A stretch of DNA of 64,000 bases, from assembly GCA_024330185.1 (NCBI GenBank), contig JANDLV010000016.1, forward strand, positions 1-64,000, read 5' to 3'. The notes under the pieces are model-generated. The model ran no database searches, was not told where the DNA came from, and was given only the letters and a program-made list of their open reading frames with translations. Numbering within the stretch: position 1 is the stretch's first letter; each line of letters begins with the position of its first letter. Origin of the DNA: Candidatus Siliceabacter maunaloa. GTDB lineage: Bacteria > Actinomycetota > Thermoleophilia > Solirubrobacterales > Solirubrobacteraceae. The position numbers and the translations under genes are program-made. Positions 1 through 64,000 of the stretch are shown piece by piece.

Positions 1-51
1 CCAAGTTCCCTGCAAACGCGAGAACTCCTGCAAGCAGTTACCAAAGTCCTA

Positions 52-219
52 CTAGTGGTCCGTCCTGTAAGTCCGTGCGCGTTTGGGCGGTTGCCGGCGC
101 CGGCTGGCAAGGACGCAGTGAGGGAGTGGGCCTCCAGGCCCATGACCGAGCGAGGACGCCGCCAGGCGGTGATCGGCGGCCGATCCAAACGGGTGCGGAC
201 TTGCAGGATGGGCCACTAG
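52..219. repeat. 168-bp imperfect palindrome (MITE-like or cruciform element)
   Basis: Positions 52-73 and 198-219 are inverted copies with 3 mismatches in 22, starting CTAGTGG and ending CCACTAG. The match continues inward, with a few more mismatches, to about 88 and 183 through a shared CGTTTGG. The centre carries GGGCCTCCAGGCCC (128-141), so the whole element is roughly symmetric. No obvious target-site duplication flanks it. It could be a small non-autonomous element or a strong secondary structure upstream of the gene at 401. Confidence 0.6.
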
Positions 220-269
220 GCCCGGAAGGACAGGCCGCCGGTGCGCCGGCGGAAGCCCTCGCGCGGCTC

Positions 270-338
270 GCCGGTTCCGGCGACCGAAGGCGAAACCCTG
301 TTTCGCCGGCTCCGGCGGCCGCAGGCGAAAGCCGTTCT
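270..338. repeat. Tandem 35-bp imperfect repeat with hairpin
   Basis: Two imperfect copies (270-304 and 305-338) share the pattern gccggYtccggcgRccg followed by aggcgaaa. Across the junction, 289-307 reads ggcgaaa-ccctg-tttcgcc, a perfect 7-bp stem. The same 19-mer with one change recurs at 3120-3138, and the 16-mer at 323-338 recurs inverted at 27739-27754. This marks a small dispersed intergenic repeat family. Confidence 0.6.
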
Positions 339-400
339 CAGCCGTTAAGACGCCGGCGGGTACCCTTGTAGTCCGTCCGAACGCGTCCCCGGAGGCTCCG

Positions 401-1114
401 TTGCGCCACAGAATCGACGCGGGCAGCGGCCTGGTCGCCGTCGGCGCCGCGGTCCTGCTCGTCAGCCTGTTCCTCGACTGGTACCAGCCGGGGCTCAACG
501 CCTGGTCCGTGTTCGAGATCGTCGACCTCGCGTTGGCGGGCCTCGCCGTGGCCGCTGTCGTCGGCGCTGCGGGCCCTCCCGGGCCGGGCGCGGCCATGGT
601 GCGCTGGGGGCCGCTGGTGTCGCTGGCGGCGTTCGTGCTCGTGGTGTCACAGATCCTCGACCTGCCGCCCGATGTGGACGGCGGCCGAGAGGCGGGCGCC
701 TGGCTGGCGCTGGCCGCGACGCTGGCCATGGGTGTGGGCAGCGCGCTGGCGGTGGCCAGCATCTCGGTGACCGTCGACGTCAAGGGTCGCGACCACGCGC
801 CGCGGCCCGCGGCCGTCGATCACCGCGGGGGCGAGGACGACGAGCCGGACGAGGAGGCGGGGCGTGCCCAGAGCCCCGTGGTCGACCGCCGGGAGCCCGC
901 CGGCCGGGAGGGCGCCGTGGCCGACCGCCGCGAGGGGCCCGGCGAGCAGCCCGTGCAGCGCCGGCCCCAGCCCGGCGGCGACCTTGGCACCACGCAGGCC
1001 TTCGAGACGTTGCCGGCCTCCCGGGAGGAGGACGAGGATGGCTCGAGCGACAGTCCCGGGCACCCGCCCGCACACGACCCCCGGTCGCCGCGAGCTTCGC
1101 GGGAGAAGGGGTAG
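401..1114 (+). CDS. Membrane protein with acidic C-terminal tail
   Basis: Unrecognised 237-residue protein. The first ~125 residues hold about four hydrophobic segments (near 12-27, 40-60, 70-90 and 100-125). The rest is a hydrophilic, Glu/Asp/Arg/Pro-rich tail predicted to be disordered and cytosolic. The TTG start at 401 is supported by GGAGG at 391-395. It lies 9 bp upstream of the coiled-coil gene at 1124 and is probably co-transcribed with it and with the anti-sigma-like gene at 2650, which hints at an envelope or signalling role. That role is inference; no family was recognised. Confidence 0.7.
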   Translation: MRHRIDAGSGLVAVGAAVLLVSLFLDWYQPGLNAWSVFEIVDLALAGLAVAAVVGAAGPPGPGAAMVRWGPLVSLAAFVLVVSQILDLPPDVDGGREAGAWLALAATLAMGVGSALAVASISVTVDVKGRDHAPRPAAVDHRGGEDDEPDEEAGRAQSPVVDRREPAGREGAVADRREGPGEQPVQRRPQPGGDLGTTQAFETLPASREEDEDGSSDSPGHPPAHDPRSPRASREKG

Positions 1115-1123
1115 GCCGCCGGC

Positions 1124-2650
1124 ATGAGCGTCATCGCGAGCCCCGGGTCCACAGAGCCCGCGCTCGAGCTGCTGCGCTTTCGCGCGGTCCCGGCGGGCAC
1201 CGATGCGGCGGTGTTGGAGCTCGAGGGCCGCTTCGCAGCGTCCGGGCAGCGACGGCTGGGACGCCCGCGACTGCTGGTGGAGAACGAGGACGCTCGGGTC
1301 GAGGCGGTGGCCATCAGCGGCCAGGAGGCCTTCGCCGGCCCTGACGCCGCCGTGTGGCGCGCGACCTACGCGCTCCCGCTGGCCGCCGTGGACGGCACGT
1401 TCACCATCGCCGTGGGGCGCCGGCTGACGCTGACCCTTCCCGCCCCCTACGTCGAGACGGCGCAGGGCGCCCCGGCCGCCCACCACGTGCGTCTCGCGCG
1501 GGAGGTCAACGGGCTGCGCCGCCGGACCGACGAGGCCGAGGCGGCGGCCGGCGCCGCCCGCGCCCGCGGCGACGAACTGGACGAGCGGTTGAAGAACGCG
1601 CACGAGCAGGCCGAGGCGCTGCGCGAGGAGCTGGCCACCGCGCAGGAGGCCGCCCGTGCGGCCGACCGGAGCACGGAGGGGGAGCGCGAGCAGGCCGCCT
1701 CGGCGACCGCCGAGGCCGGTCGGGAGCTCGAGGCGAACAGCGAACGCACCCGCGAGGCCGCAGAGCAGGGGCGCCTCGTGCTGGAGGCCGTGCGCGAGCG
1801 GGCCCGCCGCGCCGCGGGCGAGGCGGCCAGGGAGCTCGAGGCCGAGCGGGAGCGCGGGCGCGCGTACGCGGCGAAGGCGGCCGAGGATCTGGAGGCCGCC
1901 CGGCGCGAGCACGAGGAGGCGATGGCCCGTGCGAGCGAGGAGTCGCTTCACCGCCTCGAGGAGGCCGTGGCCGCCCAGCGTGCTCAGACTCTCGCCGCCC
2001 GCCACGAGCTCAAGGCCGTCCGCGCCGACCTGGAGGCCGTCTCCCGCGAGCACCCCGAGGTCCGCGCGGCCCGCCCGCGGCGCCCGGACACGGCCCGCGA
2101 CGAAACCACCCGCCAGGAGCCCTCCGCGAGCGACGCCGCGCCGCAGGCGCCCACCGCCTCGCGCGAGCAGCCGGCCGCGCGCGACGCGACGACAACCACC
2201 GCCGAGCATGCCCTGGGGCTCGATTCCGACGACCTCGAGCCGAGCACCGACGAGGTCGCCCGGGCCGCCATCGACGAGGAGCGCCGCCGCGCAGGTGCCA
2301 CGGAGGTCGACGAGGACACCGGCGCGCAGCGCCCCGACCCGGCGACGCGGCCCATCACGCTCGAGCTGGCCGACGACGCCAGGGCGGCCACGACCCAGAC
2401 CGTCCGGGTCCTCAACCCGCGCGCCCGGCGCCCGCGGCGCGACCTGGCCACCGAGGCCAAGGAGGCCAACGAGAGCCGCACGCTGCCCGGTGCCGCGGAG
2501 ATCGGCGCGCAGCACATAGCCCCCGCCATCGATCGCCGCGACCTCACCGCCCGGGCGGCCGGCGACCCCGCCCGGACCCTGGCCATCGCGGCGCTGGCCA
2601 TCTTCGTCCTCGCCCTCTTCGTGATCGTGCTGGGGGTCGGCCCCTTCTAG
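1124..2650 (+). CDS. Long coiled-coil protein with C-terminal membrane anchor
   Basis: 508 residues. The first ~120 look like a compact beta-rich domain. Residues ~125-325 are a near-continuous Glu/Ala/Arg-rich coiled coil. Residues ~330-480 are Thr/Pro/Asp-rich and probably disordered, and the last ~20 residues form one hydrophobic helix, so this is likely a tail-anchored protein. Its TAG stop overlaps the GTG start of the next gene by one base, implying translational coupling. The N-terminal domain resembles a ligand-binding or receptor-like fold only in general character. The long minus-strand frame covering this gene is a composition artefact. Confidence 0.75.
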   Translation: MSVIASPGSTEPALELLRFRAVPAGTDAAVLELEGRFAASGQRRLGRPRLLVENEDARVEAVAISGQEAFAGPDAAVWRATYALPLAAVDGTFTIAVGRRLTLTLPAPYVETAQGAPAAHHVRLAREVNGLRRRTDEAEAAAGAARARGDELDERLKNAHEQAEALREELATAQEAARAADRSTEGEREQAASATAEAGRELEANSERTREAAEQGRLVLEAVRERARRAAGEAARELEAERERGRAYAAKAAEDLEAARREHEEAMARASEESLHRLEEAVAAQRAQTLAARHELKAVRADLEAVSREHPEVRAARPRRPDTARDETTRQEPSASDAAPQAPTASREQPAARDATTTTAEHALGLDSDDLEPSTDEVARAAIDEERRRAGATEVDEDTGAQRPDPATRPITLELADDARAATTQTVRVLNPRARRPRRDLATEAKEANESRTLPGAAEIGAQHIAPAIDRRDLTARAAGDPARTLAIAALAIFVLALFVIVLGVGPF

Positions 2651-3048
2651 TGGCGCCGGCCGAGACCGTCACCGAACGCACCCTTCCCCTTCCGGCCACC
2701 GCCGCAGCCCCGCAGATGGCCCGCCGCCACGTGGCCGGTGTCCCCGGGCTGGGCGGGCGGCTGGGCTACGAGGTGCTGCTGCTCACCTCGGAGGTCATCA
2801 CCTTCTTCCTGGCCGAGCGCGAGCCCGACCCCTCCGCCCGGCTGCTCCTCACGGTGCGCGTGACGCGTGACCGCGTGCGCGTCGAGCTTTCGGGCCCCCT
2901 CCCCGTCGAGACGGTGGAGCGCGCGCTGCGCTCCCGTGACTCCCCCTCGCTGGGCGGCTACGGCTTGGCGATCCTCGACCGCACCGCCCAGCGCTGGGGT
3001 GCAGAGCGCGCCGACGGGCTCACGCTCTGGTTCGAACTGGACAGGTGA
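2650..3048 (+). CDS. Anti-sigma-like histidine-kinase-type ATPase
   Basis: 132 residues. The sequence has the layout of RsbW/SpoIIAB-type ATP-binding regulators: a central strand-rich part (LLLTVRVTRDRVRVELSG) and a late glycine motif (GGYGLAILDRTAQRWG) before a closing strand (LWFELDR). These proteins bind a sigma factor or anti-sigma antagonist and may phosphorylate a serine on the antagonist. The GTG start at 2650 shares a base with the upstream stop. A candidate N-box asparagine is not obvious, so kinase activity is doubtful. The stop codon lies in the first copy of a 38-bp tandem repeat. Confidence 0.65.
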   Translation: MAPAETVTERTLPLPATAAAPQMARRHVAGVPGLGGRLGYEVLLLTSEVITFFLAEREPDPSARLLLTVRVTRDRVRVELSGPLPVETVERALRSRDSPSLGGYGLAILDRTAQRWGAERADGLTLWFELDR

Positions 3049-3117
3049 CGTCGCCGACGGTCCCCGCTTGCGGTGACCGGGTGTGACGTCGCCGACGGTC
3101 CCCGCTTGCGGTGACCG
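3045..3117. repeat. 38-bp-period tandem repeat over a stop codon
   Basis: A 35-bp unit occurs identically at 3045-3079 and 3083-3117. The first copy contains the stop codon of the anti-sigma-like gene. The repeat sits between two convergent genes and its second copy forms half of a hairpin. Confidence 0.85.
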
Positions 3118-3124
3118 TCGGCGA
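3089..3124. terminator. Candidate bidirectional terminator hairpin
   Basis: tcgccgacggt (3089-3099) and accgtcggcga (3114-3124) form a perfect 11-bp stem with a 14-base loop. It is placed between the convergent anti-sigma-like gene and the P-II gene. There is no U-tract, as is common in high-GC actinobacteria, so termination is inferred from position and stem strength. Confidence 0.55.
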
Positions 3125-3131
3125 AACCCTG

Positions 3132-3496
3132 TTACGCCGGCGCCACAGCCCCCGGATGGGCCTGCAGCACCTCCTCGCCCGCCTCGCCGGTGCGTACGCG
3201 GAAGGCCTCGTCGACCGGCATGACGAACACCTTCCCGTCGCCCACCGCCCCGGTCCTCGCGTGCTTGAGGATCGTGTCCACGATGGACTGCACATCCGTG
3301 GAGGACACGACGCACTCGAGCTTGACCTTGGGGCGCAGGTAGTTGGTCAGCTCCGCCCCGCGGTAGCGCTCGGTGACGCCCTTCTGGCGGCCCGAGCCCT
3401 TGACCTCGCTGATGGTCAGCGAGGGGAACCCCAGCTCCAGCAGGTCGGCGCGGATGGGCTCGAACGCCTCATGGCGGATGTAGGCCTCGACCTTCT

Positions 3497-3500
<4 letters not shown>
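3132..3500 (-). CDS. glnB: P-II nitrogen regulatory protein
   Basis: 122 residues, the full P-II length plus a short tail. P-II trimers sense ATP/ADP and 2-oxoglutarate and control Amt and other targets. The diagnostic stretch GRQKGVTERYRG and the later TGAVGDGKVFV are intact. In the T-loop Tyr46 is present, but position 51, where the enterobacterial uridylylated and actinobacterial adenylylated tyrosine sits, is leucine. Covalent modification at the usual site is therefore unlikely. The ATG overlaps the amt stop by 4 bases (ATGA), so the two are co-translated. Downstream is a hairpin and the repeat at 3120-3138, which includes the stop codon. The protein could equally be named glnK because of its linkage to amt. 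Confidence 0.95.
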
Positions 3501-4927
<1,427 letters not shown>

Positions 4928-5071
4928 GATGACCTCCTCGTTAGCGTGTCGGGCGTCATCCTCCTGCGTGGTGCGAGGGTGGGTCTTTGGCCCTGTGGCG
5001 AAAGATCGAGCGGTCAGATACGCCGCGGGGCCCCCGGGCTCGCCGCGGGGCCAAACGACGGCGGCGACCCT

Positions 5072-5087
5072 TTGTCCACGTGGACAA
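5072..5087. promoter_or_regulatory. Perfect 16-bp palindrome between amt and glutamine synthetase
   Basis: TTGTCCACGTGGACAA is a perfect inverted repeat 61 bases upstream of the glutamine synthetase start and ~145 bases from the amt start. Its symmetry and its place in a divergent nitrogen-gene promoter region suggest a dimeric repressor or activator site. It does not look like the GTnAC-type GlnR box known from Streptomyces. The binding protein is unknown. Confidence 0.6.
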
Positions 5088-5148
5088 CCGGCGCCCGAGC
5101 AGGCGGCTCTAGGGTTCCGCCAGGAATGTGAATCTCCGAGGAGGATCC

Positions 5149-7293
5149 TTGCCCCGACTCCGCCAGCCGAACATCGACGCCGCGCAGTGGCAGGTCAACG
5201 GCGCCGGCCTAGGCCGCCCGGACCTGACCCAGGCCGACAACCAGGTCTTCGCCAGCCACGTCTTCGGCATGGACGTGCAGCGCCAGCGCCTGCCCAAGGA
5301 CGTCTTCAAGCGCCTGCAGGCCACGCTGGAGGAGGGCGTGCCGCTGGACCCGGCGCTGGCCGACCAGGTGGCCCAGGCGATGAAGGAGTGGGCGCTGGAG
5401 AAGGGCGCGACGCACTACACGCACTGGTTCCAGCCGCTGACCGGCATGACCGCCGAGAAGCACGACTCCTTCTACGCGCCCGACGGCGACGGCGACGCGC
5501 TGCCCGAGTTCTCGGGCAAGGAGCTCATCCAGGGCGAGCCCGACGCGTCCTCCTTCCCCACCGGCGGCATCCGCGCGACCTTCGAGGCCCGTGGCTACAC
5601 GGCATGGGACCCGACCTCGCCCGCCTTCATCCTCGAGAACCCCAACGGCGCGGTGCTTTGCATCCCCACCGCCTTCGTGTCCTGGACCGGCGAGGCGCTG
5701 GACCACAAGATCCCGCTCCTGCGCTCCATGAGCGCGCTGTCGACCTCCGCGATCCGTGCGCTGCGCCTGCTGGGCGACGAGACCCCCCGGGGCGTGTTCA
5801 CGACGGTGGGCGCCGAGCAGGAGTACTTCCTCATCGACGAGCAGTACTTCTACGAGCGCCCCGACCTGATCAACACCGGGCGCACCCTGTTCGGCGCCAA
5901 GCCGCCCAAGGGCCACGAGCTCGACGAGCACTACTTCGGCTCCATCCCCGAGCGCGTCCTGGCCTGCATGCTGGAGGTCGAGCGCGAGCTGGCCCAGCTC
6001 GGCGTGCCGATCAAGACCCGTCACAACGAGGTCGCCCCGGCGCAGTACGAGGTCGCGCCGGTGTTCGAGAACTCCAACGTGGGCTCCGACCACCAGCAGC
6101 TCACCATGCAGATGCTGCAGAACACCGCGCGGCGCTACGGCCTGGTCTGCCTGCTGCACGAGAAGCCCTTCGCGGGCGTCAACGGCTCGGGCAAGCACAA
6201 CAACTGGTCGATCGTCACCGATGCCGGCGGCAACCTGCTGGACCCCGGCGACACCCCCCACGAGAACGTGATGTTCCTGTTCTTCTGCACGGCGGTGATC
6301 GCGGGCGTGGACAAGCACCAGGCACTGTTGCGCGCCTCGGTGGCCAACGCCGGGCAGGACCACCGCCTGGGCGCCAACGAGGCACCCCCGGCCATCATCT
6401 CGATCTTCCTGGGGGCCGAGCTCGAGCGCGTCTTCGCGGCGATCGAGGCCGGCGAGGAGGGCCAGGAGAGCGAGCAGTCCTTCCTGCGCATGGGCACCCC
6501 GGTGCTGCCGCGCCTGCCCATGCACGGCGGGGACCGCAACCGCACCTCGCCCTTCGCCTTCACCGGCAACAAGTTCGAGTTCCGCGCACTGGGCTCCAGC
6601 CACTCGCTGGGCCTGCCCAACACCGTGCTCAACACGATCGCCGCGGAGGCCATCGACATGCTGAGCGACCGGGTCGAGCAGGGCCTGAGGGGCGGGAAGT
6701 CCGTGGAGGACGCCGTCGTCGAGGTCGTCCGGGAGGTGTGGACCGAGCACAAGCGGGTCGTCTTCGACGGCGACAACTACTCCGAGGAGTGGGAGCAGGA
6801 GGCCGCCCGGCGCGGCCTGGAGAACCTGCGCTCCACCCCCGACGCGCTGCCGTGGCTCATCAACGAGCAGACGGTGCAGGCCTTCTCGCGCTACGAGGTC
6901 CTCTCCGAGCGCGAGCTGGAGGCCCGCTACGAGGTCTTCCTGGAGCAGTACTTCGTCAAGCTCAACATCGAGGCCGAGACGGCCGCCTCGATGGCGCGCA
7001 CCATGCTCCTGCCCGCCGCGGTGCGCCACCTGGCGTCACTGCGCGCGGCGCACCTTCCCACCCTCGCCGAGGAGACCGAGGCGCTCGTCAACGAGCTCGC
7101 CGACCGCATCCGCGCTCTCGAGCACGCCAACCTCGACCCGGGCCTGGAGGAGATGGACCTCGCCCGCTACATGCGCGACACCGTCTACCCGGCGATGACG
7201 GCGGTCCGCGAGACCGCCGACCGCCTCGAGGGCATCGTCGCCGACGACCTCTGGCCGCTGCCCAAGTACGAGGAGATGCTGTTCATCAAGTAG
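5149..7293 (+). CDS. glnN: Glutamine synthetase type III
   Basis: 714 residues, the length typical of type III enzymes and far longer than GlnA types I and II (~350-470). It condenses ammonia and glutamate at the cost of ATP. Visible signatures are [37 protein letters not shown] and [17 protein letters not shown], which supply metal, ammonia and nucleotide contacts. I place the start at TTG 5149 because GAGGAGG at 5138-5144 precedes it at good spacing. A GTG at 5128 is in frame but would put that ribosome site inside the gene. Type III enzymes lack the adenylylation loop of type I, so control is probably transcriptional or by small proteins. Neighbouring amt/P-II supplies ammonium. Confidence 0.95.
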
Positions 7294-7354
7294 CGCCTCA
7301 ACCACAGCCTGCGGTATTCGCCTGGTCCCGACAGCAGTGCACGCTGATCGCCGT

Positions 7355-7398
7355 ATGAGCCGGGGATCGAGAGGGAGTTTGCCCCGCAGCGGGCTCAT
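7355..7398. terminator. Weak candidate terminator between convergent genes
   Basis: atgagcc (7355-7361) pairs with ggctcat (7392-7398), with an inner GGGG/CCCC pairing, between the glutamine synthetase stop and the VapC-like stop. The loop is long and there is no U-tract, so support is mainly positional. Confidence 0.3.
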
Positions 7399-7835
7399 CA
7401 GGCCACGCTGCCGGCAGGGGCGACCCACTGGCTGGTGAAGGACAGAACCTCCGCGAGGCGGTCGAAGTCGTGGTCGTAGTGGAGGACGCCGAACCCTCGC
7501 TCGGCGGCCGCGGCCGCGATCAGGGCATCGGCGACGGGAACCCGGTGGCTCCCCGCAGCACCGGCGCCGGCAAGCTCGCGAACCGCACTGATTGCCGCGT
7601 CGGTCACCGAGAGCGTGACCGGCGCCTGACGAAGGCCCATGAGCGCTGCTGCCACCGTCTCTACGCCCTCGCGGTCGCGGGCGTCATGGAGCAGTTCCAA
7701 CGTCACCACCGGACACCCCACGAGCTCGCCGGCGCGTGCGGCGGCGATCCACGGTTGCGCGACCCTGGCGTCAGCGGCGCGAGCCCAAGCTGAAGTGTCG
7801 GCCACCCATGGGCCGCCGGCCCAACTCATCGCCAT
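7398..7835 (-). CDS. vapC: PIN-domain toxin (VapC-like)
   Basis: 145 residues. PIN domains are Mg-dependent RNases; VapC toxins usually cut tRNA or rRNA. The acidic cluster is in place: Asp in the opening VADTSAW, Glu in TLELLHD, Asp in PVADALIAA and the closing HYDHDFDRLAE. The gene starts inside the end of the small gene at 7826, with two possible ATGs (7835 and 7829), the second giving an ATGA overlap. This antitoxin-then-toxin overlap is the usual VapBC arrangement. Confidence 0.85.
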   Translation of the reverse strand: MAMSWAGGPWVADTSAWARAADARVAQPWIAAARAGELVGCPVVTLELLHDARDREGVETVAAALMGLRQAPVTLSVTDAAISAVRELAGAGAAGSHRVPVADALIAAAAAERGFGVLHYDHDFDRLAEVLSFTSQWVAPAGSVA

Positions 7836-8086
7836 GCGCGGGCACGCACCGTGCGCAGGCCCTCAAGGTCCAGGCCGGAGGTTCCTTCCGCGACGCTGAC
7901 GAGGAAATCCGTCGCGCGCCGGCGTGCAGCCTCGTCCTGGTCGAGAGCATCGGCCCCACGCAGGGCGAGCGCGCGAACGACCTGGGATGCGGGCGCCGAC
8001 GCGCCGACGAGCCGCCTGCCCCGTGCGACCGCCGCCTCCAGCTCAGGGTCGGCGGGTACCTGGATGCGTGCGTGGCGCGAGGCCAT
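7826..8086 (-). CDS. vapB: Antitoxin-like partner of PIN toxin
   Basis: 86 residues, upstream of and overlapping the PIN-domain gene. The N-terminus (ARIQVPADPELEAAV) resembles a ribbon-helix-helix start such as CopG/VapB DNA-binding antitoxins. The remainder is helical and charged, suitable for wrapping the toxin. Assignment rests on gene order and size more than on a clear motif. It would neutralise the PIN toxin and autorepress the pair. Confidence 0.7.
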   Translation of the reverse strand: MASRHARIQVPADPELEAAVARGRRLVGASAPASQVVRALALRGADALDQDEAARRRATDFLVSVAEGTSGLDLEGLRTVRARAWR

Positions 8087-8163
8087 CGTCCGTCAGTGTA
8101 TCCGCTCGCGGACACACCTCCCGGCGAAATCTTCCGGGGCGGATCTGAGCGCTCGGCGAACCG

Positions 8164-9336
8164 CTACCGGCTGGCGCGCGGCGTGCCCGAGGGAGAGGCC
8201 GCCGAGTCCTCTGCTGCGCTGCCGTTGTGCGCCGGCATCGAGGCCTTCGGGATGGTCGCGTATCCGTGGCCCGCAGTCTCCTCGCTCAGCACCTCGAGCA
8301 GGGTGGCGGCGACGTCGGGGTCGAACTGGCTGCCCGAGCCGGTGGCCAGCTCGCGGACCGCCACATCGTGGCCCCGGGCCGCGCGGTAGGGGCGGTCGGT
8401 CATCATCGCGTCGTAGGCGTCGCAGGCCAGCACGATGCGGGCGGCGATGGGGATGACCTCCGCCGCCAGTCCGTCGGGATAGCCGCCGCCGTCCCAGTGC
8501 TCGTGCTCGGCGCGCACCGCCGGCCCGAGATGGGCCAGCGAGGGGACCGCGGCGACGATGCGCTCGCTCTCGATCGGATGGCGGCGCATGAGACGCCATT
8601 CCTCTTCGCTGAGCGGCCCGGGCTTGCGCAGCAGGGCGTCGGGCATGGCCACCTTGCCGACGTCGTGCAGCAGGGCGACATGACCGACGTCCTCGACGGT
8701 GGCCGCGTCGACGCTTAGGCGCCGGGCGACCTCTGTCGCGCGGCGGACCACGGTACGCGAGTGCTCTGCCGTGTAGGCGTCGCGCGCCTCGATCGCCGCC
8801 ACAAGGGCGTCGAGGCCGGCCGCGCGGGCCTCCAGCTCACGGCGCATGCGCTCCTGCTCGTCGCGCTCGAGCGTGTCGACGACCAGGCGCGCGAAGACGT
8901 GCATGAACTGCAGGTCGCGCTCCCCCAACTCGGGGTGGGCGTCGAGCCCCGCGCAGCACAGGGTTCCGAACAGCGAGCCGTCGGCGCGGGTCAGCGGGAC
9001 CGAGGCGAAGGCACGGATACCCGCCTGCCTGGTGCCCGGGAGCTCGGCAGCGACGGGGTCATCGAGGGTGTCGGGGATGACCGGCGGAAGCTCGCCGGCC
9101 AGGATCCGCTTGCAGTAGGTCGCCTCCAGCGGCACCCGCAGGCCCTCGTGGACGCCGAAGGCCTCGCCGTCGCCCTCCACGTGCAGGAAGACCTGCTCGG
9201 TGGACTCATGAAAGGTCGCGTAGGCGATGTCGAGATCCAGCAGGCGTCGAACCCCCTCGACGGCGGTGGCCACCGTCGGGTTGTGCGCGACTTCGATCAG
9301 CGCGGACAGCCTCCTCCCCGGTGGATTCGCGGTCAT
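8164..9336 (-). CDS. GAF / HD-GYP cyclic-di-GMP phosphodiesterase
   Basis: 390 residues from the ATG at 9336. Residues ~10-165 form a GAF sensor domain. After a short helical linker, residues ~180-360 form an HD-GYP domain with LLHDVGK, the RRHPIESERI helix, HEHWDGGGYPDGL and CDAYDAMMTDRPYR, all expected metal and substrate residues. HD-GYP enzymes hydrolyse cyclic di-GMP to GMP. No transmembrane segment, so the protein is cytosolic with a small-molecule or redox signal at the GAF domain. A TTG at 9390 would extend it by 18 residues of unlike composition, so I prefer the ATG. It is divergent from metH with only 75 bases between. Confidence 0.9.
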   Translation of the reverse strand: MTANPPGRRLSALIEVAHNPTVATAVEGVRRLLDLDIAYATFHESTEQVFLHVEGDGEAFGVHEGLRVPLEATYCKRILAGELPPVIPDTLDDPVAAELPGTRQAGIRAFASVPLTRADGSLFGTLCCAGLDAHPELGERDLQFMHVFARLVVDTLERDEQERMRRELEARAAGLDALVAAIEARDAYTAEHSRTVVRRATEVARRLSVDAATVEDVGHVALLHDVGKVAMPDALLRKPGPLSEEEWRLMRRHPIESERIVAAVPSLAHLGPAVRAEHEHWDGGGYPDGLAAEVIPIAARIVLACDAYDAMMTDRPYRAARGHDVAVRELATGSGSQFDPDVAATLLEVLSEETAGHGYATIPKASMPAHNGSAAEDSAASPSGTPRASR

Positions 9337-9411
9337 GGGTGAGTATCGGCAATACAGGGCAGAAACCAAACCTTGCCACAACCGTGTCAAGGTTTCGCTA
9401 GCCTATGTCCC

Positions 9412-12400
9412 ATGCCCCGCGACTACCTCACAGCCGTCCGCGAGCGCGTCGTCATCTTCGATGGCGGCATGGGCGCCACCCTGGAGGACTTCGACCTCGA
9501 CCTCGAGCGCGACTACCGGCTGCCCGGTCGCTGCCACGAGGCGCTGGTGCTCAACCGCCCCGATGTCATCGAGGGCGTCCACACGTCCATGATCGAGGCG
9601 GGAGCCGAGGTCGTGCAGACCGACAGCTTCCAGGCCAGCCGCCTCAAGCTCGACGAGTGGGGCCTGGCCGAGCACACCGTCGAGATCAACCGCCGCGCCG
9701 GGGAGATCGCCCGCAAGGCGGCGGGCGAGGAGCGCTTCGTGGCCGGCTCCATCGGACCGACCGGCTTCCTCCCCGCCTCTGACGACCCCACCCTGGGGCA
9801 GGTCTCCTTCCGCGAGCTGGTCGAGATATTCCGCGAGCAGTCCGGCGCCCTGGTCGACGGCGGCGTCGACCTGATCGTCATCGAGACCGTCCAGGACATC
9901 CTCGAGGCCAAGGCGGCCATCTTCGGCGCCCGCGAGGCGTTCAAGGAGAGGGGCCGCACGCTGCCCATCCAGGTCTCGGTCTCCCTGCTGCCCAACGGCG
10001 GCAAGATGCTGCTGGGCACCGACATCTCCTCCCTGCTGACCACGCTGGAGGCGCTGAAGGTCGAGGTCATCGGGCTCAACTGCTCGACCGGGCCCGAGGA
10101 CATGCGCGACGCGATCCGCTTCCTGGGCGAGCACTCACCGGTGCCGATCCACTGCATCCCCAACGCCGGCCTGCCCGTGCAGGGCCCCGACGGGGAGACC
10201 ATCTTCCCCGAGGAGCCCGAGCCGCTGGCCCAGACCCTGGGCGACTTCGTGGAGCGCTACGGCGTGAGCATCGTGGGCGGCTGCTGTGGCACCACGCCGC
10301 AGCACATCGCCGCCATGGCCGAGCGCTGCTGCGGTCTCCCCGTGTCCCCGCGCCCCGCCCCGCGCCCGCCGCACGTGAGCTCCATGATCACCGCCACGCC
10401 GCTGGTCCAGGAGCCCACCCCGTCGATGATCGGCGAGCGCGTGAACTCGCAGGGCTCGCGCAAGGCCAAGGAGCTGCTGCTGGCCGACGACTATGACGGC
10501 CTCGTGCAGGTCGCCGAGGACCAGGTCGAGGGTGGCGCCCACGTGCTCGACCTCTGCGTCGCGCTGACCGAGCGCGAGGACGAGGACGAGCAGATGCGCC
10601 GGGTGGCCAAGAGCGTGTCGCTCACCCAGCCCGCGCCGATCCAGATCGACTCCACCGAGCCCGCTGTCATAGCGATGGCACTGGACCAGATTCCCGGCCG
10701 CGCGATCGTCAACTCGGTCAATCTCGAGGCCGGGCGCGACAAGCTCGACGTGGTCACCCCGCTGGCCATCGAGCACGGCGCCGCGCTGATCGCGCTGACC
10801 ATCGACGAGGTCGGCATGGCCAAGACCGCGGAGCGCAAGCTGGAGATCGCCAGGCGCATCAAGGAGCTGGCCTGCGACGAGCACGGCCTGGATCCCGAGC
10901 TGCTCATCTTCGACCTGCTGACCTTCACGCTGACCACGGGCGACGAGGAGTGGCGCCCGTCCGCCGTCGAGACCATCGAGGGCATCCGCAGGCTCAAGGA
11001 GGCCCTGCCGCAGGTCAAGACCTCGCTGGGCGTCTCCAACGTCTCCTTCGGCGTCTCCCCCGGCGCCCGCGCAGTCCTCAACTCGACCTTCCTGCACCAC
11101 TGCGTCGAGGCGGGGCTGGATCTGGCGATGGTCAACCCCAACCACATCACGCCCTACGGCGAGATCTCCCAGCAGGAGCGCGACCTCGCCGACGACCTCG
11201 TCTTCAACCGCCGCGAGGACGCGCTGGAGCGCTTCATCGGCCACTTCGAGGAGAAGGGCGAGGAGGCGCAGGACGAGAAGGCCGACCCGACCGAGGGCAT
11301 GGAGCCCGAGGAGGCGCTGCACTTCCACATCCTGCGCCGCCGCAAGGAGGGCGTGGAGGCCTGGATCGACGCCTCCAACGAGAAGATCGGCGCCGTCCCC
11401 ACGCTCAACGACGTGCTGCTGCCGGCCATGAAGGAGGTCGGCGACAAGTTCGGCGCGGGCGAGCTCATCCTCCCCTTCGTGCTCCAGAGCGCCGAGGTCA
11501 TGAAGCGCGCCGTCGCGCGACTGGAGAACTACCTCGAGCGGACCGCCGACTACACGAAGGGGACGATCGTGCTGGCCACAGTGTTCGGCGACGTGCACGA
11601 CATCGGCAAGTCGCTGGTCAACACGATCCTCACCAACAACGGCTACTCGGTGGTCGACCTGGGCAAGCAGGTCCCGATCGGGAAGATCCTCGACGCGGCC
11701 AAGGAGCACCAGGCCACGGCCATCGGCCTGAGCGCCCTGCTGGTATCGACCTCCAAGCAGATGCCGCTGTGCATCCAGGAGCTCGACAGCCAGGGCCTCG
11801 AGTTCCCGGTGCTGCTGGGCGGCGCGGCGATCAACCGCAACTTCGGCCTGCGCGCGCTCTACCCGGGCGGGTCCAAGAGCGATGAGCTCTACGAGCCCGG
11901 CGTCTTCTACTGCAAGGACGCCTTCGAGGGCCTGGCCAAGATGGACCAGCTCGTGGAGCCCGAGAAGGCCCGGGTGCTGGTCGAGGAGACCCGGGCCGCC
12001 GCCGTGCGCCTGCGCGAGAAGGGCCCCGAGCCGGAGGCGCTGCCCACCGACGACGACTCGGTGCGCAGCGCCGCGAGCACCGAGACCCCGGTGCCCGAGC
12101 CCCCGTTCTGGGGCGTGCGCGAGATCGACGTCTCGCTGGACGAGGTCTACGCCCACCTGGACACCCACGTCCTGTTCAAGCTGCACTGGGGCGGCAAGGG
12201 CGTGAAGGGCGAGGAGTGGCGCAAGCTGGTCGACGAGGACTTCCGCCCGCGCCTGGAGCGCATGTGGAGCGAGCAGACCTACCTGCACCCGCGCACCAAG
12301 CTGGGGTACTTCCCCTGCTACTCCGAGGGCAACGACGTCGTGGTGCTCGACCCGGAGGACCGCGAGACGGTGCTCGAGCGCCTGACCTTCCCGCGCCAGC

Positions 12401-12984
12401 CCAAGCACGACCGCATCTGCCTGGCCGACTTCTATCGACCGAAGGACAGCGGGCAGCTCGACGTGGTCGCGCTGCAGGCCGTCACCGCGGGCGACGAGGT
12501 CACCGAGCTCATGGCCCAGCTCGAGCGCGACGGCGAGTTCGCCGAGCAGCTCTTCACCCACGGGCTGGGCGTGCAGTGCGCCGAGGGCATGGCCGAGTGG
12601 CTGCATGCCCGCGTGCGCGACGACCTCGACGTCGAGCCCGCCCAGGGCCGCCGCTACTCGTGGGGCTACCCCGCGTGCCCCGAGCAGTCCGAGCACGAGA
12701 AGGTCTCGCGCCTACTGGGCCTGCCCGACATCGGCATCCGCCTCACCGGCGGCTACGCCATCGAGCCCGAGCAGTCCACGCTGGCCATCATCGCCCACCA
12801 CCCCCAGGCCGTCTACTTCGGCATGAAGTCCGGCCGCCTGCCCGAGGACGCCGCGCCCGACGCCATCATCGCCGGCAGCGATCGCGACCCCTCGAGCCTC
12901 GACGAGGACCCGCCCGACGGCCCCGTCGAGGAGGAGTCCGAGCCGGCCATGGCCAGCTCGTCGGGGCGTCCGGGCGCGGAGTAG
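9412..12984 (+). CDS. metH: Cobalamin-dependent methionine synthase
   Basis: 1190 residues, full four-module length. Module 1 (to ~300) binds homocysteine and zinc: NCSTG (Cys ~224) and GGCCGTTP (~288). Module 2 (~330-620) is the methyltetrahydrofolate-binding barrel. Module 3 (~640-890) binds cobalamin through DVHDIGK (Asp ~727, His ~729). Module 4 (~910-1165) is the S-adenosylmethionine-dependent reactivation domain. It transfers methyl from methyltetrahydrofolate to homocysteine. ATG 9412 is favoured over an upstream in-frame start at 9373 because the family begins near DYLTAVRERVVIFDG. The 75-base leader is too short for a cobalamin or SAM riboswitch. Confidence 0.97.
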   Translation: MPRDYLTAVRERVVIFDGGMGATLEDFDLDLERDYRLPGRCHEALVLNRPDVIEGVHTSMIEAGAEVVQTDSFQASRLKLDEWGLAEHTVEINRRAGEIARKAAGEERFVAGSIGPTGFLPASDDPTLGQVSFRELVEIFREQSGALVDGGVDLIVIETVQDILEAKAAIFGAREAFKERGRTLPIQVSVSLLPNGGKMLLGTDISSLLTTLEALKVEVIGLNCSTGPEDMRDAIRFLGEHSPVPIHCIPNAGLPVQGPDGETIFPEEPEPLAQTLGDFVERYGVSIVGGCCGTTPQHIAAMAERCCGLPVSPRPAPRPPHVSSMITATPLVQEPTPSMIGERVNSQGSRKAKELLLADDYDGLVQVAEDQVEGGAHVLDLCVALTEREDEDEQMRRVAKSVSLTQPAPIQIDSTEPAVIAMALDQIPGRAIVNSVNLEAGRDKLDVVTPLAIEHGAALIALTIDEVGMAKTAERKLEIARRIKELACDEHGLDPELLIFDLLTFTLTTGDEEWRPSAVETIEGIRRLKEALPQVKTSLGVSNVSFGVSPGARAVLNSTFLHHCVEAGLDLAMVNPNHITPYGEISQQERDLADDLVFNRREDALERFIGHFEEKGEEAQDEKADPTEGMEPEEALHFHILRRRKEGVEAWIDASNEKIGAVPTLNDVLLPAMKEVGDKFGAGELILPFVLQSAEVMKRAVARLENYLERTADYTKGTIVLATVFGDVHDIGKSLVNTILTNNGYSVVDLGKQVPIGKILDAAKEHQATAIGLSALLVSTSKQMPLCIQELDSQGLEFPVLLGGAAINRNFGLRALYPGGSKSDELYEPGVFYCKDAFEGLAKMDQLVEPEKARVLVEETRAAAVRLREKGPEPEALPTDDDSVRSAASTETPVPEPPFWGVREIDVSLDEVYAHLDTHVLFKLHWGGKGVKGEEWRKLVDEDFRPRLERMWSEQTYLHPRTKLGYFPCYSEGNDVVVLDPEDRETVLERLTFPRQPKHDRICLADFYRPKDSGQLDVVALQAVTAGDEVTELMAQLERDGEFAEQLFTHGLGVQCAEGMAEWLHARVRDDLDVEPAQGRRYSWGYPACPEQSEHEKVSRLLGLPDIGIRLTGGYAIEPEQSTLAIIAHHPQAVYFGMKSGRLPEDAAPDAIIAGSDRDPSSLDEDPPDGPVEEESEPAMASSSGRPGAE

Positions 12985-12993
12985 CCTTTGCGC

Positions 12994-13551
12994 ATGGCCG
13001 TGCCGGTCCAGGCCCCCGCGATCATGACCGCCGAGGATCTCTTGGCGATGCCGGACGATGGGATGAAGCACGAGCTCGTGCGAGGGGAGCTGAGGACGAT
13101 GCCACCGGCGAACTACGAGCACGGATGGATCGCGAGCCGGATCGACCGCCGGCTCGGCAACCACGTCGAGGAGCACGGGACGGGTGACGTGACGACCGAG
13201 GTCGGCTTCAAGCTCCCCGGCGAGCCCGAGACCGTCCGGGCCGCCGATGTGGCCTTCGTGGTCCGCGAGCGGATCGAGAAGGTCGGCCGTTCACGGAAGT
13301 TCTTCGAGGGCGCGCCGGACCTCGCGGTCGAGGTCGTCTCCCCGGGCGACACCTCCACCGAGGTGCACGAGAAGGCACTGGACTGGCTCGCCGCCGGCAC
13401 CCGGCTCGTCCTCGTGGTCCACCCCCGACCCCGCACGATCACCGCCTACCGATCGGCCACCGACATCCGCATCCTCGGCGAGGCCGACACCCTCGACGCG
13501 AGCGATGTCGTGGACGGGTGGACGGTGCGCGTGGCCGAACTGCTGGGCTGA
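12994..13551 (+). CDS. Uma2-family putative restriction-fold nuclease
   Basis: 185 residues of the Uma2/DUF820 family, a PD-(D/E)XK-like fold common in cyanobacteria and actinobacteria with unknown cellular role. Features seen are the opening MTAEDLLAMPD, HELVRGEL, the acidic core RAADVAFV and PDLAVEVVSPGDT, and LDWLAAGTRLVLVVHP. It begins just after metH; a TTG at 12988 is an equally possible start. Uma2 genes often lie singly and are not known to act in methionine metabolism, so the link to metH is probably positional only. Confidence 0.85.
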   Translation: MAVPVQAPAIMTAEDLLAMPDDGMKHELVRGELRTMPPANYEHGWIASRIDRRLGNHVEEHGTGDVTTEVGFKLPGEPETVRAADVAFVVRERIEKVGRSRKFFEGAPDLAVEVVSPGDTSTEVHEKALDWLAAGTRLVLVVHPRPRTITAYRSATDIRILGEADTLDASDVVDGWTVRVAELLG

Positions 13552-13559
13552 GGCCGGTC

Positions 13560-13861
13560 TTGATACACAGCAAGCTGGGCCCGGGCTGCGAAGAACGAGA
13601 CCAGCTCGTCGAACGCCCGGCGGGCGAAGCTCGACGAGCCGCCGGCCTCGGGGAACATCGCCGTCGCCTCCGCGTACGTGGCGGCGGCGCAGAAGAAGAA
13701 CAGGCCGGTGATGAGGAACACCAGCGGCGTGAGCCCCAGCGCGAGCGATGCGAGGAGGCCCAGCGCGTAGTAGATCGACGAGCCGACGTTGCCGTACGCG
13801 GTCGCGAAGAGGCGTTGACGCCCAGCACCCGCTGGAGGCCGTGCAGGCGTCGTTCGGCCAT
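13560..13861 (-). pseudogene. APC-family amino acid permease, N-terminal remnant
   Basis: An ATG at 13861 opens AERRLHGLQRVLGVNA, then the frame shifts by one near 13815 and continues LFATAYGNVGSSIYYALG, LTPLVFLITGLFFF and FPEAGGSSSFARRAF. This is the N-terminal ~95 residues of an amino-acid permease that is normally ~450-650 residues. It ends abruptly near 13560 and the rest is missing. The remnant abuts a MITE-like element 3 bases upstream of its start codon. It carries both a frameshift and a truncation, so it is not functional. Confidence 0.8.
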
Positions 13862-13863
13862 TA

Positions 13864-14026
13864 GATGCTCGGTTCCGAATAGGACGGGTTCGCGGCAGTG
13901 CGCCGGGCGCCGCAGGGCGCCGCACGCGGCTGAAGGCGATGCCCGAGGCATCGGCGAAGCCGTGGGTGGCGATCCTGTGGTGATCCGGCGTGCTGCCGCG
14001 GACGCGGAGATTCGGAACCGAGCATC
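13864..14026. mobile_element. 163-bp element with perfect 17-bp terminal inverted repeats
   Basis: gatgctcggttccgaat (13864-13880) is the exact reverse complement of 14010-14026. The 129 bases between are GC-rich with no open gene. Size and structure fit a miniature inverted-repeat element. No clear target duplication is visible. It lies directly upstream of the permease remnant and would have separated that gene from its promoter. No other copy of the terminal 17-mer was noticed in the window. Confidence 0.65.
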
Positions 14027-14168
14027 CCAGCCCTTGAGCATCCGCCCGGGCGCGTGAAGGCCGCGTGGGTGAACGGACCGGCGGCATCAAGATCGTGAGG
14101 CCGGCAGCGCGTCGACACCGAGCCGGTAGACTGCAAAGACGCAACAGAGAAACCGCTACGGAGAAACG

Positions 14169-14663
14169 ATGGCAGAGAGTACGACAACGCGGCACGTCAG
14201 GATCGCGGGTCAGCAGTTCGCACTGCGCAACGCAGATGTGACGGGGGTCCTGCGAACTGTCGAGCCGGAGCCGATCAGGAGCCACTTCGTCGTGGTGGGG
14301 GCGCGACGCTTTCCCCCGAAGCAGGTCATCAGTGCGGTCACGGGCCTCGACCGAGCCGACTTCACGACGCACCAGGCGAGGCGCACCCTCATGCGGCTTG
14401 GCTTCTCCGCCGGCCGCCGCGGGGCCGGCACATCTCTCGCGCTCGGGAAGGGGCAGTGGGACGGTGCCTCTCCAGAGCGACTGGCCGACCGCTTGCGACC
14501 GCTCGCCGGCCGGTGGGTCGCCATCAGGGACGAGGACATCCTCCATGCTGCCGATTCGCCGCATGAGCTCGTCGGTTGGCTGGGACGGCAGGGGCAGAGC
14601 GCTGACAGCGTCTTTCGCGTGCCCGACGACGAGCTCGCCGCGAACGGGCTCGCTCCCCTGTGA
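14169..14663 (+). CDS. Protein with ScoMcrA-like N-terminal head domain
   Basis: 164 residues. The segment FVVVGARRFPPKQVISAVTG followed by TTHQARRTLMRLGF matches the small head domain found at the N-terminus of ScoMcrA-like restriction proteins and in many short actinobacterial proteins. The C-terminal part (~115-164) starts WVAIRDEDILHAADSP, a pattern seen in small partner domains. No nuclease or SRA domain follows. It overlaps the next gene by 4 bases, and the two probably work as a pair. Substrate and role unknown. Confidence 0.6.
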   Translation: MAESTTTRHVRIAGQQFALRNADVTGVLRTVEPEPIRSHFVVVGARRFPPKQVISAVTGLDRADFTTHQARRTLMRLGFSAGRRGAGTSLALGKGQWDGASPERLADRLRPLAGRWVAIRDEDILHAADSPHELVGWLGRQGQSADSVFRVPDDELAANGLAPL

Positions 14664-15076
14664 GGTTCGGCTTCCGGGAGATCCCGGACCCAGGCCAGGG
14701 GACGGTACGCCCGCGACCGATCGTCGATGTCGTGGTCGAGGGGTTGGCGATCGCACCTCAGGCGTGTCTCCTCGACAGCGGCGCAACGGCGATTCGACTC
14801 GGCTCTCACGTCGCCGAGCTGTGCGGCCTGGATCTCTCGGACGCACCGCGCAGGCAGGTGGGGGTCGGCGGCGCCCTGGTCGATGCCCGCATGGCCGACG
14901 TCAACCTCCGTGTGGCCGACGACGAGGGCACGTACGCGTGGACGGCGCCGGTCTGGTTCTGCGACCCCTGGACGCCGGCCTTCGGGCTCCTCGGGCTCAC
15001 GGGGTTCTTCGACCACTTCGAGGTCACGATCTCCTCGTACCGGGAGCGGATCGAGCTCACGCCCATCAGCGGGTGA
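14660..15076 (+). CDS. Retropepsin-like aspartyl protease
   Basis: 138 residues. It has the hydrophobic-hydrophobic-Asp-Ser-Gly motif of pepsin/retropepsin enzymes (CLLDSGATAIRL) and a later GLLGLTGFFDHF that forms the second hairpin of the fold. One active-site Asp per chain implies a dimer. The GTG start overlaps the TGA of the upstream gene. Similar short bacterial proteases pair with small unknown proteins. No membrane segment or signal peptide, so it is cytosolic. Confidence 0.7.
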   Translation: MRFGFREIPDPGQGTVRPRPIVDVVVEGLAIAPQACLLDSGATAIRLGSHVAELCGLDLSDAPRRQVGVGGALVDARMADVNLRVADDEGTYAWTAPVWFCDPWTPAFGLLGLTGFFDHFEVTISSYRERIELTPISG

Positions 15077-15103
15077 GGCATCTACACGAACCGGTAGCCG
15101 AGT

Positions 15104-15358
15104 GATGGGCATGGCGCTCCAGGCGCGCAGCGCGCGGCACACCTCCACGCCGTCGCCGTCGGGCAGCACCAGGTCGATGATCGCCGCGTCGGGCGGGCGC
15201 ACGGCGGCGGCGTCCAGCGCCTCCTGCGCGGTCTGCGCGGTCTGCGCGGTCTGCGCGGGCACGACCTCGAAGCCGGCCTCGCGCAGCACCACGCGCAGGG
15301 CGCGCAGGATCTGCAGCTCGTCGTCGCAGACCAGGACGCGGGCGACGGGAGCGCTCAT
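15104..15358 (-). pseudogene. Response regulator, receiver-domain fragment (KdpE-like)
   Basis: Starts with an intact ATG and reads 85 residues of a receiver domain: ARVLVCDDELQILRAL (acidic pair) and DAAIIDLVLPDGDG (phospho-acceptor Asp). It breaks off after RAWSAMPI, before the rest of the receiver and the DNA-binding domain. Frame continues only into unrelated antisense sequence. A 9-base repeat (about four copies near 15222-15260) has added Thr-Ala-Gln triplets between beta-2 and helix-2. The ATG overlaps the kinase-fragment stop (ATGA), the remains of a two-component operon. Confidence 0.8.
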
Positions 15359-15672
15359 GACGCCGCGACCGGACGGCGCTCCAGCGGCAGCTCGACGACG
15401 AAGGTCGAGCCCTGGCCGGGCAGCGACTCGGCCCACACCCGTCCGCCGTTGGCCTCCACGAAGCCGCGCACGATGGCCAGCCCCAGCCCGGAGCCGCCGC
15501 CGTGCTCGCCGGGCGCGCGCCAGAAGGGCTCGAAGAGGTGGCGCAGGCGGGCGTGGGAGCCCCGGGCCGCGGTCGATCACGCGCACCACGAGGCGGTCGG
15601 CGTCGGCCCGTGCGCGCACCTGCACCGGGTGGTCGCCGCTGAAGCGCCGCGCGTTCTCCAGCAGCCGTCGGC
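15355..15672 (-). pseudogene. Histidine kinase C-terminal fragment (KdpD-like)
   Basis: Only the ATP-binding end of a kinase remains: N-box LLENARRFSGDHP, G1 box VIDRGPG, and after a one-base frameshift near 15560 HLFEPFW and GSGLGLAIVRGFVEANGG. The sensor and phospho-acceptor parts are absent. At its upstream edge (~15672) the sequence runs directly into the serine-protease fragment, so a deletion or rearrangement fused two unrelated genes. The N-box spacing and sequence are most like KdpD-type kinases. Confidence 0.8.
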
Positions 15673-15906
15673 GCCGGCCACCACGTGGGCGGAGGTCAGC
15701 AGGAAGCCGTCGGGGGTGAGCACCACGCCGCTGCCCTCCCCCGCCCGCACGCGGCCGCCCCGCACGCGGCGGGTGACCCGCAGGTTGGCGACGGAGGGCG
15801 CGAGCCGCTCGGCCACGCCCACGACCAGCTCGGAGTAGGCGTCCAGGGCGCGGCGCTCGGCCTCGGGGGCCGGCGGGGCGGTCGCGCCCTCGCCCGGTGC
15901 TGTGAT
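15670..15906 (-). pseudogene. Second trypsin-like protease, N-terminal fragment
   Basis: Reads ALDAYSELVVGVAERLAPSV, RRVRGGRVRAGEGSGVVLTP and DGFLLTSAHVVAGADG, i.e. the first barrel of an S1C serine protease up to the catalytic His (SAHVV). It then joins the kinase fragment. The expected start codon is ATC at 15906-15904. A single C-to-G change on the plus strand at 15904 would have destroyed an ATGA overlap, removing both this start and the upstream stop. Confidence 0.7.
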
Positions 15907-16820
15907 GCCTCCACCGCCTCGGTCGGGGCCGCGAAGGTGACGGCCACGTCGCGCTCCTCGGTGCCCCGCACGACGCGCAGGGTCAGGCCGGCGCCGGTCT
16001 CCAGCGCGTCGAGCGCGGCGTAGAGCTGCTCGGTGCCGGCGCCGAGATCGCGTCCCTGGGCGGCGACGAGCAGGTCGCCGCGCTGCAGCCCCGCGCTCGC
16101 GGCCGGGCTGGTGTCCTCGACGGCGTGGACCAGCAGGCCGTCGCGCTCGGGCAGTCCGACCGCGCGGCGCATGCGCCGCGCCAGCGCCGGAGGGGCCACG
16201 GCGACGCCCAGGCGGCGGGGCGCGACCGACGCCGCCGGCCAGGCCGGCAATGCGCTCGCGCAGCGCCGCATCGGCGGGCACGGCGAGGATCAGCCCGCCG
16301 TCCCGACGGGACCGCATTGAGGCCCACGACGCGCCCGTCCAGGTCGACGAGCGGGCCGCCGGACGAGCCACGAGGCAGCGGCGCGCTGTGCTCGATAGCC
16401 CCCGCAATGCGCCGGCCGCGCGGCCCACGGAAGGCCGCTTCGGCGGCGGTGACCAGGCCGAAGGTGATGCGTAGGCCTCGCCCGCCGGGGTCCGCCAGGG
16501 CCATCACCGGCGCGCCGAGGCCGGGGGCGGAGCCGGCGGCGGCCAGGTCGAGCGTGGCGGCCTCGCCGGTCTCGACGTGCACGACAGCCACGCCGAGGTC
16601 CGGGTCGTGGCCGGCGACGCGGCCCTCGGCGCGCCGCCCGTCGCCAAAGGCGACATCGATGGTCTCCGCGCCGCGCAGCGCGTGCACGACGGTGAGGACG
16701 GTGTCCCGGGCGACTACGGCACCCGAGCCGAGGGCGCGACGTGGCGCGCGCAGGCCGACGACTGCTGGACCGACCTGCTGTGCGACGGCGGCGATGGTCG
16801 GCTGGAACTCGTGGAGAAGC
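15905..16820 (-). pseudogene. HtrA-like serine protease with PDZ domain, frameshifted
   Basis: Three reading-frame pieces together make one S1C protease. The first (~16820-16318) has VVHALR (His), HDPDLGVAVV (Asp) and RGSSGGPLVD (Ser), the full triad. The second (~16318-16220) continues GGLILAVPADAALRERI. The third (~16220-15910) is a PDZ domain with RRLGVAVAPP and AGLQRGDLLVAAQG. Two frameshifts break it, and no signal peptide or membrane anchor is seen. At its 5' edge it meets the HxlR remnant on the other strand. Frameshifts could in principle be sequencing errors, but the neighbouring truncated fusions argue for real decay. Confidence 0.75.
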
Positions 16821-17014
16821 ACGAGCCGACCGCCGCGGCCGCCGAGCTGGCCGGCGCGCTGCGCCTGCTGGCCGGCTGGGGAGCGCGCCACGCCGAGGGC
16901 GGCGGCGCGCTGCGCCACGAGGTCTGCGGTACGCCCCTGGAGGCGCGCCTGTGGTGCCCGAGCTGCGAGGCGCCCGTCGACCTCGGCGACGCCTCCGACA
17001 TCGACTACGCCTGA
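16795..17014 (+). pseudogene. HxlR-type regulator, C-terminal remnant
   Basis: The final ~70 residues resemble the end of HxlR-family winged-helix regulators: a helical dimer segment (ELAGALRLLAGWGARHAEGG) followed by a cysteine pattern, HEVCGTPLEARLWCPSCEAP. The DNA-binding N-terminus is missing; upstream in frame is antisense of the protease. This marks the right edge of the decayed stretch. Confidence 0.5.
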
Positions 17015-17062
17015 CGCAGGGACGAGCACGCCGGGTCGGACCGGGATTGCGATCATGTGGGC

Positions 17063-17599
17063 GTGCCCAACTTCACGATCACGCAGAAGATCCACCCGAT
17101 CTCGACGCGCTACGTCGTCACCGAAGCAGAAGGTGGCGGTGAGATCTGCCACGTGCGCAAGAAGAAGTTCCAGCTGCGCGAGGAACTGGTCCTGTGGGCC
17201 GATGAGGGCGAGACGCGTCCGTACGCCCGCGTCAAGGCCCGGAACGTGGTCGACTTCGGTGGAATCTACGAGGTCCTCGACGAGGCCGAGCGCCCGGTCG
17301 GCGCACTGCGCCGTCAGGGGATGCAGTCGCTGGCCCGCGTGCGCTGGGAGATCCTGGACGCAGGCGGGACGACACTCGCCGTCGTGCAGGAGGACTCGCT
17401 CGCGCTCGCCCTGCTGCGCCGCTTCGTCGGTCTCCCCCTGCCCGTCGGCTTCTCCTTCACCGCGCCCGACGGCGGCGTGGTCGGCAACCACAAGCGCCGC
17501 TTCGGCCTGCGCGACGTGTACGACCTGCAGGTCGACGGGATCGACCCGCGACTGGCGATCGCCCAGGGCATCGCCCTCGACGTGCTCGAGCAGCGCTGA
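17063..17599 (+). CDS. LURP-one-related (DUF567) protein
   Basis: 178 residues. The pattern of short strands, a KKKFQLREEL motif, paired VLDEAERPVGALRRQG and WEILDAGG repeats, and a closing GLRDVYDLQVDGIDPRLAIAQGIALD fits the LURP-one/Tubby-like barrel family. Members may bind membrane lipids; bacterial function is unknown. Starts with GTG at 17063 or 17057. It stands alone downstream of the decayed region and looks intact. Confidence 0.7.
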   Translation: MPNFTITQKIHPISTRYVVTEAEGGGEICHVRKKKFQLREELVLWADEGETRPYARVKARNVVDFGGIYEVLDEAERPVGALRRQGMQSLARVRWEILDAGGTTLAVVQEDSLALALLRRFVGLPLPVGFSFTAPDGGVVGNHKRRFGLRDVYDLQVDGIDPRLAIAQGIALDVLEQR

Positions 17600-17639
17600 G
17601 GACGCCGGTCACCGGACCGGTCGGCTAGTGGACAGGCCG

Positions 17640-18080
17640 CTAGGGCACCATGCGGATGCGGAAGGGCTGGTCCTCGCACCAGCCCTCGAGCTGGTTGCCC
17701 ATCGACGCGCCGGCGCCGCGGTTGTCGCTGGAGCGCACGTAGCGCACGCTGGCGCCGCGACCGCCCTCCTCCGACACCGCCGGCGGATACTCGTCGCGGT
17801 CGTAGCCCGAGCGGGTGGGAATCCCCTCCAGGGACTCCTCGCGGTTCTGGTCGGCCCCGGAGCGGTCGATGTGCAGCAGCGCCGGCTCGCCCGCGCGGAT
17901 GGCATCCTCGATGTGGTCGGTGGTGTAGGGGTAGCGCGACTCGTCGAGCTCGACCGAGATCGAGCGGTACTGACGATCGCACGACGCGGCGTAGGCGACG
18001 GTGTCGGCGGAGCCGAGGTCGGCGGCGGGAGCGACGACCAGGGCGCCGGTGGCGATGGTTGCGAGAAGGCTCTTGCGCAT
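17640..18080 (-). CDS. Secreted NucB-like deoxyribonuclease
   Basis: 146 residues from the ATG at 18080. Residues 1-~32 form a signal peptide ([20 protein letters not shown]). The mature part carries the NucA/NucB signature [10 protein letters not shown], then GASVRYV and [10 protein letters not shown], the metal and catalytic region of these extracellular, nonspecific DNases. Three cysteines may form a disulphide. Such enzymes recover nucleotides or act in competence, sporulation or biofilm turnover; here nothing nearby fixes the role. Confidence 0.85.
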
Positions 18081-18159
18081 GTGGGAACAGTCGCCTGATC
18101 GAGGCACGGCCGAGTGACCGAGTGGTGAATCTCCGGTGGACAGTCGTCGGGTGACGTCA

Positions 18160-19779
18160 TTACGCCTGAGGCCCGGCGACCCGGGAGCCCCTGGGCTGGG
18201 GCTCCTCCAGGCGCGCGTACAGCGGCGTACCGGCCACGGCGCAGTTGCGATGCTGCTCGCAGGGACGGTGCTCCTCGGTCTCGCCGCCCTGCTCGAGCAC
18301 GTCGTCGCGGATGGTGGCGAAGGCCAGCGCCGCGCCCGCGAGGGCGAGCCCGGCGGCGGTGGCCATCGCGATCTTGAAGCCGTCGGCCAGCGCCGCGGGA
18401 TCGCTGAAGTCCTCCCCCGAGAGACCGGCGACCAGCGGGAGGACGGCCACGGCCAGGAGCTGGGCGACGCGCGAGACCGCGTTGTTGACCCCGGAGGCCA
18501 GGCCGGCGTGGTGCTCGTCGGCGGCGGCCAGCGCCGTGGCGGTCACCGGCGCGACGGTCGCGGCCAGCCCGAGGCCGAAGACGAAGACGGCGGGCAGCAC
18601 CGAGCCGGCGTAGCCGTCCCCGGGGTCGATGCGCAGCATCAGGGCCATGCCCGCGGCCAGCAGCAGCGGCCCGACGGTGAGGGGCAGGCGCGGCCCGCGG
18701 CGCTGGGCCAGCGCCCCGGCGCGGGAGGAGAGGGCGAGCATCAGCCCCGTGATGGGCAGGGAGGCCGCGCCGGCGGCCAGTGGCGAGTAGCCCAGCGACG
18801 TCTGCAGGTAGACGACGAGCAGGAAGAAGACCCCGCCCAGCGCCGCGTAGACGGTGAAGGTCAGCAGGTTGGCCGCCGCGAACTGGCGCGAGGAGAAGAT
18901 CGACAGCGGCAGCATCGGGTGGGCGCTACTGCGCTCCACGGCCAGGAACGCACCCAGCGCCAGCACCCCCGCCACGCCGATAATCGCCAGGGTGGCGCCC
19001 CCGGCGCTTCCCTCCGAGGCGCCCGTGAGGGCGAAGGTCACTCCGCCCAGGCCGATGGCCGCCAGCGCCGAGCCGGGCACGTCCAGCCTGCCGGTGACGG
19101 TCTCGTCACGGCTCTCGGGCACGTGGCGCAGGGCGAAGAGGGCGACGAGCAGGCCCAGCGGCAGGTTGATGAGGAAGATCCAGCGCCAGGACAGCGTCTC
19201 GATCAGGTAGCCGCCCACCAGGGGCCCGCCCGCCGCGGCGATCCCGCTGAGCGCCGACCACGCGCCGATGGCCCGCGCGCGGTCCTCGCGGCGGAAGGCG
19301 GACTCGAGGATGGCCAGGCTGCCCGGCGTCAGCAGCGCGCCGCCGATGCCCTGGAGCACGCGCGCGGCGACCAGCAGCTCCACCGTGGGGGCCAGCGCGC
19401 ACAGCAGCGAGGCGGAGGTGAACCACAGCACGCCGAAGACGAACACGCGCCGCCGACCCAGGCGGTCGGCCAGGGAGCCGCCCAGCAGGATCAGCGCCGC
19501 GAGGGTGAGCAGGTAGCCGTTGACCGTCCACTGCAGGCCGGCCACGCCGGCGTCGAGGTCCTCCCCGATGGCCGGCAGCGCAACGTTGACCACGGTGGCG
19601 TCCAGGAAGCCCAGCGCCGAGCCCAGGACGGTGACGCCCAGCACCCAGCGTCCGCGGGCGGTGCCCCAGGCGACGGCGTCCTGGTTCACCGCCGCGCGCG
19701 GTTCGCGCCCGCCGGAGGCGACGGCCTCTTCGTCTGCGGTCCCGTCCGGTCCCCGCCCGTCCGGTGCGCGCGGGGTCAT
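18160..19779 (-). CDS. MFS drug exporter, 14-helix type (EmrB/QacA-like)
   Basis: 539 residues with ~14 membrane helices. Visible motifs are [19 protein letters not shown] (D1), [17 protein letters not shown] (motif A) and [13 protein letters not shown] (motif C, antiporter signature). Proton-driven export of drugs or cationic compounds is expected. The ATG at 19779 overlaps the nhaA stop (ATGA), so it is co-translated with the sodium/proton antiporter. The pairing suggests a shared stress response, though the ligand is unknown. Confidence 0.9.
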
Positions 19780-21650
19780 CCCGGCTCCTCCGCCGCTGCG
19801 TCGTCCAGCGCCCGGCCCAGCGTCGCGGCGTCGGTCGGGCCGGTGTGGCGGCGCCCGCCGACGAAGAACGTCGGGGTCCCGCGCACGCCGCTGGCCTGCG
19901 CCCCGAGCGCGTCGTCGCGCACCCGCGCCGCGTGGCGACCGTCGAGCAGGTCGCCCTCGAAGCGGTCGAGATCCAGGCCCAGCGCCCCCGCGTGGGCGAG
20001 CAGGTCGTGGGGCTCCAGCGCGTCCTGGTGGGCGAAGAGCCGGTCGTGCATCTCCCAGAACCGCCCCTGCGCGGCGGCCGCCTCGGCACCCTGCGCGGCC
20101 AGCTCCGCGGCCGGGTGCACGTCGGTGAGGGGCACGTGGCGGAAGACGTAGCGCAGGCGCTCGCCGAAGCGCTCGCGCAGTTCCTCCACCACGCCCGTGA
20201 CCTGCCCGCAGAAAGGGCACTCGAAGTCGGCGTACTCGACGAGGGTCAGCGACGCCCCCACCGGGCCGCGGACATGATCGCGCGCGGGGTCGACCGGCGG
20301 GTCGAGCACCGTGGCGCCGCGGGGGTCGGCCTCCGCACGGCCCCAGCGCCTCCCCGCGCGGAACAGCCCCCAGCCCAGCAGCGCGGCGAGCACCGACGCG
20401 GCGAGCACGCCGACGCGCGCCTCGTCCTGGAGCGCCGGGTCGTCGAGGGCCAGGTCGACGATGAACAGGGAGATGGTGAAGCCGATGCCCGACAGCGCGG
20501 CACCGCCGGCGAGCTGCGCCGGGCCCAGCCCGCGGGCCAGCGTGCCCCACCCCAGGCGCACCGCGCCGCTCGCGGCCAGCGTGATGCCCAGCAGCTTGCC
20601 GGCGACCAGACCGGCCACGATGCCCAGGGTCAGGCTCGAGCCGAGCGCCGCCTCGATGGTCTGCGCGTCGAGCGTCACGCCGGCGTTGGCCAGCGCGAAG
20701 ATCGGGACGATCACGAAGCTCGTCCACGGGTGGTACAGGCGCTGGAGGCGCTCGTTGGCCGACACGGCGCGGTCGACGCCCAGCCGTGCGGCGCGGGCCA
20801 GGGCCGGGCTGGGCGACTGGCGAAAGGCGCGGGTGAGGCGCTCGGCGTCCTCGACCTCCTCGCGCCGCGGCGCGTAGGCCGGAGCAAGCAGGGCGATGAC
20901 CACGCCCGCGATCGTCGGATGCACGCCCGACTGCTCCATGGCGATCCAGATGCCGACGGCCACCACGAAGTACGCCGGCCCGCGCCACACGCGCAGGCGC
21001 CGGAGGACCAGCATGACGGCGACCCCCGCCACGGCCAGCAGCAGGGGGACGACGGCCAGGTCGTCGGTGTAGAAGAGGGCGATGATGGTCAGCGCCCCCA
21101 CGTCGTCGGCCACGGCCAGGGTGAGCAGGAAGACGCGAAGCTGCAGCGGGCACGCTGGCCCGACGAGGGCGAGGACGCCTAGCAGGAACGCGGTGTCGGT
21201 CGAGATGACCACCCCCCAAGCCGTCGCCGCCTCGCCGCTGGGGTTGAAGGCCAGGAAGACCAGGGCGGGCACGGCGAGCCCCGCCACGGCGGCCACCAGC
21301 GGGATCGTCGCGCGCCGGCGGTCGGTCAGCTCGCCCATGGCCAGCTCGCGCTTGACCTCCAGCCCGACGACGAAGAAGAACACCATCAGCCCGTCGTTGA
21401 CCCAGTGCTGGAGGTCGAGCACCAGCTCGGCGTCGCCCAGGCGCAGCGCGAGGTCGGTGCCCCAGAACGACGCGTAGCCCTCGGGCGACAGGTTGGCCCA
21501 GCCCAGCGCCACCACCGTGGCGGCCAGCAGCAGCCCCGCGCTGCCGGCCTCGGTGCGCATGAACCGCCGCACGGGTTCGCCGAGCTGGCCCAGCTCCTGC
21601 CGGCGCGAGGCGACGGTCTGCTCGGCGGGGGCGGGCTCGGCGACGCTCAT
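19776..21650 (-). CDS. nhaA: NhaA sodium/proton antiporter fused to a DsbA-like domain
   Basis: 624 residues. About 400 N-terminal residues are NhaA with its ~12 helices, including the discontinuous-helix region around [19 protein letters not shown] that carries the two transport aspartates. Residues ~445-624 are a thioredoxin/DsbA-like domain with a CPFC active site ([11 protein letters not shown]) and the cis-proline region [12 protein letters not shown]. NhaA exchanges sodium for protons. The extra domain could set redox state of the transporter or a periplasmic-side partner. Such fusions are known in actinobacteria but their purpose is not established. ATG 21650 has GGGGGA upstream. Confidence 0.92.
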
Positions 21651-21736
21651 GGTCCCCCGGGATCATCGCTGCTGGCGCGAGCCCGCTCCATGGCCGTCCC
21701 ACGATGACGCACACGGCGGGCTGAGCCCTACCGCAG

Positions 21737-22942
21737 TCATCCCCGGTCGGACGCGGCAGCGCCCAGCGTGGCGGCCGCTGCGCGCAGGTCGGCCTCCTCG
21801 TGGGCGGCCGTGGCCACCAGGCGCAGGCGCGAGGTTCCCGCAGGGACGGTGGGCGGGCGGATGGCCTGGGCGAACACGCCGCCGGCCAGGGCCGCCTCGC
21901 ACAGGGCCATCGCCGCGCGCGGGTCGCCGACCACGAGGGGGACGATGGGCATGGTCGAGGGCGTTGCCGGGATCTGGAATCCCTGGGTGGCCAGCGCGTC
22001 GCGCAGCGTGCGCGCGTTGGCGTGCAGGCGCTCCAGCAGCGCGGGCTCCTCGCGCACGAGCCGCAGCGCCTCCAGTGCCGCGCCGGCCGCGGGCGGAGGC
22101 AGGGCGGTGGAGAAGATCGCGGTGCGCGCGCGGTTGAGCAGGTAGGCGGCCATCTGGCGGGTGCAGGCGGCGAAGGCGCCGTAGCTGCCCAGCGCCTTGC
22201 CCAGCGTGCCGATCGTCACGTCGACCTCGCGCTCGAGGCCCAGCTCGGCCACCAGTCCCCGACCGCCGGGCCCGACGACGCCCGTGGCGTGAGCCTCGTC
22301 GACGATCACGCGCGCACGGTGGCGGCGCGCGAGCTCGACGATGCCCTCCAGCGGGGCGAGGTCGCCGTCCATCGAGAAGACCGCGTCGGTGACCACGAGG
22401 GCACGCCGCCCTCGCGTCCGGCGCAGGGCGCCCGCCAGCGCGTCGAGGTCGCCGTGGCCGTAGACCACCGTCTCGGCGCGCGCGAGGCGGCAGCCGTCCA
22501 CGATCGAGGCGTGGTTGCGCGCGTCGGAGACCACCACGTCGTCACGACCGGCCAGGGCGGCGATCACCCCCAGGTTGGCCAGGTAGCCCGAGCCGAACAG
22601 CACGCTGGCCTCGGTGCCCTTGAAGGCGGCCAGCTCGGCCTCCAGGCGCTCGTGCAGCGCGAGGTTGCCCGACACCAGGCGCGAGGCACCCGCGCCCGCG
22701 CCCCAGCGCTGGGCCGCCTCGGCCGCCGCCGAGCGCACCGACGGGTGCCCGGCCAGGCCGAGGTAGTCGTTGGAGCACAGCAGCAGGACCTCGCGGCCGT
22801 CGAGGCGCACGTGCGCGCCCGGTGCGCTGTCGATCGTGCGCAGCTCACGCAGCAGGCCGGCGCGCCGCAACTCCTCCAGCGCCGCCCCGACCCCCGTCCC
22901 CTCCCCTTCCGATGCCGCCGTGGCGGGTGGGGCCGGTATCAC
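21737..22942 (-). CDS. bioF: 8-amino-7-oxononanoate synthase
   Basis: 401 residues, PLP enzyme that condenses pimeloyl thioester and alanine in biotin synthesis. Seen are LLLCSNDYLGLAGHP, the cofactor-contact HASIVDGCRLA, VDEAHATGVVGPGGRG and the Schiff-base lysine in TLGKALGSYGAF. The GTG start overlaps the bsaP stop by 4 bases. It is the last gene of bioA-bioD-bioB-bsaP-bioF. No gene for pimeloyl synthesis (bioC/H/I/W) is in the window. Confidence 0.95.
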   Translation of the reverse strand: MIPAPPATAASEGEGTGVGAALEELRRAGLLRELRTIDSAPGAHVRLDGREVLLLCSNDYLGLAGHPSVRSAAAEAAQRWGAGAGASRLVSGNLALHERLEAELAAFKGTEASVLFGSGYLANLGVIAALAGRDDVVVSDARNHASIVDGCRLARAETVVYGHGDLDALAGALRRTRGRRALVVTDAVFSMDGDLAPLEGIVELARRHRARVIVDEAHATGVVGPGGRGLVAELGLEREVDVTIGTLGKALGSYGAFAACTRQMAAYLLNRARTAIFSTALPPPAAGAALEALRLVREEPALLERLHANARTLRDALATQGFQIPATPSTMPIVPLVVGDPRAAMALCEAALAGGVFAQAIRPPTVPAGTSRLRLVATAAHEEADLRAAAATLGAAASDRG

Positions 22943-23142
22943 CGCGCGGCGACTCCTGCCTCACCGCAGCGCACGCACCGCGCGGTCCAGCCGGCGGGCA
23001 GCACCTGCACCACCAGCTTGCGCCCGCACGCCGCGCAGTACCGCGGCGGGTCGGTCGCGGCGCGCCGCGCCCGGCACCGCGCGTGGTCCGCCCCGGCCAG
23101 GGGCGTGCCGCAGCCGTCGCAGTGCGCGGCCGTCGTGCTCAC
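22939..23142 (-). CDS. bsaP: Biotin synthase auxiliary protein (BsaP-like)
   Basis: 67 residues with eight cysteines in pairs (CDGCG, CRAR, CAACG, CVRCG) and the segment [17 protein letters not shown]. This matches the small protein next to bioB in mycobacteria, which has been reported to support biotin synthase activity through an iron-sulfur cluster. It overlaps bioB and bioF by 4 bases on each side, so stoichiometric co-translation is likely. It is easily missed because of size; a simple zinc ribbon is the alternative. Confidence 0.82.
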
Positions 23143-24146
23143 AGGGTCTCGGAGAGGGCCTTGACCGGCATGGACAGCTCGTCGAGCAGGTCGAGGTCCT
23201 CCTGGGGGTCGCGACCCAGCGTGGTGAGGTAGTTGCCCACGATGATCGCGTTGATGCCGCCCAGCACGCCGTCGCGCGCGCCCAGGTCGCCGAAGGTCAG
23301 CTCGCGGCCCCCGGCGAAGCGCAGCACGGTACGCGGCATGGCCAGGCGGAAGGCGGCGATGGCGCGCAGCGCGTCCGGCGCCTCCACCACCGGGAGGTCG
23401 GCCAGCGGGGTTCCCGGCCGCGGGTCGAGGAAGTTCATCGGCACCTCGTCGGGAGCGAGCGCCGCGAGCTGTGCGGCCAGCTCCGCGCGCTGGGCCAGCG
23501 TCTCGCCCATGCCGACGATCGCCCCGCAGCAGACTTCCATCCCGTGCTCACGCACGAGCTGCAGCGTGGCCCACCGGTCCTCCCAGCTGTGGGTGGTGAC
23601 CACCTTTGCGAAGTGGGAGCGCGCGGTCTCGAGGTTGTGGTTGTAGCGGTGCACGCCCATGTCCTCGAGCTCCTGGGCCTGCTGGGCGGTCAGGATCCCC
23701 AGCGAACAGGCGATGTTGATGTCCACCGCCGCGCGGATCGCCTCGATGCCCTCGCTCACCTGGGCCATCAGCCGCTCGTCGGGGCCCCGCACGGCCGCGA
23801 CGATGCAGAACTCCGTCGCGCCTGTCTGGGCGGTCTGGCGCGCTGCCTCCACCAGCGAGCCGATGTCCAGGCGCACCGCGCGCACCGGGGTCTCGAAGCG
23901 CCCAGACTGCGAGCAGAAGTGACAGTCCTCTGGGCAGCCGCCGGTCTTCACGCTCACGATGCCCTCGACCTCAACCTCCGGGCCGCACCAGCGCAGGCGC
24001 ACCTCGTGGGCCAGCGCGAGTGCGTCCTGCAGCGCCTCCTCGGGAAGCCGCAGCACCGCCAGAACCTGCTCCTCGCGCAGCCCCTCCCCCCCTTCGAGGA
24101 CCTGCCGGCGGGCGACGTCGAGCACGTCGGACTGGATCACGGTCAT
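23139..24146 (-). CDS. bioB: Biotin synthase
   Basis: 335 residues, radical-SAM enzyme that inserts sulfur into dethiobiotin. The SAM-cluster motif is [12 protein letters not shown]; other cluster and substrate residues lie in YNHNLETA and [10 protein letters not shown]. The ATG at 24146 is chosen over longer frames because GGAGG lies 8-12 bases upstream and the preceding frame is antisense-like. ATGA overlaps join it to bioD and bsaP. Cytosolic. No class-specific oddity beyond its dependence on the neighbouring BsaP-like protein, which is inference. Confidence 0.96.
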
Positions 24147-24874
24147 GCGGGAACCTCCACTGGGTCGGACAGGATGATGCCTCGGGCGGCGGCCAGGAAC
24201 GCGTCGGGAGCCAGGCGACCGGCGCCCTCGGGCAGACGGCCCACGAGGGGCACGCCGGCGTAGGCGGGCAGGTCGTCGAGGTTGCACCGCGCGGCCAGGT
24301 CGGGCTGCGCCGGCCACGCACCGACGACGACGCCGGCGCAGGCCACCCCACGGGCGCGCAGCGCCTCGCAGGTCAGCGCGGTGTGGTTGAGCGTGCCCAG
24401 CCCTGCGCGGGCGACCACGAGGACGGGAGCGCCCAGCAGCGCGGCGACGTCGGCGATCGTCCCGCCGGCGTCGTCGAGGTGGACGAGCAGCCCGCCGGCG
24501 CCTTCGACGAGCACGAGGTCGCGGCCGGCGGCCAGGCGCTCGACGTCAGCGGCGACCTCGGCGACCGAGGGGAGGCCGTGGGCCTCCGCAGCGCTCCGCC
24601 CGCCGGCGGGGACCTTGCGCCCGTCCCCGGTGCGCCGCGCGGCGCTGGCGGGCGCGAGCGGCTCGCGTAGCCGTGCCAGCTCGTGCACGTCCGCCACCCC
24701 GGCCAGCCGGCGGACCTCGTCGACGTCCCCGGGCTCCCCGGGCGCGACGCCGGTCTGCACCGGCTTGACCACCGCCACCCGCCGTCCTTCCGCGCACGCG
24801 AGCGCCGCGAGCGCCGCGGTGACCACGGTCTTGCCCACGCCGGTGTCGGTGCCGGCCACGACCAGCACGCTCAC
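24143..24874 (-). CDS. bioD: Dethiobiotin synthetase
   Basis: 243 residues. ATP-dependent ring closure of diaminopelargonate with CO2. The P-loop is [13 protein letters not shown], the Lys of VVKPVQTGV and the [11 protein letters not shown] motif are all in place. The GTG start at 24874 overlaps the bioA stop (GTGA) and has AGGAGG 6-7 bases upstream within bioA. It is co-translated with bioA and bioB. Confidence 0.95.
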
Positions 24875-26163
24875 GCGCCGCCTCCTGCCGCCGCCGCGCC
24901 CACCACTGCCCGGGTGATCCGCGCGAGGTCGTCGTCGCCGGTCACGTAGGGGGGCATCGTGTACACCAGGTCGCGGAAGGGCCGCAGCCACACGCCCTCG
25001 GCCACCGCGGCGGCGGTGGCCGCGGCCACGTCCACCCCACCGGCGAGCTGCACCACGCCGATCGCCCCCAGCACCCGCACGTCGGTCACCCCGGGCAGGG
25101 CGAGCGCGGGCTCGAGCCCGGCGCGCAGGCCGCGCTCGATCCGCGCGACGTCCTCACGCCAGCCACCCTCGGCGAGCAGGCCGGTCGAGGCCAGCGCCAC
25201 CGCGCAGGCCAGCGGGTTGGCCATGTACGTCGGCCCGTGCATCAGCGCGCCGCCCTCCAGGGCATCGGCCACCGCCGCGGTGCACAGCGTCGCGGCGAGC
25301 GTCAGGTACCCCCCGGTCAGCGCCTTGCCCAGGCACATGACGTCGGGCACGACGCCGGCGTGCTCGCACGCGAACAGCGCCCCGGTGCGCCCGAAGCCGG
25401 TCGCGATCTCGTCGGCCACGAGGAACAGGCCGTGCTCGTCGCACAGCGCGCGCAGCAGGCCCAGGACCCGGGGGTCGTAGAACCACATCCCGCCGGCGCC
25501 CTGCACCACCGGCTCCACTATCACCGCGGCCAGCTCGTCGGCGTGGCGGGCCACCAGCGCGCGCAGGTGCTCGGCGTAGGCGTCGTCCAGCACGGCCGGC
25601 GGCCGGTCGGCGAACACGTGCTCGGCCAGCGCGCCGGTGAACAGGCGGTGCATGCCGCCCACCGTGTCGCACACCGCCATCGCCCCGAACGTGTCGCCGT
25701 GGTAGCCACCGCGGACGGTCAGCAGCCGGGTGCGGCCGGGCCGGGCCTGCAGGCACAACTTGATCGCCACCTCGACCGCGACCGAGCCCGAGTCGGCGAA
25801 GAACACGTGCTCCAGCCCCTCGGGGACCATCTCGACGAGGCGCCGGGCCAGGCGGACCGCCGGCTCGTGGGTGAGCCCCCCGAACATGACGTGCGCCATG
25901 CGGTCGAGCTGGGCGTGCGCGGCGGCATCGAGGACCGGGTGGCGGTAGCCGTGCACCGCGCACCACCACGACGCCATGCCGTCGACCAGCTCGCGGCCAT
26001 CGGCCAGGCGCAGCCGCACCCCCTCGGCGGAGGCGACGGGCAGCGGCGCCTGCGTTCCCGGCATCGGGCCGTAGGGGTGCCAGACATGACGGCGGTCCAG
26101 CTCCGACAGCCCGCCGGCCCACGGGCTGGCCTCGCCGGCCGCGGGGTGCAGGACCTCGCGCAT
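24871..26163 (-). CDS. bioA: Adenosylmethionine-8-amino-7-oxononanoate aminotransferase
   Basis: 430 residues, class III PLP aminotransferase that makes diaminopelargonate with SAM as amino donor. Motifs: [10 protein letters not shown] near the start, [39 protein letters not shown] and the lysine in [10 protein letters not shown]. First gene of the biotin operon, so the promoter should lie in 26164-26293. No BirA- or BioR-type operator was recognised there. Confidence 0.95.
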
Positions 26164-26293
26164 CGGCGAGCCACCCTATCGCTCGACGTGGCGCGCCGGC
26201 CCGGCGGGGAGCGCAGGCGCACTCGGCGGCGGTCTCATCAGGGCCGCGCCGCTCCTTCCGGGCCCGCAACGGCTGGACGGCGGAGCCGCCCGA

Positions 26294-27700
26294 TCAGCGT
26301 GCGGCGGGCTCGGTCGAGGCGCCCGCGCCGACGCGGGCCATCTCCTCGCGGTCGACGAGCTTGACGCGCGGGCGCCCCCTGCTCTCGCCGGCGGCGGTCT
26401 CGTGGGCATCGATGGCCTCCCAGTCCCTCCACGTATACAGCGCGGGGACACGATCGCGCAGCCATGACTCGATGGCGTCGGGGTCGGCCTGCGAGGGCAC
26501 GTTGAGGCGCCCGGCCTCGCGGTCCTCCAGAAGCTTGGCGGTGGTGTCGGCGGAGTCCTTCTTGTTGGTGCCGATGACGCCGCTGGGGCCACGTTTGATC
26601 CAGCCGGTCGTGTACTCGCCGGGCAGCCGCTCGCCCTCGTCGTCCAGCACCCGCCCGCCGTCGTTGCGCACCAGTCCGCGCTCGGCGTCGAAGGGCACGG
26701 TGCACACCGGCTTGCCGCGGTAGCCGATCGAGCGCAGGACCAGGCCGCACTCGATCTCCTCCTCCTCTCCGGTGGGCACGGCGGCCAGGCGGCCGTCCTC
26801 GCGGCGCTCGAGGCGGTTGATGGCGATCCGCAGGCCGCGCACCCGGCCATCCTCGTCGCCCAGGACCTCCAGCGGGGAGCGCAGGAAGCGCAGGATGACG
26901 CGGTGGCTGTGGCCTTTGGGCTCGCGCCCTGCGTAGTCGCGCAGCATCTCCACGTTCTTGCGGCTGGTCGTGTGCGCGTCCTCGGAGGCCAGCCAGGCCT
27001 CGCTGTCGGGGTCGAGCTCCAGGTCGGCCGGATCGACGATGACGTCGGCGCGCGTGAGCTCGCCCAGCTCGCGCAGCTCCGGGTTGGTGAAGGCAGCCTG
27101 CGCGGGACCGCGACGGCCCAGCAGCACGACCTCCTCGACGGTGGCTTCGCCGAAGGCGCCGATGGCGTGGTCGGCGGTGTCGGTGCCGCCTACCTCGTCG
27201 GGCGTCAGGACGAGCATCCTGGCGACGTCGATGGCCACGTTGCCGTTGCCCACGACGACCGCCCGTCCGCCCGAGAGATCGAACTCGTGGCCGGCGAAGT
27301 CGGGGTGGGCGTTGTACCAGCCGACGAACTCCGTGGCCGCGTAGGAGCCCTCGAGGTCCTCTCCCGGGATGCCCAGGCGATTGTCGGTCGCCGAACCGAA
27401 GGCATAGACCACGCCGTGGTAGCGCTCCAGCAGCTCGATGCGCGTGACGTGCTCGCCCAGCGCCACGCCACCGAAGAAGCGAAACCCCTCCTTGGCCGCC
27501 GTCTTGGCGTACGCGCGGGTGACCGACTTGATCTTGGGATGGTCGGGCGCCACGCCGGCGCGGACCAGGCCGTAGGGCGTGGGCAGCGCGTCGTAGAGGT
27601 CGACCTCGAGCCCCTGCTTGAGGAGCTGGTCCGCCGCGTAGAACCCGGCCGGGCCGGCCCCGACGATGGCGATGCGCTGGGTGTGCCGGTCGTCGCTCAC
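26294..27700 (-). CDS. fprA: NADPH-ferredoxin reductase (FprA-type)
   Basis: 468 residues, adrenodoxin-reductase-like flavoprotein. FAD-binding IAIVGAGPAGFYAADQL at the N-terminus, LPTPYGLVRAGVAPDHP, the NADP-binding VVVGNGNVAIDVARML, and the C-terminal TTGWIKRGPSGVIGTNK are all typical of mycobacterial FprA. It passes electrons from NADPH to ferredoxins. Being next to the biotin operon it could feed electrons to the BioB clusters, but this is inference; the gap of ~130 bases suggests a separate promoter. Confidence 0.93.
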   Translation of the reverse strand: MSDDRHTQRIAIVGAGPAGFYAADQLLKQGLEVDLYDALPTPYGLVRAGVAPDHPKIKSVTRAYAKTAAKEGFRFFGGVALGEHVTRIELLERYHGVVYAFGSATDNRLGIPGEDLEGSYAATEFVGWYNAHPDFAGHEFDLSGGRAVVVGNGNVAIDVARMLVLTPDEVGGTDTADHAIGAFGEATVEEVVLLGRRGPAQAAFTNPELRELGELTRADVIVDPADLELDPDSEAWLASEDAHTTSRKNVEMLRDYAGREPKGHSHRVILRFLRSPLEVLGDEDGRVRGLRIAINRLERREDGRLAAVPTGEEEEIECGLVLRSIGYRGKPVCTVPFDAERGLVRNDGGRVLDDEGERLPGEYTTGWIKRGPSGVIGTNKKDSADTTAKLLEDREAGRLNVPSQADPDAIESWLRDRVPALYTWRDWEAIDAHETAAGESRGRPRVKLVDREEMARVGAGASTEPAAR

Positions 27701-27738
27701 GAACGGGCGAGTTTACGAGGAGGCGCCGGGTCCCCCGC

Positions 27739-27780
27739 AGAACGGCTTTCGCCTTTCGGACTACGGCTTTCGCCTTCGGT
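27739..27780. repeat. Dispersed intergenic repeat, two short copies
   Basis: acggctttcgcctt occurs at 27742-27755 and again at 27763-27776. The longer word agaacggctttcgcct (27739-27754) is found inverted at 323-338. It lies in the 107-base gap between the oxidoreductase stop and the fprA start and contains no gene. It probably belongs to the same small repeat family as 289-307 and 3120-3138. Confidence 0.6.
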
Positions 27781-27807
27781 CCTCTCAAGTTCGGACCTTC
27801 GGCGACG

Positions 27808-28737
27808 TTAGAGCTCCAGCACGAGCTTTCCGCGCACGTGTCCCTCCTCGAGCCGCTCGTGCGCCGCGGCGACCTGGTCGAGCGGGTACGCCTCGGCGAC
27901 CTCGACACGCAGGTCGCCGGCATCGACCAACGCCGTGAGCGCGTCGAGCCCCTCGCCGCCGGGGCGCACGAAGACGTAGCTTCCCTGGAGGTCGTCGCGG
28001 TCGCCGGCGGGCTGGGGGTCGGCGAGGGACACGACGCGCCCGCCGCTGCGCACCGCGCCCCGCGCGTCGGCCAGCGCGTCGCCGCCGAAGAGGTCGAAGA
28101 GGACGTCGACCTGGGGGTCGACCTTGCCGGCGACCGGGCCCGCGGTGTAGTCGACGACCTCCGTGGCGCCCAGGGAGCGCACGAAGTCGTGGTTGGCCGG
28201 CGAGGCCGATCCGACGACCTCGGCGCCCCGCGCCACCGCGATCTGCACGGCGAGGTGCCCCACGCCGCCGGCCGCGGCCTGCACGAGCACACGCTCGCCA
28301 CGCTGCACCCCGGCCGCCTCCACGAGCGCCTGCCAGGCGGTCAGACCGGCCAGCGGGACGCCGGCGGCCTGGGTGAACGACAGCCCGGCGGGCTTGCGGG
28401 CCACCATGGCCGCGGGCAGCGACACCAGCTCCGCGTAGGTGCCCTCGGCCACCTCGGTCTTGCGCCCGTAGGCGTAGACCTCGTCGCCGACGGCCAGGTC
28501 GACCACCGCCGGTCCGACCTGCTCGACCACGCCGGCCACGTCCCAGCCCAGGACGACGGGGAAACGATGGTTGAAGGCCGCGTCCAGGTTGCCCTCGCGC
28601 AGCTTGAAGTCGACGGGGTTGATCCCGGCCGCGCGCACCCGCACCAGCACGTAGTCGGGGCCGACCTTGGGGTCGGGCAGGTCCATGGGCCGCAGCTCGT
28701 CGCGGCCACCGAAGCGCTCGATGGCTATTGCTCGCAT
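27808..28737 (-). CDS. NADPH:quinone reductase-like zinc-independent oxidoreductase
   Basis: 309 residues of the medium-chain dehydrogenase family. The GroES-like half has GINPVDFKLREG and GWDVAGVVEQVG; the nucleotide-binding half has VLVQAAAGGVGHLAVQIA. The cysteines that bind catalytic zinc in alcohol dehydrogenases are absent, as in quinone reductases. Start at ATG 28737; a longer frame upstream overlaps the promoter region of the divergent gene. Substrate not predictable. Confidence 0.85.
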   Translation of the reverse strand: MRAIAIERFGGRDELRPMDLPDPKVGPDYVLVRVRAAGINPVDFKLREGNLDAAFNHRFPVVLGWDVAGVVEQVGPAVVDLAVGDEVYAYGRKTEVAEGTYAELVSLPAAMVARKPAGLSFTQAAGVPLAGLTAWQALVEAAGVQRGERVLVQAAAGGVGHLAVQIAVARGAEVVGSASPANHDFVRSLGATEVVDYTAGPVAGKVDPQVDVLFDLFGGDALADARGAVRSGGRVVSLADPQPAGDRDDLQGSYVFVRPGGEGLDALTALVDAGDLRVEVAEAYPLDQVAAAHERLEEGHVRGKLVLEL

Positions 28738-28826
28738 TCGCGCGTTGGTACCCAAAAAAACCCCAACGCCGTCCCCATACGCGGTACTCTTGGCTGCAAA
28801 CCGTTGTCTTGCCAAGGAGGGCACGC

Positions 28827-29465
28827 ATGACCGCACCGACCGCCTCGGGCTATCCGGTCCAGTACCGGGCCGATCACGAGGAGCAGCGCAGCCGGTTGAC
28901 CACCTTCTTCCGAGCGCTGCTGTTCATCCCGCTGCTCTTCGCCCTTCTGCTGTGGACCCTGGTGGGCATGTTCTCGCTGGTGGGCGCCTGGTTCGCGCTC
29001 ATGTTCACCGGGCGCTATCCCCAGGGTCTGTACCGGTTCAACGCCGGCTTCCTGCGCCACATCACCCGGCTCTCCGCCTACGCCTCGCTGGCCACCGACC
29101 GGTACCCGCCCTTCCACACGTCGGAGGCGCCGACCTACCCGGTGCGCGTCGCCATCGCGGCCCCGCAGGCCGAGTACTCGCGCGTGAAGGTGTTCTTCCG
29201 CGGGGTGCTGGCCATCCCGTTCGCGATCGTGTCCGAGGCGCTGATGACGGTGGCCTGTCTGGCCACCTTCGCCTCCTGGTTCGTGGTCGTGGCGACCGGC
29301 CGCCAGCCCGCCGTGCTGCAGGAGGGCATCAACCTCGGGCTCTCCTACCAGACCAAGGTCTGGGGCTTCCTCCTCCTGCTCACCGAGGAGTGGCCGCTGT
29401 CCATCACCGACGGCGTCGGGGAACCCATCGTCTCCTCGCCCGAGCGGCCGCTCGGCGCGGCGTAG
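28827..29465 (+). CDS. DUF4389 membrane protein
   Basis: 212 residues. Begins YPVQYRADHEEQRSRLTTFFR and holds about three membrane segments (~28-55, ~120-160). The two-fold FTGRYPQGLYRFNAGFLR and VVATGRQPAVLQEGINLGL motifs are those of DUF4389, a family of unknown function widespread in actinobacteria. ATG 28827 is preceded by AGGAGG at 28815-28820. Divergent from the quinone-reductase-like gene. Confidence 0.85.
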   Translation: MTAPTASGYPVQYRADHEEQRSRLTTFFRALLFIPLLFALLLWTLVGMFSLVGAWFALMFTGRYPQGLYRFNAGFLRHITRLSAYASLATDRYPPFHTSEAPTYPVRVAIAAPQAEYSRVKVFFRGVLAIPFAIVSEALMTVACLATFASWFVVVATGRQPAVLQEGINLGLSYQTKVWGFLLLLTEEWPLSITDGVGEPIVSSPERPLGAA

Positions 29466-29607
29466 CCCGGCTCTCGCGCGGCCGTCCACCGGGGCCCACG
29501 CTCGGTGGATGGTCGCCGCCGCGCTCTCGCAGGACACCGGGAGGCGCGCCGGCGGCGGTACGGTGATGTCGTGAGCACCCCGGCCAGCCCGCGATGACAC
29601 GCACGCC

Positions 29608-30255
29608 GTGACGGCGGTCGGGCGCTTGCGCGCGGTGAACCTCGGGCGCGTCGCCGCGCTGACCCACGCCAAGGGCGTGGTGGACAGCGCCATCATCAAG
29701 GCCCCCGCCACGGGCCCCGTGGCCGTCGGCACGCTCGGGGTGGCCGGCGACGAGCAGGGCGACACGGTCAACCACGGCGGCCCTGACCGGGCACTGTGCG
29801 CGTTCGCCGCCGAGCACGTGCCCGCCGTCGAGGCCCACCTCGGCAACCCGCTCCCGCCGGCCGCCTTCGGCGAGAACCTCACCACCGAGGGGCTGCTCGA
29901 GGACGAGGTGTGCATCGGCGACGTCCTGGAGGCCGGAACGGCGCTCCTGCAGGTCTCCACGCCGCGCACCCCCTGCTACAAGCTCGCCGCGCGCAACGGC
30001 GAACCGCGCCTGGCCGCCTGGGTGCAGCGCACCGGGTGCACCGGCTTCTACCTGCGGGTGCTGGAGGAGGGCGAGGTGGCCGCGGGCGATCGGGTGGCAT
30101 TGGTCGAGCGCCGCCACCCGGCCCTGACCGTCGCCGAGGCCAACCGGGTCCGCCACCACGAGCGCCACGACCACGCCGCCGCGCGCGCCCTGCTGGTGCC
30201 CGAGCTGGGAGCGGAATGGCGCGAGGCCTTCGAGCGCCAGCTGGCCCGCGCGTGA
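29608..30255 (+). CDS. MOSC-domain protein
   Basis: 215 residues. MOSC domains bind molybdenum cofactor sulfur and serve in Mo-enzyme or detoxifying reductases (YiiM/YuaD-like). Seen are NHGGPDRALCAF, LPPAAFGENLTTEGL, IGDVLEAGTALLQVSTPRTPCYKL (with the conserved Cys) and GFYLRVLEEGEV. GTG 29608 is the only start in frame; an ATG at 29594 runs into a stop. The SDR gene begins 2 bases after it, so the two are likely one unit. Confidence 0.88.
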   Translation: MTAVGRLRAVNLGRVAALTHAKGVVDSAIIKAPATGPVAVGTLGVAGDEQGDTVNHGGPDRALCAFAAEHVPAVEAHLGNPLPPAAFGENLTTEGLLEDEVCIGDVLEAGTALLQVSTPRTPCYKLAARNGEPRLAAWVQRTGCTGFYLRVLEEGEVAAGDRVALVERRHPALTVAEANRVRHHERHDHAAARALLVPELGAEWREAFERQLARA

Positions 30256-30257
30256 CA

Positions 30258-31064
30258 ATGGACCTCACCGGACGCACCATCCTCATCACCGGCGCGACGG
30301 ACGGCCTGGGTCGCCGGCTCGCGCTCGACGTAGCGGCCGCCGGCGCGACGGTGCTGGCCCACGGGCGCCGGCAGGAGCGCCTCGACGCGCTGAGCGCCGA
30401 CCTGAGCGAAGGGGCGCGCGTCCAGACCTACCTCGCCGACCTCGCGTCCCTGGAGGAGGTCCGCAGCCTGGCCGACGCCGTCGCCGCCGACCACGATGCC
30501 CTCCACGTGCTGGTCTCCAACGCCGGTGTCGGCGCCGGCGACGAGCGGCTGCGCAGCCGCGACGGCCACGAGCTGCGCTTCGCGGTCAACCACCTGGCCG
30601 GGTTCCTGCTCACGCGGCGCCTCCTGCCGCTGCTGCGCGCCGGCGCGCCCAGCAGGGTGGTCAACGTCGCGTCGGTGGGGCAGGCCGCGATCGACTTCGA
30701 CGACGTCATGCTCGAGCACGGCTTCTCCGGCATGCGCGCCTACGCCCAGAGCAAGCTCGCCCAGATCATCTCGACCTTCGACCTGGCCCAGGAGCTGGCC
30801 GGCGAGGGCGTCACCGTCAACGCACTGCACCCCGCCACCCTCATGGACACCACCATGGTCCGCGAGACCTTCGGCAGCGCACGTACCACCGTCCGCGAGG
30901 GGGCTGACGCGACACTGCGCCTCATCGCCGACCCCGCGCTGGAGGACGTCACCGGCCGCTACTTCGAGGGCACGCGCGAAGCGGAGCCCGACCCGCAGGC
31001 CAATGAGCCGCAGGCCCGAGCGGCGCTGCGCGAGCTCAGCGAGCGCCTCGCGGGCGCGGCGTAG
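30258..31064 (+). CDS. Short-chain dehydrogenase/reductase
   Basis: 268 residues. Rossmann motif TGATDGLGRR, VSNAGVG, the catalytic Ser in NVASVG and the YAQSK tyrosine-lysine pair are present. The sequence is closest in style to retinol-dehydrogenase/WWOX-like SDRs. Substrate unknown. Placed between MOSC and gamma-glutamyltransferase genes with almost no spacing. Confidence 0.88.
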   Translation: MDLTGRTILITGATDGLGRRLALDVAAAGATVLAHGRRQERLDALSADLSEGARVQTYLADLASLEEVRSLADAVAADHDALHVLVSNAGVGAGDERLRSRDGHELRFAVNHLAGFLLTRRLLPLLRAGAPSRVVNVASVGQAAIDFDDVMLEHGFSGMRAYAQSKLAQIISTFDLAQELAGEGVTVNALHPATLMDTTMVRETFGSARTTVREGADATLRLIADPALEDVTGRYFEGTREAEPDPQANEPQARAALRELSERLAGAA

Positions 31065-31068
31065 CGGG

Positions 31069-32664
31069 GTGCGAGCAACACCGGGGGAGGAGGTGCGCGG
31101 CTCTGCAAAGGAGGGCATGGTCGCCACAAGCCAACCGCTTGCCACAAGCGCCGGCGTGGCGATGCTCGAGGACGGCGGGACGGCCGTTGACGCGGCGGTC
31201 GCGGCCGCCGCCGTCCTCTGCGTGGTGGAGCCCGACGCGACGGGAGTCGGTGGCGATGCCTTCGCCCTGCACTGGCCCCCCGGGGCACGCCGACCGCTGG
31301 GCCTCGACGGCGCCGGGCCGACGGGCTCGGCGGCATCGGTCGAGTCGTTGCGGGCAGCGGGTCACGCCGAGATGCCCCGCAGCGGCGGATGGACGATCAC
31401 CGTGCCCGGCGCTGTCGACGCGTGGACGACCCTGCTCGAGCGCGGCGGCAGGCTCGGCCTGCGTCACGTGCTCGAACCGGCCATCGGGCACGCAGTGGAC
31501 GGCTTCGCGGTGACACCCGTCATAGCCGGGGAGTGGGCGGCCCACGCCGGGCGGATCGAGCACGACGAGGCCGCCCGAGCCACCTTCCTGGCCGACGGCC
31601 GGGCACCTCGCGCCGGCGAGACGTTTCGCAACCCCGAGCTGGGTCGACTGCTGCGCGCCATCGCAGCGGGAGGACCGGATGCCTTCTATCGCGGCGAACC
31701 CGCTGAGCGGATCGGCGCGGCCGTCGAGGCCGCCGGCGGCCCACTGCGCGCAAGCGACCTGGCGAGGTGGCCCGGCGCCGTGTGGGTCGAGCCGCTCAGT
31801 CACACCTTCCGCCATGTGGAGGTATTCGAACTGCCACCGCCCGGTCAGGGGGTCGTGGTCCTCGAGGCTCTCGGGATCTTCGGCCGTCTCGACGGCGCTG
31901 ATCGCGCAGAGGAGGAGCACCATGCCATCGAAGCCCTCAAGCTGGCGTTCGCCGACGCAAGCGCTCACCTCGCAGACCCGCTCCTGGAGCGAGTGCCGGT
32001 CGATGCGCTGCTCTCCGACGCTCATCTCGATGACCGGGCTGCTCGCATCGGGCCCAGGGCGGCCGCCATCGCCGGGCCGGGCCGAGCGAGCGACACCGTC
32101 TATGTCGCCGCCGTCGACGGGCAGGGAGGCGCCTGCTCCCTGATCCAGAGCCTGTACTCGGGCTTCGGGTCGGGCGTCGGCGTGGCGGGGCTGGGCATCA
32201 CGCTCCAGAACCGGGGCGCGGGATTCGTGCTCGACGAGGGCCACCCCAACCGCCTCGCCGCGGGGAAGCGCCCCTTCCACACGATCATTCCCGCGATGCT
32301 CGCCTCACAGGGCGACTTCCTGGGCTGCCTGGGCGTCGTCGGCGACTTCATGCAGCCGCAGGGCCAGATGCAGATCCTCCGCCACGTGCTCGACCACGAC
32401 CTCTCGCTCACAGAAGCGCTCGCCGCCCCCCGCGCTCGGTTCCTCGACCACCGCGCCATCGGCCTCGAAGCCGGCTACGGCCGCGAGATCGGCGAGGAGC
32501 TGCAGCGCCGCGGCCACACGATCGGTGACCTGGACAGCTCTCTGGCCGGCGGAGCGCAGGCCATCCTGCGCGACCGCGACGAGCTGCGCGGCGCGTCGGA
32601 CCCCAGGAAGGACGGATGCGCGCTACCGAGCCGGCTCAGGAGTATCCCTCGACCGCTCCGGTGA
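31069..32664 (+). CDS. Gamma-glutamyltransferase family protein
   Basis: 531 residues from GTG 31069; ATG 31117 (515 residues) is possible but its AAGGAGGG is too close to be a good ribosome site. Early motif MVATSQPLATSAG and GGTAVDAAVAAAAV match the family. The autoprocessing nucleophile is the Thr in DTVYVAAVD, followed by FGSGVGVAGLGITLQNRGAGF. No signal peptide is visible, so unlike classical GGT it is probably cytosolic. It may cleave gamma-glutamyl or related amide bonds. It converges on, and overlaps by 29 bases, the regulator at 32636. Confidence 0.87.
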   Translation: MRATPGEEVRGSAKEGMVATSQPLATSAGVAMLEDGGTAVDAAVAAAAVLCVVEPDATGVGGDAFALHWPPGARRPLGLDGAGPTGSAASVESLRAAGHAEMPRSGGWTITVPGAVDAWTTLLERGGRLGLRHVLEPAIGHAVDGFAVTPVIAGEWAAHAGRIEHDEAARATFLADGRAPRAGETFRNPELGRLLRAIAAGGPDAFYRGEPAERIGAAVEAAGGPLRASDLARWPGAVWVEPLSHTFRHVEVFELPPPGQGVVVLEALGIFGRLDGADRAEEEHHAIEALKLAFADASAHLADPLLERVPVDALLSDAHLDDRAARIGPRAAAIAGPGRASDTVYVAAVDGQGGACSLIQSLYSGFGSGVGVAGLGITLQNRGAGFVLDEGHPNRLAAGKRPFHTIIPAMLASQGDFLGCLGVVGDFMQPQGQMQILRHVLDHDLSLTEALAAPRARFLDHRAIGLEAGYGREIGEELQRRGHTIGDLDSSLAGGAQAILRDRDELRGASDPRKDGCALPSRLRSIPRPLR

Positions 32665-33367
32665 TCACGAGGTGATCGAGCATCAGGCGCGCCGCCTCGT
32701 CGGCATCACCACCGCGGATGGCGTCCCGGATGAGCTCGTGTGTCTCCAGGGAGCGCGGCGGCTGACCCGGCCGGGAGAGGGAGGCGCGAGCGACCCGGGC
32801 GACAGCGGCGGAGATTCCCTCGAGCAGGTCGGTGAGCAGCGCGTTGCCCGCCGCGGCCAGGACGGCGGCGTGGAAGGCACTGTCGCCCACCGCGCCGATC
32901 TCCCCCCGTTCGATCTCCCTTCCCATCTCCTGGATGGCGGCGCTCATCGCGCGCAGATCCGACGCTGAGCGCCGGCGAGCGGCCAGTCGGGCCGCGTGGC
33001 TCTCCAGACCCTCCCGGATCTCGTTGACCAGCGGCAGGTCGGGGTGGTCGCGCAGCACCCGAGCATCGATCGGGGGCACCACGTCGTCCACGGCGCGGGC
33101 GAGGCGGATCCCGTCGCCGTGGCGGATGTGCACGATCCCCATGACGCGCAGGACGGTCAGCGCCTGGCGGACCGAGCTGCGGCTGACGTGGAGCGCGGCG
33201 GCGAGGTCGCGCTCTCCTACCAGCCTGTCGCCGGGCCGCAGATCCTGCTCGGAGATGAACGCCAGCAGGCTGTCCACGACCTCCTCGTAGAGCGGCGCCC
33301 GGCGCACCGGACCGAGGCCCACCACCCGGCCCTCGAGGGCGGGTTGCGCGGCGGAGCGGTCTGCCAT
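32636..33367 (-). CDS. FadR-subfamily GntR transcriptional regulator
   Basis: 243 residues. N-terminal winged helix: LYEEVVDSLLAFI, LRPGDRLVGERDLAAALHVSRSSVRQALTVL and the wing IRHGDGI. C-terminal FCD ligand domain with EIREGLESHAARLAA, DSAFHAAVLAAAGN and ETHELIRDAIRGGD, whose Asp/His residues usually hold a metal and the effector. It is divergent from the nine-gene nitrogen cluster starting at 33469 and is the likely local regulator, repressing until a pathway intermediate binds. Confidence 0.92.
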   Translation of the reverse strand: MADRSAAQPALEGRVVGLGPVRRAPLYEEVVDSLLAFISEQDLRPGDRLVGERDLAAALHVSRSSVRQALTVLRVMGIVHIRHGDGIRLARAVDDVVPPIDARVLRDHPDLPLVNEIREGLESHAARLAARRRSASDLRAMSAAIQEMGREIERGEIGAVGDSAFHAAVLAAAGNALLTDLLEGISAAVARVARASLSRPGQPPRSLETHELIRDAIRGGDADEAARLMLDHLVITGAVEGYS

Positions 33368-33402
33368 CAGCCAAGCGTAGTCCCGGCGGGCCGCGACCAC
33401 CG

Positions 33403-33419
33403 TTGGTCTATTGGTCCAA
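33403..33419. promoter_or_regulatory. Candidate operator for the FadR-type regulator
   Basis: TTGGTCTATTGGTCCAA is an imperfect palindrome (six of eight pairs) in the 101-base divergent region. FadR-type sites are typically TGGT/ACCA-like inverted repeats, so this fits. A second perfect small palindrome, CGGTACATACCG, lies at 33444-33455. Neither is proven. Confidence 0.45.
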
Positions 33420-33468
33420 CCACTGGGGCGGATCTTTCGACATCGGTACATACCGCTGATGCGGGCGG

Positions 33469-34077
33469 GTGGGGATCGTCTCGTGCGTGCCCGTCTGCGC
33501 CCCGACCGAGCCAGCCGCCTTGACCCAGGCGGTCGCGCTCTTGCGCCCAGGTCTCGTGGGCGACGCCGAGCTCGGCGGCCTGCGCGACCTGATCGGCGGG
33601 TCGCCGGACATGCGGGTGGCCCTGCGCAGCGACGGATCCCCGGCCTGTCGCTGCGGCGAGCCCCACCCGACGGTCTTCGTGGGGGCACGACCCGAGGATC
33701 GCGCGCTCCCGGCGCCGACGCGTGCAGCGCTGCGTGCGCTGCCCCGGGGACAGGGTCTCGCCGCGCGGAGCTCGAGCGCGATCCTCCACGCCACCACCCT
33801 GGCCGTGACCGGCTCGCATGGCCTGCGGATCTCCACCGACGCCGACCTGGGTCCGGCCGAGGGGGAGGTTGCCGTGGTCCATATGGCCGACCTCGCGCGG
33901 GCCGTGGCGCACCACTCTGCGCCCCAGACCCTGCGCATCGCGACCGCCGCACTCCTGGAGGAGCTCGAGGGCGCCGAGCCGGACGGCTGGCAGCGCGTAC
34001 CCGCCGCCGACAGCCTGCGGGCGCTGGTCGAGGCGCTGGGTGGCCGGCTGGCACGAGATCAGGCGCCGCAGCCATGA
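33469..34077 (+). CDS. Hypothetical protein leading the nitrogen cluster
   Basis: 202 residues, not recognised. It has a Cys-rich patch (PACRCGEPHPT) near residue 60, alternating hydrophobic strands and a helical end, without signal peptide or membrane segment. First gene of a run linked by 4-base overlaps with substrate-binding proteins and amidohydrolases, so it probably serves the same pathway, perhaps as a small accessory or sensor. GTG 33469 is the start that gives the longest plausible frame, with no strong ribosome site. Confidence 0.6.
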   Translation: MGIVSCVPVCAPTEPAALTQAVALLRPGLVGDAELGGLRDLIGGSPDMRVALRSDGSPACRCGEPHPTVFVGARPEDRALPAPTRAALRALPRGQGLAARSSSAILHATTLAVTGSHGLRISTDADLGPAEGEVAVVHMADLARAVAHHSAPQTLRIATAALLEELEGAEPDGWQRVPAADSLRALVEALGGRLARDQAPQP

Positions 34078-35051
34078 CCGAGCGGATGATCCTCGCCCAC
34101 GGCTGCTCGCTGTCGAACCTGCCGCTGCTGGTGGCCGCCGACCGCGGCTTCCTCGCCGAGGAGGGCATCGAGGCACAGGCCCCCGAGCTCGAGGAGCTGT
34201 CCGGGACCGCCGACCTGCTCTCCTCGGGCCGCTCGCTCCTGGGCACCGCGGCCTTCACGCTGGCGCTGGGCATGCCCACTGCGCCGCCCTCCACGCCCAC
34301 CCCCGCGATCGACGTCGTCGCCGTCGCCGGAAGCGGCCTGCGGGGCGTCTCGATCGTCGCTCACCCGGACGTCGGCGCTGTGGCCGCCCTCGAGAGTTCG
34401 GTGGTGGGCACCTTCGCCGAGGATCCACTCGAGCTGCTGCTGCGCGAGGAGCTCCACCACGCCGGTGTCGCGCCGGACGGGGTGGAGCTCCGCTACCTGT
34501 CCAGCATGCAGGAGGCCGTCGAGGCCCTGAGGGGCCGAGAGGTCGCAGCGGTCACCGTGGCCGAGCCGTTCGGCGTGCGACTGCGCCGCGAGGGCTTCGT
34601 GACGCTCAGCGATGGCACGGACCTGTGGGGCCCCTCTTACCCCGACACGATCCTGGTGGCGGCGCGAGGCCTGGTGGAGGACGAGCCCGCGACGGTGGCC
34701 GGCGCGATCCGCGCCATGCGACGCGCGGAGCGCCTGATCGTCACGGCCCCGGACGAGGCCCTGCAGGTGTCGAGCAGGCACTTCCCGGGCTTCACGCTCG
34801 ACGAGCTGGGCGCGGGACTCGCCGCGCAGCCCTCCCAGGTCGCCCTCCGACCCAGCGTGCCCTTCCTGCGCGAGCGCTGGGCGGCGGCCCGGACACTCGC
34901 GCTGGTGACGGAGGCGGCCTTCCCCGCCCACCGCATCGACCTGCGCCTGCTGGAGGCCGAGCTCGACGCGCAGTCCACAGGGCAGAAGACCACATCCTTG
35001 ACGCCCCCCGTCCAGACGATCGGCGCCAACCCCACACGAGGAGTCGCATGA
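34074..35051 (+). CDS. NMT1/THI5-like binding protein without signal peptide
   Basis: 325 residues. The fold resembles periplasmic NMT1/SsuA-type proteins: opening HGCSLSNLPLLVAADRGFLAEEGIEA, VVGTFAEDPLELLLREELHHAG and VAAVTVAEPFGVRLRREGF. There is no signal peptide or lipobox. It may act in the cytosol as a sensor or ligand carrier, in contrast to the lipoprotein encoded next. ATGA overlaps link it to both neighbours. The pairing of a soluble and an exported NMT1-like protein in one operon is unusual. Confidence 0.75.
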   Translation: MTERMILAHGCSLSNLPLLVAADRGFLAEEGIEAQAPELEELSGTADLLSSGRSLLGTAAFTLALGMPTAPPSTPTPAIDVVAVAGSGLRGVSIVAHPDVGAVAALESSVVGTFAEDPLELLLREELHHAGVAPDGVELRYLSSMQEAVEALRGREVAAVTVAEPFGVRLRREGFVTLSDGTDLWGPSYPDTILVAARGLVEDEPATVAGAIRAMRRAERLIVTAPDEALQVSSRHFPGFTLDELGAGLAAQPSQVALRPSVPFLRERWAAARTLALVTEAAFPAHRIDLRLLEAELDAQSTGQKTTSLTPPVQTIGANPTRGVA

Positions 35052-36103
35052 GCCCCCCCACCAACCACATCCCAAGCTCCGACGACCGGCTCAGCCGGCG
35101 CAGCTTCATGGCCAGAGCGGGCGCGACGGGGGTCGCGGTCGCGGTGCCGAGTTGGCTGGCCGCTGCCTGCGGGCCCGCGTCAGGACCCATCAGCGAGGCC
35201 GGAGCGGTGCGCATGACCCACGGGACGGGGCTGTGCAACCTCGGCATCTTCATCGTCAACGAGCGCAAGCTCGCGGAGCCCGGCCTGGAGGTGACCTTCG
35301 TCAACGCTCCGAGCAACGCGGACATCGCCACGCTGTTCGGCGCCGGCCAGGTCGAGGCGTCGGTCGTGCCCTACAGCCAGTTCGTCACCCTCCGCGCCGA
35401 GGGGGCCCCCGTCAAGATCGTCGCCGGGGCCGGCGTCGAGGGCTGCGCCATCACCGCGGCTCGCGGCATCGGCAGCGCCGAGGACCTGCGCGGCAAGACG
35501 CTGGGGACCTTCCAGGCCGACACGCTGGAGATGCTCCCCTACGACTACCTGAAGCAGGCCGGCGTGGCGTTCAACGATGTCGACGTGCGCTACTTCTCCA
35601 CCTCTCCGGAGCTTGCCCAGGCCTTCCTCGGTGGGCAGCTCGATGCGGTGAGCCACATCGAGCCCTATGCGACCCAGACCCTCCAGCGCGAGGGGACGAC
35701 GGTCCTCACCGACGGGATCGACCTGTACGGCAGGGGCTACAGCGACTGCGTCCTCGCCGCCCGGGAGAGCTTCATGGCCGAGCGGCGCGACGACGTCAAG
35801 AGGCTGATCAAGGCGATGCTCAAGGCCCAGCGCCAGTGCGAGGCCGACCTGGAGGCGGCCGCGCGCGAGGCCACCGGCAAGTACTTCAAGACCGACGTGG
35901 CGACCACGCTGGACGCGGCCACCAAGCAGAAGGTCAAGATCGACCAGCGCGACCAGCGCGAGCTCATCCTCAACTCGGCCCAGAACCTTCAGGAGCTCAA
36001 CTACATCCAGAGCCCACCGGGCGATGAGATGTTCGATTTCTCGCTGTTCGAAGAGGTCATCGACGAGAACCGCGGGCTCTACGACGCACTGGAGCTGACA
36101 TGA
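35048..36103 (+). CDS. ABC transporter substrate-binding lipoprotein, NMT1-like
   Basis: 351 residues. A twin-arginine motif (SRRSFMA, residues 16-22) followed by lipobox LAAAC with Cys41 marks a Tat-exported lipoprotein. The mature protein is NMT1/SsuA-like: TGLCNLGIFIVNERKL, ADIATLFGAGQVEASV, AEDLRGKTLGTFQ. It captures the substrate for the permease and ATPase encoded next. The family imports taurine, nitrate, sulfonates, pyrimidine precursors and similar small molecules; given the enzymes downstream, a cyclic ureide or amide is likely. Confidence 0.9.
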   Translation: MSPPTNHIPSSDDRLSRRSFMARAGATGVAVAVPSWLAAACGPASGPISEAGAVRMTHGTGLCNLGIFIVNERKLAEPGLEVTFVNAPSNADIATLFGAGQVEASVVPYSQFVTLRAEGAPVKIVAGAGVEGCAITAARGIGSAEDLRGKTLGTFQADTLEMLPYDYLKQAGVAFNDVDVRYFSTSPELAQAFLGGQLDAVSHIEPYATQTLQREGTTVLTDGIDLYGRGYSDCVLAARESFMAERRDDVKRLIKAMLKAQRQCEADLEAAAREATGKYFKTDVATTLDAATKQKVKIDQRDQRELILNSAQNLQELNYIQSPPGDEMFDFSLFEEVIDENRGLYDALELT

Positions 36104-37008
36104 GTCTCAGCGACGGCCAGCTGGCCACCCTCCCTCACCGTGCGCTTGCGCAGGGCGCCGCACGCAGCCGGCGCGTGTTCACCCGGACCGTGCTCCTCGC
36201 GCGGCTGCGCCGTGTCGGCTGGACGGTGGCCTCCCTGAGCCTGTTCATCGGAGGCTGGGAGGCCTCGTGGGCGCTCGGCGTGCTCGACCCGCTCATCATG
36301 CCCCCGCCGCACATCTTCCTGGCGGAGATCGCCAACCAGGGCCAGTTCTTCTCCAGCACGGTGGGCGAGAGCTCGTCGGGCTCCAACTTCAGCGCGGTGC
36401 AGGCCATGCTGTCCAGCGCGGGCCGCGTCCTCGCCGGGCTGTTCATCGGCTTCGTGACCAGCCTGGTCGTCGGGCTGGCGATCAGCCTCTCGGGCATCAC
36501 CCGCAACCTGGCCCTCCCGACGATCACCCTGCTCGCGCCGATCTCACCGATCGCCTGGCTCCCCGTCGCCGTCCTGTTCTTCGGTATCGGCAACGCACCG
36601 GCGATCTTCACCGTCTTCCTGGGCGTGTTCTTCATCATGACCCTGGCGACCATCAGCGCCGTCGAGCAGGTCGGCGCGACCTACGTAAACGTGGCCCGGA
36701 CCCTGGGCGCCACGCGTAGCCAGGAGGTACGCCACGTGATCATCCCCGCCGTCATGCCCCAGGTCTTCGTCGTCCTGCGGATCAACCTCTTCGCGGCCTG
36801 GATGGTCGTCCTGATCGCCGAGGCGATCGGCGTGGGAACCGGACTGGGTCAGCTCATCATCGCGGCGCGCAACACGTTCAACGCCGACCTCGCGTTCCTG
36901 GCCATGACCCTCATCGGCATCACCGGCTACCTGCTCGACGTCGTGCTGCGCCAGATGCAGCGCCGGCTGTTCCCCTGGCAGCCAGGCATGCAGGCGAGCG
37001 CCGCATGA
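36100..37008 (+). CDS. ABC transporter permease, SsuC/TauC type
   Basis: 302 residues with about six membrane helices. The ATPase-coupling loop reads ARTLGATRSQEVRHVIIPAVMPQ, the EAA motif of type-I importers, and the opening GGWEASWALGVLDPLIMPPP is typical of nitrate/taurine-type permeases. One permease gene implies a homodimer. ATGA overlaps on both sides couple it to the binding lipoprotein and the ATPase. Confidence 0.92.
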   Translation: MSLSDGQLATLPHRALAQGAARSRRVFTRTVLLARLRRVGWTVASLSLFIGGWEASWALGVLDPLIMPPPHIFLAEIANQGQFFSSTVGESSSGSNFSAVQAMLSSAGRVLAGLFIGFVTSLVVGLAISLSGITRNLALPTITLLAPISPIAWLPVAVLFFGIGNAPAIFTVFLGVFFIMTLATISAVEQVGATYVNVARTLGATRSQEVRHVIIPAVMPQVFVVLRINLFAAWMVVLIAEAIGVGTGLGQLIIAARNTFNADLAFLAMTLIGITGYLLDVVLRQMQRRLFPWQPGMQASAA

Positions 37009-37805
37009 GCGGCGAGGCAAAGGAGATCCGCTGCGCCGGGGTGGCCAAGACCTGGGCGGCGGAGACCCCCCGTGCGCACAAGGCGCTGCGCGACGTCGAC
37101 CTCGAGGTCGGGGCACAGGAGTTCGTGGTGCTCATCGGGCCCAGCGGCTGTGGCAAGAGCACGCTGCTGACCGTCATCGCCGGCCTCGAGGCGCCGACTG
37201 CCGGCGCGGTCTACTGCGGCGAGGAGACCGTGACGGGCCCCGGCCCCGATCGCAGCTTCGTCTTCCAGGAAGCCGCCCTGTTCCCGTGGGCCACGGTGGC
37301 CGACAACGTGGCCTTCGGGCTGCGCCTGCGCGGGCAGAACAAGGCCCAGCGACGGGGGCGCGCCCAGGAGCTGCTGGAGCGCGTGGGCCTGCAGGAGGCC
37401 GCTGCGAAGCGGCCGGCCGAGCTCTCGGGCGGGATGCGCCAGCGCGCGGCGCTGGCCAGAGCGATGGCGGTAGAGCCCGATGTGCTGCTCATGGACGAGC
37501 CCTTCGCGGCGCTCGACGTGCAGACGCGCGCGCGCATGCAGCAGTACCTCCTGGACACCTGGCGCGCCACCGCGGCGACCACACTCTTCGTCACCCACCA
37601 CATCGACGAGGCGATCGCCCTCGCCGACCGCATCGTGGTCATGACGGCCCGACCGGGACGGATCAAGGCCACCGTGCCCGTCGAGCTGGAGCGCCCGCGC
37701 GATCCGCGCGACCCGGCCCACCACGAGCTCCAGGACCACCTCGTCGACCTGCTGCGCGACGAGGTCGACAAGGCCTTCGTCCAGCAGGAGGGGGCCGCGC
37801 GATGA
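37005..37805 (+). CDS. ABC transporter ATP-binding protein, SsuB/TauB type
   Basis: 266 residues. Walker A GPSGCGKST, Q-loop FQEAALFPW, signature LSGGMRQRAALARA, Walker B VLLMDEPFAALD and switch His in VTHHIDEA are all intact. It powers import through the permease encoded just upstream. The C-terminal tail is short, without an extra regulatory domain. Overlaps neighbouring genes by 4 bases. Confidence 0.95.
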   Translation: MSGEAKEIRCAGVAKTWAAETPRAHKALRDVDLEVGAQEFVVLIGPSGCGKSTLLTVIAGLEAPTAGAVYCGEETVTGPGPDRSFVFQEAALFPWATVADNVAFGLRLRGQNKAQRRGRAQELLERVGLQEAAAKRPAELSGGMRQRAALARAMAVEPDVLLMDEPFAALDVQTRARMQQYLLDTWRATAATTLFVTHHIDEAIALADRIVVMTARPGRIKATVPVELERPRDPRDPAHHELQDHLVDLLRDEVDKAFVQQEGAAR

Positions 37806-38668
37806 GTCCCCGCCCCCCCGCGCGGTCCGTGAGGGTCGCTGCCGTCCAGCTTGCCGGCAGCGACCCGGACCTCGCGCGGTCCGAGGCCGGCGCTGTCGCC
37901 CTGCTCGAGCAGGCCTCAGAGGCCGGTGCACGGATCGCCGTCCTGCCCGAGCTCGCCCTGTGGCCCTACTTCGCCTGCGGCACGCCCGAGGTCGCCGCAG
38001 GGTGGTTCGAGACCGTCCCCGGCCCGGTGACCGCGCGCTTCGCCGCGCTCGCCCGCCGCCTGGGCCTGGCCATCGTCCTGCCGCTCCCCGAGCGAGAGGC
38101 AGCCACCGGCCACCACTTCAACGCCGCCGCCGTCATCGACGGCGACGGCGAGCTGGCCTCCTGGCAGGACGCAGCCGGCGCCGTGGGCACGACCGCCCGC
38201 AAGCTCCATCTGCCCGCCGGCTCGTCCCCCCCGCCCGCCTTCGACGAACCGGCCCACTTCACCGCCGGCCGGGATATCGGCGCCTTCGTGGTCGAGGGCG
38301 TCCGACTGGGCTGCCTGGTCTGTTACGACCGCCGTGTCGGTGCATGCTGGGAGGCGCTCGAGGCGCTCGACGTCGGGCTCGTGGCCGTGCCCATCGCGGC
38401 CCGTGGCGGGGAGAGCGACGACGAGTTCCTCGCGCTGCTGCGCCGGCGCGCCCGAGAGCACGGCGTCGCGGTCGTCTCGGCCACCAAGGCGTCCCCCGAC
38501 GTCGCCGGCGGTCAGCGCATAGCCCACGAAGGCGTCTCGGTGGTCATCGGCACCGACGGGGCCGTCCTGGCCTCCAGGCCACGCGACGCGGGCCCCGGGA
38601 TCGCCGTCGCCGACCTCACGCTCGCCGGATCCCCGTTCTTGACCATCCAGGAGGCCTCCGCTCGATGA
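37802..38668 (+). CDS. Carbon-nitrogen hydrolase (nitrilase superfamily)
   Basis: 288 residues. The Glu-Lys-Cys triad is visible as Glu50 (LPELALWPYF), Lys134 (RKLHLP) and Cys174 (LVCYDRR). These enzymes cut amides or N-carbamoyl groups; omega-amidase, N-carbamoyl-D-amino-acid amidohydrolase and ureidopropionase are the closest roles. In a cluster with a hydantoinase, a carbamoyl-amide substrate is the best guess. ATGA overlaps link it to the transporter ATPase and the amidohydrolase. Confidence 0.88.
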   Translation: MSPRPPARSVRVAAVQLAGSDPDLARSEAGAVALLEQASEAGARIAVLPELALWPYFACGTPEVAAGWFETVPGPVTARFAALARRLGLAIVLPLPEREAATGHHFNAAAVIDGDGELASWQDAAGAVGTTARKLHLPAGSSPPPAFDEPAHFTAGRDIGAFVVEGVRLGCLVCYDRRVGACWEALEALDVGLVAVPIAARGGESDDEFLALLRRRAREHGVAVVSATKASPDVAGGQRIAHEGVSVVIGTDGAVLASRPRDAGPGIAVADLTLAGSPFLTIQEASAR

Positions 38669-40218
38669 GCACGCACCCGACCTCGACGCTTCTGAGCGGC
38701 GCCTGCGTCCTAACCATGGACCCGACGAGCGGCGCGGAGCCCGTCCGGCGCGACATCCTGATCAAGGGCGACCGGATCGAGGCGGTCGAGCCGTCGATCT
38801 CGCCCGAGCGCGCCAACGAGGTGGTCGATCTGACCGACCGCCTGGTCATGCCGGGCCTGGTCAACGCCCACCTTCACTCGTGGGAGGCCCTGTTCAAGGG
38901 CCGCTACGACAACCTCCCGCTGGAGCTGTGGATGCTCTTCGCCTACCCGATCCTCGGGCTGAGCGCGCCGTCCAGGCGCCTGATCGAGCTGCGCTCCCTG
39001 CTGGTGGCCATCGAGTCGCTCAGGAACGGCGTCACCTGCATCGTCGACGACGTGATCGAGATGCCCGACCAGACGACCGAGGCGCTGGACGCCGTCTTCC
39101 GGGCCTACGAGGCCGCCGGGATCCGCGCGAACGTCTCGGGCAACGTCCTGGACCGACCCATCGTCGACTCGCTGCCCTTCGCCGCCGACGTGCTGCCCCC
39201 CGAGCTGCTGGCCCGCGGGCGCAGCCAGCCCCACAGCTCGCCGGAGGACTACCTCGCCTTCAGCGAGGACGCGCTCGCGCGCTGGCACGGGCACGAAGGC
39301 CGACTGCGCTACGTCATCGCGCCCTCGGGGCCACAGCGCTGCACCGACGACCTCCTCGTCGCGGCCGAGGCGCTCTCGCGCCGCCACGACACCACCTACC
39401 ACATCCACGTCCTGGAGACCAAGACCCAGGCGGTCACCGGCCACGAGCTCTACGGGAAGACCCTCGTCGCCCATCTCGACGACATCGGCGTCCTCTCGGA
39501 GCGGGCAACCCTGGCCCATGCGGTGTGGGTGACCGACGACGACATCGAGCGCCTCGCACGGGCGGGGTCGTCGGTGGCCCACAACGCGATCTCCAACCAG
39601 AAGCTGGGCGCGGGCATCGCGCCGTTTCGCAAGCTGCGCGACGCCGGCGTGAACCTCGCGCTGGGCACCGACGGCGTCTGCAGCAACGACACGCCCCGCA
39701 TGTTCGACGTGATGAAGGCCGCCGGCCTGCTGCACAAGGTGACCTCCCCCGACCACACGATGTGGCCGTCGGCGCCCGAGGTCCTCCACGCCGCCACGGT
39801 GGCCGGCGCCCGCAGCGCGCACCTCGCCGACGAGGTCGGCTCGCTGGAGCCCGGCAAGAAGGCCGACCTCCTCGTCCTGCGCCTCGACGGGCCGAACTTC
39901 ACCCCCCTGAACAACGTCGCCAACCAGCTCGTCTACTGCGAGGACGGCTCGTCGATCGAGCAGGTCATGGTCAACGGCCGGGTGGTGGTCGACGGCGGCC
40001 GGCTTACGACCATCGACGAGGACGAGGTGCTCGCCGAGCTGCGCGCGCACGCTCCCGAGTTCCTCGAGCGCCACGCCGAGGTGGAGCGCATCAACGCTGT
40101 CTTCATGCCCCACGTCGACGCGATCCACGCCAGGTGTGCGAGCCGGCCGCTTGGCATCAACCGCTACAGCGGCGACGAGAGCACCTGGCTGGCCGGCGCG
40201 GAGACAGCGCGAGCATGA
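38665..40218 (+). CDS. Amidohydrolase of the TRZ/ATZ deaminase type
   Basis: 517 residues. Metal-binding NAHLHSWEALFKG (HxH), YHIHVLET (His), and ALGTDGVCSND (Asp) place it among cytosine/guanine/triazine deaminase-like hydrolases. VAHNAISNQKLGAGIAPF is another conserved block. It may deaminate or open a nitrogen heterocycle feeding the downstream carbamoylase and hydantoinase. Longer than typical (~450) because of an extra ~50-residue C-terminal segment. Confidence 0.88.
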   Translation: MSTHPTSTLLSGACVLTMDPTSGAEPVRRDILIKGDRIEAVEPSISPERANEVVDLTDRLVMPGLVNAHLHSWEALFKGRYDNLPLELWMLFAYPILGLSAPSRRLIELRSLLVAIESLRNGVTCIVDDVIEMPDQTTEALDAVFRAYEAAGIRANVSGNVLDRPIVDSLPFAADVLPPELLARGRSQPHSSPEDYLAFSEDALARWHGHEGRLRYVIAPSGPQRCTDDLLVAAEALSRRHDTTYHIHVLETKTQAVTGHELYGKTLVAHLDDIGVLSERATLAHAVWVTDDDIERLARAGSSVAHNAISNQKLGAGIAPFRKLRDAGVNLALGTDGVCSNDTPRMFDVMKAAGLLHKVTSPDHTMWPSAPEVLHAATVAGARSAHLADEVGSLEPGKKADLLVLRLDGPNFTPLNNVANQLVYCEDGSSIEQVMVNGRVVVDGGRLTTIDEDEVLAELRAHAPEFLERHAEVERINAVFMPHVDAIHARCASRPLGINRYSGDESTWLAGAETARA

Positions 40219-41474
40219 CCACCTCCACACACGAGCATTATGCGATCGACCAGCCGTCGAGCGCGAGGCGCATCATGGGGCACATCGAGGCCCTGGCGGG
40301 GCCCGACCACACGAGCTCCGTCGCGGCGATCCGCCGCTACGCCTACACGTCGGAGTACCGCCGCACCATCGACTACTTCGCCGCCGCGTTCCGGGAACTC
40401 GGCTACGACGTGTGGGAGGACCCGCTGGGCACCTTCGTGGCCCGCAACCGACCGGCGGGCACGCCGGCCTTCGGGCTGGGCTCGCACTGCGACTCCAACC
40501 GCAACGGCGGCAAGTACGACGGCACCCTCGGCGTCGTCGTGGCACTGGAGGTCTGCACGCTGGCCGCCGAGCTGGGCCTCGATCTCCCGCTGCAGGTGGT
40601 CTCGTTCCTGGAGGAGGAGGGCTCGGGGTTCGGGCTCATGCTGCTCGGCAGCCGGATCGTCGCCGGCGATGTCACCGAACGGGAGCTGCGCGAGGTGACC
40701 GCCATCGACGACGGCGAGAGCCTGTGGACCCACGCCGAGCGCGCGGGCCATCAGCCTGAGCGCTGGCGCGAGTGCGCACGGGTGCTCGACGACCTGAGCG
40801 GATGGCTCGAGCTGCACATCGAGCAGGGCCGTGTCCTGCAGGACACGGGCGGGCGGATCGGCCTGGTGGAGGCGATCGCGGGCTACGTCCACGCCGACCT
40901 GACGTTCACCGGCCGCGCCGACCACGCCGGCGCCACGCCGATGGGCTGGCGCGCCGACGCGGGCCTGGCCGCGGCCGAGACCGCGCTGGAGGCCGAGCGC
41001 CTCGCGCAGCGAGCCGGCGAGGGGACCGTGGCCACGGTCGGTCGGCTGGAGCTCGATCCCGGCCTGATCAACGTGGTGCCCGGGCGAGCGTGGATGACCC
41101 TCGACTGCCGCAGCCCCCACCAGGAGAGCTTCGAGGGGGTGGCTCGCGATCTCGAGCGCTATGCCCGCCGACGTGCAGAGCTCCGTTCGCTGGACCTCGC
41201 GTGGGAGGAGCGGGTCACCGTGCCCGCCACACAGCTCGACGCGCAGCTGGTCGATCGTCTCGACCACAGCGCCTGCGCAAGCGGGACCTCGCCGCTGCGC
41301 ATGATCTCCGGGGCGGCGCACGACACCATGTACGTCGCTCCGCGCATTCCCAGCGCGATGGTCTTCGTTCCCTGCGAGGACGGCATCAGCCATTCGCCGC
41401 AGGAGAGCGCCGACCCCCGCGACGCCGCGCTGGGCGCCGAGATCATGCTCAACGCGATCGTCGCCAGCACGTGA
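40215..41474 (+). CDS. Zn-dependent M20 hydrolase (N-carbamoyl-amino-acid / allantoate amidohydrolase type)
   Basis: 419 residues. Binuclear metal ligands follow the family: GSHCDS (His), GKYDGTLG (Asp), EEEGSGF (Glu), LHIEQGR (His) and ISHSPQE (His); the lid domain has RADHAGATPMGWRAD. Enzymes of this type release ammonia and CO2 from N-carbamoyl amino acids or ureides such as allantoate. This fits the step after hydantoinase. The stop shares one base with the next start (TGATG). Confidence 0.9.
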   Translation: MTTSTHEHYAIDQPSSARRIMGHIEALAGPDHTSSVAAIRRYAYTSEYRRTIDYFAAAFRELGYDVWEDPLGTFVARNRPAGTPAFGLGSHCDSNRNGGKYDGTLGVVVALEVCTLAAELGLDLPLQVVSFLEEEGSGFGLMLLGSRIVAGDVTERELREVTAIDDGESLWTHAERAGHQPERWRECARVLDDLSGWLELHIEQGRVLQDTGGRIGLVEAIAGYVHADLTFTGRADHAGATPMGWRADAGLAAAETALEAERLAQRAGEGTVATVGRLELDPGLINVVPGRAWMTLDCRSPHQESFEGVARDLERYARRRAELRSLDLAWEERVTVPATQLDAQLVDRLDHSACASGTSPLRMISGAAHDTMYVAPRIPSAMVFVPCEDGISHSPQESADPRDAALGAEIMLNAIVAST

Positions 41475-42889
41475 TGCGCACGCTGGTGCGGTCGGGCAGG
41501 GTGGTCACGGCCGCCGACGAGTTCGTCGCCGACGTCCTCGTCGAGGGAGGGCGCATCGCGGCCGTCGGCGTCGAACTCGGGGTCGACGACGCCACACGGG
41601 TCATCGACGCCGAGGGCTGCTACGTGCTGCCGGGGGGCGTGGACCCCCACACCCACACCGACACGCCGCAGCTCGGTACGGCCACGTGCGACGACTTCAC
41701 CGCCGCCTCGGTGGCCGCCGCCTGCGGCGGCACCACGACCCAGATCGACTTCGCCCTCCAGGAGCCGGGCCAATCGCTCCACGCGGCCGTCGAGACCTGG
41801 CACGGCAAGCTCGCCGACGCGCCGCCCGTCATCGATGTGGGCTTCCACGTCTCGGTGACCGACCTCGACCACGCCGGGAGCCCGGCAGAGCTGGGCGAGC
41901 TGCCCGGGCTGGGCGTGACGAGCTTCAAGCTGTTCATGGCCTACCGCGGGTCGATCATGGTCGACGACGCGACGCTGTTTCGCGCCATGCAGGTGGCGGC
42001 CCGGGTGGGAGCGCTGGTCATGGTGCACGCGGAGAACGGCGCGGCCATCGACGTGCTCATGCGCCAAGCGCTGGCCGAGGGACGCACCGCGCCGCGCTGG
42101 CATGCCGCCACGCGCCCGCCGGCCACCGAGGGGGAGGCCGTCAACCGGGCCATCCAGCTTGCCGGCCTGGCCGGCGCGCCGCTGTACGTCGTGCACGTGA
42201 GCTGCCGCGAGGCACTGGACCCCATCGCCCGCGCACGGCGGCGTGGCATGGCGGTGTGGGCCGAGACCTGCCCGCAGTACTTGCTGATCGACCGCTCGGC
42301 GCTGGACGCCGACGGTCTGGAGGGCGCCAAGTACGTCTTCACGCCCCCACCGCGCGAGCAGGCCGACCGCGATGCGCTGTGGCAGGCCCTGGCCACCGGC
42401 CTCCTCGACGTGGTCTCCACCGACCACTGCCCCTTCCGCCTCGCCGACCAGAAGGCGATGGGCAGCGACGACTTCTCGAAGATCCCCAACGGCGCCCCGG
42501 GCATCGAGCACCGCTTGGCCCTCCTGCACCATTTCGGCGTGCGCGGCGGGCGGCTGGCCATGTCGAGGCTGGTCGACCTGCTCGCCACCCGTCCCGCCCG
42601 GCTCTTCGGCCTGTACCCGCGCAAGGGCACGCTGGCCGTGGGCAGCGACGCCGACCTCGTGGTGTTCGACCCCGAGCACCGCTCGACGATCTCCGCCGCC
42701 ACGCAACGCACCGGCTCGGACTACAGCCTCTTCGAGGGCATCGAGGTCGAGGGGGCTCCTCGGACCGTCATGGTCCGTGGCCAGCTCGTGGTCGAGGACG
42801 GCGAGCTCGTCGCCGAGCCCGGGCACGGAACGTTCGTGCGACGCGCCCGCTTCGGCGAGAGCCTTCCGATCGCCGCCGGGGTCGCCTAA
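41474..42889 (+). CDS. Dihydropyrimidinase / hydantoinase
   Basis: 471 residues, the family's usual length. Metal site DPHTHTD, carbamylated Lys in TSFKLFMAY, MVHAENG, VVHVSCREAL and STDHCPF are intact. It opens hydantoin or dihydropyrimidine rings to N-carbamoyl acids, which the M20 enzyme just upstream would finish. Substrate-loop residues cannot be judged here, so D- versus L-selectivity is unknown. Last gene of the divergent nitrogen cluster; the neighbours downstream are convergent. Confidence 0.93.
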   Translation: MRTLVRSGRVVTAADEFVADVLVEGGRIAAVGVELGVDDATRVIDAEGCYVLPGGVDPHTHTDTPQLGTATCDDFTAASVAAACGGTTTQIDFALQEPGQSLHAAVETWHGKLADAPPVIDVGFHVSVTDLDHAGSPAELGELPGLGVTSFKLFMAYRGSIMVDDATLFRAMQVAARVGALVMVHAENGAAIDVLMRQALAEGRTAPRWHAATRPPATEGEAVNRAIQLAGLAGAPLYVVHVSCREALDPIARARRRGMAVWAETCPQYLLIDRSALDADGLEGAKYVFTPPPREQADRDALWQALATGLLDVVSTDHCPFRLADQKAMGSDDFSKIPNGAPGIEHRLALLHHFGVRGGRLAMSRLVDLLATRPARLFGLYPRKGTLAVGSDADLVVFDPEHRSTISAATQRTGSDYSLFEGIEVEGAPRTVMVRGQLVVEDGELVAEPGHGTFVRRARFGESLPIAAGVA

Positions 42890-42965
42890 GCGCACCGGTC
42901 AGGGCGCGCCGGTCAAGGCTCGTCGTCGTCGTCGCTCACCCGCGAGCGCGGTCCATGCACAGAGC

Positions 42966-43280
42966 TCAGTGCCCCATCGTCCAGGGCCGTCGGGACGGCG
43001 GCCGCCGGGGAGCAGGACCGGCCGCCGTCGTGGGGTGTCCGGCCGGCATCGGGCCCATGGTCGGCTCTCCCTCGATTCCGCGCTCGACCCGGCGGATGTC
43101 GCCGGCCCCCATGCGATCGAGCTCGCGCCCGCGCCGGGGGCTGCGACCCCCGGGCGCGGTGTAAACGCGAGAACCGGGCGTCGCGCATCGCGGGCAGGGC
43201 TGGGGACGCCCCGCCTCGTCGACGGCGACCGCGCCGTCGAAGGTCCCGCAGGTGGCACACCAGTAGGCATAGTGGGGCAC
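42966..43280 (-). CDS. fmdB: FmdB-type zinc-ribbon protein
   Basis: 104 residues. Opens HYAYWCATCG and continues CPRCATPGSRVYTAPGG, the CxxC...CxxC ribbon of FmdB, a small protein named for its place next to formamidase and thought to regulate or assist it. The remainder is Arg/Pro-rich and disordered. It begins 4 bases after the fmdA stop, so it is co-transcribed with fmdA and the NCS1 permease. Confidence 0.88.
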   Translation of the reverse strand: MPHYAYWCATCGTFDGAVAVDEAGRPQPCPRCATPGSRVYTAPGGRSPRRGRELDRMGAGDIRRVERGIEGEPTMGPMPAGHPTTAAGPAPRRPPSRRPWTMGH

Positions 43281-43284
43281 GCCA

Positions 43285-44466
43285 TCACCCCGGGAGGATG
43301 TCGCGATCGAGGATCTCGAGGGGGATCCCGACCGTGACCGCGCAGTTGGGGATGTCGACGATGCCGCCGATACGCCCCTCGATCGGGGCGGCGCCGAGCA
43401 GCAGGTAGGCCTGCTCGCCCGTGTAGCCCAGAGCGCACTTGAGGTACTCGATCGCGTTGAGGCATGCCCTGCGGTAGGCGACGGTGGCGTCCATGTAGTA
43501 GTTGCGCCCGTCCTCGACGCAGATGCCCTCGAACATCAGGTACCGGTTGTAGCGGGGCTCCACCGGGCCGGGCACGAAGACCGGGTTGCCGTGCGGGTTG
43601 GCCGCGTCGAGCCCGTACTTGGCCACGCCGCCCTTGATGAGGTCGAAGCCCAGGTCGATGTAGCCGGGCATCTCGATCGCGCCGCAGAAGGTGATCTCGC
43701 CGTCGCCCTGGGAGAAGTGCAGGTCGCCGATCGAGAACAGCGCGTCCTCCACGTAGACGGGGAAGTAGATGCGGGTGCCCTTGGACAGGTTCTTGATGTC
43801 CACGTTGCCGCCGTGGTCGCGCGGGGGCACGGTGCGCGCCGCCTCACCCGCCACCCGTGCGTGGTGGTCGGGGGGCAGCGTTCCCAGCAGCGCGTCCTTC
43901 TCCAGCGGCAGGAGCGCGAGCGGCGGGTCCTGGGACACGCTGGCCGGGTCGCCGGTGATGCGGTCGGGGTTTGCCTCCACCAGCGCGGTCTCGCGCCGGT
44001 TCCACTCCGCCAGCAGGTCGTGCGACGGCGCACAGCCGAGCAGGCCCGGGTGCGAGAGGCCGGCGAAGCGCACCCCGGGCAGGTGGCGGGAGGTGCAGTA
44101 GATGCCCTCCAGATCCCAGACCGCCTTCGCCGAGTCGGGGAAGTGGTCGCAGAGGAATCCTCCACCGTTGTCCTTGGCGAAGATGCCGGTGTAGCCCCAT
44201 TCGTGCTCGGGGAACGGACCCATGTCGAGGATGTCGACCACGAGGATGTCGCCCGGCTGGGCGCCGTTGACGGCGAACGGCCCGCTGAGCATGTGGCACT
44301 TGTCGAGGTTGACCGACGTGATGTCGTCGGCCGAGTCGGAGTTGGTGATCTGCTCGTCGGTCCACTCCTTGCACTCGATGCGGTAGCTCCCGCCCGGGTC
44401 GATCGCGACCACGGGCGGGATGTCCGGGTGCCAGCGGTTGTGACCGGGCACCGCCTGCTCGGCCAT
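43285..44466 (-). CDS. fmdA: Formamidase (acetamidase/formamidase family)
   Basis: 393 residues from ATG 44466. Hydrolyses formamide to formate and ammonia. Typical blocks are PGHNRWHPDIPPV, CKEWTDEQI, FAKDNGGGFLCDHFPD and GDLHFSQGDGE, with the metal/catalytic His and Asp residues. The conserved N-terminal strand PEVIFSVDRDQSKP lies upstream of this ATG, in frame, and begins with ATA (44509-44511) where homologues have ATG. The true start may therefore be ATA, or the protein lacks its first ~15 residues. Between the NCS1 permease stop (44518) and ATA there are only 6 bases. Confidence 0.92.
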   Translation of the reverse strand: MAEQAVPGHNRWHPDIPPVVAIDPGGSYRIECKEWTDEQITNSDSADDITSVNLDKCHMLSGPFAVNGAQPGDILVVDILDMGPFPEHEWGYTGIFAKDNGGGFLCDHFPDSAKAVWDLEGIYCTSRHLPGVRFAGLSHPGLLGCAPSHDLLAEWNRRETALVEANPDRITGDPASVSQDPPLALLPLEKDALLGTLPPDHHARVAGEAARTVPPRDHGGNVDIKNLSKGTRIYFPVYVEDALFSIGDLHFSQGDGEITFCGAIEMPGYIDLGFDLIKGGVAKYGLDAANPHGNPVFVPGPVEPRYNRYLMFEGICVEDGRNYYMDATVAYRRACLNAIEYLKCALGYTGEQAYLLLGAAPIEGRIGGIVDIPNCAVTVGIPLEILDRDILPG

Positions 44467-44517
44467 GGGCTTTGACTGGTCGCGGTCGACGCTGAAGATG
44501 ACCTCGGGTATGCGCGA

Positions 44518-46179
44518 TCACCCGGCCAGGATCTTCTGGGCCGGGCCCTCGGCCTTGGCCTTGCACATGTCGTCGCAGGTCTTCTCCAGCGTGCAGCACA
44601 GTGAGCAGATGGGTCCCGAGTGGAACGGGCACTGGGCCATGTCCGGCGCCTCGTAGTCCTGCTCGCAGACCGTGCATTTCATGGCCACGGGCGTCTCCCC
44701 GGGCTCCCCCCAGGGGATGGCCGACTCCCGCGCGATGTAGTACCGCCCCTTGGTGGCGACGGCGATCAGGGGCGCGGTTATCATGGCGACGACCAGCGCC
44801 AGGAACGGCGAGTAGGCGTCGAGCGTCTCACCGAACGCGCCGAAGTAGGCGGCGATCGAGATCGTCGAGGCGATGAGCAGGGCACCGAAGCCGACCGGGT
44901 TGATGGGGAAGAGGTGCGCGCGCTTGAACTCGACGTAGGACGGGCTGAGCTTGAGCGGCTTGATGATGACCAGGTCGGCCACCACCGCGCCGATCCACGC
45001 GATCGCCACGTTGGAGTAGAAGCCGAGCACCGTGTTGAGGAAGGCGAAGACGCCGATCTGCATCAACACCAGCGCGATCGCCACGTTGAAGAAGACCCAC
45101 ACGATCCGGCCCGGGTGGCGGTGCAGCACGCGTGAGAAGAAGTTCGACCAGGCCAGCGAGCCTGCGTAGGCGTTGGTGACGTTGATCTTGAACGCCGAGA
45201 GCAGGATGAAGAAGACCGCCAGACCGACGACGATGCCGCTCGGGAGGAACGTGTCGAACGCGACGATGAACTGCTCGATCGGCTCACCCGCGGCCACCAG
45301 GCCGACCTCGGCGGCGATGTAGAAGGCCAGGAACGCGCCGACGAGCTGCTTGAACGCCCCGAAGATCACCCAGCCGGGGCCACCGGCGACGACCGCGGCC
45401 CACCACCGCTTGCGGTTCTCTGGAGTCTTGGGGGGCATGAACCGCAGGTAGTCGACCTGCTCGCCGATCTGGGCGACGAGCGACAGCGCGATGCCGGCGC
45501 CGATGCCCAGCGAGAGCGCGTTGAGCCCGGAGCTGTCGGCCTCACCCGCGAAGCCCGTCCACTCCGAGAACGCGCCGGCGTCCGTGACCAGGATGGCCAC
45601 CAACGGTGACAGCAGCAGCAGGACCCAGATCGGCGTGGTCCAGGCCTGCATCTTGGACAGGGCCGTCATGCCGAAGATCACGAGCGGGATGACCACCAGG
45701 GCGACGATCAGGTACCCCAGCCAGAGCGGGAGGCCGAGGCCGATCTCGAAGGCCTGGGCCATGATCGACCCCTCGAGCGCGAAGAAGATGATGGTGAAGG
45801 TCGCGTAGACGAGCGACGTGATGGTGGAGCCCAGGTAGCCGAAGCCCGCCCCGCGGGTCAGCAGGTCCATGTCGATCGAGTACCTGGCCGAGTAGTACGA
45901 GATCGGGAACGACGTGAGGAAGATGACCACTGCGGCGAGCAGGATCGCGAAGAGGGCGTTGGTGAAGCCGAAGGTGATCGCCAGCGAGGCTCCGATGGCG
46001 AAGTCGACCGGGTAGGCGATGCCGCCCAGCGCCGCGGTGACGACCCTGGACTCCTTCCAGCGGCGAAACGTGGTCGGCGCGTAGCGCAGCGAGTAGTCCT
46101 CGAGCATCGGGTCGTCGACGAGCCGGCTGATGCGCCGCTGGGCGCGTTGCCGACGCGTGGGGGGTGCGACCGTCGCCAT
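44518..46179 (-). CDS. NCS1-family permease with C-terminal cysteine-rich tail
   Basis: 553 residues with ~12 helices. NCS1 proteins (CodB, allantoin/hydantoin permeases) import nucleobases and hydantoins by sodium or proton symport. The start MATVAPPTRRQRAQRR and YSLRYAPTTFRRW lead into the first helices; GGIAYPVDFAIGAS and the helix around AFKINVTNAYAGSLAWSNFF are family features. After the last helix, ~50 residues carry CTVCEQDYEAPDMAQC, HSGPICSLCC and CDDMCK, a likely zinc-binding module that may sense or recruit partners. ATG 46179 has GGAGG 8 bases upstream. It heads the fmdA-fmdB unit. Confidence 0.92.
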   Translation of the reverse strand: MATVAPPTRRQRAQRRISRLVDDPMLEDYSLRYAPTTFRRWKESRVVTAALGGIAYPVDFAIGASLAITFGFTNALFAILLAAVVIFLTSFPISYYSARYSIDMDLLTRGAGFGYLGSTITSLVYATFTIIFFALEGSIMAQAFEIGLGLPLWLGYLIVALVVIPLVIFGMTALSKMQAWTTPIWVLLLLSPLVAILVTDAGAFSEWTGFAGEADSSGLNALSLGIGAGIALSLVAQIGEQVDYLRFMPPKTPENRKRWWAAVVAGGPGWVIFGAFKQLVGAFLAFYIAAEVGLVAAGEPIEQFIVAFDTFLPSGIVVGLAVFFILLSAFKINVTNAYAGSLAWSNFFSRVLHRHPGRIVWVFFNVAIALVLMQIGVFAFLNTVLGFYSNVAIAWIGAVVADLVIIKPLKLSPSYVEFKRAHLFPINPVGFGALLIASTISIAAYFGAFGETLDAYSPFLALVVAMITAPLIAVATKGRYYIARESAIPWGEPGETPVAMKCTVCEQDYEAPDMAQCPFHSGPICSLCCTLEKTCDDMCKAKAEGPAQKILAG

Positions 46180-46322
46180 GGAAGAGCCTCCGGATTGATT
46201 GGAAGCGCGCCGCAGCTTGAGCCGACGGAGCGAGGAGGGTTGGCATCCTGCCAACCCATCCAGCCGGGCCGAATCGACCGCCGTCCAGAGATCGGACAGG
46301 GATTTGGGCCCCCGGTACAGGG
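46025..46322. repeat. 298-bp direct repeat, copy 1 (NCS1 leader and 5' end)
   Basis: Identical in length and almost identical in sequence to 50719-51016 (constant offset 4694, no gaps, about six mismatches, mostly at the ridA-distal side of the leader). It covers the NCS1 permease start with ~51 codons and ~143 bases of its upstream leader. The two copies bracket the nitrile hydratase island. Confidence 0.95.
46237..46257. promoter_or_regulatory. Perfect 9-bp hairpin in the NCS1 leader
   Basis: GGGTTGGCA-TCC-TGCCAACCC forms a perfect stem ~60-80 bases upstream of the permease ATG. The same element is intact in copy 2 (50931-50951). It could be an operator for a dimeric regulator or an RNA structure in the leader. 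Conservation in both copies while flanking bases differ suggests it matters. Confidence 0.5.
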
Positions 46323-46580
46323 AATCAAGACCGACCCCGACCGCAAGGACTACCTCGTCGTGGACAACCACTCCCACACCCAAGAAGGTCCGCCAATGGC
46401 CAGCGCGAGACGGGACGCCTCGAGCGCCTCGAGCTCGTCTTCCTGCCCGCCTACGGCCCCGAGCTCAACCCCGACGAGAGCCTCAACCAAGACCTCAAAC
46501 GCCACCTGCGCGCTACCGACCAGCGGCCCACCGCCCGCCCCGGCCTACAACGACCCCTGCCGGCAACGAGGCCAACATTG
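46323..46580 (+). pseudogene. IS630-type transposase, C-terminal remnant
   Basis: Pieces in shifting frames read DRKDYLVVDNH, then KVRQW, then RLERLELVFLPAYGPELNPDESLNQDLKRHL, the second Asp and final Glu region of a DDE transposase of the IS630 type. The first half is absent. It starts exactly where the 298-bp repeat ends, so it marks the left breakpoint of the island. It is not the same IS as the intact element at 48804. Confidence 0.75.
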
Positions 46581-46592
46581 CCGGTCACGGCA

Positions 46593-47664
46593 TTAGCTAA
46601 GTGGGCTATCCACTTCGCTCCACCGATTCGACGGAGTGCAGGGAGAAGGTTGGTCAGGCCGCGGTGCGCGGCGTGAGGAGGGTCGCGTAGGGGTGGGGGT
46701 CGGCGGTCAGCGCGCCCTCGATGAGCCGGTAGAACAGCAGCCCGCGGTGTCGCGAACGGCGGCGGTTGAAGCGAAACGTGAACTCGTCGAGGTAGAAGTC
46801 CAGTTGGCCGTGGGTGACGGCGCCCTGGTGGGTCCCGAGCAGCCAGCGCTTGAGCAGCGAGGCGACACGGTGGACGTGAGGCATCGCGACGTGGGCGGGG
46901 TCGCCGGAGGCCTTGACGTTGACCACGACGTGGCTGAAGCGGTGACGCCCGACGTCGTCGTAGCCGTGGTAGGCATCGGTGCGCACCTCGGTCCCGCGGT
47001 CGACGTGGTCGAGCACGAAGTCGGTCAGCGTCTGGCGCTTGACGTCGGGGATGCGGGCCAGGCGGGTGCGGCCGGGCGCGCCGTCGTGGTCCTCGACGGC
47101 GATCGCGACGATCGCCTTGCCCGCCGCGCCGCGCCCGCGCTTGCCCGGCCGTGTGGCGCCGACGTAGCTCTCGTCGACCTCGACGACGCCGGCGAGCAGC
47201 TCGCGGCCGGGGCAGCACCATCGCGCGACGCAGCTTGTGCAGCCACGCCCACGCCGTCTGATAGCTGCCAAAGCCCAGCACCCGTTGCAGCCCTAGCGCG
47301 CTGACGCCCTGCTTCTGGTTGACCACGTACCAGATCGCCGCCAGCCAGCTCTGCAGCGGCAGCCGACTGGCGTGGAAGATCGTCCCGGCGGTCACCGAAC
47401 TCTCGCGCCGGCAAGCCGCGCAGCGACGCATCCCGCGACGCACAGCCCACCACTCACCGCCGACGACGCCACAGAAGCGACAGACGAACCCATCGCCCCA
47501 GCGCACCCGCTCGAGGTAGCGCAAGACACGCCTCGTCATCGGGAAACCAGGCCGTCAGCTCATGGAAGCTACGCGGGTAGTCGACACCCGCCCGAGGCGC
47601 GTCTGCAGGCACGCCATCACGCTACGACCTCAGGTGGACGGAAATGGATAGCCCACTTAGCTAA
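46593..47664. mobile_element. IS1595-type insertion sequence with 8-bp duplication
   Basis: Inverted ends start GTGGGCTATCCA at 46601 and (inverted) at 47656 and match at 20 of 23 positions. They are flanked by TTAGCTAA at 46593-46600 and 47657-47664, the 8-bp duplication expected for IS1595 elements. Because TTAGCTAA is itself a palindrome, the element edge could be placed differently. Element length is 1056 bp. The right copy of the duplication includes the stop codon of the nitrile hydratase accessory gene. Confidence 0.8.
46654..47612 (-). pseudogene. IS1595-type (ISXO2-like) transposase, two frameshifts
   Basis: Reads from a GTG near 47612: VDYPRSFHELTAWFPDDEACL, a one-base shift near 47520, then YLERVRWGDGFVCRFCG (zinc ribbon CxxC, then CAACR), NQKQGVSALGLQRVLGFGSYQTAW, a second shift at a CCCC run near 47217, then [18 protein letters not shown] (first Asp), TDAYHGYD (second Asp) and FRFNRRRSRHRG. 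It would be full length with both shifts repaired. The homopolymer shift could be a sequencing error, but two independent shifts suggest the element is inactive. Confidence 0.8.
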
Positions 47665-48011
47665 TGCTGGTCGTGCTCGTCAAGCTCGGCGGTGCGGGCT
47701 CGCAGCTCATCTGCGCCGGCGAGTCCCTCGGCTAGGACTGCGTCTTCGAGCGCACGCAGCCAGCAGACGTAGTAGTCCGAGGTCGGTTGCTCGCCTCTCG
47801 GGGCGTGACCCCAGGCGCCGATCTCGGCGACCAGACGTCGGCGGAACGCCTCACGGTCGAGGAGGCCCTGCTCCTCGAGCGCTTGAGCCAGAGCTAGAGC
47901 CGACGCCTCCCATGGCTGCGCGAAGAGGAGCTCGCCATTGGTTCGCGGAAGGGCCAAGGGTCCCTCAAGGTCCTCGACGATCACAGCGCGGTGCTCACGC
48001 CGCCGCCGCAA
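47661..48011 (-). CDS. Nitrile hydratase accessory protein
   Basis: 116 residues. LPRTNGELLFAQPWEASALALAQALEEQG, a middle WGHAPRGE and SDYYVCWLRALEDAV match the small protein found next to nitrile hydratase genes (related to the beta-subunit N-terminus and to Co-chaperones of the enzyme). It is thought to assist metal or subunit maturation. Start is TTG 48011, or GTG 47984. It overlaps nthA and its stop lies in the IS1595 target duplication, so the gene itself is undamaged. Confidence 0.82.
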   Translation of the reverse strand: MRRRREHRAVIVEDLEGPLALPRTNGELLFAQPWEASALALAQALEEQGLLDREAFRRRLVAEIGAWGHAPRGEQPTSDYYVCWLRALEDAVLAEGLAGADELRARTAELDEHDQH

Positions 48012-48606
48012 GTCGGGTGACGCCTATCATCGCGTCGCGAGTGACGAGCGCGGCCAGGGCCTCCCCATCGAGCTCGGCGGTACCCGCTGGTCGCTCGGGC
48101 ACGACTAGGTAGCGCACCTCGGCGCTGCTGTCCCAGAGACGCACCTCGACACTCTCGTCGAGGATAGTGCCGAACTCGGCCAACACGGTGCGGGGCTCGA
48201 GCACCGCGCGTGAGCGGTAGGCGGGGTCCTTGTACCAGGTGGGCGGCAGCCCGAGGATGGACCACGGATAGCAGGAGCACAGCGTGCAGACAACGAGGTT
48301 GTGGACGCGCGGTGCGTTCTCGACGGCGACCAGTCGGTCGGTGCCGAGCCCGAGCACGCCCATCTCTTGGGCCGCGGCCGAGCCGTCGGCGAGCAATCGC
48401 GCGCGGAACGCCCGGTCGACCCACGAGCGGGCGACCAGCCGCGCGCCGTTCATCGGCCCGACGTGATGCTCGTAGACGCGCACGATGCGCTCGACCGTGT
48501 CGCTGGCCAGAAGGCCCTTCTCCAGCAGTAGCGACTCGAGCGCCCGGGCCCGCAGCGCTGGCTCGTCCAGGTCATGAGCGTGAGTGTGCGCTTGGCTGCC
48601 GCTCAC
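47995..48606 (-). CDS. nthA: Nitrile hydratase alpha subunit, cobalt type
   Basis: 203 residues. Hydrates nitriles to amides as an alpha-beta complex. The metal motif VCTLCSCYPW has Cys107-Thr-Leu-Cys110-Ser-Cys112; Thr after the first Cys marks the cobalt form (Ser in the iron form). Flanking blocks RARLLADGSAAAQEMG and PTWYKDPAYRSRAVLEPRTVL are intact. The GTG start overlaps the nthB stop (GTGA). Because nthB is broken by an IS, nthA may be poorly translated or lack its partner. Confidence 0.93.
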   Translation of the reverse strand: MSGSQAHTHAHDLDEPALRARALESLLLEKGLLASDTVERIVRVYEHHVGPMNGARLVARSWVDRAFRARLLADGSAAAQEMGVLGLGTDRLVAVENAPRVHNLVVCTLCSCYPWSILGLPPTWYKDPAYRSRAVLEPRTVLAEFGTILDESVEVRLWDSSAEVRYLVVPERPAGTAELDGEALAALVTRDAMIGVTRLAAAA

Positions 48607-48803
48607 GCGGGCTCCAGATAGGACTCGAAAAGGTCGAGGTGGATGGCCGTCCGCGCCTCGGCGTCCGGCCCCCACAGCTCCGAACCCTCGAACCGCACCG
48701 AATAGAAATGCTGCGGCTGCTCTCCTGCGCGGGCGGCGAGCGCGTCGGCGAAGGCGTAAGCGCCGTAGTCGGCGACTACCCGGCCGGCCCGCCCGCGCGC
48801 GTA

Positions 48804-49937
48804 TTACGGCGCGCGGCAACTGGTGCGGTGATAATATGGGCTTAACCTTATTGTGGTGGAGGCATGGTAGGGTGCCGGGTATGGGTGAGGTCGGCGATGC
48901 GCGCAGTCTGTCGGGTGAGGCCCAGGCGGCGCTGCGCGAGCGTGGGGTGGGGATGTTGGGCCAGGGCCACTCTCACAGCCAGGTGGCCGCCGCGCTTGGG
49001 GTCGGGCTGCGCACGGTGGCGGGCTGGTCGGCGCGCTTTCGCGTCGGGGGGATGGACGGGCTGCGCGAGCGGCGCCGCGGGCGGCGCGCGGGCGAGCAGA
49101 TGGCGCTTTCGCAGCCTCAGCAGGCCCAGGTCGTGCGCACGATGATGGGCTCAAACCCCGACCAGCTCGAGCTCGGAGAGGGCGTGCTGTGGAGCCGCGG
49201 CGCGGTGCGCGCGCTGATCGCCAAGCTGTTTGGGGTCGCGCTGTCGCGTCAGACGGTCGGGCGCTACCTGCGCGCCTGGGGATGGTCGTCTAAGAAGCCG
49301 GCCAAGCGCTGGGCCCAGCAGGACCCCGCGCGCGTGGGGGCCTGGCTTGAGCACGAGTACCCCGCCATCCAGGCGCGCGCGCAGGCCCAGGGCGCAAAGA
49401 TCTTGTGGGCCGACGAGATGGGCCTGCGGGCCGGGCAGACCGCCGGCACCAGCTACGCGCCGGTTGGCCAGCGCGCCGTCACGCCGCTGACGGGCAAGCG
49501 CTTCGCAGTCAACGTCATCAGCGCCATCGCCAACGACGGCACGCTGCTGTTCGATGTCTTCTGCGGCTACGGCGACGAGATCCGCTTCATGGACTTCGCC
49601 GACAAGCTCATCGCCCACCACCCCGACCGCAAGATCTTCTTGATCGTCGACAACCACTCGATCCACAAGTCGGCCGCCGTCAAGCTGTGGCAGGAAGACC
49701 ACCCCCAGCTCGAGCTGTTCTTCCTGCCGCCCTACGCGCCCGAGGTCAACCCCGACGAGTACCTCAACAACGACGTCCACGCCCATGTCGCCCGCCGACG
49801 CCCCTCAACCGTCTCCCAGCTCACCGAGATGGCCGTCGACTACCTCCACACCCGCACACCCAACATCGTGCGCAACTACTTCCAAGCCCCCCACGTCCGC
49901 TACGCACAATGACCGCTACATTTGCCACGCGCCGTAA
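48804..49937 (+). mobile_element. IS630-type insertion sequence, apparently intact
   Basis: 1134 bp. Inverted ends (48804-48829 and 49912-49937) start TTACGGCGCG and match at 22 of 26 positions or so. A TA duplication (48802-48803 and 49938-49939) flanks it, as IS630/mariner elements make. One transposase gene fills it in the opposite direction to nthB. The clean edges point to a recent insertion. Confidence 0.92.
48881..49912 (+). CDS. IS630-family transposase
   Basis: 343 residues. N-terminal helix-turn-helix (HSHSQVAAALGVGLRTVAGWSARF, then LSRQTVGRYLRAWGWS) and a DDE catalytic core with ILWADEMGLR, FLIVDNHSIHKS and PPYAPEVNPDEYLNNDVH. All catalytic acids are present and the frame is open, so it may be active. 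ATG 48881 is taken as start; GTG 48872 and ATG 48836 are in frame alternatives. The right inverted end begins at its stop codon. Confidence 0.92.
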   Translation: MGEVGDARSLSGEAQAALRERGVGMLGQGHSHSQVAAALGVGLRTVAGWSARFRVGGMDGLRERRRGRRAGEQMALSQPQQAQVVRTMMGSNPDQLELGEGVLWSRGAVRALIAKLFGVALSRQTVGRYLRAWGWSSKKPAKRWAQQDPARVGAWLEHEYPAIQARAQAQGAKILWADEMGLRAGQTAGTSYAPVGQRAVTPLTGKRFAVNVISAIANDGTLLFDVFCGYGDEIRFMDFADKLIAHHPDRKIFLIVDNHSIHKSAAVKLWQEDHPQLELFFLPPYAPEVNPDEYLNNDVHAHVARRRPSTVSQLTEMAVDYLHTRTPNIVRNYFQAPHVRYAQ

Positions 49938-50412
49938 TAGCGGGGCAGGCGCGTGTGGCCGGTGGGGTGGACGTTGCGCCCGCGCACCCATTCTCCGACC
50001 GCGAAGCGCGGTCCGTCGGACTCCGGTCGTCGCTTCGTCACGCCCTCGCGGATCACGCGGTCGATGTGCTCGCCGAGCGGCTCGTCGACGCGCTGGGTGG
50101 GCCGGGCGCCGGGCCGGGCGCGCAGCTCGGCGCGACGCGCGACGAACTCCTCTGCGGACACGATGCCCCGCTGTGCGAGGATCGCCTCGGTACCGAGCAG
50201 CCAGCGTTCGTAGTAGGACGCGGCCAGGTAGCGGTCGGGGCGCAGCCGCTCGACCTCGAAGCGGTGCTCGTCGGTCGAGCAGACGCCTTGGGTCTCTAGC
50301 GCGACCTGGATGCTCGCCGCTCTACCCTCCCATCCGGCATGGAAGACCGGCTCGTCGTCCTCGCGCGGGATGGCGCCGAAGCCGTGCATGCCCCCCATGT
50401 CGGCGGCGCCGT

Positions 50413-50709
50413 TCACGTCGCCAGCGCGAGCGTTCCGGCCGCCTCGCTGGCAGTCTTTGCGCTGGCGAAGCCGGCGGGCACGTCTTGGTCGAGCCGGGCG
50501 GCCCACTCGCGGACGACCTCGGGCCAGCCGATGATCAGGCCGACATGCATGACCATCAGGTTCAGGGCCTGACGCTCGGACTCCTCCGCCGATGTGGCGC
50601 CGGTGCATATCGATGCTGACGGTTGCGGGGTCCTCCGGCTCGAGCCAGAGCCCGAGTGCTCCTTCCTCCGCGTGCCATCGAGAAGCTGACATTGCAGCGG
50701 CGTTCTCAT
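50413..50709 (-). pseudogene. Remnant of an unknown gene upstream of nthB
   Basis: An open frame from ATG 50709 ends in a GTGA overlap with nthB. Only its second half looks coding (AEESERQALNLMVMHVGLII, GWPEVVREWAARLDQDVPAG). The first half looks coding in another frame instead (SASRWHAEEGALGLWLEPED, ATVSIDMHRRHIG). So this is probably the 3' end of a frameshifted gene whose front was lost at the repeat junction (50718). The family was not recognised; the tight link to nthB suggests a nitrile hydratase operon partner. Confidence 0.5.
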
Positions 50710-50873
50710 CGCTGTGCTCCCAGCGCCGCGATGACGACCCTGGACTCCTTCCAGCGGCGAAACGTGGTCGGCGCGTAGCGCAGCGAGTAGTCCTCGAGCA
50801 TCGGGTCGTCGACGAGCCGGCTGATGCGCCGCTGGGCGCGTTGCCGACGCGTGGGGGGTGCGACCGTCGCCAT
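50706..50873 (-). pseudogene. Truncated copy of the NCS1 permease 5' end
   Basis: 55 codons identical or nearly so to the start of the permease at 46179, from MATVAPPTRR to KESRVVIAALGAQR, then a stop just beyond the duplication edge. It retains the ribosome site and leader of the original. A short peptide without any complete helix would be made. It lies first in the transcript that leads into nthB-nthA. Confidence 0.9.
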
Positions 50874-51016
50874 GGAAGAGCCTCCGGATTGATTGGAAGC
50901 GCGCCGCAGCTTGAGCCGACGGAGCGAGGAGGGTTGGCATCCTGCCAACCCATCCAGCCGGGCCGAATCGACCGCCGTCTAGAGATCGGGCAAGGACTTG
51001 GGCCCGCGGTACAGGG
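50719..51016. repeat. 298-bp direct repeat, copy 2
   Basis: Partner of 46025-46322 (see there). It lies between ridA and the nitrile hydratase genes and contains the leader hairpin (50931-50951) unchanged. Any promoter or control element of the NCS1/fmdA unit lying in this 298 bp is therefore also placed in front of the nth genes. Confidence 0.95.
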
Positions 51017-51036
51017 CGCCCGAGGGGTGGTCGAGC

Positions 51037-51441
51037 TCAGGCCTGCCACCCCTCCGCCCGCCACGCCACCAGATCCACCTCGACGCACGCTCCCGCGGCC
51101 AGCGCCTCGGTGCCGGTGCACGTGCGACTGGGCAGGCGCTGCGCGAACCAGGCCTGGTAGGCGACGTTGAAGGCCGGATAGTCGGCCCAGTCGGTGAGGT
51201 AGGCGCGGGCGGCGACGACGTCGGAGAGGCTGCCGCCCACGAGCTCGAGCACGCGCGCGAGGTTGCGCATGACCTGGTCGGTCTGCTCGCTGATCCCGCC
51301 CGGCACGAGCCGGCCGTCGAGGTCCGTCGGCATCTGGCCGGTGACGTAAAGCGTCGGGCCGGCGGCGGTGGCGTGGGCGAACGGTGCGACCGGCGGGGGC
51401 ACCCCATCTTCGGGGCCGAACGTCCACGAGGCGATCGTCAT
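51037..51441 (-). CDS. RidA/YjgF-family protein
   Basis: 134 residues. RidA proteins hydrolyse reactive enamine/imine intermediates; relatives such as RutC act in pyrimidine nitrogen pathways. The core blocks [27 protein letters not shown] and [15 protein letters not shown] are clear; the Arg that contacts the substrate carboxylate lies in [11 protein letters not shown], and the closing Glu is in [12 protein letters not shown] 51441. Downstream follows the duplicated NCS1 leader, so ridA was probably the original neighbour of the permease. Confidence 0.9.
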
Positions 51442-51557
51442 GGCGCGAAGGGTGGCACGAGGTCGCCCCGCCACCTATCCGCGTGTCGGATCGCGATCGG
51501 CTGCTTCTGTACACCGGTCCAGTGGCAGGACCACTTCGCCTCCGTAGCTTGGCGACA

Positions 51558-53171
51558 GTGCGTGTGACCGCCAGCAACGCCCCAGCGCCCGCGTCGGGAG
51601 CGCGAGCATCCGAGGACGGTGGGGACGATGGCACGGGGTTGACCGCGCTGGAACGTCCACCGCCGCTCGAAGTCCGCGGCTTGACCAAGCGGTTCGGCAC
51701 GCTCACCGCCAACGACGCGATCGACCTCGAGCTGCGCGCCCGGGAGGTCCACGCGGTCCTGGGCGAGAACGGCGCCGGCAAGTCGACGCTGGCCAAGGCG
51801 CTCTACGGGGTCAGCCCTCCGGACGAGGGGGTCGTGCTGCGCGACGGGCACCAGGTCGAGATCGGGTCTCCGGCGCGCGCCCGGGAGCTCGGGATCGGCC
51901 TCGTCTTCCAGGACTTCCGGCTCGTGCCGGCCCTCACCGTGCTCGAGAACGTGCTGTTGGCGCTGCCCAAGGCTGGCGCCGCGCCGGGGCGCGCGGCCGT
52001 GAAGTCGCGCCTGGAGACCGAGGCGGCCAGGCACGGGATGAGCGTGCGCCCGCGGGCGCGGGTGACGAGCCTGTCCATGGCCGAGCGTCAGCAGGTCGAG
52101 ATCCTCAAGGTGCTGCTCAGCGACGCGGAAGTGATCGTGCTCGACGAGCCGACCAGCCTGCTGGCTCCACAGGAGGCCGAGGGGCTGCTGCGGGTGGTCG
52201 GCGAGCTGCGCGCCGCCGGCCTCGCGCTGCTGATCATCACCCACAAGCTCGCCGATGTCCGCGCCGTCGCCGACCGGGTCACCGTGCTCCGTGACGGCAG
52301 GGTGGTCACCGCCATCGACGACCCCCGGAGGGTGGGCGACGACGAGCTCGTGGAGGCCGTGGTCGGTCGGCCGGTGGCGTCGCTGGCGCTGCGCAAGGAC
52401 GGCGGCAGGCGCCGCCGTGGGCCCGGCCTGATGCCCGCGCTCAACGCGAGCGGGATCGAGGTCGCGCGGGACGGCGGCGGACGAGCGATCAGCGAGCTCT
52501 CGCTGGTCGTCGAGAAGGGCGACGTCGTGGGCGTCGCCGGCGTGTCCGGCAGCGGCCAGCGCGAGCTCGCCGACGCGGTGCTCGGCCTGCGACCGCTCGA
52601 GCGCGGCTCGCTGGAGGTGCTCGGCCGACGCGTCAACGGACGACCGCGCTCGGCCATCGACGCGCGCGCCGCGGGCGTGGCCGGGGATCCTCTGAGCGAC
52701 GAGGTCGTGCCGGGCATGACGGTGACCCAGCACATGACCCTCGGTGGCGCCACGGCCCCCCGACGCCGCCTCGGCTACGACTGGGACGCGGTCGAGCAGG
52801 CGGTGAGTGAGCTGCCCGCGGCCCAGGCGCTATCGCTGGCCTCTGGCCACAGGGTCGTCGGCGAGCTCTCCGGGGGCAACGTCCAGCGGGTAATGCTTGC
52901 CCGCGCGCTCGGGCAGGAGCCGGGGCTGATCGTGGCCGCCTACCCCACCCGGGGGCTCGACGTCGCGACGCAGCGCAAGGCCCAGGAGCTCCTGCTGGGG
53001 AGTGCGGGCCTGGGCGCGGGCGTGCTGCTCTTCTCCGAGGATCTCGAGGAGCTCTTCGCGCTGTCGGACTGGATCGCTGTGCTGCACGCGGGACGCCTGG
53101 CGGCGGTCAAGCGCTCAGAGCAGACCAGCCACCGTGAGGTCGGCACGCTGATGCTCGGCAACCCGTCGTGA
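51558..53171 (+). CDS. Double-ATPase subunit of a BMP-type ABC importer
   Basis: 537 residues, two ABC modules as in sugar/nucleoside importers (RbsA/NupA type). First module: [22 protein letters not shown] and [11 protein letters not shown]. Second: degenerate [24 protein letters not shown] and a degenerate Walker [10 protein letters not shown], normal for this class. GTG 51558 or 51564 is the start. It is the first gene of a six-gene run linked by overlaps and ending in the AmiF-like formamidase. Confidence 0.92.
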
Positions 53172-54169
53172 ACGCGCTCCCCGCCACGGGCCGGCTGACG
53201 CCGGGCGCCCTTCTGCGCCCGCCCTACGCGCGCCCGGCCGCCTGGGTATTCGGCACCCTGCTGGGGCTGCTCGTCGTGCTTCCGGCGCTCGAGGTCTCGA
53301 TCGACCAGACGCTGATCCGGGCGACGCCCTTCATCCTGACCGGCCTCGCCGTCGCGCTGCCGGCGCGCGCCGGCCTGATCAACGTCGGAGGGGAGGGCCA
53401 GCTCCTGCTGGGGGCGGTCGGGGCGACGGGGGTCGGGCTCGCCCTGCCCGACACGCTGAGCCCCGTGGCCACCCTCCCGCTGCTCGCGCTGGGCGGCGCA
53501 CTCGGCGGCCTGGTGTGGGCGGGCATCGCCGCCGGCCTCTACGTGGGGGCACGCACCAACGAGGTGATCGTCACGTTGCTGCTGAACTTCGTGGCCGTCT
53601 CGGTGGTCGCCTACGTCGTGCACGGGCCGTGGCGCGACCCCGACTCGGCCAGCTTCCCCTACACGGCCGACTTCGGCGCCGGCGGCACGGTGCCGCTGCT
53701 GCCCGGGGGAACGGCTCACGCCGGGCTGCTGGTCGCGCTCGTCGCGGCGGTCGGCGTCTGGCTGGTCATGGGCCGCACGCGCTGGGGCTTTCGCGCACGG
53801 GTCGTGGGCGGCAACAAGGAGGCCGGGCGCCGTAGCGGCTTCAACGTCTCCCGCACCCTCGTCATCGCCCTCGTCGCCGGCGGTGCGCTGGCGGGGCTGG
53901 CGGGCGCGATCGAGGTCGTGGCCGTCGAGGGGCGCCTGCGACCGGCGGTTGCGGTGGGCTTCGGCTACATCGGCTTCCTCGCGAGCTGGCTTGTGGGCCA
54001 CCGGCCGCTCGCGGTGGTCGGCGCGGGGCTGGCGCTGGCGGCGATCTCGGTCAGCGGCGACAACCTGCAGATCGATGCCGGGCTGCCCTCGACGACGGTC
54101 TACATCCTGATGGCGGTGGTCGTGATGGCTGTCCTCGGTCTTCGCCGCCGCGCTGGGAGGCAGGGATGA
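53168..54169 (+). CDS. ABC importer permease 1 (BMP-type)
   Basis: 333 residues with ~9 helices. [19 protein letters not shown] and [25 protein letters not shown] are typical of permeases that work with BMP-family binding proteins, as is the loop [18 protein letters not shown]. The GTG start overlaps the ATPase stop. It forms the channel with the second permease. Confidence 0.9.
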
Positions 54170-55083
54170 GTCTGGTGGAGGACGTGTTGGTGGGCGCCGT
54201 GCGCCAGGGCTCCCCCGTGCTGTTCGCCACGCACGGCGAGCTGGTGGCCGAGCGATCGGGGGTGGTCAACCTCGGAACCGAGGGCTCCATGCTCTGCGGC
54301 GCGCTCGCGGCGTTCGCGACCACCGTGGCGACCGGCAGTCCATTGCTGGGCATCGCCGCGGCCGCCGCGGCCGGCGCGCTCCCGGCGTTGCTGCACGCCT
54401 TCATGGTGGTCGATCGCGGCGCCAACCAGCTCGCCAACGGGCTGGCGATCTTCTTCCTGGGCCTCGGGGTGACGGCGGCGCTGGGCTCGAGCCTCGTCGG
54501 CCGTCAGATCAACGGGCTTGGAGTGGCGCCGATCCCGCTGCTGTCGGAGATCCCCTTCGCCGGGCCGATCCTCTTCGCGCACGACGTGCTCACCTATCTG
54601 GCGCTGCTGCTCGCACCGGCGCTGTGGTGGTTCCTCTACCGGACCCGGTGGGGACTGGTCCTGCGCGCCACCGGCGAGCGCGATGAGGTGCCCTTCGCCT
54701 ACGGGCACTCGCCGCGGCGCGTGCGTTACCTGGCGCTCGCCGCGGGCGGAGCGCTCGCCGGGATCGGCGGCGCCCAGCTCGCGCTGGCGATCACGCTCAC
54801 CTGGGTGGAGGATCTGACCGTGGGGCGTGGCTTCATCGCCGTGGCGCTGGTCATATTCGCTGCCTGGGAGCCGCTGCGAGCACCGCTCGGGGCGTTCATC
54901 TTCGGCGGGGCGCTCAGCCTCCAGCTCCAACTCCAGGCGCGCGGCGTCGGAATCTCGCCGTTCCTGCTCGAGACCGCGCCCTACGTGCTCACGATTCTCG
55001 CGCTCGTCGTCCTCAGCTCGCGGGCGGTCTCGCGCATGCCCCGGGGCCTGAGCGCCGTCTTCGCCGGAGCGCAACGCGCGTGA
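54166..55083 (+). CDS. ABC importer permease 2 (BMP-type)
   Basis: 305 residues with ~8 helices. VLFATHGELVAERSGVVNLG and GTEGSMLCGALAAF are the hallmark start of the second permease of nucleoside-type BMP importers; RATGERDEVPFAYGHSPRRV is the ATPase-contact loop. ATGA overlap with permease 1. Confidence 0.9.
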   Translation: MSLVEDVLVGAVRQGSPVLFATHGELVAERSGVVNLGTEGSMLCGALAAFATTVATGSPLLGIAAAAAAGALPALLHAFMVVDRGANQLANGLAIFFLGLGVTAALGSSLVGRQINGLGVAPIPLLSEIPFAGPILFAHDVLTYLALLLAPALWWFLYRTRWGLVLRATGERDEVPFAYGHSPRRVRYLALAAGGALAGIGGAQLALAITLTWVEDLTVGRGFIAVALVIFAAWEPLRAPLGAFIFGGALSLQLQLQARGVGISPFLLETAPYVLTILALVVLSSRAVSRMPRGLSAVFAGAQRA

Positions 55084-55118
55084 CACCCAAGCCACGATCA
55101 CCAGGAGGCAGTTCCCCG

Positions 55119-56228
55119 ATGAGCAGACCCAAGGTGCGCCACCTGATCGCCGTCGCGATCGCCTTCGCGCTCGCCGCCACGCTGATCGCCTGCGGCGGCG
55201 ACGAGGAGAGCGGGGCCGAAGGCCAGACCACGATCGGCTTCCTCTACGTCGGGCCGCGCGACGACTTCGGCTACAACCAGGCCGCCTTCGCCGGCTCGCA
55301 GGCCGTCGCCGAGGCGTTTCCGGACGCCGAAGTGCTCCAGGCCGAGAACGTGCCCGAGACCGCGGAGGCGGAGCGGGTGATGGAGAACATGATCGACGAC
55401 GGCGCGACGATCATCTTCCCGACGAGCTTCGGACATTTGGAGCCCGCGCTCAACGTCGCACGGAAGTACCCCGACGTCACCTTCCTGCACCAGGGTGGGC
55501 TCGACACCGCCGAGAACGTCGGCACCTACTTCGGCACGATCTGGCAGGCCCAGTACGCGGCGGGCGTCGCCGCGGGGATGGCGACCGAGTCCAACAGGCT
55601 CGGCTTCGTCGGAGGCTTCCCCATCGCGCAGGTGCTGCTCAACGTCAACGCCTACGAGCTGGGCGCCAGGTCGGTCAACCCCGACGTCACGACCTCGATC
55701 GTCTTCACCTCGAACTGGTGCGATCCCGCCAAGCAGGCTGCCGCCACCAACAGCCTGATCGATCAGGGCGCCGACGTAATCACCCAGCACCAGGACTGCA
55801 CGAACACGGTCATCGAGACCGCCGCGCGCCGCGGCGCCAAGGTCACCGGCTACCACTTCGACGCCTCCCGTGTGGCGCCCGAGGCGTGGCTGACCGGCGC
55901 CGCCTGGAGCTGGGGGCCGCTCTACGTCGACGCCGTGCGCACCATCGAGGCCGGCGGGTTCGAGGGCTCCAAGTACGACGGACGCTACCGCAGCGGCCTC
56001 GGCGAGGCGGTGCAGCTCACGCCGTTCGGCGGCGCGGCCACGCCGGAGATCCGCGAGCGCGTCGAAGCCGCGGCCGCGGAGATCAGGTCGGGCGAGCTGG
56101 AGCCCTTCACCGGGCCGATCAGGGACCAGGGCGGCAGGGTCCGGATCCCGGGCCCGCAGCCCTCGGTGGAGGAGCTCGAGGAGACCGACTACCTGGTCGA
56201 GGGGGTGACCGGTGAGATACCCGGCTGA
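55119..56228 (+). CDS. BMP-family substrate-binding lipoprotein
   Basis: 369 residues. Signal peptide with lipobox LIAC (Cys25). Mature protein shows the BMP/PnrA pattern: GFLYVGPRDDFGYNQAAFAG, GATIIFPTSFGHLEPAL, GTIWQAQYAAGVAAG and VITQHQDCTN. ATG 55119 has AGGAGG at 55103-55108. BMP proteins bind nucleosides and other small N-compounds. The genes downstream suggest biuret, a ureide or a formamide-like ligand; the actual ligand is not predictable. Confidence 0.92.
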   Translation: MSRPKVRHLIAVAIAFALAATLIACGGDEESGAEGQTTIGFLYVGPRDDFGYNQAAFAGSQAVAEAFPDAEVLQAENVPETAEAERVMENMIDDGATIIFPTSFGHLEPALNVARKYPDVTFLHQGGLDTAENVGTYFGTIWQAQYAAGVAAGMATESNRLGFVGGFPIAQVLLNVNAYELGARSVNPDVTTSIVFTSNWCDPAKQAAATNSLIDQGADVITQHQDCTNTVIETAARRGAKVTGYHFDASRVAPEAWLTGAAWSWGPLYVDAVRTIEAGGFEGSKYDGRYRSGLGEAVQLTPFGGAATPEIRERVEAAAAEIRSGELEPFTGPIRDQGGRVRIPGPQPSVEELEETDYLVEGVTGEIPG

Positions 56229-56952
56229 TCGGCCCGCGGCCCCGTCGCTGGGGACCGTCCCGGCCGATCCCTACCCCTGGCCCTTCGGCGGTGCGCTGGA
56301 GCTCGAGCGCACCGCACTGCTGCTGATCGACTGGCAGCACGACTTCTGCGGGCCGGGCGGCTACGTCGATGCCATGGGCTACGACATCGCCCTGACACGT
56401 CGCGGGATCGAGCCGACCCGCGACCTGCTGGCGCTGTGGCGCGAGCTCGGTCTGCCGATCGTGCACACGCGCGAGGGTCACAAGCCCGACCTCTCGGACT
56501 GCCCGCCCAACAAGCTCTGGCGCTCGCGGCGCGTCGGAGCCGGGATCGGTGACAGCGGGCCCTGCGGGCGGGTGCTCGTGCGCGGCGAGCCGGGCTGGGA
56601 GATCGTCCCCGAGCTCGCACCCGTCGCGGGTGAGGCGGTGATCGACAAGGCGACCAAGGGCGCCTTCTCCCAGACCGACCTCGAGCTCGTGCTGCGCAAC
56701 CGCGGGATCCAGAACCTCGTGTTCACCGGCATCACCACCGACGTCTGCGTGCACACGTCGCTGCGGGAGGGCAACGACCTGGGCTACGAGTGCCTGCTGC
56801 TCGAGGACTGCACCGGGGCCACGGAGGAGAGCAACCACCAAGCCGCCGTCCACATGGTGAAGATGCAGGGTGGGATCTTCGGCGCCGTCGCCCGCAGCAG
56901 CGTCCTGATGGACGCGATCCAGCCCAACCACGACGAAGGAGCAACCACATGA
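56212..56952 (+). CDS. biuH: Cysteine hydrolase, biuret-hydrolase-like (isochorismatase fold)
   Basis: 246 residues. The Asp-Lys-Cys triad is Asp40 (LLIDWQHDF), Lys146 (VIDKATKG) and Cys179 (TTDVCVHTS). The sequence closely follows my memory of Rhizobium biuret hydrolase (ADPYPWP near the start, GPGGYVDAMGYD, HTREGHKPDLSDCP, GIGDSGPCGR, VKMQGG), with triad and a Gln219 all shifted by a constant +4. Biuret would give allophanate and ammonia. No allophanate hydrolase gene is in the window. Ureidoacrylate hydrolase or N-carbamoylsarcosine amidase are alternatives. The GTG start overlaps the binding-protein gene by 17 bases. Confidence 0.82.
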   Translation: MRYPADRPAAPSLGTVPADPYPWPFGGALELERTALLLIDWQHDFCGPGGYVDAMGYDIALTRRGIEPTRDLLALWRELGLPIVHTREGHKPDLSDCPPNKLWRSRRVGAGIGDSGPCGRVLVRGEPGWEIVPELAPVAGEAVIDKATKGAFSQTDLELVLRNRGIQNLVFTGITTDVCVHTSLREGNDLGYECLLLEDCTGATEESNHQAAVHMVKMQGGIFGAVARSSVLMDAIQPNHDEGATT

Positions 56953-57962
56953 GCGGTCTCGGCGGTCTCAACCCATCTCCCGGCGGCATGGTCGTCGGGC
57001 TCGCGCAGTTCCAGCTTCCGACGGTGCAGACGCCCGACGACCTCGAGCGCACGCTGGGCATGGTCTGCGAGGCGACGCGCGCCGCCAAGCGGGCCACCCC
57101 GGCGCTGGACCTCGTCGTCTTCCCCGAGTACTGCCTGCACGGGCTGAGCATGAGCATGGCGCCGGAGCTGATGTGCGAGCTCGACGGCCCCGAGGTCGAG
57201 GCGCTGCGCGCGACGTGCGCCGAGGTCGGCGTCTGGGGGTGCTTCTCGATCATGGAGCGAAACCCGGCCGGCAACCCCTTCAACACCGGCTTGGTGATCG
57301 ACGACGCCGGCGACCTGCAGATCCACTACAGAAAGCTCCATCCCTGGGTCCCGGTCGAGCCGTGGGCGCCAGGCGACCTGGGCATCCCGGTCTGCGACGG
57401 TCCCGCGGGCTCGCGCCTGGGGCTGATCATCTGCCACGACGGCATGTTCCCCGAGATGGCACGCGAGGCCGCCTACAGGGGGGCCAACGTGATGATCCGC
57501 ACCGCCGGGTACACCACGCCGATCCGCCACGCCTGGCGGATCACCAACCAGGCCAACGCGTTCTGCAACCTGATGTACACCGTCTCGGTCTGCATGGCCG
57601 GCGAGGACGGCACCTACCGCTCGATGGGCGAGGGCATGATTTGCGACTTCGCCGGCGAGGTGGTGGTGCCCGGCAGCGCCCAGCCGGGCGAGGTGATCAC
57701 GGGCGAGGTCGTCCCGCATCGCGCCGACGACGCCCGCGAGGGCTGGGGAGTCGAGAACAACCCCTACCAGCTCGGCCACCGCGCCTACGTGGCGGTCGAC
57801 GGTGGCGAGCGCGACTGCCCGTACACCTACATGCGCGACCTGGTGGCGGGAGAGTATCGGCTGCCGTGGGAGGAGCGGGTCGCGGTGACGGACGGTTCAG
57901 CCTACGGCTTCCCGCCGTCGGCTCCCGCCACCGCGCGCCCACGACTGGAGCCGGTGAGATAG
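56949..57962 (+). CDS. amiF: Formamidase / aliphatic amidase, AmiF-like (nitrilase superfamily)
   Basis: 337 residues. The Glu-Lys-Cys triad is Glu60 (VVFPEYCLHG), Lys129 (HYRKLHPWVP) and Cys162 (LIICHDGMFPE), with NVMIRTAGYT and a C-terminal GHRAYVAVDGG as in AmiF. It hydrolyses formamide or short aliphatic amides to ammonia. It is a second, unrelated formamidase besides fmdA. ATGA overlap with the biuret-hydrolase-like gene. Its stop is only 14 bases from the convergent ureD. Confidence 0.88.
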   Translation: MSGLGGLNPSPGGMVVGLAQFQLPTVQTPDDLERTLGMVCEATRAAKRATPALDLVVFPEYCLHGLSMSMAPELMCELDGPEVEALRATCAEVGVWGCFSIMERNPAGNPFNTGLVIDDAGDLQIHYRKLHPWVPVEPWAPGDLGIPVCDGPAGSRLGLIICHDGMFPEMAREAAYRGANVMIRTAGYTTPIRHAWRITNQANAFCNLMYTVSVCMAGEDGTYRSMGEGMICDFAGEVVVPGSAQPGEVITGEVVPHRADDAREGWGVENNPYQLGHRAYVAVDGGERDCPYTYMRDLVAGEYRLPWEERVAVTDGSAYGFPPSAPATARPRLEPVR

Positions 57963-57976
57963 CCGCGTGGCCATCG

Positions 57977-58747
57977 TCAGACGATCTCCCGTCCCGCCGG
58001 GGCCAGGCCGAGCACCGGGCGCGCGCAGGCGCGCAGCGCGTTGAGGGCCGCGGTCAGGGCGGGAGCGGTCGCCGTGAGCAGCCGCGCGCAGAGCACGCCC
58101 TCCTGCGGCGTGCTGGCCGAGCCCAGTACCGCCGCGCCCTGTCCGGCCAGCAGCGCGTGCAGCTCGTCGGCCAGCCCGCCCAGCCCCTCGGGCGCGACGA
58201 TGAACACCGTGGCCAGGTACGCCCAGCCGCCGAAGGGCTCCCCGCCGCCACGCAGCTCGCAGCCGTCAGCGGCCACGGGCGCGCCATCGCGCAACACGAG
58301 CGTGCGGCTGGCCAGGCCGTCGACGGCGAAGCGCTCGCCGCGGGCCAGGCGACCCGCGCCAAAGGCCTCCCAGGCCAGCAGCCGTGCGCCGCCCGCCAGG
58401 TCGATCACCGTGTCCTGGCGCCAGCGCGAGCGCGCGAAGGGGATGACGTGGTGGGGCACGTATTCGAGCACGCCGCCGTCGGCGACGCCCAGGCGGGTGC
58501 GCTGCACCGCCTCGGCGCCGCGATAGACCTTCGTCGCCCCCTGCGTGCACACGGTGCCCCGCGCGCCCAGCCCGACCTCCACGGTCAGCTCGAGGCGGTC
58601 GCCGCCCAGCGTCCCGCCGCCGGGGTTGGTGAGCACGACCTCGGCGACCCCCGAGGCATCGGACCGCGCGACCTGGACGGCACCCCACGGCTGCGAGGCG
58701 AAGCGCCGGACGAGCGCCGTGCGCCCGCCGTCGCGCGCCAGGCGCAC
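57977..58747 (-). CDS. ureD: Urease accessory protein UreD
   Basis: 256 residues. UreD (UreH) scaffolds UreF and UreG on apo-urease for nickel insertion. VVLTNPGGGTLGGDRLELTVEVG, TQGATKVYRG and the PHHVIPFARSRWRQDT strand pattern are typical. The start is uncertain: GTG 58747 is used because it opens VRLARDGGRTALVRRFA; no earlier in-frame start has a good ribosome site. Last gene of the operon and separated from ureG by 29 bases. Confidence 0.9.
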   Translation of the reverse strand: MRLARDGGRTALVRRFASQPWGAVQVARSDASGVAEVVLTNPGGGTLGGDRLELTVEVGLGARGTVCTQGATKVYRGAEAVQRTRLGVADGGVLEYVPHHVIPFARSRWRQDTVIDLAGGARLLAWEAFGAGRLARGERFAVDGLASRTLVLRDGAPVAADGCELRGGGEPFGGWAYLATVFIVAPEGLGGLADELHALLAGQGAAVLGSASTPQEGVLCARLLTATAPALTAALNALRACARPVLGLAPAGREIV

Positions 58748-58776
58748 GTGGCACGCGCCGCGCTGACCGGTGCCGG

Positions 58777-59435
<659 letters not shown>

Positions 59436-59439
<4 letters not shown>

Positions 59440-60112
59440 GAGATGTACAACCGGGTGCGCTGGCGTTCGTGGGCCATGGCGGCCACCTCCTGGACGGGGG
59501 CGAAGGCATAGGGGTCGGTGGGATCGACGGCGCCGCTGAGCTCCATCGCGGTGGCGATGGGGGCGTGCAGGGCGAGCAGGATGCGCTGGGCCTCGCGCTG
59601 GCCCAGGGGCACGAGCTTCTGCCCGGCGGCCACCAGCGACGCGCAGGCCGCGTAGGCGAAGGCGGTGACGCCGTCCTCCACGGGGAGGTCCAGCGCGGTG
59701 CCCACCACGCCGTAGGCCACTGCGTGGTGGCCCGGCGCGTCGCCGGCGCGCACGAGTGCCCGGTACTGCGCGGGCCCTGGGTCGGGGAGCTCCAGCGCCG
59801 TGGCGCCGTCGAGCAGGCTGCGCCCGATCGCGGCGCTGGCCCCCCGCGCCTCGCGCGCCAGCTTCGTGGCGCCCAGGGTGCGGTCGAGCGCCACCACCCG
59901 CTCCACCGACTCCGCCTCGGCGACGCCGCGCAGGGTCGCGAGGTCGGAGGTGGCCATCGCCCCCAGGTGGTCGACGATCGCCGCCTCCAGCGTGGCGCCG
60001 TCGCGCACCGTGCCGCCGGCCACCAGCGTCTCCAGTCCGAGCGAATGGCTGAACGCTCCCGTCGGGAAGGCGCTGTCGGAGAGCTGCAGCAGCGGGAGGA
60101 GGCCGGCGCGCA

Positions 60113-60113
<1 letters not shown>
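59436..60113 (-). CDS. ureF: Urease accessory protein UreF
   Basis: 225 residues, all-helical chaperone that bridges UreD and Ure[25 protein letters not shown] is the standard N-terminal signature; [11 protein letters not shown] and [15 protein letters not shown] are further family blocks. ATG 60113 shares one base with the ureC stop (TGATG). Cytosolic. Confidence 0.94.
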
Positions 60114-61815
<1,702 letters not shown>

Positions 61816-61819
<4 letters not shown>

Positions 61820-62187
61820 GCGCCCAGGAAGCCCCGGGCGTGGGCGCGGCGCAGCGCCTGCTCGCGCACCTGCGGGTCGTCCAGGGCGCCGTCGATGAGC
61901 CCGTTGAGCCCGCGCACCACGCGGCGGCCGCCGAGGGCCACCAGGTCGACCCTGCGCTCGTCGCCGGGCTCGAAGCGCACAGAGGTGCCGGCGGGCACGT
62001 CGAGGCGCATCCCGTAGGCAGTGGCCCGGTCGAAGCGCAGTGCCCTGTTGACCTCGAAGAAGCAGAAGTGGCTGCCCACCTGGATCGGACGGTCGCCCGT
62101 GTTGGCCACGGTGACGGTGGCCGTCGCGAGGCCGGCGTTGAGCTCGACGTCGGGGCCGTGCGCCGCGAGCATCTCGCCGGGGATCAT
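61816..62187 (-). CDS. ureB: Urease beta subunit
   Basis: 123 residues, structural subunit of the (alpha-beta-gamma)3 enzyme. [39 protein letters not shown] and [15 protein letters not shown] are the usual blocks. ATG 62187 overlaps the ureA stop by 4 bases. Separate ureA and ureB genes, not fused. Confidence 0.96.
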
Positions 62188-62501
62188 GCGCCCTGCCCGG
62201 CGACGATCGGGTCGTGGACGGTCACCAGCTTGGTGCCGTCGGGGAACGTCGCCTCGATCTGCACCTCGTGGACCATCTCGGCCACGCCGTCCATCACGTC
62301 GTCGCGGCTGAGGATCGTGGTCCCGAAGTCCATCAGCTCGGCCACGGAGCGCCCGTCGCGTGCGCCCTCCATGAGCTCGGAGGAGATGAGCGCCATGGCC
62401 TCGGGGTGGTTGAGCTTCAGCCCACGCTCGCGGCGGCGGCGGGCGACCTCGGCGGCCATGAAGATCATGAGCTTGTCCTGGTCGCGAGGGGAGAGGCGCA
62501 T
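62184..62501 (-). CDS. ureA: Urease gamma subunit
   Basis: 105 residues. [22 protein letters not shown] and [21 protein letters not shown] are typical, as is [20 protein letters not shown] at the end. ATG 62501 is preceded on its strand by sequence without a strong ribosome site. It is the first urease gene; the promoter should lie in 62502-62614, between it and the exporter genes upstream on the same strand. No nickel- or nitrogen-regulator site was recognised there. Confidence 0.95.
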
Positions 62502-62614
62502 CGGGCGCCCATCCTGCCTGGCACGCGGCCGCCGTCCCCACTCCACGAGGACAAAGATCGACGCGAGACCTCCTCCCGATGGACGGTTCGACCCAGCGTG
62601 GTAGCCGCGGGCCG

Positions 62615-63403
62615 TCAGCTCATGCGCCTAAAGCGCCACACGCACAGCGGCACGAACACGGCGAGGATGCCGACGGTCCAGGCCAGGAAGCCCAGCAGCG
62701 GGCCGGCGACGTCGCCCCCCAGGGAGAGGGCACGGGCTGCGTCGACGGCCAGAGTTACCGGGCTCACGCTGGCGAAGCCCTCCAGCCACCCCGGCATGGT
62801 CTCGACGGGCACGAAGACCGAGGAGGCGAAGACGAGCGGGAACATGAACACGAAGCCGGCCGACTGGGCCGTCTCGGCACCGTCGCTGATCAGGCCGACG
62901 AAGGCGAAGATCCAGCTCAGCGCGAGGCTGAACAGGCACACGACGATCACGGCGGCGACTGCGTGGAGGGGGCCCTCCATGAAGCTGAAGCCGACGATGT
63001 AGCCCACGACGATCATCAGCGCGACGACGAACAGGGTGCGCACCATGTCGGCGCCGGTGCGCCCTACGAGGACCGCTGCCCGCGACATGGGCATCGAGCG
63101 CAGGCGGTCCACGACGCCGTTCTTCATGTCCTCGGCCAGGCCGACAGCGGTCTGCGAGGCGCGGAAGGCCGAGGACTGGATCAGGATGCCCGGCAGCAGG
63201 AAGTCGACGTAGCTGACGCCCTGCGGCAGCGAGCTCCCGATGGCCCCGCCGAACACGTACGTGAACAGGATGATGAACATCACCGGCTGGATGGTCGAGA
63301 ACAGCAGGAGCTGGGGCTGGCGGGTGAAGTGGCGCATGTTGCGCCCCGTCACCAGGCGGCAGTCGCGCAGCGTCCAGCGCAGCCCGGCTACGGCGGCGTT
63401 CAC
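62615..63403 (-). CDS. ABC-2 type exporter permease (DrrB-like)
   Basis: 262 residues with six membrane segments. [74 protein letters not shown] and the late [19 protein letters not shown] mark the drug-resistance ABC-2 family. With the ATPase encoded just upstream it would export a hydrophobic drug or lipid. The GTG start overlaps the ATPase stop (GTGA). Confidence 0.93.
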
Positions 63404-64000
63404 ACGGGCTCCTTCTCGGGGTCGCGGCGCCCGTTACCCATGGCCTCCCCGGCCGGGTCGGGCTCGGTGGCGGCCTCCTCGCCCTCGGCCGCCTCGCGGC
63501 CGGTCAGGTCCAGGAAGACATCGTCCAGCGTCGGGCGGCGCAGCGCGAGGTCGCTGACCTGCACCCCCCCGTCGCGCAGGGCCGCGGCCGCCTCGGCCAC
63601 CATGGCCACCCCGTCGCGGGGGGCGGGCACGGTGAGCAGGCCGTCCTGGCCGCCCGTGTGACGACCCTCCCCGCAGCCGACGCGCGCCAGCGCCCGCTCG
63701 GCCGCCGCGCGCTCCCCCGGATCGACCAGGCGCACCTGCACCATCTGGCCGCCGACCTGGTCCTTGAGCTCGTCCCCCGTCCCCTGGGCGATGACCTGAC
63801 CGTGGTCGATCACGGCTATCCGGCTGGCGAGCTGGTCGGCCTCCTCCAGGTACTGGGTGGTCAGCAGGACGGTGGTGCCCTCCTCCACCAGCTCGCGCAC
63901 CACGGTCCAGATCTGGTTGCGGCTGCGTGGGTCCAGCCCCGTGGTGGGCTCGTCGAGGAAGAGGACCGGGGGACGGGTGAGCAGGCTGGAGGCGAGGTCG
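63400..64000 (-). CDS. ABC exporter ATP-binding protein (DrrA-like), partial
   Basis: Only the last ~200 residues are inside the window; the gene continues past 64000 and its start is not seen. Walker B VLFLDEPTTGLD and switch His-equivalent region LLTTQYLEEADQLASRIAVIDHG are typical of DrrA (Gln replaces the usual switch His, as is normal in DrrA). The C-terminal ~120 residues include the LRRPTLDDVFLDLTG motif of this class. Confidence 0.93.
   Translation of the reverse strand, partial: DLASSLLTRPPVLFLDEPTTGLDPRSRNQIWTVVRELVEEGTTVLLTTQYLEEADQLASRIAVIDHGQVIAQGTGDELKDQVGGQMVQVRLVDPGERAAAERALARVGCGEGRHTGGQDGLLTVPAPRDGVAMVAEAAAALRDGGVQVSDLALRRPTLDDVFLDLTGREAAEGEEAATEPDPAGEAMGNGRRDPEKEPV

What the first reader, a model, noticed from the sequence alone, without database searches (positions are those of the whole stretch)
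14169..15076. Overlapping pair of ScoMcrA-head-like protein and retropepsin-like protease
Two short genes share a 4-base overlap inside a decayed, element-rich stretch yet are both intact. Intact gene pairs in such places are often toxin-antitoxin or defence units, and a dimeric aspartyl protease partner would be unusual.
Basis: inference. Interest (0 to 1): 0.5.

Follow-up and report, generated by a model that had tools for sequence, protein, structure and literature searches.

The report
Self-regulated DNA-binding protein and retropepsin pair
Two small overlapping bacterial genes, one for a probable DNA-binding protein and one for a protease built like the HIV protease, travel together through scattered actinobacteria under what looks like their own control switch, laid out like a toxin-antitoxin pair, but what they do is untested.

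Summary
The pair is real and at the stated coordinates. ORF1 (164 aa) has two domains: a basic, winged-helix-like head whose best solved-structure match is the ScoMcrA head (weak, Z 5.6), and a C-terminal DUF5678 domain. ORF2 (138 aa) is a retropepsin-fold aspartic protease (Z 13.4 to Rickettsia APRc) with its catalytic motif intact. All 28 loci with the ORF1 design from one genome scan carry ORF2 or its remains directly downstream, 23 of 28 with the 4-nt overlap. Neighbours are mostly unrelated, and the pair is patchy in the phylum sample. DUF5678 followed by a retropepsin is a wider module; the head makes this a regulatory variant. The most telling new feature is upstream: 18 of 27 ORF1 upstream regions carry RGAGA direct repeats 11 or 14 bp apart, against 0 of 129 neighbouring genes, with no clear excess elsewhere. 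That suggests an autorepressing operator. Best reading: a type II toxin-antitoxin-like module with a retropepsin in the toxin place (about 0.5). An ImmR/ImmA-like protease that cuts its own repressor is the main rival. Toxicity, binding and proteolysis are untested. The paper searches found no description of the pair. Defence is neither shown nor excluded.

The parts
14127..14132 (+). -10-like box TAGACT just upstream of the repeats
   Evidence: Read from sequence. TANNNT boxes stand at a similar place in many orthologous upstream regions (by eye). No convincing -35 seen in the window.
14134..14140 (+). Degenerate first repeat copy (CAAAGAC), 11 bp before the next copy
   Evidence: placed by hand; does not match the RGAGA pattern
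14145..14150 (+). Repeat copy CAGAGA of the putative operator
   Evidence: CAGAGA-N8-CGGAGA occurs without mismatch only here in the 3.79-Mb genome
14159..14164 (+). Repeat copy CGGAGA of the putative operator (may also act as the ribosome-binding site)
14173..14178 (+). Possible further copy CAGAGA inside the first codons of ORF1, again 14 bp on
14169..14663 (+). ORF1: head + DUF5678 protein, 164 aa, proposed DNA-binding antitoxin/inhibitor
14187..14420 (+). ORF1 head domain (residues 7-84), winged-helix-like, ScoMcrA-head/SCO5918-like, basic
14478..14627 (+). ORF1 C-terminal DUF5678 domain (residues 104-153)
   Evidence: through orthologues; the window protein alone gave no Pfam match
14660..14663 (+). 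4-nt overlap GTGA joining the two genes
14660..15076 (+). ORF2: retropepsin-like aspartic protease, 138 aa
14774..14785 (+). Catalytic motif D39-S-G-A of ORF2
   Evidence: D39 and G41 invariant in 32 of 32 aligned proteins
14987..14995 (+). L-L-G112 (hydrophobic-hydrophobic-Gly motif of aspartic proteases)
   Evidence: G112 invariant in 32 of 32

Best explanation
A two-gene, self-regulated module with the layout of a type II toxin-antitoxin system, in which the toxin position is held by a probably cytoplasmic retropepsin. ORF1 binds an array of direct repeats over its own transcription start through its N-terminal head and represses the operon. Its C-terminal DUF5678 domain binds the protease and keeps it inactive, for example by blocking dimerisation or filling the active site. 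When ORF1 is lost or titrated, the promoter opens and free ORF2 dimerises and cleaves one or more host proteins, slowing or stopping growth. Shown here: the two genes, their co-occurrence, the protease fold (by prediction) and catalytic residues, the domain make-up of ORF1 and the conserved repeat array upstream. Inferred: that the head binds the repeats, that DUF5678 contacts and inhibits the protease, and that free protease is toxic.
For: Pairing: 28 of 28 loci with the ORF1 design (L046-L073, 26 genomes) have ORF2 or its remains directly downstream, 23 of 28 with the RTGA/TTGA overlap. Protease: D39, G41, G71 and G112 invariant in 32 of 32 proteins; model pLDDT 94.9; Z 13.4 to APRc 5c9f, 11.8 to FIV protease. 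ORF1 architecture: a head ranking ScoMcrA first and PhoB/CovR winged helices next, net positive in 26 of 26, a low-confidence linker, then DUF5678 (orthologue L038 over the Pfam cut-off; profile-profile probability 98.2). Operator: 21 of 27 upstream regions have two or more NRGAGA copies (20 of 27 with C or T first) and 18 of 27 a pair 11 or 14 bp apart; 0 of 129 neighbouring genes have two copies; shuffles average 0.3 loci with such a pair, maximum 3 in 1000. No clear excess elsewhere: the core pattern occurs twice in 296 genomes, both at the pair, reversed control 3; the three-copy pattern gives 5 hits in 392 genomes, 2 at the pair, 3 elsewhere, control 4. No family shared by more than 3 of 29 neighbourhoods among the clusters printed, apart from frames of the pair itself. 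Patchiness: ORF2 in 3 of 61 close relatives, own genome included, one of the three weak. DUF5678-protease pairing is wider: all 20 strongest protease hits have a DUF5678-like partner upstream.
Against: No experiment. The paper searches found no protease toxin of this kind. The head alone is a standing gene in what I take to be Streptomyces, without a partner, so it is not antitoxin-specific. Most scanned neighbours are ordinary genes. 9 of 27 upstream regions lack an 11/14-bp pair and 6 lack two copies; the exact core is in 8 of the 27 and in only 2 of the 7 pair-bearing genomes among the 296. In the own genome a looser three-copy pattern with one mismatch hits 6 places against 0 in the control: one is the pair, three lie in likely coding frames, two (L133, L135) do not, so a few further targets are not excluded; CAGAGA-N8-CGGAGA with one mismatch hits 8 places against 3. 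The repeats lie near the start codon and could act in RNA. DUF5678 as the protease's partner rests on gene order and a modest distance correlation (partial r 0.58 against 0.38 for the head, 22 pairs). Of 19 DUF5678 places, 7 have no retropepsin seen next to them. Similarity of DUF5678 to the HicB antitoxin fold was tested and not supported (probability 24).
Confidence: 0.5

Rival explanations
1. Repressor-cleaving switch, working like ImmR/ImmA or DdrO/IrrE (recalled). ORF1 is a repressor of the operon and ORF2 is its antirepressor protease, which cuts ORF1 in the flexible linker after a signal; the output is not toxicity but a burst of proteolysis or regulation.
For: DNA-binding-like head and overlapping protease gene in one operon; a low-confidence linker at residues 88-97 between the domains. 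Two own-genome repeat sites outside likely coding frames leave room for further targets.
Against: No clear wider regulon: the repeat patterns are not in excess elsewhere in the phylum samples. Many DUF5678 partners lack the head, so a repressor to be cut is not the constant feature; DUF5678 is.
Confidence: 0.2
2. Foreign-DNA sensor with protease effector: the head recognises altered or invading DNA, as a reader beside the ScoMcrA nuclease might, and releases the retropepsin through DUF5678, giving abortive infection.
For: The head resembles the ScoMcrA head weakly. A related head in a Nocardioides plasmid belongs to a protein with a weak UPF0102 match (E 3.7e-4, below cut-off; Mrr_cat E 0.18). 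DUF5678 partners have variable N-terminal regions.
Against: The ScoMcrA head is reported with unknown function (PMC6224610, passages). No PADLOC match at E <= 1 for the pair. Among the 30 neighbour proteins scanned I saw no defence operon, only two PIN, one Uma2 and one AAA_14/DUF4143 protein. An operator of its own suffices to explain a DNA-binding head.
Confidence: 0.15
3. Ordinary regulated proteolysis: a specific maturation protease with its inhibitor or chaperone, kept for some non-conflict housekeeping role.
For: Bacterial retropepsins known so far process specific substrates (RimB on RpsF, PMC11957791, abstract; APRc on adhesins, PMC4140852, abstract). Many loci sit among metabolic genes.
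Against: Patchy distribution, no constant neighbour and a self-operator fit a housekeeping role poorly.
Confidence: 0.13

Closest known systems
Type II toxin-antitoxin operons (MazEF, VapBC, HicAB; recalled)
   Same: Two short overlapping genes, a first gene with a DNA-binding-like and a partner domain, repeats at the promoter, scattered distribution, no fixed neighbours
   Different: The second protein is a retropepsin, not an RNase, kinase, gyrase poison or similar; toxicity untested; DUF5678 is not known to me as an antitoxin domain
ImmR/ImmA and DdrO/IrrE repressor-protease pairs (recalled)
   Same: DNA-binding-like regulator next to a protease
   Different: Aspartic retropepsin instead of a zinc metalloprotease; no clear wider regulon seen; the head resembles winged-helix folds rather than an Xre-type helix-turn-helix
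Bacterial retropepsin-like proteases: Rickettsia APRc (5c9f), RimB
   Same: Fold of ORF2 (Z 13.4 to APRc), D-[ST]-G motif
   Different: APRc is an outer-membrane protein (PMC4140852, abstract); RimB works in the RimABK complex (PMC11957791, abstract); ORF2 shows no signal or membrane segment by eye and has a dedicated DUF5678 partner
DUF5678 (PF18929) proteins with a retropepsin gene
   Same: Same C-terminal domain and same gene order
   Different: The window's ORF1 adds the SCO5918/ScoMcrA-like head and the repeat array
SCO5918 family (NF038312) and the ScoMcrA head domain
   Same: Head motif and, weakly, fold
   Different: ScoMcrA joins it to sulfur-binding, SRA-like and HNH domains (PMC6224610, passages); Streptomyces keeps it alone; here it is fused to DUF5678

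Membership tests
Retropepsin-like aspartic proteases (clan AA) | D-[ST]-G catalytic motif and hydrophobic-hydrophobic-Gly motif | tested here: met
   D39-S-G-A; D39, G41, G112 invariant in 32 of 32
Retropepsin-like aspartic proteases (clan AA) | Single-lobe retropepsin fold | tested here: met
   Predicted model pLDDT 94.9; Z 13.4 to 5c9f, 11.8 to 3ogp; profile hit to FIV protease E 0.0041. Single-sequence Pfam PF13650 scored 20.3, below its 24.3 cut-off.
Retropepsin-like aspartic proteases (clan AA) | Active homodimer, peptidase activity | not testable with these tools
   Needs protein
DUF5678 (PF18929) | Match to the family profile | tested here: met
   Met through orthologues: the window protein alone did not match at E <= 1. 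L038 is over the cut-off (25.1 against 23.2 bits) and L047 gives E 0.0024. The 26-member C-domain profile matches 12 partner domains from other pairs with probability 98.2; only some of those 12 are over the Pfam cut-off themselves.
SCO5918 family (NF038312) | Curated score cut-off of 60 bits for the whole protein | tested here: not met
   52.2 bits, E 5.2e-14, residues 12-82: a related domain, not a member
ScoMcrA N-terminal head | Same fold | tested here: inconclusive
   Top-ranked solved structure, but Z only 5.6 and Foldseek E 0.23
Type II toxin-antitoxin system | Two-gene operon of small proteins, antitoxin usually first | tested here: met
   Gene order in 28 of 28 and overlap in 23 of 28 loci; which protein is the toxin is not tested
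Type II toxin-antitoxin system | Antitoxin autoregulates through an operator | tested here: inconclusive
   Repeat array at the promoter; binding not tested
Type II toxin-antitoxin system | Second protein toxic alone, neutralised by the first | not testable with these tools
   Needs expression
ImmA/IrrE-type antirepressor | Zinc metallopeptidase domain | tested here: not met
   ORF2 is an aspartic retropepsin
Known anti-phage defence systems (PADLOC) | Match to a PADLOC model | tested here: not met
   No family at E <= 1 for either protein
HicB antitoxin fold for DUF5678 | Profile-profile similarity | tested here: inconclusive
   Probability 24 over 31 columns

The most novel reading that the evidence does not exclude
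A new toxin-antitoxin class in which an HIV-protease-like aspartic protease is the toxin, DUF5678 is the constant inhibitory domain, and interchangeable N-terminal domains (here a ScoMcrA-head-like DNA binder acting on an 11/14-bp repeat operator) set when it is released.
Probability: 0.4. Interest if true: 0.82.

Novelty: new variant of a known kind. Interest (0 to 1): 0.57.

Why it matters
If the reading holds, aspartic proteases would join the enzymes used as intracellular bacterial toxins. DUF5678, for which the one search made found no functional paper, would gain a role as a natural retropepsin inhibitor. The ScoMcrA head, reported with unknown function (PMC6224610, passages), would gain a testable role as a DNA-binding domain with a named target sequence. 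The operator prediction can be tested in one gel-shift experiment.

Tried and rejected
Single-sequence searches: Pfam, NCBIfam and PADLOC gave no full-length assignment. Phage records for ORF1, plasmid records for ORF2, and viral contigs for both: no relative (ORF2 was not searched in phage records). Plasmids gave 27 records with the head only. A plasmid search with the protease of another DUF5678 pair (L077) found nothing. HicB fold for DUF5678: not supported. Operator class against head residues: four loci have TAAGT and no YRGAGA copy (L033, L036, L049, L071); the first three carry N66, L071 carries T66, and no alignment column stood out convincingly, so I do not build on it. Regulon: the three other three-copy hits in the phylum sample (L277, L279, L280) lie inside unrelated open frames and match the control rate. 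In the own genome two of the five other one-mismatch sites are not in likely coding frames and were not followed further. The repeat core in viral contigs gave at least 120 stretches (the scan stopped at its limit); I computed no expectation and did not pursue it. Protease hits L122-L126 are weak and show no DUF5678 partner, and L120 is a fragment. 12 of the 42 protease places were not opened as loci.

Rows dropped: alignment A3 leaves out L069, L072 and L073 (frameshifts, an N gap, a remnant). The 27 upstream regions leave out L069 and L073 and use one copy of each locus that was fetched twice; L036 has only 43 upstream bases. Start codons for L052, L057, L063 and L072 were placed by hand and may be a few codons off. 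The gene caller used for neighbours is a simple script of mine. The 12 domains used were partly chosen by a G-x-[WYFV] motif, so that test is not fully blind.

Full report
What is there. ORF1 (14169-14663) and ORF2 (14660-15076) are open and overlap by GTGA. dN/dS is 0.23 and 0.19 for ORF1 against L047 and L046, and 0.17 and 0.31 for ORF2 against L047 and L050, which points to purifying selection.

ORF1. Residues 7-84 form a small domain modelled with high confidence. NCBIfam sees it as SCO5918-like below the family's cut-off (52.2 against 60 bits). The first-ranked solved structure is ScoMcrA (residues 4-94, its head), Z 5.6, followed by the PhoB and CovR winged helices at 3.3 and 2.7. Z values this low can reflect a common arrangement, so the label is a lead. 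The head is net positive in 26 of 26 aligned proteins. After a linker with low model confidence comes a domain of about 50 residues. In the window protein alone it escapes Pfam, but the orthologue L038 passes the DUF5678 cut-off, and the ORF1 C-domain profile matches 12 partner domains from other pairs with probability 98.2.

ORF2. Its profile hits FIV protease (E 0.0041); its predicted model (pLDDT 94.9) matches Rickettsia APRc at Z 13.4 and FIV protease at 11.8. D39, G41, G71 and G112 are invariant in 32 of 32 aligned relatives, so the protease is probably active.

The pair elsewhere. In a sample of 396 genomes of the phylum, 22 match ORF1. By my reading 8 have the full length (own genome included), 9 have the lone head (one unnamed genus, which I take to be Streptomyces), 3 have other head-bearing genes and 2 match only over the DUF5678 part. 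A scan of the species-genome collection gave 30 loci: 28 with the ORF1 design, from 26 genomes, and 2 from Rhodococcus/Rhodococcoides with the head in a different protein. All 28 carry ORF2 or its remains directly downstream: L046 is cut by its contig end, ORF2 is broken in L067 and L070, both genes look broken in L069 and L073 (L073 by eye), and ORF1 has an N gap in L072. 23 of 28 keep the 4-nt overlap. The records are metagenome-assembled genomes of Actinomycetota and at least one labelled Dormibacterota, except Conexibacter sp. S30A1, which is listed as a complete genome. ORF2 occurs in 3 of 61 close relatives, own genome included; one of the three is weak and has a stop inside. Apart from frames of the pair itself, no gene cluster printed is shared by more than 3 of 29 neighbourhoods (25 largest clusters). 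Of 30 adjacent proteins scanned, 3 had no family and most of the rest are ordinary enzymes, transporters or regulators. Toxin-like neighbours occur in a few: PIN genes on both sides in L068, a MazF-like gene near L059 and L073 (by eye), Uma2 next to L067 and next to the window pair.

A wider module. Of 19 DUF5678 places in 149 genomes, 12 have a retropepsin gene just downstream (10 of the 15 over the family cut-off; L091 and L094 are two DUF5678 copies, one with a stop, before one protease); 7 do not. In reverse, 42 protease places in 296 genomes gave 30 opened loci: 20 of the 20 strongest, and 4 of the other 10, have a DUF5678-like partner upstream (three of the 20 through). Nine of these 24 were not in the alignment used for the search. 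Some partners carry other N-terminal regions (L040, L112). So DUF5678 looks like the constant partner of the protease while the N-terminal part varies. Distances between DUF5678 domains follow those between proteases somewhat better than head distances do (r 0.75 against 0.66; partial 0.58 against 0.38; 22 pairs).

The operator. Upstream of ORF1, after a TANNNT box in many loci (by eye), stand direct repeats [CT][AG]GAGA spaced 11 then 14 (then 14) bp, with a shared core AGAGACNNATCRGAGAA that is exact in 8 of the 27 upstream regions. Of 27 upstream regions, 21 have two or more NRGAGA copies (20 if the first base is C or T) and 18 a pair 11 or 14 bp apart; of 129 neighbouring genes none has two copies. 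Dinucleotide shuffles give on average 0.3 loci with such a pair and at most 3 in 1000 trials. Six regions lack two copies: L033 and L036 have two TAAGT copies 14 bp apart, L049 and L071 one, L038 and L064 a single RGAGA copy. In L033 and L036 the -10-like box lies between the TAAGT copies (by eye), so part of the array would not be transcribed, which favours DNA over RNA as the target; this is an inference. The core pattern occurs twice in 296 genomes, both at the pair, against three reversed-control hits; five other pair-bearing genomes in that sample lack the exact core. The three-copy pattern occurs five times in 392 genomes, two at the pair and three inside other frames, with four in the control. 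In the window's own genome CAGAGA-N8-CGGAGA occurs once exactly, here, and at seven more places with one mismatch against three in the control; a three-copy pattern with one mismatch hits six places against none in the control, of which one is the pair, three are in likely coding frames and two are not. The array therefore looks dedicated to the pair, as expected for self-repression, but a few further targets are not excluded.

Mechanism. The layout (DNA-binding-like head, flexible linker, partner domain, then a small enzyme; own operator; scattered distribution; changing neighbours) is that of a type II toxin-antitoxin operon with a protease as toxin. ORF2 alone is broken in two loci whose ORF1 is intact (L067, L070), the direction expected for a toxin, but two cases prove nothing and assembly errors are possible. 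The repressor-cleaving switch is the strongest rival.

Literature. Searches for DUF5678 (1 paper, on another subject by its title), retropepsin with toxin-antitoxin (none), retropepsin with antiphage (none), retropepsin with conflict system (none), SCO5918 (none), retropepsin-like with bacteria, aspartic protease and operon (115 papers, 20 listed), retroviral-like proteases with gene neighbourhood (1 paper) and a wider aspartyl protease/antitoxin search (12 papers) showed no such pair in titles or abstract starts. The library lacks most subscription journals. The ScoMcrA head is stated to have unknown function (PMC6224610, passages). PMC11957791 and PMC4140852 were seen as abstract and outline only.

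Noticed in passing
window 13560-13818 and 15085-15576, minus strand: Fragments that look like a truncated amino-acid-permease-type transporter, a histidine-kinase end and a response-regulator start lie on either side of the pair, as if an older minus-strand operon had been interrupted; read by eye.
   Followed up: partly
window 12988-13551: A Uma2-family gene (PF05685, E 3e-32) sits just upstream; Uma2 also neighbours the pair in L067.
   Followed up: partly
L095 3965-4738 and L097 3965-4750: In Nocardioides and Pimelobacter plasmids a related head belongs to a larger protein, which in L095 matches UPF0102 weakly (E 3.7e-4, below cut-off) and lies near dprA and a GIY-YIG gene; the L097 protein was not scanned.
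   Followed up: partly
L074, L075 (Rhodococcoides, Rhodococcus): The head is part of ~310-320 aa proteins with no Pfam match at E <= 1 and an E-F-K stretch that could belong to a nuclease (by eye).
   Followed up: no
L044 9120-9530, L045 8524-8931: The head is followed by a coiled-coil-like tail, with palindrome-like DNA (AGAAGTTCTAGTACTTCT) upstream in L045; other members of the head family may also bind their own promoters.
   Followed up: no
L040 5806-7466, L112: DUF5678-retropepsin pairs whose DUF5678 protein has a long, different N-terminal region.
   Followed up: no
L020: A head-like match lies by an open frame of 244 aa that begins like a DUF6884-type protein (recalled), followed by a 498-aa open frame with 4-nt overlap.
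   Followed up: no
L091/L094: Two tandem DUF5678 copies, one with a stop inside, before one retropepsin gene.
   Followed up: partly
L133, L135: Two own-genome places with a three-copy repeat at one mismatch that do not lie in likely coding frames.
   Followed up: no
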